From Austropuccinia psidii (Eukaryota; Basidiomycota; Pucciniomycetes; Pucciniales; Sphaerophragmiaceae): DNA of 64,000 bases. Shown piece by piece: positions 1 to 64,000 of this stretch (the stretch's first letter is position 1; every line of letters begins with the position of its first letter). The position numbers and the translations under genes are program-made. Where the stretch lies: contig JALGQZ010000011.1 in assembly GCA_023105745.1 (NCBI GenBank), positions 45,662,698 through 45,726,697 on the forward strand. The letters run 5' to 3'. The notes under the pieces were generated by a model. The model searched no databases. It had not been told where the DNA came from and was given only the letters and a program-made list of their open reading frames with translations.

Positions 1-3000
1 GCTGGAATGATATTCTAAAGAGAAACTACCAAGGCCACATCCCTCCAAATAGAAATGAGTGGAGGGGGGAAAATATTGGTGTTGTTAAGGAATTTTTCTA
101 TGTATTTATTCCGTTCCCAAGTATATGAGGGTTCAGTTTCATCCTTCATCAAAAAAAAACCATGAAAGGTATCATTTGTTGAGCTGAGTCCAAAAGTATA
201 AAAAGGGGAATTTTTCACTTATTGTTTATATAAGTAAAATCCATAAATTTTATTAGAAAAGCCATGAAGGATTTTTATTGCAAGGGTGTTAGTGAAAAAC
301 AAGGAGCTAATGTGTCCCTCAGTATCCCTTGCAGAAGACCATACAGAATTTTCTTCTTTTAGGGTGTCACTGAGAGCATTAATGGGCTTTCTTCATTTGC
401 TGTGCTTAGTTGTAAATATATTGAAGGATTAAAGTTCTGTGAGTCTCCCTCTGGCTTCATAATTGGGTCTGAATTTTCCTTGGAATACTGTTCCACCAAA
501 AAAAAAATGGAATCTAATTTCAACTACTTAAATTTTATTAGAAATAATTTTTTATAAATTTTGAGAGAATTTAAAACATTCTTCAATTCATTTTTGATTT
601 TAAATCTTAAGAATCACAAATATTGAATACTTTAAGCTTAATAATTTTGAGAAATATTTTTGAGGAAAATTTTCTTCCTTAAAATTTTATTTTTCATAAA
701 TCTTGTTAGGGAAATTATAAAAACAATTTTTTCTTTTTGTTTATTGGTGTATTATCTTATTTTCCCAGGAAAAAAGAATATAAATTATTTATATTAAGAT
801 ACCAATATATTCTTAGATATATTCTATAATTGTTTATTTATAAAATGATTTTTCCTAAACAGAGATATTCATCTTCAAGAAAATTTATAAATATCTATGC
901 CACATTTAATTGAAGAGTTAAAATTGTAAAAGTTTTGAAACGATTTTTTTCAAGTGTTAAGCTTCTAAGTTACCTTTCACATCTAAATTTTGTCATAATG
1001 TGAATTCCTTTTGAAACTCGTAATCTAAATCTCTTATATCTTTTTTGAAGTTATTAAATTTAAATCTTTAAAAATTCTTTTCATTGTTTCAATAGAAGAT
1101 TCAGAATAACTTCTTTCAAAGTAATATAGAGGCTTTTTTAATCTTATTCACCAATTGTATGAGTTATTGTAACAAATATTTCCCCCATCTTCAAAACTCC
1201 TAAGCAAAATAGTAATATATGACCAAGCCTTTTCTAAAAAAATATTCAACAAGGGAAAATTCAGAATCTTGATAATAAATATAAAATTTAATGAATATTA
1301 GTGGCCTCTCTTGTTTATTAAAGCCATTCAGATATGTATGGCTTGCAGATGTGGCATCTTTTCTTCTGAATCTTCCAAATAAAGAATCCAGGTATGTCTA
1401 GCCTTACAGCCTGAGTTCAACCTAGGTTTCACCCAGGGCAATTGATATCACCTTTAGGAAGGTGAATTTATTCTTCTCATGATATATGAGGATACTATTC
1501 TTTTTTGTATTTATTTGAATTTTCTATGATATTTTTTAGTAAAGGGCGAAACTATGTAGGTTCAAGTAGGAAAACCTTTTCCTTTATCTCATTGGTCCAA
1601 TTTTATCTCTTGTTTTATTAATTGGAAATTCATTTCAAATAACCTAAGTAGAAATATGATATGGTGAATCTTAAGCCATTTATATTTAGAATTAAATATA
1701 AATTCAAGAAAACTCTAGAAAAATTCAAATTTGAATTTAAAAAAGCTTGAATATGATTTTAACCATAAAACAGGAATTATCACAATGGAGTTAAATTTAC
1801 CTTTAAATCTAATTATTAATCTCTGATAAGAAAAAAAATTATTATTTTTTACTTCCAAAAAAGGATTACTATAAAGTTAATCATACAGAATTATAGAAGA
1901 AATCTTTGGGATAGCTCCAAAATTACTGAAAGATGATGAGAATTATAATTCATAAATAGAGTTTTCTTTAATGGATAGTAGCTTCTTGAGAATATTATAT
2001 TATTATTACAGAAATTAAAATTCCCAATTTATTTCATTCATTCTTGTTCTCTTTTTAATTTTGAATTATATTTCTATTCAATTTTAACAAAAAAAATCAT
2101 TCAAATATTCAAAAAATTGGCGCTCTCTTGAATTTCTTAAGCTTTGAACTCAAAGCTGAGTAATATATTGAGCTACCATGCTATACTGTTATTAATAATG
2201 TTAAAGGAATTTTCAAATTAAATCACCATCTCTTTAGAAATTTTATTTGTAAGCAAGTCACTCAGAATATTATCAATGAAAAAAAAAATAATGAGGACAT
2301 CTTACAAAATACTCAAGGAAATGATTTTTTTGATAGATTACTTACTACTTGGCTGAAAATCTAGTTCATTAAGATATTCTAATAATAATACTCTCATTAA
2401 TCGCTATTGAGATATACACTGAATCTAACTCAAAAAATTCCTTGTTATTATCAAAATCAAATTTTTGAATATTAAACTTATGATTCATTGAATTTAACCA
2501 TTGATTTGATATGAATACCAAGGTTAGAGATATCGCTGATCTTTCTTATTTCAATCCTCATCTTATCAAAATTCTCAAATAATTTGAAATATATAAGCTA
2601 AATATCCTTTAATTTTATAATTCTTTCTTTAATAAAAAAATACATTTTAATCTAAATTAGAGGAAATAAGATTAAATCCTGATTCCTCAACTACAAAACA
2701 GAAATAAAAAAAATCATTAGTATTCTTTTTCCTGAAAAAGAAAAGATGAAAAAAATAGTATAGTTTTTTTTCGAAATAAATTTATTTTAAGGAAAAAAAG
2801 TTTTAGATTTGATTTGAATCTCAAAAAAAAAAAAAAAAAAAAATATAAAGATTTAAGGAATTCAATTTGAAAGAAAAAAATGAATTGAGAAAAGAAACCT
2901 ACGTGGGTTGATTTGGATTGAAAAAGAAAGAGAAAATTCTTGATGAAAGAAAATTCTATGATTTGAATTTTAAAGAAAAAGATAATAATCAGAGGTGATT

Positions 3001-4109
3001 ATTTATTTATTTTGTATTTTTTGAGAATCATATTTGAATTCATTGAATTAGAAAAAATGTAGCACTTCAATTGCTGCAACTCTTCCAAAGCACACTTACA
3101 CATGAGGGGATGCAGTGTAAGACATATTTCATGTGACATGTGTGAGTAATATTAAATACCTCAAGATAAACACTCAAAATTCAGCATTGATTGTGAGATT
3201 CAACATATGAACCCTTATAGGTTTTCAAATCAACAAAAACATGTAACCACAGATTTTCATCTTTTCTTGGTTTCTGGCTCAGTGGCTGTATGCAATCATG
3301 TCGGGTACACTCAAGGTGGCCTTCCCGTTTTCGGATACCCCCGACCCTTTGGGCTTATTCATAGTAAAATCGTTGCAATGTATGCTATTTATTGGCCAAG
3401 TCTAGCTCTAGTGATAAAATTCAATTCTCCATTAATTTCTGTCACTCTTGCTGCTTTCAAACTTGGCTATTGGAAATAACTAAACATTTAAATTTTAACA
3501 TTCCAGCCTGCTCATGACAACTGTCTTCATTTTCACTAATGATATCATCATCAGCATCAGCCAGTCTTCCTTTTTTTGAAAACAATTCTGTGGCTTTGGT
3601 ATCATAATGTGTTTATATTATGCCATATGTTTGGCTTATTATTCTCCTTTTTTTAAAAAACATACAAAGATCAAATAGGACACACTCCACTTTCGTCTCA
3701 AGTACTTTATTACTATGACTCATATGATGACTTTTTAAAAAAGTCCTCAAACTGAAGTTGGCAAATCCTACCTTTCAAATCATCCTCCAAACCTCAAAAA
3801 TAATAATAATAAAATCTTTCTAAATTAAAGAAAATTTTTGCTTGAATTCTTCACTTGGTTAGTTCACTAATTTTTTTTCCTAATCAATCAAGCATCGCAA
3901 ATTGAAGAATACCCTTGGTTTTCAAGCTATCCTATACTTATAATCATTTGTGTCGCCTACTCGTCAAATACTAAATACATGACCGAATCCCTCTCCCCCC
4001 ATAGCCCTTATTACTTCGAATTGAAGCTAAACGCTTGCTGCAAATGAAAAAATCAGGAGTTATCCCAATCATACGAACCTCGAATTGGGGCTTTTTCTTA
4101 TTTGTGTGT
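1..4109. other. AT-rich DNA without recognisable genes
   Basis: I see no gene here. The stretch is dominated by A/T runs, including about 21 consecutive A at 2823-2843. The only open frame of note, 3207-3479 (+, 90 codons), has no family I recognise, no clear promoter and no splice context, so I do not call it. The section around 3290-3360 is slightly richer in GC but shows no homology I can name. Confidence 0.6.
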
Positions 4110-4110
4110 G

Positions 4111-4148
<38 letters not shown>

Positions 4149-4203
4149 CTCTTTTCTCAAGGTCAATCCCGTGAAAATGCCGGTTCGATTCCGGCCTCCC
4201 ACA
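4111..4203 (+). tRNA. Candidate tRNA-His (anticodon GTG) with a ~21-nt intron
   Basis: The cloverleaf can be drawn by hand. The acceptor arm is 4111-4117 with 4196-4202 and the discriminator A is 4203. The D stem is TTCT/GGAA around the loop AATGGTTA. The anticodon loop TTGTGG (GTG at 4144-4146) is followed by an intron at about 4148-4168, right after position 37 as in eukaryotic tRNAs. The T arm GCCGG-TTCGATT-CCGGC is perfect and contains a consensus B box. The G at 4110 could act as G-1, which is typical of tRNA-His. A TTTT terminator follows about 30 nt downstream. Weak points are one mismatch in the acceptor stem and a T-T pair in the anticodon stem. It may therefore be a pseudogene or the head of a tRNA-derived SINE. 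Confidence 0.5.
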
Positions 4204-4450
4204 AAGGCCCGTGATAGGTGCGAAGGGCACATTTTGGAAGTGGTGTTTGGCAGTTGTTGGCCTCTAGAAGGCAGAATGACCAACCATGTGGTGTTTCTAC
4301 CTATGGGCCTTTCCTGCAGCTGACTGCCGTGTTGCTTAGGTTGCGTCTCGGTGTGCTGTTTACGCATCTTGCTCCAAGCCCCCTCTTCACCTGGTTTTCG
4401 GACGTTGTTGAAGGCACGCTTTTGCGCCGCATTATTTGGTTGCGTTGACT
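4204..4450. other. GC-rich island directly behind the tRNA-like gene
   Basis: These roughly 250 bp are far richer in GC than the surrounding 10 kb and are open in frames on both strands, which is a composition effect. I do not recognise a protein. The abrupt composition and the position right behind a tRNA-like head suggest either the body of a tRNA-derived SINE or a fragment of another element. Confidence 0.4.
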
Positions 4451-7400
4451 ACTTAGTCCATTTTCCGTGGAAGAAAGCTCCTACTCTATGCCTTGAAAAC
4501 GATTTGGAGTTCTTATTTAACTTGATGTAAGAATAAAGGCAATTTTTGAGTACATCAATCTTTTACTATTAAATGAGATTTCAGCTTTACAAATGAAATT
4601 CCATATGCATTAACTTCTAACAAAACCAGGGTTGAATCCTTAAGGCAGAGAAAGATGGAATGGACACAAGATTATGTGCATTGAAAGATTAGTGGTGTGG
4701 TAGACCAAGCAAAAGAAATTTTTGTGAATTTTGTCATGATAAAATCTTGAAACTGTTTTGAAACTTAATCAATATTTAGGAAAGGAATTTAAAAGATTAT
4801 CAACTCAAATTTATATTTTGAAATAATTAGAATCTTTTTGAGTTTTGTATTAGGAATATGATGGAAAGTGTCTTTTAATAGAGAAAAAGATCATTCAATA
4901 AAATGAAAAAAATTTATAAAAGTAAATTAGTTTTTGGTTTTATTTTTTTTAAGTTTTTTTTTTTGAACTTTAAATCTTATCTTTTAAAAAAATCATTAAA
5001 TAGTATTTTATATTTTTTTATAAATAAAGAAATGTTTAATATTTTTCAAGTGATCTTTTTAATTATTATTGATAGTGATTTTTAAATTCATTGTTTTTTT
5101 TTTTTTTTGTTTTTGAATAAAATCATTTAATAAGAGAACCAAAAGAATAAAATATATGTTTTATATAATTATTTTATTCAAGAAAAAAAAACAAAATCTA
5201 TCTTTAATAAGTTTCTTATATAATTATTTTAAAATCACAACAAAGATAAAAAAAAACAAAAAAAATCCTTGGAATATATTATGAAATTCAATTTGTATAA
5301 TAAAAAAATATTGAATTAGCTAAATATGAAGTAAAACACGAATTTAAGCTAGATGAAAATCAAATACCTAGTTTATAAAAAATAATAATTAATTGATTTT
5401 TTTCTCTTTTTTTTCCTAGTAAAATATATTAATTTAAGGTTTCTGGTAAAAGAATGTAAGTTTTTAATAGAAACACATAAGCCCTTATGTGTTTTGACCA
5501 AATTATGGGCAAAAAATGTAATTTTATGGTAAAAGATATGTAAATAGGCCATTTTTCTCAACAAATTAATAATAATTTAACCTTATTTAAATATTTTTTT
5601 CTATTAGGTAGATTCTATATTATTTTAACTCTTTTTAATATTTCTTTTTACAATTAATTTTTAAATTGACAAATTTAGAAAAATGGTAAAGATAATTCAA
5701 AAATTAATAAAAAAATACATTCCACTTATAGATTTTGACCACTTTCTACTTTTTTTTTTTGAAAAAAAAAAGTGAGTTTCTTGATATCTTTTTATAATTT
5801 CCCCTTAATTTTTTTTGAGAAGGTTTTAGGGTAAAATATTAAACTGAAAACCTAAAAAAATTAAAACTCAACTTTAAGGCTTAATCTTTTACCATCAATT
5901 TGTTTTTTTCCGAGTATTGAGAAAAAGTTCAAAGAATCTCTAAAAAAAATCTCTTCTATATTCAAAACAAAAGAATTTATAAATCCATAAGTGAAATATT
6001 TTGTCTGAATTTTGAATTACTTTTGCCATTTTTCAAGACTGGTCACTTAAAAAAAAATACTGAAAAAAATGAGAGTAATATAGAAGCTGTCTCAAAACCA
6101 AAAAAAGAAAGAGAGTCATATAGAAGCCACCTCAAAAAAAAAACTAATTTTAATAAGGTTCAAGAACATTTCTTAAGGCTTTTTTTTTGAAAAAATGGCC
6201 CATATACATGTGTTTTGGCCATAAATTGGTAAAAAAACATAAAATATTATGTGTTTTTTTTTTATTAAAAACTTAAATAATTCTACTAGAAGCCTAATTC
6301 AATCTAAAATTGAAAATATATTTTTTTCTTGAAAAAAAATTGATAAATTTATTAATTTAACTAAAATTTAAATATTCAAATTTGATAGAAATTGTATTTA
6401 ATTTTAATATAAATTATTGAATTAAATAAAAGAAAAATTTAAAAATTTTAAAATATAAATAATGAAAAAAAAATAATTCTTAACATAAACTATAAATATA
6501 AGTATTAATTTTTTTTTTTTTCATAATCTTTTTAAATTTTCAAAAAAAAAAAAGATACATGCATTTATTTATTTATTTTTATAAAAAAAAAACAATTCTG
6601 AGAAAAGAATGAAGTTATTTACAAAAAAAAAAAAAAAAAAAATTAATTTATAACTAATTAATAATTCATTAAAATAAGAAAAATATTAAATATATAATTT
6701 TAAATTAGTAAATTTTAAAAAATTATTAAAAATAAATTTTTTGAAAATGAAATTATTAATAATTTGTTTAATTTTAAATATTTTTATTTATTTAATAAAA
6801 TTATTCAATTTAAAATATATATAATTTATAAAAATTTAAAAAATTTAACAAATTAATCAAATATATATATATATATAGATAAATATATATTCAATTAAAA
6901 TTCTTAATTTTCTTTTTTTTTTCTTTTTTTGAAATTATTTTAAATAAATTTTTAGTTTTAATAATATTAATTATTTTCCTTCAAAATTTATATTTTAAAT
7001 CATCAATTATCTTATCTTAATTAACTAAATAATATCTTATCAAAGTTTTTTTCAATACAATTCTTTAATTTTTTTTTTTCTTTTTAATAATTATTGAATA
7101 TTCATATTTAGTTACTAAAAGATTTTTCAGAATATGATGATACTTATTATAATAAATTATTATTTTAATTTAAATAAATTAATTTTAATTTTAAAGAAAT
7201 TTATAAATTTTTTTAAAACTTCTTTCAAAAAGGATTATATTGAATTTTTTAATCTAATTACTTATTATTATTATTTTCAAATAATTTTAAAATCATATTT
7301 AATAAGAAAAAATGAGGAATTGTCTTACAAAACAACCATGTTTTTTAAAAAAAAAAACAAATCCAAATCAATTTTTTTTTCATTGAAGCATGTAAGTATT

Positions 7401-9867
7401 GTTTATTAACTTGAACTAATGAATTAATAACAAATCTGATTTTTTAATTTTAGGACTCAAAAATCATTAAATTAATTAAAAAAGAAGGATAAGTTTTTCA
7501 TTTTTTTTTCATTAAATAGGAAAAAAGAAATTTCAAAACATCAAAATATTGTTTCATTAAAATATTAAATAAACTTTTTAGAATGATATTATTACAGAAA
7601 GGATATAAGATAAAGAGTATTTGAAATTGAAATTACATAAAGAAGGTTTAATTGAATTATTTAATGAAAATAAATTTAATATTATTAGATTTATAAAATT
7701 CAAAAATCCAAAACTAAAGAATTTTTTGATTTTCAAAATATGGATTTTATAATTATAATGGGTTCCCTTCATGATATTTTTTTTATAGATCTTAGGTGAT
7801 AAATTATTTGATTACTAGAAGGAGGTTCCCTTTGCAAAATTAAGTTTGAAGTAATGAGAGTCTTATTTAATTTTGATGAAGTATTCAAAAATAAATTGAA
7901 ATTTAGACAATTTAACAAACAATTTCCAATATTTCATCTTATCTTTATTTCAATTCAAAGTTCCAATTGGCCATATATTAAATTAAGAGAGGTATAAATA
8001 TATAGGCTACAGTTCCTTTTGTCAATATTTAAATAGAATAATATAAAATAAATTTTGAAAGCAAAGATCATTACAATCAAGATAATGGAGAGATAATTCC
8101 CTTTAATATTTTTGAAGTTATTATTGATCAAATGAAAATAACTAATCAATTTTTATTCTTATATTTTCAATTTATTTACCTGAAAATTGATCAATTTTAA
8201 TGTAAGCAAAAAAAAATAATTAATCTTAAATCTTTAAAAAAATTTGTAAAGTAAAGGGATAATTTTAAATATATTGAAATTTCTTATTAAAACCAAAGTA
8301 CAAAGTGAAGTTAAATTCAAATTGAATTTGAATTTATAAGATTAGAGTTATGCCATAAAAATCATTAATCAATGTTATGATTATCTTTTTGATTGTAATA
8401 TTAATAGCTATATTCATCAGAATTCTCTTATTTAATCTAATTAAGTTTTAATTTTTTCTAGTTTATAATGAATGAAAAATAAATAAACTAAAAAATAAAT
8501 TTTGTAGATTTCAAGATATTTTTTTTTTTTTATAATTTTTTTCTAATGTATTCAATTTTAATTTAAATTCAACTTGATATTGTTTTGTGAAATAAATCTA
8601 TTTTATTTTTTAAAACTATAAAAAAATCATGAAATATCTTTGGTAGAACTGAGTTCTCTTTTTCATAAGTAAATTTTTTTTTTCTTGAGAAGTTTATAAG
8701 TAATCATATATATATATTGATTGAGATTTTCAAATTAACTTGTCATCAATAAGAAACCTTTTTTGTTATTTAAAAGAGAAAAGTTGATTTCGAAAAGAAA
8801 AATACTTTCTCAAATGCTAAACTAAAAAACTATATAATTTCCTGTTAACATTGAATGATAAGATCTCATATAATCTATGACTAGATTTTCTCATCAAAAG
8901 TCATTGAAATCGTCATAATAAACTTATAGCTTCAAATTCTTTTTGGGATTAAAAAAACAATTTCTTTTTTGGTCATCTTTTTTCCCAATATTAACCTATA
9001 CAATAGGTTATTTCTTTTGGTATTCAGTAGATTGTGAAATAATCAAAATTAGAAAGATTGTTTTTACTAATGTAAACATTTGCATGTTGTACAAAAAATT
9101 GAATCTATATTACAGACGTTTTTTAGTATATTTTTTGTTTTTATTTTTCAGAACTCTCCAGTTCAATAAAATATCCGGAGGTTAAAAAAGACCACATCAA
9201 GATGAATTCATTATCTTTTTCTCAAACTCTTTGGCCATATCTTAGTGACACAGAAATTAAGACTGAGTATGTTTTATCAGCTCTTTGAGTTTTTAGTAGG
9301 GCTTGGTGATTTGGCATCTAAATCGCATACTATTTAAATAGAGCAATTCAACAATCTGCCTAAACATCAATATTATTATAGTGAGAATTCTCACTTACAC
9401 ACAGGCACTAATAGTTTTCCGCATTTGATAGGTTTCTGGTTGGGCTTTAAGGTACACACTGTTTTTCCCGAAAGGTTTTAGCTGAGACATTTGAACTTTT
9501 TGTTATTCTAGCGATCTTACTTACACACTTGCTTTTTTTCCTTTTTGTTTTTCTTTTTAATTTTTTTTTTTTTTTTTTTCTTTTTCTTTTTATTATCACC
9601 TGTTTTATATGCTATACAAGTGGTATTGCCTTTGATGCTTGGGCAGTTATTTACGTGTCCAACCAATTGGCTCAAGTCGAGTTTTTCTAGCAGTTATTAA
9701 AGGAGAAGTGTTAAGGATATCAAGAAGATAAGATCAAAAGCTGTCAATTTTTTGACTTACTACCACTCGTGAAGCCACAGGTTGTTGCTGGTTTATTATT
9801 ACAAACTATAAAAATGGCGGCCAAAGCAAAAAGGTTAAAAAGCTTTTATCTCAGTTCTCTGTCTTGA
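4451..9867. other. AT-rich DNA, no genes seen
   Basis: Long A/T tracts fill this region, with microsatellite-like AT repeats (for example 6861-6877) and no open frame I can support. Short open frames here (4903-5085, 7134-7409, 8943-9185 and others) are almost pure F/I/K/L/N/Y, as expected of translated AT-rich DNA. From about 9190 onward the GC content rises modestly, but I find no recognisable gene. Confidence 0.6.
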
Positions 9868-10119
9868 TTATATGGCCAACTCACGTCCTATGCTATTATT
9901 GAAAGTCCACGAATTGCACCTGGTCCAAGTAGTTGTTTCGTTTAACGCTGTGTCATTTTTTATGATAGCTGATTTGTCATTTGTTGATGAGAGTGGATAA
10001 CGCTTTTGCAGGTATGTTTCGACTCTACTGCTACTAACTTGAGGCATTGAGAACAGCTGAAGCATTAATAATATGCTCAAAGTACTGCATAGCCAGGAAA
10101 ATGAGAATGTGTCTGTCAT
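9868..10119 (-). CDS. Weak candidate: small secreted protein (83 aa)
   Basis: This open frame starts with a true ATG at 10119. The protein opens with a short polar stretch, then a hydrophobic segment of about 16 residues (LCSTLSILLMLQLFSM) and a small-residue region (PQVSSS), so it looks like a cleavable signal peptide. The rest is Ser/Thr/Asn-rich with one cysteine after the leader. A TATA-like CTATAAAAC lies near 10,268-10,276 on the same strand, about 150 bp upstream. There is no homology I recognise. Rust genomes hold many short secreted proteins, so an effector-like gene is possible, but chance is equally possible. A possible donor inside the frame could make this only a first exon. Confidence 0.22.
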   Translation of the reverse strand: MTDTFSFSWLCSTLSILLMLQLFSMPQVSSSRVETYLQKRYPLSSTNDKSAIIKNDTALNETTTWTRCNSWTFNNSIGRELAI

Positions 10120-10673
10120 TTCTTAAAAACGTGTAAATAATCAAGGTATTGATCAACTGGAAAAGGAAAGTATGTCACTTTTTTTTGCTCAAAAACCAAT
10201 CGCCAACTGAGCATAAGCTCTTTTGAGAAAGATATAAAAAAATTATTGTTGCAATAACCAGCGGCTGTTTTATAGCCATTTATGCTTTCCTTGTGAGACC
10301 AGCTCTAAGCCGGAGAAATGCTCTTAGTATCATAACAGCTGGCCTGACTACCTCACCCACCAGTAAGATTGGTTGTATTATTTACGGAGGCTGCATGTTA
10401 TACCAATGTTGGTGTCCAAGAAAAGGACTTTGAGCTCAAGTTTTCGGTGTCCAATTCCAAACAGACTTTTTCGACTGCCCACAAGACTCTTTTGCATCAC
10501 CAAGAGTAGAAGTCTCTACCCAGGCTTGATTTTCTCGAGGAAGAAAGCGCTTAGTAAAATTAGTTGTCAGAAATTTCTCCCGTAACCGACGTCACAATTT
10601 GGACTTGTTAACAGTACTAATTCCACATCTGCAGCATTTAAGGTACGAGAGGAACATAGCGCACAATGAAGAA
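10120..10673. other. Moderate-GC flank into which the Harbinger element inserted
   Basis: The composition is more balanced than the DNA further left, but I recognise no gene. The 70-codon frame at 10,373-10,585 starts at TTG and has no supporting feature. The stretch ends at the TTA target duplication of the PIF/Harbinger element. Confidence 0.4.
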
Positions 10674-10676
10674 TTA

Positions 10677-10701
10677 GGCCCGGTTTATGTTTGGGTTTTG
10701 A
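10677..10701 (+). repeat. Left terminal inverted repeat of the Harbinger element
   Basis: These 25 bp start GGCCCGGTTTATG and match the reverse complement of 25,529-25,553 with a single T/A difference at position 14. The TTA target duplication lies immediately outside. Beyond 25 bp the two ends share only AT-rich composition. Confidence 0.93.
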
Positions 10702-10927
10702 AAAAAAAATTGAATTTATTTTGAAATTGATTTGAAATTAAAATAAAATTGAAATTCAAAACTTTTGAAATTATGTTCAAAACATTTTGTACGTTCATGA
10801 TCTATGGTGGCAAATTAATTTTCCCAGTTTCTGTGAGCCATTATTAGTCAACCAGCACCAAATGTCTTGTTATTGTAAATAGGCCCATTGGACTTGATAC
10901 TTTCATTCTTCTTACAATTCTAGAGCC

Positions 10928-12157
10928 ATGGACCATCCCAAGATGTTTTATGTCATGACAAGCTTAACTTTAGCTATTAGTTTTCATATAACATGCTTTG
11001 AAGAAACAAGGATTCGTCATCGTCATTCACTACAGCGAGGGAGAAGATTCGACCCATGGTATGATGAAGGGTTGTACAACGAAGGACGATTCATTGGGCT
11101 ATTTCGAATGGGAAGCGAAGATTTCTTCATCCTGATTAATGCTTTAATGAATCAAATACCAAATGCCTATCACCATAATACACGTGGTTTAACGATTGAG
11201 GAGAAATTAGGGATTACATTGTATAGGTTGGGTCATGGCAGCTCTTATGAGACAGTTGGGCACATCTTTAATGTGGGTAAATCTACTGCTTATCAAGTAA
11301 CCAAAGTGGTTGTCCAGGCCATTCAGGTGTCATTGCATGATTCAACTATAGTGTAAGCAATTCCAATTGTTTACATGATTTGTACATGACTAATTGTATG
11401 GTGGTTCAATAGGTTCCCCGGAATTGATGATGCTCAAAAATGGCAAGAAATGGAGGAGAAATTCAGACAAAGGCAAGGACTCACAAATATAATTGGGGCC
11501 ATTGATGGGACCCACATTCCAATAATTCCCCCCCCAAATGATGAGTGGAATGCTTATGTGAATCGGAAAGGTTGGCATTCAATTGTGTTTCAGTGTATTG
11601 TTGATGCACAAGGGAACTTTTGCAATGTGAGTGACTCATACAAATTGATACATTGCCCTGCTATTGATACCTTTAAGCCATATAGGTATATGGTGGGCTT
11701 CCTGGTTCAGTTCACGACAGTCGTGTATTTAGAAAATCAAAAATTGGGAGAGATCTAATCAACGGCATACCACAATTTCCACCAAATTGTGTCCTCATTG
11801 GCGATTCAGGGTACTCAGGTCACTTACCCATCCTCAGACCGTTGCAAAACATACGCAATGAGGATGCAGTAAGATTTAATCACATGCATTCATCTACAAG
11901 GTGAGGCAAAATTTGTCATTTATTTAAAAAAAATATATTGATGTAATAATATACTCTGCATAATGGTTGTAGAACAAGCGTTTGGGCAGTTGAAAAATAG
12001 GTTTCAATACTTGCTGTCACCACAAGCAATTGTGCCCATACACACAGGCCAAATAGCAATTGCATGCATGATTTTGCATAATATGCTAAACCATAATCAT
12101 GGAAATTTTTTGAATGCTTGGAATAATAGAACAGTGAGAGAAAATATGTTAGGATAA
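10928..12157 (+). CDS. PIF/Harbinger DDE transposase (nuclease), four exons
   Basis: This is the cut-and-paste nuclease of the element (DDE_4/HARBI1-like fold). Exon 1 (10,928-11,352) ends in a helix-turn-helix-like segment (FNVGKSTAYQVTKVV). Intron 1 is 11,353-11,412. Exon 2 (11,413-11,626) holds the first catalytic Asp in AIDGTH. Intron 2 is 11,627-11,685. Exon 3 (11,686-11,900) carries GSVHDSRVFR and the second Asp in GDSGYSG. Exon 4 (from about 11,962) carries the Glu in VVEQAFGQLKNRF. Phases join cleanly for introns 1 and 2. Intron 3 has a good GTGAGG donor, but the only in-frame 3' junction ends in CAT at 11,961 instead of CAG. The next real AG (at 11,970-11,971) breaks the frame, so the gene is probably one mutation away from normal splicing. 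All three catalytic residues are present. The stop is at 12,155-12,157. Confidence 0.88.
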
Positions 12158-12380
12158 AATAGGTAAGCATGTAGAAAGTCATTACTTTAAAAAACTAATC
12201 GTTGCGTTACAACAGGTATTTGCATCACAAAAGAAACAAAGCAACATTAGTATATGACTATACAGTGCTAGGGAAAAATGTGTGTGTTATATCTGCAGTG
12301 GGGCCGAAATTTGGGAAGCAGAGCGCCAATTCCAAGAAGATTTGGTACATTTGTCAACAATTATTGTTTATCATTTTGGA

Positions 12381-12792
12381 TCATGCAGGTGCATTGTTTA
12401 ATGTTCTCAGGCTAATTGCGTGAAAATAAAAATGTTGGCCCAAAAGGCAAAAAGGGTTGAACCATTGCATAAGTCAAATGTGAATAAATTAAGAATACTA
12501 ACCGATCCTGTAAGACTTGCTCAATCGCTTCCAGCTCCTTCAAATAGTGAAGTTTTAGTTGGGCCAACATGGCATCTTTAGCTTTAATAGCTTCGGTCAA
12601 ATTGCTTATCTCTGTAGTTTGTACCCTTGTTTGTGCTTTTGCAATTGTAATTTTGTTGAGCATTTTGGCTTTCTCTTCAGTGAGGTATTCCATCTCATTG
12701 CGAAGTGATTGCAATAGGGGGCCACTCGTGTCTAAGGGCGATTCTTCAATAGGATGGGAGGTATCATCTGGAGATGACGGCATTATTAGCAT
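12381..12792 (-). CDS. Coiled-coil protein gene inside the Harbinger element, two exons
   Basis: Exon 1 runs from the ATG at 12,792 (or a second at 12,783) to 12,503, where GTTAGT gives a donor in phase 2. An acceptor at 12,412-12,413 leads to a short last exon (12,381-12,411) ending in TGA. The product of about 106 aa has a Ser/Pro/Asp-rich start, then a Lys/Glu/Leu-rich helix (EYLTEEKAKMLNKI, LTEAIKAKDAMLAQL) that looks like a coiled coil. I do not know the family. It lies on the same strand as the Myb-like gene and about 475 bp downstream of its last codon. It might be that gene's final exon, but the donor at 13,283 is phase 1 and no acceptor keeps the frame, so a separate gene fits better. 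Confidence 0.45.
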
Positions 12793-13266
12793 AGTTTGTT
12801 CAGTAGCGATATGATTCCTTTTTCAAATGGATAACAAGCAAGCCAGGTATAGTATTAAATTTATTAGACTATAAATTTGTGACACTATTTTAAGAATAAT
12901 GTCACAAGGACGTGGAATGGGACTTTAAATCTACCTCTCATTGGTTAAGAGTGTTGACATTAACAAGAAAGTTTATATGAGTACAAATTTAGGAAAACCA
13001 GAGATAAACATCTTGCCACATTATTATCTGCGTTCACGCACTTATGAAGGGAAAAACATAAAAAAACTGCCGTGAATTTACAAAGAATATATTTAAGAAG
13101 AATCCAGTCAATTGTACTCCTCTTTCTAACAATTGCGATTACCTCAGTGGATAGTTTTCAAAGACTTCTCAAACTTTGTGTGTCTTTTCAATTCAGGTTA
13201 CATATTTATCCTGGGTTTGATCCTTACTCAATTCAACATGAAGTTAGTTAATGTAAATTGACTTAT
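12793..13266. other. Spacer between the two minus-strand Harbinger genes
   Basis: No gene is seen. On the minus strand this would hold the 3' flank of the Myb-like gene, or a long intron of it, and the promoter of the coiled-coil gene. Confidence 0.4.
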
Positions 13267-13461
13267 TTAGTGATTCCACTTACCACTCCCTGATGCATTC
13301 TGCAAATGCACCGGTGGCTCATCCAAAGGAATTCCTGTTATTTTCGATAACATGGCCATCATGTATAGATGCATCTGATCGCTTCTTCGTTTATCCTTGG
13401 CGCGCATTTGTACTTCCTGTATTAGCCGTTCTTCTTCACGCTCCCTCCGTAACATCTCTCT
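13267..13461 (-). pseudogene. 3' part of the Harbinger Myb-like gene, cut off by element A
   Basis: The frame is rich in Arg/Glu (LRREREEERLIQEVQMRAKD), ends near 13,267 and is the direct continuation of the reading frame that stops at the other side of element A. Joining the two flanks through a single copy of the CTCCT duplication gives one uninterrupted frame across the junction (ARDEE, then REMLRRE). A GTAAGT donor at 13,283 may mark another intron; otherwise the protein ends six codons later. The Arg/Glu helix before the C-terminus is typical of these Myb-like partners. Confidence 0.75.
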
Positions 13462-13466
13462 CTCCT

Positions 13467-15482
13467 TGTAAGGTTTGACTATGAAACAATAAGTAAAAAT
13501 TACTAATTTATTACTTATTGTACTCTGAATGTCCTTATAAATTGAGTAAATAAGATTAAAAATATAATAATAATAAATAATTATTATTATTATGGCGTAA
13601 AATAATTATATTATTAAATAAATATAATAATATAATTTATATTATGAAAATATAATATAATAAATAAATATATTAATATAAAATAATTAATATATTAAAA
13701 AGCTCTTTATTATTGTTACCAACAAATAATAAAGGCGTAAAAAATTGTTTTTTATTAATAAAAAACAATTAATAACAATAATATTACTAATATTAAAGTT
13801 ATGAATTAATATAAATACTATTTATATTAATTAAAGAGTTATTAAGAGAGTAATAATAGAGAAATTATTATAATAAGAGAGAATAACCTACTTTTAACAC
13901 TTAATATAATAATTTTGAAGTATTTTACGCCAAAAAATATAAATACAACTTTTTCAAATTGTATTTACAATAAAAATAAAGAAAATTACAAATTATTCTG
14001 GATTTTTACGTGGAAATGAGTTTTAGAGAGATTTTTAACAAAAACAATTAAATAAATGATTTAATCACGTCAAAATAGATGATTATAGCAAGGTGGTCTT
14101 TGGTCTTTAATAATATAATGCTTTTATATATAAAGAATAAAGAAAATTACCTTTTGATTTAATTGATTTAATGTTTTTGATGCGTCTGAGGGGAAAAAAG
14201 AGCTCTATTTATAGTAAATACCTCCCTCCTAGAGTCCAACAGGCTTCTAGTAGACGTGTACTGACCATATCCACTGGAATTGATCAATATTTTAAGGTTT
14301 GAGGGTGATTACATCATGATCAAACCATCTTACATCATTATTGCACCATTATTTAAAGTTATCACTGTAACTTTAAGTTTGATGACATCAGAGGCTTGGC
14401 AGAACCCCAAATTTCGTGGATTTTATTAGTTTTAATCATAAACTAATAGTATTCACCAATTTTATCACTCTTGTGACTGTTAAACTTAATTTAAGGTTAC
14501 AGTAGGTGACCATAACTGCTCAATTTAAGCTCAAACTTTGATCTTCAATAACTTTTAAGATTTACACGCTACAGCAATTCAGAGAGTGAATTCTGATAGC
14601 CTGGCATAACCTTATTATGCTGCCAAGAGCTTATCATTACATCATCAAAACTCTAATTTTGGTGATTTTTCTTGTAACTCATCTTTTCTGTCGAAATTCA
14701 ATATTTTAAGCTTCAAACCTTGATTTCAGGGGTTATACCCTGAATTTAATAATAAAAATTACATCATTCTTCACGAATGAACTAGTAGAATCCAACTGTA
14801 TACTTTTTTTTAAGTTTGGATCACTTTCACAACAAAGTGGTCAACAGCTCTGTTGATTTTTATCAATATTTCATCATAGGTTTTAACCTTGTTTATAATT
14901 TGTAAAATAAAGTTCATATCTGTGTTCTTACAGTAATTACGTGGTAACTTTATTTTTGGTTCATCATTCTATCATGTATAGTTTAGAAGATATTAGCTAT
15001 GATCCTTGAATATATGCGTTGACCAAAAAAGTGCATATATTCAGGATAATTCCTTAAGTATTGACTTTGAGAATTAGCTTATTAATTGTTTTATGTGTGG
15101 ATTTTTATGGGGAATCCACTGGTACAATTTATTTTACATGTTGTTTCATTGGTCTCTGAGATAAATAGGATTTTATGGTTTTTATAAGGTATTATACCTT
15201 ATAATTCATTAAATATTGACTTCACAGATATGCCATAAAAATGGTATATGTGTATTTTTCCATGAGGAATCCAATGGTATAATTTATTTTACATGTTTCA
15301 TTCATTGGTTTTTAAGTTAAACCAATTTTTGTGTTAATTTATGGTATTTTTTGTATATTTAAGTAATTAATTTTAATGTATAATTATTCTAAGTAATTTT
15401 AGTATAATTATATTAAAGGTATAATTATTCTTAATCTTTTTGTGACCTTATTGGGTATGTGGTCATATCTCAAAGGCTCACA
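13467..15482 (-). repeat. Element A 3' LTR (left copy)
   Basis: This copy is 2,016 bp. It has a TATA box (TATAAATAG, 14,205-14,213), the donor-like AAAAG|GTAATT a few dozen bases beyond, and a perfect 28-bp palindrome at 13,743-13,770. Compared with the right copy it carries an extra 17 bp near 15,405-15,425, next to a repeated TATAATTAT. Confidence 0.95.
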
Positions 15483-15500
15483 TTCCCTACCACCAAAAAA
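15483..15500 (-). other. Polypurine tract of element A
   Basis: GGTGGTAGGGAA on the minus strand abuts the 3' LTR start (TGTGAGCC). The same tract precedes the 3' LTR of B (38,695 on) and, as GGTGGGAGGGAA, of D (49,957 on). It is the expected plus-strand DNA primer. Confidence 0.75.
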
Positions 15501-15600
15501 GATTGTACCACAATCTGATATGTATGATAAGGGTATCATCCACTGTCCTACCTCTTCAATAGACTTTGTTAGTCTTGAAGCTCAATAATGCTTAACTTTT

Positions 15601-18600
15601 TTATTGTTCAGGTTTTCTTTCATGTCTGAACCTTCTTAGTAGTTTATCAGCATTTGTTATATCTTTCTCAAGTAGCCATTCATCTTCTTGAGTTGAATTT
15701 CTATACCTTACAAGGTATTCTCTTTCTTTTTTGTTTCTTGTCCTTCTTTCTTTAAGGACTTTTACTATTTTCTTTTCCTCTCCTTCTTCCAAGGGGGGAA
15801 TCTCAAGTGGGGGTTTATTTCTTAGTGGAAATAACTCTTTGTCACTTGAACTGTAAGGTTTTATCAGACTTACAGGGAAAGTTGGGTGTTTGTTCATTAG
15901 TTCACCTGTGAGTTCCAATTGCACAGCATTGGGTCCATGAAGTGCTTTTATCATAAATGGTCCTGCAAAGGAATCTTTCAATTTCTTTGGGCCTTTTATG
16001 TTATTGAAATTAAGGGTTGATACTAAAACCAAGTCCCCTATTTTGAAATCAGGTGGCTTATGACTTTTATCCCATCTTTCTTTTGCATATTTAAAAGAAT
16101 CTTGCATGCATCTGTTTGCATGGTGTCTTGCTTTGTCAAGCATTATCTTGAAGCTGCTTGCTGTTGGATGTATATCCACTAAGTCCTTTTTGAGGGTATC
16201 ATAAGGAAGTCTTGGATTCCAACCTTTCTCTAGCATTGCTGGTGTTTTGCCAGTAGAAGAATGGATTGATGTCTTATATGCCAATTCAAGTGCTGGTATT
16301 AGTGTACACCAATCATGGGTAAAACCATCAGAATCTTTGAATTCTAGCCCATAAGCACAGAATCTTCTGATCATATCCTCTAGGGTCTGTATCATTCTTT
16401 CTGCTAAACCATCAGTTTGAGGATGATAAGCTGTTGAGAATGATAACTTTGTCCCAAACAGGTTATGGAGATTTGTCCATAATGCTGAAGTGAACTTTGG
16501 GTCTCTGTCACTTATAATATTTTGGAATAAGCCTGTATGGCTAATGACTTTATTCCATATCATTATGGCTGTATCCATAGCTGTGTCATCTTTATGACAT
16601 GGTAAGAACATGGGAGTTTTGCTGTATCTGTCAACTAGCACTAGGCATGCATTATAACTCCTGTCTCCTCCTGGAGGTAAGGCTGTTACCCAATCCATAT
16701 GAGCTATTTCCCATGGGGATTTTGGTTCTTGGATTTGGATCATCATTCCAAATTTCTTTCCTGTGGCTCTGTTGGCTTTTTGACATCTGTCACAGGTCTG
16801 GCAGTACTCTGCAACATCTTTCTTCCAATTTGGCCACCAAGAACAGGTTTTCACCCTCTCTAGTGTCCTATCTTCTGAGAGATGTCCAGATGCAACACTA
16901 TCATGACACTCATGTAAAATGGTGTTTATTAGTGTTCTGTCTGTTAAGGCCATAACACATGTATGTTTTGTTCTATGGTAAAGGATTCCATCAAGGAGGT
17001 GAAATCTTCCTTCATCATATGCCTTTTTCCATATTTCATCTAGTTTTGATGAAAGTGATGGATCTTTGCAGTCTTTCATTAGAAGTTGGCTTAAGATATG
17101 GCAATTTTTGTCTGTCTTATAGCTTTCTTTAACTTGGTTAAAGAATTCTGTGCCAATGTCTGTAACACATATTCCTTCTATATGGTGCTCTTCTTGTGGT
17201 ACCCATGCTGGATTGTCAGGGGTATTTGCTAGAGCCCATCTGCTGAGACCATCTGCATTTTTGTGAATATTTCCAGATTTATGAACAATAGTCATATTTC
17301 CTCTATATTCTTGGATAGCAATTTGCCATCTTAGCATATGTCTGTTTGGAGTCTTCATATTTAATAGTGATTTCACAGCATTACAGTCTGTGATTACATC
17401 AAATACTGTGCCATCCAAATAATAATGCAATTTTTCTAAAGCCCACACTAGGCATAAGCATTCCATTTGGCTTGCTCCATACCTTGCTTCTGTTGGCTTT
17501 ATTTGCCTTGAAATGAAACAAATTGGTCCTTCCACTGGTTTATCATTGATAATTTGTGTTTGGTGAAGTGCAGCACCTAGTCCTTCTCCACAAGCATCAA
17601 TGTACAGTTTGAAGGGTAGTTTCCAATCTGGCATTAGGAGAAATGGGGCATTTGTTAAGGAATTTTTCAATTCTTCATATGCCTTGACTCTTTCTTCTGT
17701 CATCTCATAGACTGTTTGTTGGTCACATAGCTTATACAAGGATTTAGCAATCTTTGCAAAGTCCTTTATATGCTGTCTATAGTAACCAGCAAATCCTAGA
17801 AATGATTGCATTTCTTTTTTGGTTTGAGGCATTGGTTTAAGTAGTACTGCTGCTACTTTATTTTTGTCTATGCCTAGACTAAGTCCAGATACCACATGTC
17901 CTAGTGCTTTTAATTCACTATATGCAAAATGACACTTTTTCAAGGAAATTTTCATATTCACTTGAACTATTTTCTGTAGTACCCTTTCTAGTCTTGTAAG
18001 GTGATTTTCCCAAGTTTCTGAGCAAACTATAATATCATCAATATAGATAATTAACCATCCTTCTGATAATTCTTCAGGAAATATGGTATTCATCATTCTT
18101 TGATAATGGGAAGGTGCATTTTTTATTCCAAATGGCATTCTTAAGTATTCAAAAATCCCACAATGGACTATTATTCTTAGTAGTTTCTTGGCATTGTCTG
18201 TTAAGACATTTTGATGAAAACCCTCAAGAGCATCCATAGCTGTGATGAACTTAGCTTGTGACAATTGGGTCAATGTCTCATGGATTCTGGGTATTGGATA
18301 TCTGTCTGGAATGGTATAGGTATTCAGGGCTCTGAAGTCTCCTACCATCCTTGATTTTCCATTATGCCAAGTTATAATGACAGGTGTAGTAACTTCTACT
18401 TGTTCATTATGTCCAACCTTTCTTAATACTCCAAGGTCCATTAATTCTTTAATGTGTACCTCTAAGGCTTCTCTAGCTCTTGGACTGGCTGGATAAGCAG
18501 GTCTTCTTAATAAAGGTGGGTAAGGCTTTTCTACATTAAGAATTATATCCACTTCATGTCCAATTATGGCACCTAGTGGCTCTTTGTCAGTTGCAAAGGC

Positions 18601-21399
18601 ATTTTTATACTTAAATAAGAGGTCAATCAATTTTTCTTTCATTTTTTCTGTTAATTCTTGATTGAATTCTGCCTCTTTAAGTTGATCAGATATAAAAATT
18701 TCTTTTTCTGGAATTTTTTCTTCCTTCTTAATAACTGTGATTTGTTTTTTGTTATTTAAGAAGCCAAACTTTTGTCTTTTGTTATCTCCTATGGTAAAAT
18801 ATCTGTCTTTTTGGTTGGAGATATCTATACCATAGATTGATAAGTAGTCATTCCCAAGTATGAAATGATTACTAGTACAGTTGTCCATTACTACAAACTC
18901 TACTTTAATTCTAACACATTGTGAGGGATGAGGAAAAATTAGTGTTAAATCAATTATTCCAAGGGGCTTCATGCTCTCACTTGCACTACTAAATTTGACA
19001 CCTTGTATTGGCATAAGTTTTTCTTGCCAATTTGGGACAATGGTTTTTAAATAACTTTTGCCAACACAAGTGCAATATGCTCCTGTATCCAAGTTAACTT
19101 TTCCTTCCTGGTTATCAACCATAACAATACTTATACTTGATTTTCCAGCTGTATATCCCATTCCTCTTGCAGGTTTGGTTCTATACATTTTGGCATCTTG
19201 TATGTTTGTCAGGTTTGTGTCAGATGTTCCAACTTGTGGTAAGTTTGAATTAACATCCAGTACTTCATAAATTAAGTCAATATTATTAATTTGTGCATTA
19301 ATTATATTGATTTCATCACTTTCAGAGCTTTCTGACTCTTCTGTCTCTTTTTCAGAGTCAGATTCCTCTTCTTTGTCATTGTGGCTTTCTGTTTCCACAA
19401 TTTCATGAATTTTTGCTTTTTTAAGGCAATTATTGGCTAAGTGTCCAATACCTCCACATTTATGGCATTTTCTTTGCTCATTATTGTTGGATGTATTGGG
19501 CTTAAAGGATTCTTTTGGTTTATCTTTTCTGATAAATGGTTTATTTGGGCTTTTAATGTCCAATTTTTTCCAAGTCCTGCCAATTTTTGTTCTTGTCACT
19601 ATATCTTCTAGTGCATTTATATACTCTTCTGTGGAGCATGGTTCTATACATCTGCTTCTTAGGGCATGTTCTAGTTCCCCTCCACATTTTTTAAGTATTT
19701 TCATATGCACCATCTTCTGTGACATTTCTGGGTATAGTGCATTAAGTCTTTCAACTTGTTTTAAGAACCAAGTTAAAGGTTTGTCTTTCTCTGGGTCAAA
19801 GAAAGAGTTTTCAAATGCATTTTCTATCTTATACCTCCAGGCATCATTTGCCCACTTGGTGATTATTTCTTGTTTCCACCAAGACCAGGTATTTTTACCA
19901 TTTGTTTGTCTTATGCCATAATACCATCTTTTTGCAGATTTCTCAAACAAAGAATGTAATCTTGCAGTGATTAATTCATCTGGTATGGCATAATCTTCTT
20001 GTAACATGTCAATTGTTTTAATGAATGACATGTGGTCATATTCACCTTCTCCTGTGAATGTTGGCCATTCTTTCAGTTGAGGTGCTTCCTTCATTAAGAC
20101 TTGGTTATTATCTTGGTGACTCAAGTCTGTTATGAAAGGATTTGACAATTCCTCTTTTGTTTTAACAGGGCTTCTTATATGAGAAAATGGTGTTGATAAC
20201 TTTGGCATATTTAAATTAGCCTCATTAATTTTATCCATTTTTTCAGTGATAAGTCTTATTTCACTCTGAATATCATCTTTCAGATGCATTCTTGCTTCAT
20301 CACTTTTTTCCACATGGTCCAAAAGTAATTTTTGGTGTGATGAAGTCTTTTCTTCAAATTTTTCTACAGAAATACTTAATTTATTCAATTTTTCTGTAAG
20401 ATTGTCAATACTCACATCATAATTGATTGTCAAAGTTTTGTCTTTGATATCTTTTATGTATTTATACAATTCTTGTTGTCCTTGTATTAATTTTTGAGTA
20501 TTGTCAATTAAATTCTTTGGTTTATTATTTTCAACAATAAACTTAATGTTGTCAATTTCTTTCTTGTTTTGCACAACAATTTTTGTTAAAGAAGATAAAT
20601 TGTTATTTATTTCTTGTAGTGATAATAAACTGTCTTTAATTTCTTTTAGAGGTAATATACTATTTTTAATTTCTGTTAAAGTATTTACAACATCTTTGGA
20701 CAAGGTTATTTCTTTGGGAAATGAGGTTGTCTCATTCTTTGCTCTTCCTTGTCCATGAATTCCATCAAGGTTCTGGCCATGTTGAAAACATTGTCCATGG
20801 CATCCTTTTGGATTCTTGGGATTCTGTAGCTTGGGGAATATGGTTTCCTCCAATGCTTTTTCTTGTTCTTCTTCCCTTCTTGGGGAAGTGGGTTGGCTTG
20901 GGGCTTGCTGGTAGAAGCTACTGGGGCTTCTTCCTTGGTTGCCTCCCTCTTTTTGGCATGGTAATCCTTGATTTTTTTGATTTGAGGTTTGGATGACAGT
21001 GGATTCCATCCATTGGAGTATTTCACTATCTCCTCCTCTTTGAGGAACTTTTTCAGGATGTGCCAGGAGTTCATCACTCCTTGGTGTATTTGAGGCAACA
21101 TTTCCCAATCTTTGTCCTTGTACACTGTGCAATACTGCTTGTACTGGCTCATGTAGATGTCTATTTGAGCCCTCTGAATGTGATTTGTACCTGTTTGAGT
21201 TACTCATACTTAGTTCTAATTCAGGCTCAGATATCATGGGCATTTCTGGGACTTGCCTTTGGGATAAGGCACTTCCTTGTGTGGATTCTGTTCCACTGGG
21301 GATATTGCCCTTTCTTTTCCCTTTTGAGGGATCAATTCTACCTCTGAGTCCAGCTCCATCTGATTGGATGGAGTATTGGGAACCTCTTCTGGTAGTCAT
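15601..21399 (-). CDS. Gag-pol polyprotein of element A (1,932 aa)
   Basis: The single frame encodes a retrotransposon capsid-like domain at residues ~440-620 ([15 protein letters not shown]), a CCHC zinc knuckle near 645-657 ([14 protein letters not shown]), and an aspartic protease with DTGA at ~771. Reverse transcriptase follows with YIDD at ~1119, RNase H with [14 protein letters not shown] at ~1262, and integrase with an HHCC region ~1497-1545 and catalytic Asp ~1569, Asp ~1632 and Glu ~1667. A C-terminal chromodomain-like segment occupies ~1870-1925 ([15 protein letters not shown]), which is thought to guide integration to chromatin in chromoviruses. No frameshift or catalytic loss is seen. 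The first ~226 codons overlap ORF1 in another frame, and the ATG lies within ORF1 intron 1. Gag-pol could therefore start at this ATG on unspliced RNA, or be entered by -1 frameshifting from ORF1. Confidence 0.95.
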
Positions 21400-21625
21400 A
21401 ATTAAAGAATAAGAAAAAATAAAAGTATTTTAGAATGAAAATTCTTTTATGGCAATTATAAAAAGAGGTGCTCACCTTCAGAGTCTTGAATGGTGGGTCC
21501 TGGAAAGTCTAATTTCTTAGCTTTCTTTCTTTTGGTGATAACTGGTGTTGGAGAACTTTGACAAGTTTCTTCCACCAACCTCTCAACAGTAGCTTGGTTA
21601 TCTTCTGTTGGGTTATCTTCAAACA
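20706..21625 (-). CDS. ORF1: spliced leader protein in a different frame from gag-pol (proposed)
   Basis: Three exons form one frame: 21,476-21,625, 21,257-21,388 and 20,706-21,190. Intron 1 (21,389-21,475) is GTGAGC...ACCAG and intron 2 (21,191-21,256) is a GC-AG intron (GCAAGT...ACAG). Both are phase 1. Intron 2 carries the only stops in this frame. The product is about 255 aa from exon 1 on. It has an acidic start (FEDNPTEDN), a Lys-rich patch, a central block (QYK...[15 protein letters not shown]) and a conserved end ([11 protein letters not shown]). Splice sites, phases and protein blocks recur in B and D, and the final motif in C. The last two exons overlap gag-pol out of frame. Exon 1 begins after a TAG acceptor with a split GTG codon, so translation must start upstream, probably in the LTR. 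It could be a Gag N-terminal part fused by frameshifting, or an accessory protein. Function unknown. Confidence 0.6.
20712..20718 (-). promoter_or_regulatory. Candidate -1 ribosomal frameshift site CCCAAAG
   Basis: In the ORF1 frame the bases read TTC CCA AAG AAA TAA, that is a canonical X XXY YYZ heptamer three bases before the stop codon. Slipping back one base at this point continues as CCC AAA GAA, exactly the gag-pol frame. Element B keeps the same heptamer and stop at 43,918-43,924. I cannot assess downstream RNA structure by eye. Confidence 0.5.
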
Positions 21626-21945
21626 CTAAAAAAGACAAATAAATATAAGTCTTTATATAAGAAGTGTTATTTTTGGCAAGATATGGCAATTTTCCACGTA
21701 GAAATTGCTTTATATCTTAAAAAATTGAAATAAAATAAAGAAATGAATAAAAAATGAATAAAAATAACTTTTTTTATTGGTTTTTAATATTTTTTAATAT
21801 TTTTTATGTATTTTTTATTTTTTAAAGAATAAAATAAAAAAGAATATGATTCTTATAAAATTAAATTATAATAAAATTATTTTTAATTTATAAAATATCT
21901 TTTTTAATCACTAGAGTCACTCAAAGAAAGTTCTTGCAAGTCTAA

Positions 21946-21967
21946 GGATGTGAAAAACCACGTGTAA
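21946..21967 (-). other. Conserved 22-nt block in the retrotransposon leader (A)
   Basis: TTACACGTGGTTTTTCACATCC on the minus strand lies between the PBS and ORF1 exon 1. Near-identical copies are at 45,095-45,116 (B) and about 56,805-56,826 (D), although the leader around them is otherwise AT-rich and divergent. It may be a cis-acting RNA signal such as a packaging or dimerisation element; this is inference. Confidence 0.45.
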
Positions 21968-22107
21968 GACAGTACAATTGCTTTCCAAATGCCTCAATAG
22001 CTTTTAAAATCAATAAAATATAAAATTATTATATAATTTATGATTATAAATATAATTTATTATTGGATAAACCCAAATAGAATCTTTTTAAAGGTCTTTT
22101 AAGTAAA

Positions 22108-22128
22108 TATCACGGCCAGGCCCCCAAA
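22108..22128 (-). other. Putative primer binding site of element A
   Basis: Directly after the LTR end comes TTTGGGGGCCTGGCCGTGA on the minus strand. The same TTTGG...GCC(T/C)(G/A)GCC(A/G)TG core follows the corresponding LTR in elements B, C and D. TGG at +3 is the usual start of a tRNA-primed site. TGGGGG would require a primer tRNA with discriminator C, as in eukaryotic tRNA-Pro, but I cannot extend that match with confidence. Confidence 0.55.
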
Positions 22129-24127
22129 TGTAAGGTTTGACTATGAAACAATAAGTAAAAATTACTAATTTATTACTTATTGTACTCTGAATGTCCTTAT
22201 AAATTGAGTAAATAAGATTAAAAATATAATAATAATAAATAATTATTATTATTATGGCGTAAAATAATTATATTATTAAATAAATATAATAATATAATTT
22301 ATATTATGAAAATATAATATAATAAATAAATATATTAATATAAAATAATTAATATATTAAAAAGCTCTTTATTATTGTTACCAACAAATAATAAAGGCGT
22401 AAAAAATTGTTTTTTATTAATAAAAAACAATTAATAACAATAATATTACTAATATTAAAGTTATGAATTAATATAAATACTATTTATATTAATTAAAGAG
22501 TTATTAAGAGAGTAATAATAGAGAAATTATTATAATAAGAGAGAATAACCTACTTTTAACACTTAATATAATAATTTTGAAGTATTTTACGCCAAAAAAT
22601 ATAAATACAACTTTTTCAAATTGTATTTACAATAAAAATAAAGAAAATTACAAATTATTCTGGATTTTTACGTGGAAATGAGTTTTAGAGAGATTTTTAA
22701 CAAAAACAATTAAATAAATGATTTAATCACGTCAAAATAGATGATTATAGCAAGGTGGTCTTTGGTCTTTAATAATATAATGCTTTTATATATAAAGAAT
22801 AAAGAAAATTACCTTTTGATTTAATTGATTTAATGTTTTTGATGCGTCTGAGGGGAAAAAAGAGCTCTATTTATAGTAAATACCTCCCTCCTAGAGTCCA
22901 ACAGGCTTCTAGTAGACGTGTACTGATCATATCCACTGGAATTGATCAATATTTTAAGGTTTGAGGGTGATTACATCATGATCAAACCATCTTACATCAT
23001 TATTGCACCATTATTTAAAGTTATCACTGTAACTTTAAGTTTGATGACATCAGAGGCTTGGCAGAACCCCAAATTTCGTGGATTTTATTAGTTTTAATCA
23101 TAAACTAATAGTATTCACCAATTTTATCACTCTTGTGACTGTTAAACTTAATTTAAGGTTACAGTAGGTGACCATAACTGCTCAATTTAAGCTCAAACTT
23201 TGATCTTCAATAACTTTTAAGATTTACACGCTACAGCAATTCAGAGAGTGAATTCTGATAGCCTGGCATAACCTTATTATGCTGCCAAGAGCTTATCATT
23301 ACATCATCAAAACTCTAATTTTGGTGATTTTTCTTGTAACTCATCTTTTCTGTCGAAATTCAATATTTTAAGCTTCAAACCTTGATTTCAGGGGTTATAC
23401 CCTGAATTTAATAATAAAAATTACATCATTCTTCACGAATGAACTAGTAGAATCCAACTGTATACTTTTTTTTAAGTTTGGATCACTTTCACAACAAAGT
23501 GGTCAACAGCTCTGTTGATTTTTATCAATATTTCATCATAGGTTTTAACCTTGTTTATAATTTGTAAAATAAAGTTCATATCTGTGTTCTTACAGTAATT
23601 ACGTGGTAACTTTATTTTTGGTTCATCATTCTATCATGTATAGTTTAGAAGATATTAGCTATGATCCTTGAATATATGCGTTGACCAAAAAAGTGCATAT
23701 ATTCAGGATAATTCCTTAAGTATTGACTTTGAGAATTAGCTTATTAATTGTTTTATGTGTGGAGTTTTATGGGGAATCCACTGGTAAAATTTATTTCACA
23801 TGTTGTTTCATTGGTTTCTGAGATAAATAGGATTTTATGGTTTTTATAAGGTATTATACCTTATAATTCATTAAATATTGACTTCACAGATATGCCATAA
23901 AAATGGTATATGTGTATTTTTCCATGAGGAATCCAATGGTATAATTTATTTTACATGTTTTATTCATTGGTTTTTAAGTTAAACCAATTTTTGTGTTAAT
24001 TTATGGTATTTTTTGTATATTTAAGTAATTAATTTTAATGTATAATTATTCTAAGTAATTTTAGTATAATTATTCTTAATCTTTTTGTGACCTTATTGGG
24101 TATGTGGTCATATCTCAAAGGCTCACA
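22129..24127 (-). repeat. Element A 5' LTR (right copy, drives transcription)
   Basis: This copy is 1,999 bp. It is the upstream LTR in sense, so U3 is about 22,876-24,127 and R-U5 about 22,129-22,850. The 28-bp palindrome lies at 22,405-22,432. An inverted repeat CAATAAGTAA...TTACTTATTG sits near the U5 end. Confidence 0.95.
22867..22875 (-). promoter_or_regulatory. TATA box in the element A 5' LTR
   Basis: TATAAATAG on the minus strand, present at the equivalent place in both A LTRs (14,205-14,213) and both B LTRs (37,456-37,464 and 45,909-45,917). A start site about 30 nt downstream would fall in the C/T-rich stretch just before a short exon-like segment that ends AAAAG|GTAATT at 22,813. 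Confidence 0.7.
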
Positions 24128-25368
24128 CTCCTCATCTCTTGCTCGTTGAATCCTGTCTCGCTCTTCTGCTCGATCTTGTCCTTGTTGTAGGATCATCATC
24201 AATGGCGTCAACATTCCTTGCATATTGTTGGTCATGTTATTCATGAATGATCGGTCACGCCGTGTTGTTGCAAATGTATTTGATGAGGCTTGACTAAATG
24301 AATTGCACCGCCCTCTTCTTGAAGATCCCGCGCGATTTGCCAATGTATCTAACGCCTCCGTTCCTCGCTCATAAATGTTGGGGTCATCTTCCATCCTAAT
24401 TATTGTCTCATCATTTTCACTGTTTCTATTTGTATTTCCTTCTCCCCCATTTCTTTCTTCCACCCAAGCATTTCCCTCTTCACCTCCTTGTTCTATATCT
24501 TCCTCATGTGGTGAAAAGCGAAATTCCCCTGATTCTAATCCAATTGCGTTCATTCCTGAATTGTTTGTATTTATTAATTTCAATAAATCATATATCTATA
24601 GTAATCAAGTACACGTCAATAGAGCTCCCATCAAACATGCATGCTTACTTACTGACTTCCATTGTCATATGATGACGTTGTAGCTGAATATATAATCCCC
24701 CACCTCCAGTGCTGTCACATGCATCTTTAATAATCTAAATTGTTACACAAATTAGTATTCATCATTGAAAATTAAATTAAAAAACCCACCTTATACACAG
24801 AGCTCAAAGCCTTATACCTCCTCTCAAGCGTATCAAAGGAGAGACTTTTGAGTAAATCATAATTATTTTTCTGATTTTCATGCATCTTGAAAAAGCGATT
24901 CCACGGTATAAACCCACTCGTGGTGGCATCCATTCGCAATTCCCTCATCATTTCCAACAATTGTTTTGTACTCGCCTCATTCCAAAAAAATCGAGATTTA
25001 CAATTCCTCTCTTGATTACGTAGAGCTTGACGATGTTCTGCTTGCTGTAACCTCTGTGCTTCTGCATTGACTCGCTCATTATTTCTTCTCTGTCTTTTGG
25101 CTATTTGATCTTGCTCTAATTGCTGACGATGCAAGCGTGCTTCTTCATGCGTCCTCCTTTTCCTTCCTTGCGTTGAAGTTTGGCTGGGTGTTTCATCAAC
25201 GTTGGAAGGATTTTCAATCCTTCCACTTACACCTTCACCACTTGTCCGAATGGGCTGACTTGAAGGCCCTTCAGGTGATTCTTCTTGTACACTTACTGTG
25301 TAATCTCCAAGTGCCCTATGAATACGGTCATATGTTGACAATTGTGATTCTGGGGTTGTGTTAGCCAT
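24128..25368 (-). pseudogene. Harbinger Myb/SANT-like DNA-binding protein, 5' part, disrupted by element A
   Basis: This is the DNA-binding partner of the transposase in PIF/Harbinger elements. Exon 1 is 24,790-25,368 (193 codons from ATG). It has a Ser/Pro/Gln-rich head, an Arg/Gln-rich helix and, at residues ~125-193, a SANT-like domain with spaced aromatic residues (RFFWNEAST, FIPWNRFFK, LERRYKALSSVYK). A short second exon follows near 24,670-24,735 (frame KDACDSTGGGGL). Exon 3 starts near 24,595 and runs into the retrotransposon at 24,127. The insertion adds a stop soon after and separates the last ~65 codons, which lie at 13,267-13,461. Exon 1-2 junctions are in phase; the exon 2 donor (GTCAGT) is my choice and less certain. 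It was intact before element A inserted. Confidence 0.82.
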
Positions 25369-25528
25369 AAGAAAGAAATAAGTGATGCGTTAAAAGAAAT
25401 TTTAATAAAAATTCAAACCCTGGTGAACCAGTTTTGAAAGTAATTCTAGTTTTGTTTGAATTAAAAATAAATAAAAAGTAAATTATGAATTAATTGAAAA
25501 TTAATTCAAAATAATTTCAAAATTTGGG

Positions 25529-25553
25529 TCAAAACCCAATCATAAACCGGGCC
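25529..25553 (-). repeat. Right terminal inverted repeat of the Harbinger element
   Basis: Reverse-complement partner of 10,677-10,701 with one mismatch. It is followed by TTA at 25,554-25,556, the second copy of the 3-bp target duplication. Confidence 0.93.
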
Positions 25554-25556
25554 TTA

Positions 25557-27136
25557 AAATCAAATTCAGGCATTGCCAAGATACCCTAAAATAATATCCA
25601 GGTAGTGGTTTAACAACTATTTTATTTGGTATCCCTAGAGGGAAAAAGCACTTGATCAAGACTCGATGAAACAACTTAATTTGTTTTCATGATTCCTTCA
25701 TAAAAATTTTTGATACAAGAAACTCAAAAATTAAAAAATATAGACAATAAAAACACAAAATATATTTAATAAATTAATCTATTTTTATCATTTTTTCAAT
25801 CAAATGTTTCTTTTCTTTTTTTTTTATTTAGATTAAACCAATTAAAATTTTAACTTTTTTAGCACCATTTAAAAAGAAAGAAAAAATCTTTTTGAGGTAT
25901 TTCAATTTTATATATAATTAAATTAAAAAAAAGTAATTATTTCATCGAAGTAATTAATTGGATATTTTATAAACAATTTTTTTTTAACTATTAAAATTTT
26001 AAAGTCAGCAAAATTCAAATTTGTGCTTTATTGTAGTCTTTTTTTTTAAAAATAAATAAAAGAGCAACATCATCAAAACAAGTCTTCATGAAATATCGTA
26101 AGATTAGATGAATTAAATAGAATTTGAAAATTAAAAATTCCTCAAAAATTGATTTTAAATATATTTAAATATGGGTGTAATAAAATCAGACCAAAGATCA
26201 TTCAAAACATACTAAGTAGACAAGGAAGAAATGTATTAAAAATGAATAAATTAAATACTCATTATTTTTCAACTTTATCCACAATTTAATTGCTTTCAAT
26301 TATAAACTCCAACCCTCGAATAATAATTTACTTCATATTAAAATTGTCATTGAGCAGTTTGAATTCAAAAGTAAAGCTACTTTTACCATAAAATCTCCAT
26401 CATCAATACTTATTCTTAACATTTTAATACACACCCTTAACACCTTATTTCACTTCTTATTTTTTGAGAAAAAAGAAGTGATATGTATGAGATTATTCTT
26501 CTTGTATTTGTAAAATTAAAAACTTTTTGATGATTTTCATGGTTCCAATTTTTGCTTATAAGTGAAGGTGCCCATAGCTTTTGACTCATTAAGCTGAAAG
26601 TAATAAAAGATCAGCCATTATGAATATATCTTTTTTGGGAATAATCTTGATTGAATTGGCTGGCGTCAAATCTATAGAAGTTGGATTAGAGCTGGAGTTT
26701 CTTATCCTGAATTACCATATGACTTTTTTGATAAGATGACTTTTTTGATAACAGTCATTACCCTTCTAAATCTTCGACAATTTTAAAAAGAACAGTGCCG
26801 TTTGTGAGATATTATTTTATTCATGTACTGACTGTACAGTACCATGACGTGTACAGTATATTTTCTACAGGCATATTTGTGATCCCATCTTAGAGTCACA
26901 GGATGAGAGTCGATTTGTGGTAGCTCCAGCCCTGTTTTTTGCAAGGCGGCTATCTATACTTTTAGTGCAAAGTATGCATTCTTTGTGTTTTATGTTCTTG
27001 TTCCCCACGCCATCACTTACACCAAAGAATCTTTTTTGCTTACTTTCTTGATGATATGCTCCACCCACTATAATTCTGGTTTTTGTAATTATTTATCCTG
27101 TTATGTGGTAGAAAATTAATATTCAAATAGGTTTTT
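25557..27136. other. AT-rich spacer left of FRS1
   Basis: It begins immediately outside the Harbinger target duplication. AT-rich, no recognisable gene. The frame at 26,865-27,068 (-) lies in the expected 3' untranslated region of FRS1 and has no support of its own. Confidence 0.5.
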
Positions 27137-29637
27137 TTATAGAAATTCTTTCAAGTCAAATTCTAAGACAGAGCATGGAAATCCTAATTCAAAACTTTTC
27201 AAAACATCAGGATGTAAAATTCCAAGTTTGCCAATTTGAATCCAACCAGAAGAATTAAGGTTGTCATCTTTATTCAGGACTGTCGGGCTTTCACCGGTAG
27301 TTTTAGAAGTGTTCACCGTTTTGGAATTGGATTCTTTAAGCGGCCTTCTAAACATAATTTTGGCTGATCTACCAGGGAAAAAGGTGGGCTCTGTATGCAA
27401 TAAAACCATCAATCATGCTTCTCCATTTCATGGCCAAAATGATAAAAAGATCTTACCATTTGATTCTTCAATTCGATATTCTCCTCTTTTCCCATCATTT
27501 TTTCCCTTCTCGTCTAGTTCTCCTGACCAAGCTACTTCTAGCATAGCCATGATCCGATCTAGCAATCCATGAACTATTTCAAATCCAGCCCCCCTTTTCC
27601 CAACATACACTGCCCCAAGCCTTCTCACGTTCTTTGCCTTTCTCTCAAAGCGGTCATCTTTGAGCACTACATCTGAGACTTCAAATACTTTCATGGGTAA
27701 TGGATGCTTTCTATTCTCTCGGACTGTTTTTAAGAGACCTGGTAATAAGGATGTTCTCACCACTTGAAATTCAATAGTGGCTGGGTTTGACAAAACAACC
27801 GCTTCGGTCTTATCGTCCTCTTTCCTCAAAAAGGAAAAGTTTTCGTCATGCGAGCACTACTTTTCCATCATTAATCGATTAGACCAGGCAATATAACTTA
27901 AGTTTGGATGATGCTAAAAAAAACTTACAAGGGTGAGTGGTAAAACTTCTAGCCACCCTGCAAAGGCACATTCTTTCCTGACAAGATCCGACAGTTTATT
28001 GATAGGATACGGTTTACCAACAGTATTTGTACTGGGAAACGTCTTTTTCAAATTATTAAACCCATAAGCAATAGCAACATCCTCTACTAGATCACATTCA
28101 TGTAAGATATCAGGCCGAGTAGGTGATACTAAAACAGTCAATAGATCAGATGGAGCTGCTTGAGCCACATAATGCGAGGTGGTGGAGTTGATGGCTGAAC
28201 CGACACTCGAAGGACCAGCGCTGGCCTGGTGCCCCATCTTCTGTAACAACGAAATGGAGTCCTGAGGAGTAAGAGAAAGACCAGTGACTGCGTTAATGTA
28301 AGATTGCCTGAGGGCAAATATTTGAGGGTCGATTTTTGGAGATCGATAGCTTGAAGAGAGATCATGCTCGTAAATAATTTCAACCGGCTCGACCCTACGA
28401 TTGATTGATTAGAAACATTTGGTATAAGGGCTAGTTAAATTTCCGGAGGAGAATGAAAGGGTATTGTATATTATGGTTTGTAGAAAACCGACTGATGAGC
28501 TCACGTAAACGGCTGAGAGCAATATTGCGAAAACATGGTAATTAAAATATTGATCACAATGTCTAGTTTAGTTTGATCCGTGGCGGTAACGTCGATGAAC
28601 ACATCTTGGGTGTCTAAAGTAATTTTAGTGTGGTTGGAGTTGATACTATTAAAATTGCAGAGATGGCTATAAGCCTAACGTGCCAATAGGGCCATATCTT
28701 GAGAAACAATGAGTTCACTAACATTGGTGGCAGGGAGAGAACGGTTCGGGAATTATCATAGATAATTGGATAAACAGGTGAGTCGCGAATGATATGGAGG
28801 TACTTGCCAAGGTGCTTATCTGACTAATATGTTGTTTTTTTCGAAAAAAAAGGAGTATAAGTTGTCGAGCAAAGAAATGAAGACCAAGATAAACAAACTT
28901 CATAAAGCGACATGAGCTGGTTGGCATTATATTCAACCTCTTTATTCAAAGGTGCAAACTTGATATCTTTTGGTGGTCGAGCCTCGTAGGAAACAAATTT
29001 GTTGGAATGATCCATTTTGTTAAGATCGTGAGTTCCAATGGCTACGAGTGTCCGTTTTCGACAGAGATTTCCATGCAATTTGTCTTGGAGCTCAATGAAA
29101 TCCTTATAGCGCTGCTCATCGAATTTAATTCCTCTAAGAATTGCTGAGGCAAAGTAAGGTCGAATTTGTCCAGTTTCAGCCCTGACATAGGCCTTCCACT
29201 GCCGATCGATTGGCGGGACGACAAGCTTATAAGATGGAGCAGGAGATGTTCCAACATAAGTTTTTAAAGCTAGGACGAGACCCTGATGACAGAGTAGATC
29301 ATATCTATTGGCTGGTACTTCGATCTTCAACTTGTAAGGTTTCTCCTCAGGCAAAGTGATTGAAGTCTGAATAAAATAGGAAGTAAGTATGATGATATCT
29401 TGACATGAAGCACAAAAGACTGAGTGTTGCTTCAATTTGCTTACGTCCTCGTCCAGCTCAAGTCCATAATCGAATAATATCTCATCAAACTCACGATGAG
29501 CTGAATAAAGCAGACAACGCGGAGATGATGGTGAATTAGTTTGAGGATTGTGTGAACGCGAAAGAAAGGTGGGACCTACTAAAGTTTCGGCCAAGATCCT
29601 TGAAGAATCTGTCCTTTTCGACGGTGATCGTTGGCAT
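27137..29637 (-). CDS. FRS1: Phenylalanyl-tRNA synthetase beta subunit, cytosolic, eight exons
   Basis: It charges tRNA-Phe together with the alpha subunit in the cytosolic alpha2beta2 enzyme. Exons: 29,580-29,637, 29,445-29,500, 28,899-29,366, 28,723-28,823, 28,505-28,645, 27,929-28,394, 27,457-27,856 and 27,137-27,390. All junctions are GT-AG and every phase agrees, giving 1,944 bp and 647 aa, somewhat longer than the ~590-595 aa of animal and yeast orthologues. Recognisable blocks are [12 protein letters not shown] at the start, [23 protein letters not shown], the B3/B4-like [15 protein letters not shown]5-like [48 protein letters not shown], and PTFFPGR...[12 protein letters not shown] at the end. 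The extra length comes mainly from a Ser/Ala-rich insert near residue ~320 and a Ser/Thr/Asn-rich insert in the last exon. No breaks are seen. It is the only clear housekeeping gene here. Confidence 0.95.
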
Positions 29638-31783
29638 CTTGAAGGAGGCAGACGAAGTTTTAACAATCGATGACGATCAAAAATTTGAGGACGAAATTTT
29701 TTCACTGCAACCCTAAAAACCCCAAAGACTGGATCAACTCATCAGCACCACCACCACCACCACCATCAATGCAAGAATAGCATCCATCAGCACAAAGATA
29801 AGCTGGAAGCTACTTCATCATAGCCTTAATGGATGAGATTACTTCACAAAAAGCAAAAGAACCTTTCTCATTCAGCTAAAATGACTTCCAACAAGGCATT
29901 AATAAGGACATTTGAGACTAATCAAACCATTGAGTCTTCCAATCCCTCTTCCTAAGCTCTTGTGGGAAGTAACTTGGCAGCATTCTATTTTTTTAATTAC
30001 TTCCATCTCCCTTCCAAGTTCCAACATGTAAATTAAAAAAACCATCATCATCTTGCATAAGGTTCACTGAGCACCAAGCAGCTTGCAACCTACCAAAAGC
30101 CAGGCTCAAGCTCATAGATTGTTTTTCAAGATAGTTTGCCTCACATTTTATCTGAGTTGAACTTCATAGAAATACTCCAGAATAACGCCTACTAAGAGAG
30201 AATTGTTTTGTTCTTTTTGGCTTGATATTTGAGCATAGGCAGTTTGCGATATGAAGCATTATACTAAAAATGAAGTATTTGATTGTTTTTGAACCTAATT
30301 GGAAATATTAGGACTATATCAAGACAAAAAATTAAAATTGGAAAAATGTAAGAAACATCCAAATTACCCACCCATACATAAGTCCAAAGAAAAAATACGG
30401 AAGAATAATTTTTATATTGAGTATATATTTCAATTTACTCAAAGATTTTCACCAAAAAACATACAATGGCTGTGTAGTGAGCAAATCAAACACCCATGCC
30501 CAAGAAATAAACTTAGGGGTCACAGAACTCTTGAAATCCTAGAATCATCCGGTAAGAAAAGCTTTATATTTCCACTGAGTCAATTTTCTATCTAAAAGTT
30601 ATTTTCAAACTCATAAAGCATTGAACAGAAAATTGAAGTAGCTTTGATAGCACGAGGAAATTGGCTGAAGTGTGTCATTGCATAGCTGTTAATGAAAAGG
30701 CTTTGATGTATGTGTTATACAAGAACAAACCCATATATATGCTTAATTGTTATGGATTTAGAAGAGTCACTGATATTGACATAATTGTTTAAATTTCAAT
30801 GACAAAATGCGACTGTGTAAGGCCACGATATTAATTAAAGAATATCAGGGGACTGAACATATAACCTTAGTATTTAATAATTAGAAACAATTTTTCTTCT
30901 ACTGCTGTAGTAAAGAAAGCTCTGTTTCAAGCTTGCAGCTATCGCTTTGGGTGGTTATCTCTACCAAAATGGTTGCACACAAATAGAAATTATTCTTTCA
31001 AAGGTAATTAAGATTAATCCTTTTTACTTCTTTAAGTGAGTCTATAAATCCCTCAAAAAATATCCTCAAAACATTACCACCAGGGACTGATATTAACCTT
31101 GATGGGAATTGAATTATGACCTGAAAAACAAATTCTACATAGAAATAAAAAGGAGGTTCACAGATATTTTTTGAAAATCCATCTAATCATTGAGATATCA
31201 ATTGAGAGAATTATTGAGTTTGAATCTACACAAAATACAATAATTTATATATTTGATTAAAAATGAAACCATTGTATAAACCTATTTTATTGGTATTTAT
31301 AATATAAAATAGTTATAGCTTGAGCATTTGTTCTAAATAAAATAAAAATATTTTTATTTATGAAGTTTTTCTCAAAAAATAATTTGATTTTTGATTAATA
31401 TAGATAATTTTAATTGATAATTTTATCAAATGGTATAGATAATTGGTTCCAGAGTCAAGAAATATTTCTTGCTAATGTAAATATCAAGCTATTTTCATGA
31501 TTGTTTACAAGATTGAATTCTTAAAATTGAGAAAACTGAATTTATGGGCAGATCCTAATTCTTTGGAATGCTTCATGTTCACTCATATAATCCTGTTCAT
31601 TAAATTTAGGAGCTATTAATCAGTAAAGAATAATTCCAGGTTTTGACCTCTGACATCTGCTCAACACACCCAAAAAAAGGTGAGAAAATGATTAAATCAA
31701 GATAAATTCTCCATAAAACAAACATATTTTCAAAGTTGATGAAACTTTGAGAAAAAAATTTATCATCAATTTTTGACTGAGTA
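29638..31783. other. Upstream flank of FRS1 and AT-rich spacer
   Basis: The first few hundred bases should contain the FRS1 promoter and 5' untranslated region. They include a (CAC)n microsatellite at 29,746-29,764. I see no clear TATA box. A 98-codon frame at 30,299-30,595 (+) starts at TTG, is Lys-rich and has no recognisable family, so I do not call it. The rest is AT-rich up to the start of the element C LTR. Confidence 0.5.
29746..29764 (+). repeat. (CAC)n microsatellite upstream of FRS1
   Basis: About six CAC units in a row, roughly 110 bp upstream of the FRS1 start codon (GTG repeats on the gene strand). Confidence 0.85.
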
Positions 31784-33550
31784 TGTGAGCCTTAGAGATA
31801 TTTTTCATATACCCAAAAGAACACAAATAACCAAATTAAGTTATAATTATAAATAAACAAATTTATTTTTATTATACAAACAAAACTTAAAATATAAATA
31901 TAAAATTTTAATTTTAATTCAAAATTAAAATTATATTAAAATTTAAAAATGTGAAATTACACTTTTACTTGAAAAAATTAAGTAAAAATAAATTTTCACC
32001 AAAAATATTAAAATTGAAATATTTTTGAAAAAAAAGTTAATAAAAATTATTATAAATTTTTTTTCAATAAATAAAATCAGGAAAATTATTTCACCATTGA
32101 ATTCCTTATAAAAAATCAGCTGGGGTCACCTCTGAGTGAAAATTATGTAACTCCACTCTAAATGAGCTTAGATTAAGTTTCTAGAATTTTATGTATGAAA
32201 ATCTGGAAGTCCTCAAAATCTTTACATGATTCACACCACATGTTGTGTTAACCATCAATTTTTGTGTTAAAATTGGGGTGTGGTGTGTAGTTTAAAAGCT
32301 ATGAGGAATTGAAGTATTTTCAATTGAAATGTCAAAAATATGTGTGTGTATTGCATAAGTGAACTTGGATTTACATATGTGGAATCAATAATTACAGTTG
32401 TGTACTGTGAATTTTCAAGTGAATTACATATGTAAAATTCTAGTATAGTACATGATGAGGATTTAAAGAAAAAACAAATTGAAGAGATGAATTATTATTT
32501 TTTTTTTGGGGGGGGGGGTGGAATCTTGGCCCCAAGGGTGACAGACTCCACCAAATTCCTTGCTTACAGGCATGGATGTCAAAATTCACACAAAAGTTCA
32601 TTATTTTTGGCCTGAAATTGAGTCACAGGGTCTGTGACTCAATTGATGATGAGGTTTTGATACCAACCAGGGCAGTTTTAACTGTTTCCAAGAGGGTAAA
32701 ACTACCCTTAAGTCAAAAAAATATTAGTAAAAACAGTTTTAACTGGTTTTTAGTTCTCTTACACACATTCTGATGTGTTTTGAAGTCTTGCAACCAGGTA
32801 TCACTAAACCAATGGCTGATTTAAGGGACCAAAATGGCTAAAACCAGCCCTTTTTTGGTCTAAACCAGGGTTTAATGCTTCCAAAATTGGTTTTTCAGTT
32901 TTCAGAGTGTTTCTAAAAACTGATTAGAGTAAATTTTACTTTTTTAGTAAGAAAATTGGTGGCTATAAAAGAATGTCTTCTTTGCCCCACTTTCCTCTTG
33001 ATGTTAGAATCTTTTCCTTTTATAATTAGTTTAAACACTGTTAAAACAATCAATGAAAGAGTCTGAGAACCCTTCTTAAATAATTTTAAACCTTTTAAAA
33101 AAGTGAAAAAGTAACTATAATAATTTTTACCCTTGAATCAACTCAAAAGTGAATTAAAGCATCTTTCATCATTGTCAACTAACTCACTTTGTTTCCAAAT
33201 TCACCTTGGTCAATTTTGGGCTTGTTTTATCTTTAATATAATCTTAAAAGACTCTTTTCTTAGATGAATTTCTTGCAGTTCTTTTCTCAATTAATTGCAA
33301 TTGAAATTGATCTTGAAGAAATTTCTTTTATAGCCTCAAATATCTCTTGTAGAGTATTCTTTGGATAATTTTTCATTGTTGTTAAAACAATAAATATTCA
33401 AAATAACCAATTTGAAGAAATAAATTTGGTGTGTTTTATTTAAAAAACTCTTAAGATTTACTATTTTCAATTGAATTTTACCTTATACAAATTTTGAGGA
33501 CTGGAAAAGGTACTTGATTTGTAATCAAAGTTTCATATCCACACCTTACA
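31784..33550 (+). repeat. Element C 5' LTR
   Basis: The 1,767-bp LTR in plus sense begins TGTGAGCCTTAGAGATAT and ends CCTTACA, matching the terminal sequences of the A, B and D LTRs. A TATA-like CTATAAAAG lies near 32,964. It contains a T9-G10 homopolymer switch near 32,500. The flanking five bases are GAGTA, but the right end of the element is lost, so no target duplication can be checked. Confidence 0.75.
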
Positions 33551-36500
33551 TTTGGGGGCCCAGCCATGATATTTGAACTGTGAAATAATCTTTTACCTTG
33601 TTTCAATATTTTTCTCATATTGAAAGATTCAAAAACTCATAAAAGTACTTATTATTCGAAATATTATAAAAAATAAAACTTTTTTATTATTATAGGTGAG
33701 GCTTTATTTTTGACTTCTCCTTTTAAAAAACTTTGTTTTTACTTGAATAATTGTTTTTTTTTCCTTTATTTTAGTGTCTGAAAATGTGGTAGGACAAGAA
33801 AATATTGAAAAATAATCCACAGCCACTAGCATTATTCCTGCAAGTACTGTTAACTCTGACAATAATAGCACTGTTATTATAGCTCAGAATAATAAAGCAG
33901 AGCCAATTTATTCTAAATTTATCAATTTATATATTATTAATACACTCCAAAAAGCAAGGAATTTGTCCAATACTAAGTTTTTGATTTGAAAATACCATTT
34001 TGAAGCCTTTTTACTTATAAATATTCCTTCAACCAGTTCAGGAGCAAGCTATAATCCCTCAAGCAGCTCTCAAAAAGGCTATAGATTTGATTATGACAGA
34101 AGCCAATCAGGTTCAGAAGGTCAAGGGTCATTGAATGAAGCAGAAAATTAAAAATTATTCCATTCTGAAGCTGATAGAAATGTTTTACCTTCAAAAAGAT
34201 CTGACACTTCCACAAGAAGCCTCATTGGACATATCAAAAGCCATCCAGAAGGCATAAAACAATGCACTTAAGCACAAAGAGTATCAACTACTAGCAGAAC
34301 TGTGGAAAGACTCCATGAACTCTTACCTGAATTTGAGAGAGTTTCTGTTCCATCCCAATAATTTCAAGTTACTGAAATAATGGAATCCATTGATGGAAAC
34401 GAAGGTCATTATTCTTTTAAAAGCAGAATAGAGGAAAAAAAACACTCCACCAGCCAAAAAGGTTCCAAAACCAGCACCAGTGGCCATAAGCAGCAATTCC
34501 AATGTGAGAGAAGTGACAAGCTCAGAAAAAGGGAAATGCCAAAGCATCAGACACAAAAACCTACAGCCAAGGCTACAGAATCCCAAATATTTAACAGGAT
34601 GACATGGAAAATGTGTTTCAGATGGCCAGAACCATGATGGAAATTCAAAAAAGTGAGGAAGCTGGATTAAAATATCATTAATGATTTCTTAAATTCTTTA
34701 TGGAATTCCAGCCTTTTATATAGTAATAAATGCCATAAAAAGTAATATTTCTGATAAAAATTCAACTATTTGTACCAATCTTAAGAAAAGTGACCTGAGT
34801 TTAAGCCAAATAAATGAAACACTTATGTGTTTTGAGAAAGTTTTAACAACAATTAAAACATAAAATATTGAAAATTCATTTGAAAACAAAATAAGTAAAA
34901 AATCTGTCATTATAAAATAATTAACAGATAAATATTCTAAATTCAATATTGATGACATGATTGAAACAATAATAAATAAAGCCATAAGTATTATAAAAGC
35001 AGATAATAAGAAAATCCTTGATGATATTAGAGATTCATTTACTGAATTAAAGACAAATATCATTGCCTTGATTGAGTGTTTTCATACCTCACAAGAAGAA
35101 GTATCAAAATTAAAAATGAAATTGAATCAACTTATTTCTGATAATAATAGAAACACATAATTATGGCAGGAAATGGAAATTAAAGAAGACATCTATAAAA
35201 TTGAGTTAATCAATTTAATACAAGGTTTTAAAAATGAAGTCAGAATTTCAACAAGGTGTAATACCAGTAAAATAAATGAAATTGAAAAAATTTTTCACAC
35301 CTTACCAAGAATGTATACACCTCTGAATAAAAGTGAGGGTATAAGGGATTCCAACCCAAAGGTATTGGATGTAGAAAATTCACAAATGAAGAATGAATTT
35401 TCCACTTATTTCCATAACTTGGAACCATCTATGGGGAAAGCACTTTTGAAAGAAGTACCAAAACTTAAATAATGGCCTCACTTAAGTGGTAAAGGAGAAT
35501 ATGAACATATGGAATTTATCAGAGGTATTGAAATAATCAAAGAAGACTTTAATTTACCAGACAGATTGGTAACAGCAAGATTTAACTCCTTGTTTACCAA
35601 GTCAGCTCACAGATGGTATATCAATTTAAGACAAGCACATGGACACCAAAGTTGGACTTGGTGGAAAACCCAAATAATTAACAAGTTTGACAATGATTCT
35701 TTGAGTTTTAAAGTGGAAACAGCCTTTGACTCTGCTAAATTTAATTCTGACAAAGACAGAGCTTTACCATGGTTTTTCCAACAAAAAAACAGGCCAACAG
35801 CATTATATCCTGAGATGTCAGAATTTACTATCCACAGAAAAAATCCTGAGACAATGTGGAAGTTACTTGGAACATGATTTCAAAGGCAGGACTACTGAAC
35901 AACATTCAGCAGAAAATATTAGACATATATCAGAAGAAGTAACCACAAGAACCAAAATTTGTTCTAGTAGGATTAATATTAAAACAAAGTTTAATACACT
36001 TTGGAAAGATTCTGTGGACAAAAAAACCAAAGAAAATTCTAACAATAAGAAATATAAATGTGCAGATAAAATCAGAAAGTACCATATTTTCAAAAGCACC
36101 ACACATTTAGATAATAAATGTACCAAAATAGGCAAAATCAATAAAATTGACATTGAGAAAGAACCTGATATTGAAAAAGATTATGTAGATGAAGAAAATT
36201 AAGATGATAAATCATCAATATTTTCTGAATCTTAAAAATATATAGAAAATATTAATGTCACATTTGAAATTGTGGAATCTTATTTTCACTTACCACAATT
36301 AAGCAATAGCCAAATTGACTTATCAAAAATTCAAGATGCACAACTTATGAAAACCAAACCAAACAGAGGAAAAGGCTATACAGCTGGAAATTACAGTATA
36401 AAAGAGGTGGCAATCAACAAAAAAACCACTAAGATGTTACTTGACTTATAAGCCTTTTGCCCTTATGTTTGAAACTCTTTTCTCAAGAACTTTGTACAAA

Positions 36501-36711
36501 TGTTTGAAGACCAATTATTACCAATTTATGGCATAAAATTCAACAGTGCAAAAAATCCAATGAAGGAATTTGGAATATTTGAAACCACTGTAGTATTAAC
36601 ACATCTCAATGGAAAATTGAGAATTATTGTTGAATTTTTTGTGATGAAAAACTCCTCTAGTACCCATTTCATATGGGGAAATGGTTATTTCATCATGTAT
36701 GGCATAGACCT
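33551..36711 (+). pseudogene. Decayed leader and gag/protease region of element C
   Basis: A leader exon begins after a TTTTAG acceptor near 33,771 (TCTGAAAATG) but meets a stop within ~14 codons. Near 34,600-34,660 the ORF1-type ending is recognisable (VFQMARTMMEI). Gag follows in broken frames: coiled stretch ~34,950-35,470, capsid-like part 35,509-35,877 (LVTARFNSLFTKSAHRWY), then 35,726-36,202 where the zinc knuckle has lost most ligands. The protease stretch at 36,280-36,711 has lost its DTGA and contains stops. It cannot make a polyprotein. Confidence 0.75.
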
Positions 36712-38694
36712 GGTAAGGTTTGACTATGAAACAATAAGTAGAAATTACTAATATTTTACTTATTAGACTCTCAATGTGCTTATAAAGAAAATAAATAAGA
36801 TAAAAATAATTATAATAATAAAGAATTATCATTATTATGGTGTAAAAATAATCCTATTATTAAATAAATATACTAATATAATTTATATTATAAAAAAAAT
36901 AATTTAATAAATAAATATATTAATATTTGATAATTAATATATTCAAAACCTATTTATTATTGTTACAAACAAATAATAAAGGTGTAAAAATTTTTTTTTA
37001 TTAATAAAAAAAATTGATAACTAAAATATTACTAATATTAAAGTTATATATTAATATAAATACTATTTATATTAATGGAAGAATTATTAATAGTAATAAT
37101 AGAGAGAAATTATTATAATAAGAGAAATAACCTACTTTTGACGCTTAATATAATAATTTTGGAAGAATTTACACCAAATAATGTAAATAAAACTTATTTA
37201 AATTGTATTTACAAATAAAAGTAAAAGAAATTACAAATTATCTTGATTTTATGTTGAAATAAGCTTTTTAAGAGATTTATAACAAAAAAGGAGTACAATT
37301 GAAGTAATCACATCAAAATTGTGATTATAATAAAGATATTCTTTGGTCTTTGATAATATGAGAGATTTATATATAAATAATAAAAGATTATACCTTTTGA
37401 TTTAATTGTTCAATTGTTTTGATGCATCTGCGGGGAAAATAGAGTAAAGGGAGATCTATTTATAGTAAATACCTCCCTTCTAGAGTCCAGTAGGCTTCTA
37501 GTAGATTTTTACTGATAATATCCACCGGAAATGATCAGTATTTTAAGGTTTAGTGATGATTACGTCATGATCAAACCATCTTATCTCATTATTATGCCAT
37601 TATTTAGCATTATCACTATAGCCCTACGTTTGATGACATAATAGGCTTGGAATAAGCCTAAAATTTGTGCATTTTATTAGTATTAATCAGAAGCTAATAG
37701 TATTCACCAGCTTTATCACTTTCATAACTGTTAAACTTGAAATACGATTATGGTGAGTGATCTTAAATGATCAATTTTGAGCTTAAACTTTGATCATGAA
37801 TAAACTTCAAGTTATACATGCTACAGCTATTATGAGAGTGAATTCTGATAGCTTGGCATGTCCTCATGAATCTTCCAAGAGAATTTTATTACATAATAAA
37901 AACTCTATTTTTGATGATTTTTCTTGTAACTCATGTTTTCTGTTGAAATTAAATATTTTAAACCTCAAACCTTGATTTCAAGGGGTTATAGCTTGAATAT
38001 TACAATAGAAATTACATAATTATTCATTTATGAGCTAGTAGAATCTGAATATCTCCTTCTTTCTAAGTTTGAAACACTTTCACAACAAAGTGGTCAACAG
38101 CTCCAGTGATTTTTTTCAATAAACCCTTACACGTTATAGCCTTGTTTATAACATGTAAAATAAAGCTAATATATGTGTTATTACAGTAATTATGTGGTGA
38201 CTTCATTTTTGGTTTAACTCTCTATCATGTATACTTCAAGAGATATTAGCTAAAAACCATGAATATATGCATTGACCAAAAAAGTTTATATATTCAGCTT
38301 AATTCCTTAAGTATTGAATTTAGAGAATTGTCATAAAATTGTTTTATGTGTAGTGCTTTATGGGGAATCCAAAGGTAAAATTTATTTCACATGTTGTTTC
38401 ATTGGTTTCTGAGATAAATAAGATTTTGTGTCTTTTTTAGGGTATTATTATTTATTCTTCAATAATTATTGACTTTTCAGATATTCCATAAAGATGATAT
38501 ATGTGTATTTTACCATGAGAAATCTAATGGTGTAATTTATTTTACATTTTTACTCATTAGAGTCTGAGTTAATTCAGATTTTGTACCTATTTATGGTATT
38601 TTCACTAGTTTTAAGATAATTATTATGAGTATAATTATTATAGAGTTTTTCTTGTGGCCTTTTTGGATATGTGGTTATATCTCAAAGGCTCACA
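36712..38694 (-). repeat. Element B 3' LTR (left copy)
   Basis: This copy is 1,983 bp, ends CTCACA next to the polypurine tract at 38,695 on, and has a TATA box at 37,456-37,464. It retains AT-rich segments missing from the right copy. Confidence 0.9.
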
Positions 38695-38799
38695 TTCCCT
38701 ACCACCAAAAAAAATTGTACCACAATCTGATATAGTGAATTAGGGTATAATCCACTGTCCTACCTCTTCAATAGACTTTGTTAGTATTGAAGCTCAATC

Positions 38800-41700
38800 A
38801 TGCTTAATTTTTCCATTCTTAGGATTTCTTTCATATCTGAACCTCCTTAATAGTTTATCAGAATTTGTCATATCCTTCTCAAGTAGCCATTAATCTGCTT
38901 GAGCTGGATTTCTGTACCTTACAAGGTATTCCCTTTCTTTTTTTTTCTTGTCCTTCTTTATTTAAAGACTCTCACAATTTTTTTCCCTCTCCTTCTTCTA
39001 AAGGGGATATTTGAAGTGGGGTTTTATTATTTAGTGAAAATAATTCCTTGTCACTTGAGCTGTAAGGTCTTATCAGAATTGAAGGGAAAGTTGGTTTTTT
39101 GTTCATTAATTCACCTGTGAGCTCTAATTTCACAGAATTAGGTCCATGTAGTGCTTTTATCATAAATGGTACTGCAAAGGAATCTTTCAATTTCTTTGGG
39201 CCTTTTATATTATTGAAATTTAGAGTTGACACTAGGACCAAGTCTCCTATTTTGAAGTCAGGTGGTTTATGAATTTTATCCCATCGTTCTTTTTCATACT
39301 TGAAAGAATCTTGCATACATCTGTTTGCATGGTGTCTTGCTTTGTCAAGAATTAACTTGAAGCTACTTGCTGTTGGGTGTATATCCACTAAGGCCTTTTT
39401 GAGGGTATCATGAGTAAGTATTTGATTCCAGCCTTTTTATATAATTTCTGATGCTTTTCCAGTTGAAGAATAGATTGATGTTTTATATTCCAGTTCAAGA
39501 GCTGGTATTAATGTACACCAATCATGGGTAAAACCATCACAATCTTTCAATTATAGGCCATAAGCACAGAATCTCCTGATCATGTCTTCTAAGGTCTGTA
39601 TCATTCTTTCTTCTAGACCATCAGCTTGGGGGTGGTAAGCTGTTGAAAATAATAATTTTGTTCCAAAAAGGTTATGGAGGTTTGTCCATAATTCTGAAGT
39701 GAATTTTGGGTCTCTATCACTTATGATATTTTGGAATAAGCCTGTGTGGCTAATAACCCTATTCCATATCATTATGGCTGTGTCCATAGCTGTGTAATCC
39801 TTGTGAAATGGTAAGAACATTGGATTTTTGCTGTATCTGTCAACTAATACTAGGCATGCAATGTAACTTCTGTCTCCTCCTGGAGGTAAGGCTGTTACCC
39901 AATCCATGTGAGCTATTTCCCAAGGGGAGTTTGGTTCCTGGATTTGGATCATCATTTAAAATCTCTTTCCTGTGGCTCTGTTTGCTTTCTGGAATCTGTA
40001 ACAGGTTCGGCAGTATTCTGAAACATGTTTCTTCTAGTTTGGCCACCAAGAGCAAGCTTTTAACCTCTCTAGTGTTCTGTCTTCTGAGAAATGTCCAGCT
40101 GCAACACTATCATGACATTCATGTAGTATAGTTTATATCAGAGCTCTATCTGTTAAGGCTATAACACTTGTATGTTTAGTTCTATGGTAGAGGATTCCAT
40201 CAAGGAGGTGGAATATTCCTTCATCATATGCTCTTTTCCATATTTCATCTAGTTTTAATGAAAGTGATGGGTCTTTACAGTCTTTAATCAGAAGTTGGCA
40301 TAAGATATGGCAGTTTTTGTCCATTTTATAGATTTCTTTAACTGGGTTGAAGAGTTCTGTGCCAATATCTGTGAAATATGCCTTCTATATGATGCTCTTC
40401 CTGTGGTACCCATGCTGGATTTTTAGGTGTATTTTCCAGAGCCCATCTTCCAAGACCATCTACATTTTTATGAATATTGCCAGATTTATGAACTATAGTC
40501 ATATTTTCTCTATATTCTTGGATTGAAATTCTACATCTTAGCATATGTCTATTTGGTGTTTTCATGTTTAATAAAGATTCTACAGCATTTCAGTCTGTAA
40601 TTGAATCAAGCACTGTTCCATCCAAATAATAGTGTAATTTTTCTAAATCCCACACTAATCAGAGGAATTTCATTTGTCTTGCTCCATACCTTGCTTCTGT
40701 TGGCTTTATTTGTCTTGGAATGAAGCAAATCGGTCCTTCAACAGGTTTGTCATTGATTATTTGTGCCTGGTGTAGTGCAGCACCCAGTCTTTCTCCACAA
40801 GCATGAATGTATAGTTTAAAGGGAAGTTTCCAATCTGGCATTAGAAGAAATGGGGAATTTGTTAAGGAATTTGTCAATTCTTCATATGCCTTAACTCTTT
40901 CTTAAGTCATTTAATAGACTGTCTGTTGGTCACAGAGCTTATACAAGGACTTAGCAATTCATGAAAAATCTTTTATATGCTGTCTGTAAGAACCAGCAAA
41001 TCCTAGAAATGATTGCATTTCTTTTTTTCTTTGGGGCATTGGCTTCAATAGTACTGCTGCTACTTTGTTCTTATCTATGCCCAAAATTAGTCCAGATACA
41101 ACATGTCCTAGTGCTTTCAGTTCACTGTATGAAAAATGACACTTTTTCAAGGAGATTTTCATGTTTACTTGTACTATTTTTTGCAAGACTCTTTCTAGTC
41201 TCGATAAGTGACTATCCCAAGTTTCTGAGCAAATTATGATATCATCAATATAGATAATCAACCATCCTTCTTACAATTCTTCAGGAAATATGGTATTCAT
41301 CATCCTTTGGTAATGGGAAGGTACATTTTTTATACCAAATGGCATTCTCAGATATTCAAAAATTCCACAGTGAACTATTATCCTTAGCAGTTTCTTGGCT
41401 TTTTTTGTCAAGACATTTTGATGAAAACCCTTTAGAGAATCCATGGCTGTAATGAGCTTAGCCTGAGATAATTGTGTTAATGTCTCATGGATTCTGGGTA
41501 TTGGATATATGTCAGGGATAGTATAGGTGTTTAGAGCTCTAAAGTCCCCTACCATCCTTGATTTTCCATTATGCCAAGTTATAATGACAGGTGCAGTGAC
41601 CTCTACCTGTTCAGTATGTCCTACTTTCCTTAATACTCCAAGGTCTATTAATTCTTTAATGTGTACCTCTAAAGCTTCTCTGGCTCTTGGGCTAGCTGGG

Positions 41701-43700
41701 TAAGCTGGTCTTCTTAATAGAGGTGGATAAGGTTTTTCCACATCGAGTATTATATCTACCTTATGTCCAATTATGACACCTAGTTGTTCTTGATCAGTTG
41801 CAAAGGCATTCTTATATTTAAATAGGATATAAATCAATTTTTCTTTCATTTTTTCTGTTAATTCATTATTGAATTCTGCCTCTTTCAGTTTTTCAGCTAT
41901 GAAAAAATCCCTTTCTGGGCTTTTTTCTTCATTTTTAATAGCTGTAATTTGTTTTTTGTTATTGAAGAAGCCAAACTTTTGTCTTTTATTTTCTCCTATG
42001 GTAAAATATCTATCTTTTTGGTTAGAGATATATATGTCAAAAATTGACAAGTAGTCATTTCCAAGTATAAATTGGTTACTAGTGCAGTTGTCCATTACTA
42101 AAAGCTCTACTTTCAATCTGATAAATTTTGAAGGATGAGGAAAAATGAGTGTTAAGTCAATTATTCCAAGAGGCTTCATGCTTTCACTTGCACTACTAAA
42201 TTTTACTCCTTATATTGGTATAAGTTTTTCTTCCCAATCTGGTACAATTGTATTCAAATAACTTTTACCAACACAGGTACAATATGCTCCTGTACCCAAG
42301 TTCACTTTTTCCTCTTTGTTCTCCACCATGACAATAATTATACTTGATTTCCCAGCTGTATATCCCATTCCTTTTGCTGTTTTGGTTCTATACAATTTGG
42401 CATCTTGTATGTTTGTCAGGCTTGTATCAGATGTCCCAACTTGTGGTAAGTGTGAATTAACATCTAGTACTTCATATATCAAATCAATATCATTAATTTA
42501 TGAATTAAATATATTAATCCCATCACTTTCAGCAGTTTCTGATTCTTCAGTCTCCTTTTCAGAATCAGATTCTTCTTCTTTATCATTTTGGTCCTCTGTT
42601 TCCACAATTTCATTGATTTTTGCTTTTTTAAGGCAATTATTGGCTAAGTGTCCAATACCTCCACATTTGTGGCACTTTCTTTGCTCCTTACTGTTGGATT
42701 TGTTGGGCTTTGAAGTTTCTCTTGGTTTATCTTTCTTGATAAATGGTTTATTTGGAATTTTAATGTCAAATTTCTTCCAAGTTCTGCCAATTTTTGTTTT
42801 TGTAACTATGTCTTCTAGTGCATTGATATACTCTTCTGTGGAGCATGGTTCTATAAACCTTCTTCTCAGGGCATGTTCCAATTCCCCTCCACATTTAGAA
42901 AGTATTTTCATATGTACCATTTTTTGTGACATTTCTGGGTACAGTGCATTTAATCTTTCAACTTGTTTTAAGAACCAAGTCAAAGGTTTATCCTTGTCTG
43001 GGTCAAAGAAGGTTTTTTCAAATTCATTTTCTATTTTGTACTTCCAGGAATCATTAGCCCACTTGGTGATTATTTATTTTTTCCACCAAGACCATGTATT
43101 TTTGACATTTGTTTTCCTTATGCCATGATACCATCTTTTTGCAGATTTCTCAAACAGTGAGGGTAATATGGAAATGATAAATTCATCTGGTATGGCATAA
43201 GCTTCTTGTAACATGTCAATTGTTTTAATAAATGACATGTGGTCATATTCACCTTCCCCTTTGAATGTTGGCCATTCTTTCAATTGAAGTGCTTACCTCA
43301 TTAAGATTTGGTCATTGTCTTGATGACTCAAGTCTGTTATGAATGGATTTGTTATTTCCTCTTTTGCTTTAAGAGGACTTCTTATGTGAGAAAATGGGGT
43401 TGATAACTTTGGAATATTTAAGTTAGCCTCATTTATTTTATCCATTTCTTCAGTAATAAGTCTTATTTCAGTTTGAATGTCATCTTTCAGATTCATTCTT
43501 TCTCAATCACTTTTTTCCACATGGTATAGAAGTAATTTATGTGTGATAAAGTCTTTTCTTCAAATTTTTCTACAGAAATACTTAATTTGTTTAATTTTTC
43601 TGTAATATTATCAATACTCACATCATAATTGATTGCCAAAGTTTTATGTTTGATATCTTTTATATATTTATACAATTCTTGTTGTCCTTGTATTAATTTT
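38800..43700 (-). pseudogene. Decayed gag-pol polyprotein of element B
   Basis: Pieces in sense order: gag N-terminal coiled part 43,293-43,675, capsid-like part 43,074-43,283 and 42,498-42,983 (zinc knuckle [14 protein letters not shown] intact), and protease 42,210-42,482, where the catalytic DTGA has become GTGA near 42,295. Next come the RT start 41,271-42,179, RT with YIDD 40,959-41,261, RNase H 40,659-40,877, the connection at 40,133-40,565, integrase core 39,551-39,955, the C-terminal part 38,972-39,388 and chromodomain remnants to about 38,810. At least ten breaks separate the pieces, so it is non-functional. Confidence 0.9.
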
Positions 43701-43912
43701 TGATTATTGTCAATTAAAGCTTTTGGTTTATTCTTTTAAACAACAAATTGAATGTTATCAATTTCTTTTTTGTTTTGTACAACAATTTTTGTTAAAGATG
43801 ATAAGTTATTATTTATTTGTTGTAAGGATAATGAACTATTTTTGATTTCATCAAGAGGTGAAATACTATTTTTAACTTTTGTTAAAGTATTTACAACATC
43901 TGGAGACATGGT

Positions 43913-44802
43913 TATTTCTTTGGGAAATGAGATTGTCTCATTCTTTTCTCCTCCTTGTCCTTGAATTCCATCAAGGTTCTGGCCATGTTTAAGACATTGT
44001 CCATGGCATCTTTTTGGATTTTTGGAATTATGTAACTTGGGGAATATGGTTTTCTCCAGTTCTTTTTCTTGTTCTTCTTCCCTTCTTGGGGAAGTGGGCT
44101 TGCTTGGGGCTTGCTGGTAGAAGCTACTGGGGCTTTTTCCTCAGTTGGCTTTCTCTTTTTGGAATGGTACTCTTTGATCTTTTTAATTTGAGGTTTGGAT
44201 GATAGTGGATTCCATCAATTTGAGTATCTCACTATTTCCTCCTCTTTGAGGAGCTTTTTTAGGATGAGCCAGGAGTTCTTCACTCCTTGGTGTATTTGTG
44301 GCAACATTTCCCAGTCCTTGTACTTGTACAATGTGTAGTACTGTTTGTAATGGCTCATGTAAATGTCTATCTGAGCCCTCTGGATGTGATTTGTACCTAT
44401 TCGAGTCACTAATACTTAGTTCTAACTCTGGTTCAGATATCATGGGCATTTCCGGGACTTACCTTTGTAATGAGGCACTTTCTTGTGTGGATTCTGTTCC
44501 ACTGGGGATTTTTCCCTTTCTTTTCCATTTTGAGGGGTTAATTATACCTCTGAGTCCAGCTCCATCTGATTGGATTGAGTATTGGTACCCTCTTCTGGTA
44601 GTCATAATTCAAGAAATAAAAAATAAAAAGATTTCAGCACAAGAATTTCTTTTTATGGCAATTTATAAAGGAGGTACCCACCTTCAGAGTCCTGAAAAGT
44701 CTAATTTCTTAGATTTCTTTTTCTTAATGAGAATTGGTGCTGGAGAACTTGGGCAAGTTTCTTCTACCAATCCTTCAGCACTGGTTTGATTGTCTTCAAA
44801 CA
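43913..44802 (-). pseudogene. Decayed ORF1 leader frame of element B
   Basis: Exon 1 is 44,692-44,802, after TTTTAG and ending GAAG|GTGGGT. Intron 1 ends at the same ACCAG as in A. Exon 2 now has a stop (after [10 protein letters not shown]). Intron 2 (44,397-44,462, 66 bp) keeps a canonical AAAG|GTAAGT donor where A has GC. Exon 3 contains [18 protein letters not shown] and runs toward the CCCAAAG heptamer at 43,918-43,924 and its TAA. Exon 1 is 39 bp (13 codons) shorter than in A, so the phase is preserved. Confidence 0.6.
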
Positions 44803-45278
44803 CTAAAAAAGACAAATAAATATAGGTCTTTTATATAAAAAGTGTTATTTTTGGTAAATATGGCAATTTTCTACGTAGAAAATTGCTTTTATATAGGTTA
44901 AATGAATAAAAACAACTCTTTTTATTTGGTTTTTATATTTTTTAATGTTTTTATATTTTTATTTTTGAAGAATAAAATAAAAATGAACATGATTCTTTTT
45001 ATGAAATTAATCTATAATATAAAATTATTTTTAATTTATAAAATATCTTTTCCAATCACTAGAGTCACTCAAATATAAGTTCTTGCAAGTCTAAGGATGT
45101 GAAAAACCACATGTAATACAGTACAATTGCTTTCCAAATGCCTCAATAGCTTTCAAAATCAATAAATATAAATTTATTATATAATTTTATAGTTATAAAT
45201 ATAATTTATTATTGGATAAACCCAATTAGAATCTTTTTAAAGGTCTTTTTAAGTAAATATCATGGCCAGGCAACCAAA

Positions 45279-47144
45279 TGTAAGGTCTTACTACAAAGCA
45301 ATAAGTAAAAATTACTAATATTTTACTTATTGTACTCTGAATGTCCTTATAAATAGAATAAATAAGATAAAAATCATTATAATGATAAAGAATTATTATA
45401 ATTATGGCTTAAAAATAATCATATTAATATTTGATAATTGATATATTTAAAAGCTCTTTATTATTGTTACAAAAAAATAATAAAGGCATAAAAAATTGTT
45501 TTTTATTAATAAAAAACATTAATAACTGAAATATTACTAATATTAAAGCTATATATTAATATAAATATTATTTATATTAATGGAAGAATTATTAATACCA
45601 ATAATAGAAAATAGCCTACTTTTGACGCTTAATAGAATAATTTTGGAAGAATTTATGCCATATAATTTAAATAAAACTGATTCTAATTGTATTTAGAAAT
45701 AGAAATATAAGAAATTATGAATTTTCTTGATTTTATGTGGAAAGGAGTACAATTGAAGTAATCACATCAAAATAATTATTATAATAAAGGTAGCTTTGTG
45801 TATTTGGTAATATAAGAGATCTATATATAAAGAATAAAAGATTTTACCTTTTGATTTAATTGTTTGATTGTTTTGATGCATCTGTGGGAAAATAGAGTAA
45901 AAAGAGCTCTATTTATAGTAAATACCTCCCTTATAGAGTCCAGTAGGCTTCTAGTAGATTTTTACTGATGGTATCCACTGGAAATGATCAGTATTTTAAG
46001 GCTTAGTGATGATTATGTCATGATCAAACCATCTTATCCCATTATTATGCCATTATTTAGAGTTATCACTATAAATCTAAGTTTGCTGACATAATAGGCT
46101 TGGAATAAGCCTAAATTTTGCGTATTTTATTAGTATTGATCATAATCTAATAGTATTAACCAATCTCATCACTTTGATAACTGTTAAGCTTAAAATAAGA
46201 TTACAGTGGGTGATATTAAATGATCAGTTTTGAGCTTAAACTCTGATTATGAATAACATTTGAGTTATACATGCTACAAATATTATGGGAGTGAATTCTG
46301 ATAGCTTGGCATTTCTTCATTGAACCGCCAAGAGAATTTCATTACATAATCAAAACTCTAATTTTGATTATTTTTCTTGTAACTCATCTTTTCTGTTGAA
46401 ATTCAATATTTTAAACCTCAAACCTTGACTTCAAGGGGTTATAGATTGAATATTATGATGTAAATTACATCATTCTTCACATATGAGCTAGTAGAATCTG
46501 ACTATTCACTTTTTTAAGTTTGGACCACTTTCACAACAAAGTGGTCAACAGCTCCAGTGATTTTGTTCAATAAAACCTTACAAGCTATAACCTTGTTTAT
46601 AACTTGTAAAATAAAGTTCATATCTGTGTTTCTAAAGTAATTACATAGTGACTTCATTTTTGGTTCAACTCTCTATCATGTATATTCCAAAAGATATTAG
46701 CTAAAAACCATGAATATATGCATTGACCAAAAAAATGCATATATTCAGCTTAATTCCTTAAGTATTGACTTTAGAGAATTTTCATAAGATTGTTTTATGT
46801 GTAGTGCTTTATGGGGAATCCAACGGTAGAATTTATTTCACATGTTGTTCCATTGGATTCTGAGTTGAAGAAGATTTTGTGTCTTTTTTAGGGTATTATT
46901 ACTTATTCCTCAGTAATTATTGACTTTTCACATATTCCATAAAAATCACATATGTGTATTTTACCATGAGAAATCTAATGGTGTAATTATATTTACATGT
47001 TTACTCATTAGATTCTGAGTTAATACAGATTTGGTACCTATTTATGGTATTTTCACTAGTTGTAAGATAATTATTATGAGTATAATTACTATAGAAATTT
47101 CTTGTGGCCTTTTTGGATATGTGGGCATATCTCAAAGGCTCACA
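45279..47144 (-). repeat. Element B 5' LTR (right copy) with a possible start exon
   Basis: This copy is 1,866 bp. A TATA box lies at 45,909-45,917. About 28 nt downstream an ATG at 45,881 opens an 11-codon frame ending AAAAG|GTAAAA at 45,848, in phase 1. It joins in frame to ORF1 exon 1 of the same element (44,692-44,802). Confidence 0.88.
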
Positions 47145-47530
47145 GATTTACATAAAAACAAAGAAAGATACTTTACTATTAGTGAAAATAAGCATCAGAA
47201 ATATACCTTTTTACCTTTCAAGAGACAAATCAAATTAAATAAAGGATGACCAGTCAGCTTGGAGTTAGAAAGGTTTACGTCAGAACAACTCAATGAAGCT
47301 GAAGTAAGTCTTCATCCTACTCATATACAGGAAAATTAACTCTTTACCCTTTCATATGACCCCAAAGAAGCTTCTACAACAGATAAAGAACCATTGGGGG
47401 AAATTATTGGTCATTAAATTGACATCATTTTGAAAAGTGGGAGACCTTATCCAACACTCTTGAGGAGGCCTGCATACACTGAAAGCTCAAAATCCACAGA
47501 GGCCCTTGAGCTTCAAATAATAATAATTCA
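47145..47530 (+). pseudogene. Continuation of element C beyond element B
   Basis: The frame HKNKERYFTISENK resumes the protein interrupted at 36,711. Downstream, broken frames still show EPLGEIIGH and LLRRPAY, the linker before reverse transcriptase in element A. Similarity ends near 47,530. Confidence 0.7.
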
Positions 47531-48082
47531 GAGCTACTATACCAAATGTACTTGATATGTGATTAGAGTATGTTTCTGTAATATAAATTGTAATTTAAAC
47601 TGAAGGCCAGCTATGAAGACAATATCAAATATGCAAATTTACTTGGATACACAGATTATAAATCAATTTATAAATGATATATTTCAAAATACAAAAAACC
47701 AATTAAGAAAATGATGCCTCATATCATATTTGAGCCATATGAAATGAAATGAAGTTCAGGGCTTAAATACACATATATAGGCTAGATATTCATTCCATCT
47801 CTTAATATTTGTGTTTGGTAAAAAATGTACATAAAATTAAAGGATTGTATTTAACAATAGTTTCTGTGAGATTCATCATTATGAAATGGATTTATAATTA
47901 CTAGGATGATAAAGAAATAGTAATTTATTATCAATTATCATGATATATTACATTGAGGAGCTATATGTTTACTCATTTTATATATTCAAAGAGCAATATA
48001 TTCCTAATTTAATTCTTAACAGGGAGAAAAATTATAATTATTTATTTCTGATATCAGCTCTGATATCATTGAAAACCAATTA
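47531..48082. other. AT-rich spacer between elements C and D
   Basis: No gene or element end is recognised. A short GATATCA-containing repeat (TCTGATATCA twice) lies near 48,048-48,070. Confidence 0.5.
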
Positions 48083-48087
48083 TATAA

Positions 48088-49956
48088 TGTAAGATGTGTC
48101 TATGAAACTGTTGGTAATATTACAATTAATCAACAGCACTATGACTGTTTTTATGAAATTTAATGATAAAAAATTATTATAAACACAATTAAATAAATGA
48201 ATAATTATTTCTTTTATGTGTAATACACTACTAGTGATTATAACAGTAAGCAGTAATTGTCTACAAGAATCAATTACAAGAAGAATTTAATAATAAAATT
48301 ATTTTAATATATAATTATCTTTTACAAGAATAATTATGAGGATAACTCTTGAATAAAAATTTTAAGAATGAAGATAAATCACTCACTATCAATCCAATGA
48401 ACCTTTTAGAAGATAATAATAGAGAGATTTGACATAGAATTGTGGATATAATGGATCAAAAAATGATTTTATAACAATATTAAAACAATATATAGCTGAT
48501 TTCTATGATTTCAAATCTTTCTGATTGATTCTGAAAGATTTAAAACACTTAAGAAAAAGATTTAACTAATACTTACTTGTTGGTACTAAAGGTATAATTG
48601 AATAATGTGATGATTTGGAAAAAACAGCAAGAGGAAGCCTCTTTTAAAGCTAAGACAGCTGACAGAGGTGTTCCATGGAGCAAACTGAAAAAACAGTGAG
48701 TGAGAAAACAATAAACCTTTTTGGATTATTGATTGCATCATCTGTTGTCATGTAAGATTATCATAATTACTTAATTGGTGTTTTTACATGACTACCAACC
48801 CATTTATGGTTAAGAATAAAAGGAGTAACAACTGTAAATCTTCTTTTATTCCAAAATAATCATTGATTTCTCAAAGTTATCAATGTTACTGGAAATTTCA
48901 TCACAGAGTGTATTTTCTGTGAATTTTTAAAGATCCAGTATTTCACGTGGAATCATCAAAAATATACTGTAAGTAAAACTTTGAATTTTACTTATGAAAG
49001 TATAATTCTTTTTGGTTGTTATATAACCTATATAGTGTTCAATTGGTCCTGAAGGTTTCAGGAAGATTAATTAAGAATTGTCTTTTTAATGATTTTTTGC
49101 AGTTTTTACCTCATTTCTACCTAAAATTGCAAATAGCAGTATATGGCTGGTTGCTATGAGGTAAATCAATGGATACTAGTCCAAAAAGGGTTTCAATCAC
49201 TCCTTTGGGGTTTATCCATTGCAAGTAATTAGGAATTGACATTGTTACAGGAGTCTGAGTTGCTCTTTACCTCCTTGGAGCATCAAAATAGCAGCTTATT
49301 TGCTATTTTCTTATGATATACTGAAGTTCTGACTTGGTAACCAAGTTCCCAAAAGGTTTTAGTTTACTAATTGGGCCAAGATCAGCCATGGAACCAAGCT
49401 TTAGAGCTGTCCATGCCTCAGAAGCCTCAGAAGTTGGGTACCCTGGCTCTCTTTGATGTCTTTTGTCCCCTCTAGCTATTTTCACATCAAAAATAGAGAT
49501 TCAGGCTTGAAGACTGATATCCACTATGGGTGTACCAAAAGTGCATATAATAATACCATAATATTAAGTGCCCAAAACATGCATAATACTATTCTTAGTG
49601 TATATGCTACATGGGATTTCTCACATTTCCATCATTTTGGTGTGAAATTGAGAAAAACAAAAATTTTCATGGATCTTTTATGTGGTATTGAAGTATTTTC
49701 CATATTACCAACTCAAAGAGTTGATTTCAGCTTATTCACTCTATGGAGCTACCCTAGATGAAATTTTGTGTAGAATCCAAATCTGGCCTTAAATCCATGG
49801 ATTTACTTACTCAATCAAAGGTTATTCATCTTTTCTGAAATCAAAAATGATGAATTTTGAATATATGCATGACTTATGGGTTATGCATATTTCAGAATTA
49901 ATTTTTAAGATAATTGTGGCCTATTTGGGTATGTAAAATATACCTCAAGGCTTGCA
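48088..49956 (-). repeat. Element D 3' LTR (left copy)
   Basis: This copy is 1,869 bp. In sense it starts TGCAAGCC, a change from the TGTGAGCC of the right copy, and ends CTTACA. An open frame on its plus strand (49,453-49,761) has a counterpart in the other LTR but many amino-acid differences. Confidence 0.93.
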
Positions 49957-50100
49957 TTCCCTCCCACCAAAAAATTAAATTGTACTACAATTTTATTAAT
50001 GGTATAAAGAAGAAAAAGGCCCCAAATGGGGTTAATGCCCACTGTCCACCCTCTTTACATTACTCAGATCACATAATTTAAAGCACATTTGTAGACATAT

Positions 50101-53100
50101 TCAGGCTTTTGGCCTTCTTTCATGTCTAAATCTTCTTGAGAGTTTATCTGAGTCAGGTATTTCTGATTCTGCCAGCCATTCATCTTCATGTACTGAATTT
50201 CGATATCTGACAAGATATTCTCCTTGATTTTTACCCCTAAGTCTCCTTTCTTTAATGAATTTGTTTATCTTTTTGTCTTCACTATGCCCCACTGGTGGTA
50301 CAGTCAAAGCGGTTGGGTTCCTTAAAGGAAAAAATTCTTTGTCAGTTGGTTGATAAGGTTTTATCAAGCTGACTGGAAAGGTAGGGTGTTTATCTTCCAA
50401 TTCACCCCTAAATTCCACTTGAACTGCATTGGTTCCATGTAAGGCAACAATAACAAAAGGTCCTAAATAATGATTTTTAAGTTTATTTGGGCCTTTGATA
50501 TCATTAAAATTTAAGGTTGAAACTAGAACTAAGTCCCCTACTTTGAAGTCTGGTACTTTGTGACTCTTGTCCCACTTCTGTTTTGCATATTCAAAAGCAT
50601 CATTAATACTCTGTTTTGCATGATGTTTCACTTTATCAAGAATTATCTTGAAGCTGGAAGCTGTAGGATGAATGTCAATCAAGTCTTTACTCAGTGTGTC
50701 TGCTGGGAGTCTTGGATTTCATCCATTTTCTAACATTGCAGGAGTTTAACCTGTGGAAGAATGGACTGATGTCTTATATGCCAATTCCAATTCAGGTATC
50801 AGAGTGCACCAGTAATGGGTAAAGCCATCTGAGTCTTTGAATTCTAACCCATAAGCACAAATTCTCCTGAGCATGTCTTCTAAAGTTTAAATGATTCTCT
50901 CTGCTAGCCCATCTGTTTGAGGGTGATATGCTGTAGAAAATGATAGCTTAGTCCCAAACAATCTATGAAGATTGGTCCAAAGTGCAGATGTGAATTTGGG
51001 ATCTCTGTCACTTATGATATTTTAAATAACCCTGTATGAGAAATAACTCTACTCTATAGAAGAAGATGATCTTTATGACATGGTAAGAATATGGGAGTCT
51101 TTCTATATCTGTCTACAATTACTAAACAAGCATTATATCTTTTGTCACCACTTTGAGGAAGTTCTGTGACCCAATCCATGTCAACAACTTCCCAAGGGGA
51201 TGTTGTTCTTGAATATGGATCATAAGTCCAAATTTCTTGCATGTACTCCTGTTTGCTTTTTGGAATCTGTCACAGGTATGGCAATATTCAATGGTCTCTT
51301 TTCTCCAAGATGGCCACCATGCACAGATCTTTACTTTTTCAAGTGTTCTGTCTTCAGACAGGTGTCCAGAGTAGATGCTATCATGGAATTCATGAAGAAT
51401 GTTATTGATAAGCAGTCTGCTACATAATTTAATTACACAAGAATGTTTGGTTCTGTGGTAAATGATTCCATCAAACAAGTGAAACCTTCCTTCAGAATAG
51501 GAGTTTCTCCAAACTTCATCCAGTGCTTTGACTAAAGATGTATCTTTGCAGTATTTATCTAATAAGGAAGTCAAGATATGGCAATTCTTGTCTTGTTTAT
51601 AAGATTGTGTGACTTCTTCAAAGAAATCAGTCCCAATATCAGTTATGTTAATTCCTTCAATTGGAATCTGTGGTTCTGCTTCCAAGGGTACATAAGCTGG
51701 GTTATCAGGAGTATTGGTCAATGCTCACCTGCTAAGTCCATAAGGATTCTTGTGAATATTTCCTGCTTTATAAACTATAGTCATGTTACCTCTATATTAT
51801 TGAATGGCTATTTGCCATCTCAACATAAGTCTGTTGGGAGTTTTCATGTTAAGAAGTGATTTCACGGCATTACAGTCAGTTATCACTTCAAAAACACTGC
51901 CATCAAGGTAATAGTGCAATTTCTCAAGTGCCCATACCAAACATAAACACTCCATCTGGCTTGCACCATATCTGGATTCTGTTGGTTTGATTTTTCTTGA
52001 GACATAACAAACTGGTCCTTCTGTAGGTTTGTCATTAATAAATTGGAGTTGATGTAGGGCTGCTCCTAATCCATCTCCACATGCATCAATGTACAGTTTA
52101 AAAGGTATATTCCAGTCAGGCATGAGGAGTAAAGGTGCTTCTGTAAGAGCTTTCCTTATCTTCTCATAAGCTTCAGTTCTCTCCTGTGTCATCTCAAATA
52201 TTGTTTGTTGATCACAGATTCTATAGAGTTACTTGGCTAGAATTGCAAAGTATTTCAAGTGTTGCATATAATAACTGGAAAATCTCAGAAGACACATTTT
52301 TTCTATTCTGGGGTATTGGCGTAAGTAACACTGCTGCCACTTTATTTTTGTCAATACCCAAGCTTAAACCAGAAACAATATGTTCTAATGCTTTGAGTTC
52401 TTCAAAACCAAAATTGCATTTCTTGAGTGAAATTTTCATATTCACTTCTGCAACTTTGTGAAACACTCTTGCAAGTCTTTCAAGGTGCAAAGACCATGAA
52501 TCAGAATATATGATGATATCATCAATATAAATGATAAGACATCCTTCAGATAATTCTGTGGGGAAGATGGTATTCATCATTCTTTGATAATGAGATGGAG
52601 CATTTTTGATACCAAATGGCATTCTAAGATACTCATAAATAACACAGTGAGTGATAATTATAATTAATTTCTTAGCTTTAGGCATCAAAACATTTCGGTG
52701 AAAGCCTTTCAATTCATCCATTGATGTTATATACTTGGCTTTAGACAATTGGGTCAAGGTTTCTTGGATTATAGGAATTGGATACCTATCTGGAACTGTG
52801 TAGGTATTCAATTCTCTAAAATCTCCAACCATTCTTGATTTATCATTATTTCAAGCAATAATAACAGGTGTTGTCACTTCAACTTCCTCATTATGGCCTA
52901 CCTTCCTTAGTACACCAAATTGGATCAACTGTTGGATATGTTTTTCCAAAGCTTCTCTAGCTCTGGGGCTGGCTGGATAAGCTGGTCTTCCAATCACTGG
53001 AGAGTATTGTCTGTCAATATTAAGATTAATATCAACTTCATTCCCTTTTATAGGGCCTAATGGTTCATTATCAGAGGCAAATGCATTATTATATGTGTAT

Positions 53101-55169
53101 AACACATCAATAAGTTAATTTCTCATACTTTGTGACACTGTTGGATTGATTTGTGCTTCAACAAGTTGATTAGCCACAAATTATCCCTTATAAGCATCTT
53201 TTTTAGAAGATACTATTGATATTTGTTTTGGCATATTGAAAAAAGCAAATTTTTGTCTTCTATTTTCTCCAATTGTAAAGTATATGTCTCTATGGTTATT
53301 GATGTCAATACCATGACTATTCAGGTAATAATTTCCAATAATGATGTGTGGAGATGTGCAATTATCCATTACTACAATCTCAGTTTTCATTCTTACACTT
53401 CCTGCTGGGTGTGGACACACAAGATTAGTGTCCAATATATCCAAAGGGTACATATTATTACTGGCACTACTAAATTGTACACTCTCTATTGGTAATAGAT
53501 GGTTTTTCCATCCAGGGAGTATGGCTTGAAGATAATCTTTGCCTACACAAGTACAAAATGCCCCTGTATCCAAATTTAATTTGGCTTAAATATCATTCAT
53601 CAGGATTGATGTGATACAAGATGCTTCAGCAGTGTATCCTTTGCCTCTAGCAGGTTTGGTTTTACACATTCTGGCATCCTGGATATTGATAAGGTTATGA
53701 AAATACTCACTGTACTGTGGCAAGTGGGTATGGACTTCTGTGACCTCAAAGAAAGCTGTAATGTTTTCAATGGGATAGTCCTCTACTGGTGTGTCTTCCG
53801 AGACTTCAGAATCTAGGTCAGATTCTTCTTTCTCTTCAGTACACTGAACTTCTTCAATGACTTGAGCTTTATTAATATCTGTCTTTTTGGTGCAAGTGTT
53901 GGCTAAATTCGAAGTACTTCCACATTTATGACACTTCAAGACATTTTTCTCAGGTCTTCTGTCCTCTCTGGAAATCTTTGGGACCATTTTTGACTCCATA
54001 GGGATTTTAGTCCAAGTTTTACCAATTCTTGTTCTAGTAATGATATGTTCCATTGCATTAATGTAGTCCTCTGTTGAACAGGGCTCTACACATCTAAACT
54101 TGATGGCATGTTCCAGTCCTCCTCCACATTTCCTTAATATTTTCATATTAATCACAGTGTCAGACATATCTGGGTGTAAAGAAGATAATCTGTATTTTGG
54201 CTTGAAGAACCAAGTAAGTGGTTTAGCTTTTTCTGAGTTGAAAATAGCACTTTCAAAAGAATTTTCCATTTCAAACCTCTAAGAATTATTGGCGAATTTG
54301 GTAATCACTTCAGATTTCCACCAAGACCGATCATGTTTTCCATGATCTTGTCTCATCTTGTAATACCATTTCTTTGCAGTTCTGGTAAACAGAGAGCGTA
54401 ATTTGCACACTATAATTTCATCAGGTATATGAAAATCTTCTTGCAACATATCAATAGTTCCGATGAGCTCAATATGGTTGTATTCACCTTCACCAGAGAA
54501 TGTTGGCCATTTTTCCAATTTGGGAATATCTTTTGCAGAGATAACATTTTTGCCTGGAAAAGGTGTCAGACTTTCTTTTACAAAAAGCTTTTCTTCAGTC
54601 AAAGGTGTGTAGTTTCTTGGAATATGTGGATTTGATTCATAATTCTTATGAATTTTCTCCACTTGTGCAAGTATTTCATCTTTTAATTTCTTCCTTTCAC
54701 TGTAACCTCTTGCCAAATGTGTGGCAAATTGACTTGTATTTTCAGCCACTGCCAAAGCATAGTTTTTCAGAACTCTAAGTTGATCATTGATGCTTCTTGT
54801 AGAAAAATCTTCCATTTCATCATATTGGACATGATATTTACCCTCAATTCTGTCACATGTATCGGTAAGTAATTCCAGTTTGGCAATTACAGACTTATGC
54901 ATTTCAGCAGAATGTTTGTCTGTCTTTTTCAAGTCATTGATGTCCAAAGTTATTTTAGTTAGCTTTGCATCAATTTTACCAATTTCTACATTAATACTAG
55001 TTTTAGCAAAATGTATTTCTTGTATTATTTCCATAAAAAGGTTCTGCTCATCCTTTAATTCTCCTTGGCTGTGAACTCCATAAGAGTCCTGGCCATATTG
55101 AAGACACTGTCCACAGCTGAAGGCCCCAATTTGGGGATCCTGTACCCTTGTGGGTAAGGTTTGTGCCAA
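50101..55169 (-). pseudogene. Gag-pol polyprotein of element D, broken by stops and frameshifts
   Basis: Pieces in sense order: gag 54,279-55,169 (LEKWPTFSGEGEYNH) and 53,586-54,269, whose zinc knuckle CHKCGSTSNLANTC has Asn in place of the His ligand. Then protease with intact DTGA 53,181-53,573, RT 52,851-53,105 and 52,221-52,832 (YIDD intact), RNase H 51,797-52,192 ([14 protein letters not shown]), and integrase zinc-binding region and core start 51,054-51,721. The rest of the core, with stops, is ~50,700-51,050 (SDRDPKF still readable), and the C-terminal and chromodomain part is 50,101-50,682 ([15 protein letters not shown]). About eight breaks are visible. Closely related to A but a distinct family. 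Confidence 0.9.
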
Positions 55170-56616
55170 TTGGCTTTGCCTTTGCCCTTGCCTTTATGGT
55201 TCTTGAAACCTTTCTCCTTCTTTTGAGGTCCTTTGGGATTTTCTTTGGACACTTCTGGAGCTGGTTTGGAGCTGGTAGATGCCACTGGGCCTTCTGTCTC
55301 CAAAGCTGGAGTCATTTCCAACTCCTTCTTCTGGTATATGGATAAAAGACTTTGGTTCTTCAACCAATTCTCCTATCTTTTTGACTTTGTCTTTGAAATA
55401 CAATGGGCTACAACCTCCTAAGAGTTCTATGGTCTTCTCCTGACCCAGAAAGCTCTTGATGTGTAAGTAGGAGTTCATGGCCCCCTGCCAAAGGCTTGGG
55501 CATATTTCCCATTCCCCTTCTTTGGCTGCTCTGAACCAATTTTTGTATTGGCATTGATATATTTCTATTGCTTCCACTTGAAAATGGTTCAGCCCTGGAA
55601 ATATTATCATGAATCAGTTCAGGCTCAGAATTCACATCAAAATCTGTGGGTACAGACCTTGGGGAATGGGGGGCAACTCTGGCATTCTCCAAATGTGTCT
55701 TTCTTGAGGAAGACTTGGCACTTCTGGATTTGGTATTTCCTCTTCCTTCTCCACATCCATCTGGTTGGACTGGATAGTTGCTTCCATTCCTGGTATGCAC
55801 CACTTTCTCGTCAATTTAAAAATAAAAGGCAAAAATATAAGATAAAATACACACCTTTTGGTGGTAATTTATTCTTTTCTGAGTCAAATAAGGTGCCTCT
55901 TTTAGCAATTTGCACCTCAATACTGTCTCCTCTCCAAAGCTGGAGTCATTTCCAACTCCTTCTTCTGGTATATGGATAAAAGACTGTTGTTCTTCAACCA
56001 ATTCTTTATCTTTTGGACTTTGTCTTTGAAAGACAATGGGCTACAACCTCCTAAGAGCTCTATGGTCTTCTCCTGACCCAGAAACCTCTTGATGTGTAAG
56101 TAGGAGTTCATGGCCCCCTGCCAAAGGCTTGGGCATATTTTCCACTCCTCTTCTTTGGCTTCTCTGGACTAATTTTTGTATTGGAATTGATAAATTGCTA
56201 TTTCTGCCACTTGAAAGTGGTTCAGCCCTTAAGATATTATCATTAATTAGTCCAGATTCAGAATTCATGTCAACTTTTGTGGGTACAGACCTTGGGGAAT
56301 GGAGGCAACTATGGCATCCTCCAGATGTGTCTTTCTTGAGGAAGATTTGACTCTTTCCACTTCCTTGTTCAAATCCATCTGGTTGGACTGAATAGTTGCT
56401 TTCACTTCTGGTATGCACCATTTTCACGTCAATTCAAGAGAAAAAGTGAAATAAAAGGACAGAACCACACACCTTTTGGTGGTAATTTAGCTTGTTCTGT
56501 TCTGAATAAAGTGCCTCTTTTAGCAATTTGCACTTCAATGCTCTTTTCAGATTCTGGACTAGTAATATATCTCTTACTGAGCTTATTACCAGCTGCACTG
56601 TATCTTATTAAAGACA
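55055..56616 (-). pseudogene. ORF1 leader frame of element D, with a duplicated 5' region
   Basis: Exon 1 is 56,473-56,616 (after CTAG, ending AAAG|GTGTGT). Exon 2 in the outer copy begins after ACCAG at 56,407 (SNQMDLNKEVER); the inner copy has SNQMDVEKEEE. Intron 2 of the inner copy is 55,595-55,657 (63 bp, GTCTGT...TTCCAG). Exon 3 reads LNHFQVEAIEIYQCQYKNW, then AMNSYLHIKSFL, then, after a one-base frame change near 55,365, the end block YRIPKLG...[11 protein letters not shown]. Positions and phases equal those of element A. A TAA ends the frame at 55,055, before the place where A has CCCAAAG. Confidence 0.6.
55296..56545. repeat. Tandem duplication (~620-bp unit) in the 5' coding region of element D
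   Basis: Two diverged copies, about 55,296-55,928 and 55,929-56,545, each contain an exon 1 end (CACACCTTTTGGTGG on plus), an MVHTR gag start (55,803 and 56,421) and the LLGGCSPL...LEMTPALE region. Corresponding sites are 618 bp apart in the middle. The inner gag start has changed from ATG to GTG. Confidence 0.8.
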
Positions 56617-57005
56617 CTAGAGAAATATTTATAAAAGAGAAAAATTATTCTTATGCTTTTTGAAATATTTTTAAAGATTTTTATAAGTTTTATCATTTTT
56701 CAATATCAAGAAAGTTATTCTTTTCAAAGAAAAGAAAATTTAAATTCAAGATTTTGATTCAAAATTAATTCAGAGTAGCTCAAAGAATAATTGTATAAGT
56801 TTTTGGATGTGAAAAAGCCATGTGTAAAAGAATATAAAATTAAACCAAATTCCTCAATGAAAAAGATTTTAAAAACAATTTCAAAAATAAAAATAATTTT
56901 AACTTCAAATTGAAAGAAAAAAATTATTAAATTAATATATTTTAGAACTTAAAAATATATTAATTAAGAGTACAAGGTTCAAAAAAACATGGCCAGGCCC
57001 CCAAA

Positions 57006-58888
57006 TGTTAGATGTGTCTATGAAACTGTTCATAATATTACTATTAATCAACAGTACTAATACTGTTCTTATGAAATATAATAATAAGAAATTAAAGAAT
57101 TATTTCTTTTACGTGTAATATGCTACTAGTGATTATAACAGTAAGCAGTAATTGTCTACAAGGATCAATTACAAGAAGAATTTAATAATAAAAACTTCTT
57201 TATTAAAATAATAAAATTATTTGAATATATAATTATCTTTTACAAAAATAATTATAAAGATAAATCTTGAAGAAAGCTATTAATAGAGAAAAACTTTAAT
57301 AATTAAGATAAATCACTCACTATTAATCCAATGAACCTTTTAGAAGATAATAATAAAGAGATTTGATGTAGAATTGTGGATAAAATGGATCACAAAATGA
57401 TTTTATAGCAATATTACAACAATTTATAGCTTATTTCTATGATTTCATGTATTTCTTATTGATTCTGAAAGATTTAAAACACTTAAGAAAAGATTTAACT
57501 AATACTTCCTTGTTGGTACTAAAGGTATAATTGAATAATGTGATGAGTTGGAAAAAACAGCAAGAGGAAGCCTCTTTTAAGTCTAAGAAAGCTCACAGAG
57601 GAATGCCATGGAGAAAACTGAAGAACCAGTGAGTGAGAAAACAATAAAACTTTTTGGATTATTGATTGCATCATCTATTGTCACATAAGATTATCATAAT
57701 TACTTGATTGGTGCTTTTACATGACTACCAACCCATTTATGGTTAAGAATAAAAGGATTAACAACTGTAAATCTTCTTTTATTCCAAAATAATCATTAAT
57801 TTCCAAAATTCATCAATGTTATTGGAAATTTCATCACAGAGTGTATTTTCTGTAAATTTTCAAAGATTCAGTATTTCATGTGGAATAATCAAAAATGGAC
57901 TATAGGTAAAACTTTTAATTTTACTTATAAAAGTATGATTATTTTTTGTTTTCATATGAATTATACAGTTCTTAATTGGTCCTGAAAGCTTCAGAAAGAT
58001 TCATCAAGAATTGTAATTTTAATGAATTTTTGAAGTTTTTACCTCATTTCTATGTAGAATTGCAAATAGCAGTATATGGCTGGTTGCTATGAGGTAAATC
58101 AATGGATACTAGTCCAAAAAGGGTTTTAATTACTCTTTTGGGGCTTATCCATGAAAATTCATTAAGAATTTACATGGTTATATGAGTCTGAGTTGCTCTT
58201 TACCTCCTTGGCATGTCAAAGCAGCAGCTTATTTGCTATTTGCTTATGATATACTGAAGTTCTGACTTGGTAACCAAGTTCCCAAAAGGTTTTAGTTTAC
58301 TAATTGGGCCAAGATCAGCCATGGAGCCAAGCTTTAGAGACGTCCATGCCTCAAAGGCCCCAGAAGCTGGGTACCCTGACTTCTTTGATGTCTTTTGTCC
58401 CCTATAGCTATCTTCACATCAAAAATAGAGATTCAGGCTTAAAGACTGATATCCACTATGGGTGTACCAAAAGTGCATATAGGAATACCATAATATTAAG
58501 TGCCCAAAGCATGCATAAAACTATTTTTAGTGTATATGTAACATGGGATTTCTCACATTCCCATTATTCTGGCGTGAAATTAAGAAAAACAAAAGATTTA
58601 ATGGATATTTCATGTGGTATTGAAGTATTTTCCATATTACCAACTCAAAGAGTTTATTTGAGCTTATTCACTCTATTGAGATACCCTAGGTGAAATTTTG
58701 TGTAGAATCCACATCTGGCCTTGAATCTATGGATTTACTTACTCAATAAAACATTATTCATCTTTTCTGAAATCAAAAATGATGAACTTTGAATATATGC
58801 ATGCCTTATGGGTTATGCATAGTTCAGAATTTATTTTTAAGATAATTGTGGCCTATTTGGGTATGTAAAATATACCTCAAGGCTCACA
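57006..58888 (-). repeat. Element D 5' LTR (right copy)
   Basis: This copy is 1,883 bp, TGTGAGCC...CTAACA in sense. It is followed at 57,005 downward by the PBS-like TTTGGGGGCCTGGCCATG. I do not see a TATA box as clear as in A and B. Confidence 0.93.
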
Positions 58889-58893
58889 TATAA

Positions 58894-61800
58894 AGTTCTT
58901 CTCTACTAAATTCTATTAAATAATTATCTTTAAAGTGATTCATTATGTTATCAAACTTGATTACAAAGCTTTTTCCATGATTATAATCAACTCTTATTCT
59001 ATCCCTTCAAAGTATAAATTTCTAAGTGCAGAAATAATGGACCATTTTGAAGCTGAGTTGGAAGAGAAAAGGAGCTTTTGGCTCACTCACTTCAGATAAT
59101 TAATCATGAAAATCTTTGCATATTGATATTGTGGGAGCTCCTCTTGTGTGGGATTCAAATGAGGAAGTACCTGGAGGGGGAAATCACAGTTGCCTAGTTT
59201 TGAATTGCTAATAACTCCTGTAACCAAGGGTGGCAAGGGTGTATTGCCTGCCCCTCCTAAAATACTGAGAAAAATCTTCCTTGGAGCTCACAAACCAAAA
59301 TAAAATTAGTAAGGGGCTTTACAACTGCAGAAGACAAAATTCAGCAGTCTCAGAGCAGACCTATTTAATCTATAATATGAAAAATAATGTTAGTTATTTT
59401 GTTTAAATTTGAGACTTTAATGAAATAATTGTCTGTATAATTTTTATTTTCTTTAGTTAAATTGGGGTGAGTGGTTTCTTCTTGGTGATAGAATTTTGGT
59501 AAGATGAGTTATTTAAGGTGTTCAGAAAAATTTGATGAGAGATGATGAAGGTGGTTTTTTTAAGGTTATGATTATAGAGTAAAATAATTTTCAAAGGTTT
59601 GTTATTTTTTTAAGAGTGTTTAATAATAAAATAAAATTGTATTTGTTAAGTTTAAGGGGTAAGATTCTCTGAAATTGGATTTTTAAAGGGGTAAGTTAAT
59701 TTTAAATCTTGATAAATGGTGTTGATTTTACTGGATAAAATATTTTAATAAAGGAGTAACCCTAATCTTGGGTACTGGATAATTTTCATTTCATTTTTGA
59801 TAATAAGATTGCACTGAGCTTAGCTACTAGGTAATCCTCAACACTATAATTCCACTGAGCTTAGCTACCGGGTGAGTAAATTTACTATAATCTACTGGAC
59901 TACCTCCCAGGTGAGGGATGCATTATTCCTATGCTCCTACTGTGCAGGGGATATAATGTGCATGGGGGGATTTCGAAATTTGGGGGGAGAGAGCCCCTCT
60001 ATTTATACCTTTTGGGAGCCCAGGGGGCCCTTCATGGGAGCTGTTTTTTTCCACTTTAATTCCTCTTTATTTCATCATGTGACTTTGTTTTTTGTGAGGA
60101 CCTTTCTTGAATGGGTCAGGTAATTTAAGGTTTGGTGATAATTTTTTCTCTGCACAGCCTCCATTAATCACATGATGGTCCTGTAGTGAACTAATTATGA
60201 TGTGATATTCTTGGATTTTCCTTGCATGCATGAGGTTATTTCATTTTGGCTGAGGATTTCTCTTGTGCACAGAATTTTTTCTGTCACATGATACTCTGTT
60301 GGTGGGTGCAGTATCAAATGATGACTTTGTATTTCCTTTGAATATGTCATATTTTAGGCTTGGTAGAAGTTTCTGTTTAATTTATGCAGGTGTCATTGTT
60401 GTTTTTCTTCTTTTTGAAATTTAAAATGAGGTCAGGTGATAATTTCTTGCACTGATGAATTTACTGTTGTGTATGAGATGATGTGATTTTTGAGTTTGAC
60501 ACGTGCTGTGCATAGTCATGTGGTTGAGATTTAATTAGAAGTGTGTACTGCATGAAGCCTGTTTTAACTAGCTTTGGTTTGCATGAGGTGATGAGTGGTG
60601 TAAATAATTTTTATTCTTCTTAGGGTTTCAAGTGGGGTTACTTTGGACATAAGATAAGGTACTCATGTGGCTGTGTTTTAAATGAATTGCAGGAATTCCA
60701 TGGGGTTGGGATTTGCATCATGTGACTTTGAATGCAAGGTGGCTGTTTAACTAATGTATGTGTCATTTTCATGCTGCAGGAGTCCTGTGACTATAAGAGT
60801 GTAAAGCTGGGTGGGGTTTGTAATTTAAAGGGTGGTACCTTATTTGCCGTAACCAGTTTGCTATCTGTAACTTGATTTTTACATATGCATAATGAAACTG
60901 AATAATTTTTTTAAACAAATACACTTTCCTTTGGTGCCTTTGCCATGGTGTTATGAATACCTCCAGCTTCTTGCTGTAAAATTGACCTTTTGGTGTAAAA
61001 TTTGAGTGTAAGTCTGCCTGTAAGATGGATTTACTGCTGTTATGAGGTACTATGAGCTTGATCCTGGTGAAAGAAATGGTATGGAATACCACAATATGAA
61101 TTCTGGAAAAGGAGGCTTTGAAGCTCAATAACTAGGTATTTGTGATTATATAAACAATAAGAGCTACAAAAATTAATCCAATTATCTTAAAAGAATTTCT
61201 TCAATGCATAAAAGAAATGCACTTATTCTATATTATAAATTGAACCTCTAATTCTCATGCATGATTGCAACAGAAAATTCAATATTTATATTTTTTCAAG
61301 ATGAGAAGAATAAGGTTAATCCCTCATTGAGTGAATATTATCAGTGAGGCACTTTATGTGAAAAAAACCTGTTTCATTACCAGATAATTGAAACCAACAG
61401 CAGCAAGATGGGTGTAAGCCAGGTTGAATTTTTTGAGTGTTTTCACTTAAGGAAATCAAATTTTATTTATATGCAAGATTTTGCAAAGTGATTACTGACA
61501 GACATAAAGTTTGATAACAGCTACCAATGAAAACTACAAAAGGAATATTTTTTAATATTAAAGGTAGAAATAAAAGAATATAAGGGAGCTATGACTATGA
61601 ATAATGAAGCTTTTATTATGCAAACAATTGTGATCAGCCCAGTAGGTAGAATGTAGACAATATTCCAGATAATACATAATATTCACTAATTGAATAAGAG
61701 ACAGAAATACACCAATTATCAAAGAATAAATATTATTTATATATGAATTAGATTTATCAATACAGTAAATATTACCAGGCCTTTAAGGTCTAGTAATAAA

Positions 61801-64000
61801 TATCAAATTAACGATTGTTTTAGTATCAATTTTAAGCTTTGGGATCTAATTTTTTTTGGTTTTATTTCAATTTGAAATAGAAATTTTTAAAAATAGAATT
61901 AAATATATGTTAAAATTACTTCATAGAATTATGAAAAACATCCTTGAGGGCCTATCAACAGTTTATTAAGAAGAAAGTAAAAATAATTCGAAGAATAGCT
62001 TCAGAATGATGACATATAAAGAAAAATAAATAGATCAAAAATGAAATAAAAACCAAGCCTCATAATAATAATTAAGCAAAAACTAAATAAAATGAATTTT
62101 GTATTCAGTTATTGATTACATTATTTCTCTTAAATAATTATAATTTCAATTATTTATAAGAACATATCAAATTGAATAAATCAAAAAAGAAACAAGATAA
62201 AGAAATAAAAAAACCAAAAAAGTTGAAATAAATTGGAGAATAACAAAGCCAAAAAAAGAAGAGCTTAATTTATAATCACCTTATTCAAAATCATTTATTT
62301 TTAGTTTTTTGGCTAATTAGATTTAAGATACATTTATATGTAAAATGATTATTCTGAAAAGAAATATGGAATGATTGAACACCAAGATATTTCCTGAGCT
62401 ATAGTTGTTCCTCCAATCATTTATTAATAAAGGGATAATTCATTGATAAAATATTTTATATCTCTTGATATCTAATGAATTTTGATTAAATTTCTTGAAA
62501 TGTTAAATGTTTCATTTTTGATGTAAAATGTAGCTTTGTTTTCAGAGTATACTATTGCTCATTTATTCCAAAAACACGAATCTTTGATGAGCAATTCACT
62601 ATGGCAACTTGGGAAAAAAATTCCAAAATCACAGCTTTGGGACCTTGAATATTCTATAATATATTCTCTATCCTACATTTGTGTTTGTACTGTGTCAAAT
62701 TATTTTACACTTCTCAAATTTTCAAGCTGTACTTTTTTCCCACCTGGGGTTTGAGGGTATATACAGCTGTTTATGAAACCTTGTTGTTGAATTATTCTTT
62801 AAACTATTGCTTTTAGCAGTTAAAAATGTATTTGGAAAATTTACTATGGCCATTTTTGGTTGTTAAAATTAGTACGGAAGCTCTATTAATCATTTTATAT
62901 AAGCTATACCTCTGAGAATTCATTGATCTGATGCAAAATCTTGAACTGGATTTATATGGCTCATTTTGTGCTAAAGCTAATTAATGGCTTCCAGTCTCCA
63001 TAAAGTAGATATTGAAATTTTTACTAAAAACAGATCCCAGATGACATGATAGCATAAAATTGATCAAATTTGTGAAAGTAATGATCTGTGGCCACATTTG
63101 CATGTAAATCTGGTTGTGGGGTTCAATAGAATTTCAAAATACCACTTTTTGTAATTAATTAATGTGATAGATATAATATTTGAATATCTAAAGTAGATTA
63201 AGTGTTTGAACTACATTTACTCTTGAAAAAAGCTGGTTTTATCCACAATATAAAGCAATTTTTTCTGCCCTTGGGGATCAATTATTTAATTAATTGTAAT
63301 GTATTAATGAATGAAGAACCATATTATAGAAACATTCAAGAATATATATTGTTTTCCTCCTGTTAATACTTCATGATTTATTATTTAAGCTTATTTTACA
63401 AATAACTTTACATGATAGTACTCTCAACAGATAAGTTTTTTTATAAATATGGTAATTAAGGGTCATTGTAATGTGTTGTTTTTACATGTAATTATGCAAC
63501 ACCAATGAGAATTTCTGAGAAATAATTCATGGCAATAAATCTGCAAACAGTTTCAGCGGTTTTATGGAGCAAGAGACACAAATCTAATTCTCATCAATAA
63601 TTTTTAAAATGATGCTATTTGTATGTAACCATAATTCAGCTTACAAATATTTGAAAATAGTTAATATGAATATTAATTAATGTTAAATTAACTATACTGG
63701 AATTGCAAAGCCTTTTTTTCATATCAAAGCTATACTAAGGAAATATAATAGGTATATATATTCCATTAATCAGTTACTAAAAAGGAAAATCTCAAAAATT
63801 CATTGGTTATAATAATTTATGACAAACAATTTCAGTTTGAAAGAAATATTTTTCAATAAAGTCTTCACATAATCAATAAATAGAAATATATTAATAATCA
63901 AGATTCAGTTTTTCCTAACCAATACTCAATTTTATTAAAAAATGAATTGATAAATCAAATTTAATTATTTTTTTTTGTCAAAAGATAAAATATGTTAATG
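58894..64000. other. AT-rich DNA right of element D
   Basis: No genes seen. The part at 59,130-61,130 is richer in G/C and contains a promoter-like island, described separately. Open frames at 59,872-60,123 (+), 60,769-61,128 (-) and 62,536-62,754 (+) show no family I recognise. 61,130-64,000 is plain AT-rich DNA. Confidence 0.5.
59805..60040 (-). promoter_or_regulatory. LTR-like promoter island of unknown origin
   Basis: On the minus strand, GGTATAAATAGAGGGGCTC near 60,000 resembles the TATAAATAGAG of the A and B LTRs. It is followed by a C-rich stretch and by two direct repeats of TAGCTAAGCTCAGTG about 37 bp apart (59,812-59,870). It may be part of a solo LTR of another family; no ends or target duplication were found. 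Confidence 0.3.

Follow-up and report, generated by a model that had tools for sequence, protein, structure and literature searches.

Small basic regulators of the HTLV Rex type are made from spliced RNA and Gag-Pol from unspliced RNA, and the ORF1 of Ogre is one of the additional reading frames of plant retrotransposons. The Ty3/Gypsy element Cer1 of C. elegans, in the sections of its published descriptions drawn on here, makes an accessory protein, CERV, from a spliced mRNA with one exon outside the gag frame, and the gag-pol RNA arises only if its consensus splice sites are bypassed (PMC10309623, PMC3315495). BARE1, as described in the part of the source used, contains an alternative intron in gag whose splicing gives the RNA for Gag alone (PMC3735527). 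Additional ORFs of plant LTR retrotransposons lie upstream or downstream of gag-pol, and the searched text of the review that treats them has 0 occurrences each of "overlap" and "intron" (PMC7264820). Gypsy elements have greatly expanded rust genomes, and that of the myrtle rust fungus Austropuccinia psidii consists of over 90% transposable elements, mostly Gypsy, according to the portion of the report consulted (PMC8063080). In two Gypsy families of this fungus, A and D, a second gene, ORF1, is very likely overprinted on gag and read from spliced RNA alone, with splicing as the product switch; none of the open-licence literature consulted, in listings and passages, reports this gene.

Element A, its spliced frame and intron-less copies

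Coordinates are positions within the window, the whole 64,000-nt stretch of contig JALGQZ010000011.1 that was analysed (Table 1). Element A, on the minus strand, is a Ty3/Gypsy LTR retrotransposon of a family that is very common in A. psidii: its LTRs flank one gag-pol with the order reverse transcriptase, RNase H and integrase (Pfam RVT_1 1023-1179, RT_RNaseH 1268-1375, Integrase_H2C2 1497-1554, rve 1571-1670). A candidate Gag zinc knuckle (zf-CCHC) scores 20.7 bits against a cut-off of 20.8, and a candidate for the C-terminal chromodomain that marks chromoviruses (Chromo) 14.2 bits against 25.1. Transcription is expected to start about 30 nt downstream of the TATA box, and TTTGGGGGCCTGGCC is presumably the primer-binding site, by its position beside the LTR.

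Table 1. Features of element A and of copies B and D (window positions; -, minus strand)
Feature	Position	Strand	Remark
5' LTR of A	22129..24073	-	direct repeat with 13,467-15,411; outer end approximate
TATA box TATAAATA in LTR of A	22868..22875	-	
Predicted exon 0 of A (AUG-free leader)	22554..22845	-	ends in A before donor GTAGGT; putative splice
TTTGGGGGCCTGGCC	22114..22128	-	adjoins LTR of A; read directly in the sequence
Predicted intron 0 of A	21626..22553	-	holds primer-site-like motif; removal would join A|TG
ORF1 exon 1	21476..21625	-	phase test in A and D; partial deposited models start just inside
Intron 1 (87 nt, GT-AG)	21389..21475	-	missing to the base in L069, L070, L072
gag-pol start codon of A	21397..21399	-	first ATG after TATA box; inside intron 1, near its 3' end
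ORF1 exon 2	21257..21388	-	
First ATG once intron 1 is out, ORF1 frame	21357..21359	-	same Met aligns in D
Intron 2 (66 nt, GC-AG)	21191..21256	-	missing to the base in L070, L072
ORF1 exon 3 with stop codon	20706..21190	-	phase tests; MF-1 homologues deposited
gag-pol of A from its ATG	15601..21399	-	within 1,942-codon open frame from 21,429
3' LTR of A	13467..15411	-	direct repeat with 5' LTR; outer end approximate
Intron 2 of copy B	44397..44462	-	aligns to intron 2 of A; donor GTAAGT
Intron 2 of copy D (second unit)	55595..55657	-	
gag ATG of copy D (first unit)	56419..56421	-	first base 14 nt from end of intron 1

ORF1 of A consists of three exons that join into 255 aa in a frame other than that of gag-pol. 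The sequence-only reading had proposed this structure with two introns, and both (21,475-21,389 and 21,256-21,191) are borne out, as is the claim that every stop separating exons 2 and 3 in the ORF1 frame lies within intron 2; two details are amended, in that intron 2 is of the GC-AG type, with donor AAAG|GCAAGT (GTAAGT at the equivalent site in B), and exon 1 runs from 21,625. The equivalents claimed for other copies also hold: intron 2 of B aligns with that of A, both introns occur at matching places in 8 loci of the D family, and the last encoded block recurs in C (VFQMARTMMEI). C is otherwise too decayed for ORF1 to be read, and B is decayed as well, the end of its exon 1 lacking 14 columns and both frames carrying stops. 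Defects also occur among the 8 D loci, with frameshifts in L061 and L064, a stop within exon 1 of L063 and no terminal stop left in L062. In the protein database, 753 entries match ORF1 exon 3, and in three homologue searches the listed matches (best 120 of 753, 23 of 23, best 120 of 158) all come from A. psidii MF-1, whose deposited "hypothetical proteins" include many ORF1 copies; among 120 listed models, 48 share the exon 2-3 junction of D and 4 its exon 1-2 junction.

Intron-less genomic copies of both families bear the record of splicing at the proposed junctions. Specifically, a genome search with the joined exon 1/2 sequence matched at 4 family A and 8 family D sites, and backwards-pattern controls gave 0 matches. 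Five of these loci were aligned (L069, L070 and L072 of A, L075 and L076 of D): intron 1 is missing to the base in all five and intron 2 in all except L069. If the first A of its ATG is taken as given, ORF1 is unbroken in L070 (255 aa) and in L075 and L076 (286 aa each); it ends after 123 aa in L072 and after 101 aa in L069, which retains intron 2. The introns of L070 were lost, since its nearest relatives are intron-bearing copies, the closest with 20 differences in 2,026 positions. These loci look like reverse-transcribed spliced RNAs, and such copies, together with ORF1 stops that lie in introns, characterize ORF1 as a spliced accessory gene. A chance open frame with ordinary deletions for "introns" is a contradicted and barely credible alternative: the gag amino acids alone would leave ORF1 open through exon 3 by chance at P 0.01-0.03, so that the openness of ORF1 is in itself weak evidence, but the breakpoints, which coincide exactly with GT/GC-AG borders at corresponding sites in both families, the third-position excess described below and the 39% identity between the ORF1 products of A and D over exons 2-3 (E 3e-49) all speak against it. 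To judge from the sequence, the arrangement is more than chance, given the exact intron-less copies in two families and a gag frame that is open against expectation.

Constraint in two overlapping frames

Variants concentrate at the third positions of ORF1 codons. Among A copies selected by their gag, 15 of 21 variants in exons 1-3 fall there (4 of 6 in exon 1), and in the D family 29 of 38 do over exon 1 (10 of 14) and the unbiased part of exon 3, beyond the query (19 of 24). A first set of 30 A loci had been picked by ORF1 protein identity, and its exon 3 counts were therefore excluded from the evidence. Between A and B, 28 of 48 exon 3 changes occur at ORF1 position 3; the signal is weak in exon 1 (10 of 21, P 0.12) and there is no such excess in exon 2 (2 of 13). 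Codon usage compared with pol does not favour ORF1 in exon 3 (ORF1 frame -0.05, gag 0.21, third frame 0.13), a score that lacks discrimination because the pol control itself gives 0.19 off frame and 0.22 in frame.

The gag frame, in turn, has 0 stops over ORF1 exon 3 in A against 5.6-12 expected, and 0-1 in D against 6.1-8.1 (7 of 8 loci testable). The third-position excess in ORF1 exons 1 and 3 and the unexpectedly open gag frame over exon 3 therefore indicate that both frames are kept. Dual coding, as proposed from the single window, thus stands for exons 1 and 3, where a codon-level check contradicts constraint confined to the gag-pol frame; exon 2 shows no ORF1 phase signal. Alternatively, ORF1 alone could be translated across the overlap, with Gag starting downstream and the upstream gag frame open by chance. 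In line with this, the A/B changes in exon 3 follow ORF1 rather than gag (28/12/8 at gag positions 1/2/3), and the gag frames of A and D, at 29% over 160 columns, are less alike than their ORF1 products. Still, this alternative is quite improbable: against expectation, no stop interrupts the gag frame in A or in 4 of the 8 D loci, the gag AUG precedes every other, and 7 of 9 A/B changes in intron 2 lie at gag third positions.

Start codons and the predicted switch

The leader of A contains 0 ATG in 1,439 nt, where 15 are expected. Intron 1 holds the gag AUG, and the Gag start is consequently lost on splicing. The stretch from the TATA box to just before 21,359 offers ORF1 no in-frame ATG, the sole ATG there being that of gag at 21,399, so the start of ORF1 needs explaining. 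A further intron, intron 0, is suggested because the acceptor AG|TG is conserved and the U5 donors end in A; it would build the ORF1 start codon (A|UG) and remove the primer site. The leader donor is AAAA|GTAGGT in 29 of 30 loci (L001-L030) and AAAA|GTAAGT in one, and the acceptor AG|TGTYT is common to A, C and D. By a simple score, the best leader donor of A is 22,812 (AAG|GTAATT; 5.5 versus 5.0 for 22,553), which would yield GTG, not ATG. A coding start for exon 0 within the LTR was considered, as the 5' LTR of B has an in-frame ATG before the donor AAAAG|GTAA, and set aside, since A has no ATG and an extra base there and the 3' LTR of B reads TGA in that frame.

ORF1 could also be real and start at the exon 2 AUG (21,359), which would make exon 1 a non-coding 5' exon and dispense with a split start codon. 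This AUG is the first after removal of intron 1, 94 of 120 listed D models begin in exon 2 (by text pattern), and a junction search found 0 genomic fossils of the intron 0 splice in family A (4 matches in a second search were single changes in the normal acceptor). An exon 2 start is nevertheless unlikely, in view of the exon 1 variants at ORF1 position 3 in both families, the in-frame length difference of 15 nt in D exon 1, the AG|TG that all 8 D loci, A and C retain, and the partial deposited models that begin directly after AG|TG.

In the proposed mechanism, ORF1 is overprinted on gag over the initial ~230 gag codons and would be readable from spliced RNA alone. On unspliced RNA, ribosomes would reach the gag AUG through the AUG-free leader and make Gag-Pol; on spliced RNA, the loss of intron 1 would take away the gag AUG and that of intron 2 the stops, so that splicing would switch between two exclusive products. 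Translation of ORF1 would begin at the codon built by intron 0, or at the exon 2 AUG if intron 0 is retained. A more complete version, slightly less likely than not, is a two-way start-codon switch: splicing of intron 0 would assemble the ORF1 AUG and dispose of the primer site, the gag AUG would go with intron 1, and scanning could follow the switch along the 1.4-kb AUG-free leader, so that Gag-Pol and a dual-coded regulator resembling Rev and CERV would exclude each other as products of a single promoter.

Possible role and known systems

The ORF1 product would be a basic protein (pI 9.2-9.4) about 255-286 aa long and is probably for the most part helical; its low-confidence structure models are all-helical (pLDDT 61.6 and 60.3). 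A Pfam search gave no match at cut-off, a PDB sequence search a best match of E 0.89, and a Foldseek search with the models (pLDDT about 60) no significant match; its function is thus a guess. The likeliest single role, though itself less likely than not, is that of an accessory protein which, like Cer1 CERV or HIV Rev, would regulate the RNA of its own element, acting in export or packaging. A structural or Gag-like companion, such as a matrix or assembly factor, would fit the overlap with the gag N-terminus, the all-helical models and the basic pI, and appears somewhat unlikely: structural Gag products seldom depend on splicing, as ORF1 does, and the fold search found no significant match, neither point being decisive. 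If the families depend on a spliced accessory gene, retrovirus-like RNA regulation would extend to fungal LTR elements, where overlapping genes would likewise arise. Because copies are numerous, some intron-bearing and others intron-less, two-frame selection and splice-site use are directly measurable.

Like the additional ORFs of plant elements, ORF1 is an extra conserved frame besides gag-pol, but it overlaps gag, whereas those, in the review as searched, lie beside gag-pol (PMC7264820). As in BARE1, a short alternative intron near gag would sort RNAs for different products, although BARE1, as far as described, has no overlapping second gene (PMC3735527). With HIV Rev, in the source passages used, ORF1 shares the predicted small basic protein from spliced RNA and Gag-Pol from unspliced RNA (PMC10309623, PMC3315495); unlike Rev and Rex, it overlaps gag, homology to them was neither found nor expected, and its RNA-export role is putative. 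The likeness to CERV, one of description, is that of a predicted accessory protein made by a Gypsy element from a spliced mRNA, the function of CERV being experimentally supported, in the sections consulted, and that of ORF1 conjectural. CERV, in those sections, has 517 aa with exons 1-3 in the gag frame, whereas every overlap codon of ORF1 lies outside it; element A also differs from Cer1 in that its splicing takes out the gag AUG and in having a fungal host.

Evidence for splicing of ORF1 in element A and its relatives

In the 1.015-Gb assembly of the rust fungus Austropuccinia psidii that contains the window, the Ty3/Gypsy element A has a single open gag-pol frame, whose domains for reverse transcriptase, RNase H, and integrase follow the Gypsy arrangement. 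Family A (in the window at 15,601-21,429, minus strand) is a very recent burst, given that a 267-aa gag stretch is identical in 144/144 scored places (the best of 49,468 candidates scored), many of which carry 1,942-codon frames. ORF1, the three-exon frame that overlaps the start of gag out of the gag-pol frame, counts 255 codons and a stop in A, provided that the nucleotide A stands before exon 1. Its introns of 87 and 66 nt give the three exons one common raw frame with the stops inside the introns, so that both the structure and the confinement of stops claimed by the sequence-only reading hold in A. The intron 2 donor said to be shared with copy B does occupy the same position, but its dinucleotide differs (GCAAGT in A, GTAAGT in B); every one of the 30 + 30 A loci retrieved with protein queries has the intron 1 donor GTGAGC.

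Positions of the LTRs and ORF1 exons of element A
Feature	Position	Strand	Basis
LTR	~22,129-24,073	minus	sequence comparison
LTR	~13,467-15,411	minus	sequence comparison
ORF1 exon 1	21,625-21,476	minus	
ORF1 exon 2	21,388-21,257	minus	
ORF1 exon 3	21,190-20,706	minus	

Since spliced RNAs may be reverse-transcribed, the genome was searched for copies lacking the introns, with backwards patterns as controls. The family A exon 1/2 join (≤2 mismatches) matched 4 places and the exon 2/3 join (≤3 mismatches) matched 2, both in elements already matched by the former, and both controls gave 0. Three of the four places were aligned (L069, L070, L072; the fourth, with 2 mismatches, was left out): both introns are missing to the base in L070 and L072, and intron 1 alone in L069. 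The full 255-aa ORF1 is readable in the uninterrupted genomic DNA of L070; it stops after 123 aa in L072 and after 101 aa in L069, which keeps intron 2. L070 is nearest to intron-bearing copies (20 differences/2,026) and the nearest loci of L072 differ at 48-49 of ~2,000 positions, which argues that the introns were lost, probably in at least two separate events. The primer-site motif is kept in L070 and L072, as needed by a retrotransposed RNA; no exact match to it turned up in L069, though the leader of that copy aligns. Family D shares 39% identity with A across exons 2-3. Its exon 1/2 join matched 8 places, 3 of them exactly and 5 at 1-3 mismatches, against 0 for the control, and the two that were aligned, L075 and L076, lack both introns exactly and carry an unbroken 286-aa ORF1. 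These exact intron-less copies in both families support the splicing proposed at the exon 1/2 and 2/3 junctions. The D-family copy L061 (340-480) carries the primer-site-like motif TTTGGGGGCCTGGCCGTG twice, ~100 nt apart.

The best 120 of 753 database matches to ORF1 are all hypothetical proteins of strain MF-1. Joins were recognised by text patterns among the listed proteins: the D exon 2-3 join occurs in 48/120 and the exon 1-2 join in 4/120, and two A searches, taken together, gave 7/143 proteins with the exon 1-2 join and 1 with the exon 2-3 join. Such models are gene predictions rather than RNA evidence, and some may derive from intron-less copies; GC donors are skipped by most gene predictors. 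To judge from their protein sequences, two deposited models (P0123, P0124) seem to join exon 2 to a second acceptor, placed 17 nt into exon 3; this join restores the gag frame and could represent an ORF1-Gag fusion splice form.

Constraint in the two overlapping frames

Variants are given at ORF1 codon positions 3/1/2 unless stated, and the phase tests treat sites as independent in a single genome. Between A and B, changes number 28/12/8 in exon 3 and 10/6/5 in exon 1, whereas the 2/5/6 of exon 2 run against ORF1; 7/9 intron 2 changes fall at gag position 3, and the downstream gag-only bases show 40/26/74 at gag positions 1/2/3. Thirty family A loci chosen by their gag, taken together with the window's own copy of A, gave 4/1/1 in exon 1, 1/0/0 in exon 2, and 10/1/3 in exon 3 for variants seen at least twice, hence 15/21 at position 3 (P 0.0004, with no correction for common ancestry); in exon 3 the singletons are spread roughly evenly (13/12/9). 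Eight D loci, hand-picked from 150 listed, gave 10/1/3 in exon 1, 1/0/1 in exon 2, and 19/2/3 in the part of exon 3 that the query did not cover; the opening stretch of that exon (8/0/2), which lay in the query, was left out of the count. The codon-level comparison of both frames suggested by the sequence-only reading therefore yields a third-position excess for ORF1 in exons 3 and 1, but no phase signal in exon 2.

Of the 31 A rows, 27 keep ORF1 open and 26 carry no stop in the gag part. Among the D loci, L061 and L064 are frameshifted, exon 1 of L063 is interrupted by a stop, and L062 no longer has the final stop. Copy D itself bears a ~633-bp tandem duplication over the ORF1/gag start region (55,374-56,305, minus strand), whose two units are 90% alike across 299 nt.

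The gag frame of A exon 3 holds 0 stops, where shuffling synonymous codons under an unchanged ORF1 protein predicts 5.6, or 12.0 with pol codon usage (P ≤0.0002), in agreement with the proposed dual coding with the gag start. The D gag frame holds 0-1 against 6.1-8.1 (P ≤0.001; 7 of 8 loci testable), and the third frame of D, at 10-11 stops, matches expectation. The gag frame is thus kept open over ORF1 as well. Between the gag ATG and the stretch end, 4/8 D loci are free of stops and 2/8 contain a single one, with 5 and 6 in two frame-shifted copies. Testing in the opposite direction gives a weaker result, an open ORF1 having a chance of P 0.01-0.03 once gag is given.

Start codons and the predicted leader intron

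Between the expected start of transcription and the gag ATG, the A leader contains no ATG across 1,439 nt; 2,000 first-order Markov resamplings gave 15 on average and never fewer than 3, and the other strand has 22. Over 22,100-21,400, 25 of 31 A rows have no ATG and 6 have one. The AUG-free-leader rule is looser in D than in A, with 1 to 4 ATGs in eight loci between donor 0, the donor of a predicted leader intron (intron 0), and the gag ATG. The final 11 nt of intron 1 begin with this ATG in A (ATGACTACCAG|), as do the final 14 nt in 8/8 D loci, so that removal of intron 1 takes away the Gag start; in A, splicing would leave the ORF1-frame ATG at 21,359 as the next one.

Exon 1 of A contains no ATG, and exon 1 variation in ORF1's frame is coding-like. 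Directly after the exon 1 acceptor, A, C, and D all have TG (AG|TGTTTGAA, AG|TGTCTGAA, AG|TGTCTTTA), in D in 8/8 aligned loci and in 10/10 loci found by that same motif. Candidate upstream donors are ATTA|GTGAGT in 9/10 D loci, the sole GTGAGT before exon 1 within the stretch examined, and AAAA|GTAGGT in 29/30 and AAAA|GTAAGT in 1/30 A loci; joined to the acceptor, they would create A|TG and excise the primer site. Counting against A|TG, a rival A donor at 22,812 scores slightly higher and would yield GTG, and no fossil (intron-less genomic copy) of the intron 0 splice was found in A, although an intron 0-spliced RNA would be hard to reverse-transcribe. Deposited partial models begin exactly after AG|TG, as FEDN or SLIK. 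In the B 5' LTR (45,847-45,890, minus strand) an ATG lies just past the TATA box and shares its frame with an exon that ends at AAAAG|GTAA and might be spliced to exon 1; such a start was set aside, the ATG being missing from A and a stop present in the B 3' LTR.

Possible role and known parallels

ORF1 is basic (pI 9.2 and 9.4), its low-confidence structure models are all-helical, and searches of Pfam, PDB sequences, and Foldseek found no known relative; the accessible parts of the open-access literature yielded no report of a comparable gene in rusts. Regulation of the element's own RNA is, tentatively, its most likely single role, and a structural companion, itself a doubtful assignment, is rated about as likely. 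Among known systems, CERV of Cer1 offers the closest working parallel: two reports describe it as made from a spliced mRNA, one of whose exons lies outside the gag frame, and as required for export of unspliced RNA (PMC10309623, PMC3315495). ORF1 would likewise be read from spliced RNA outside the gag frame. A second parallel is BARE1, whose RNAs are allotted to different products by short introns at gag (PMC3735527).
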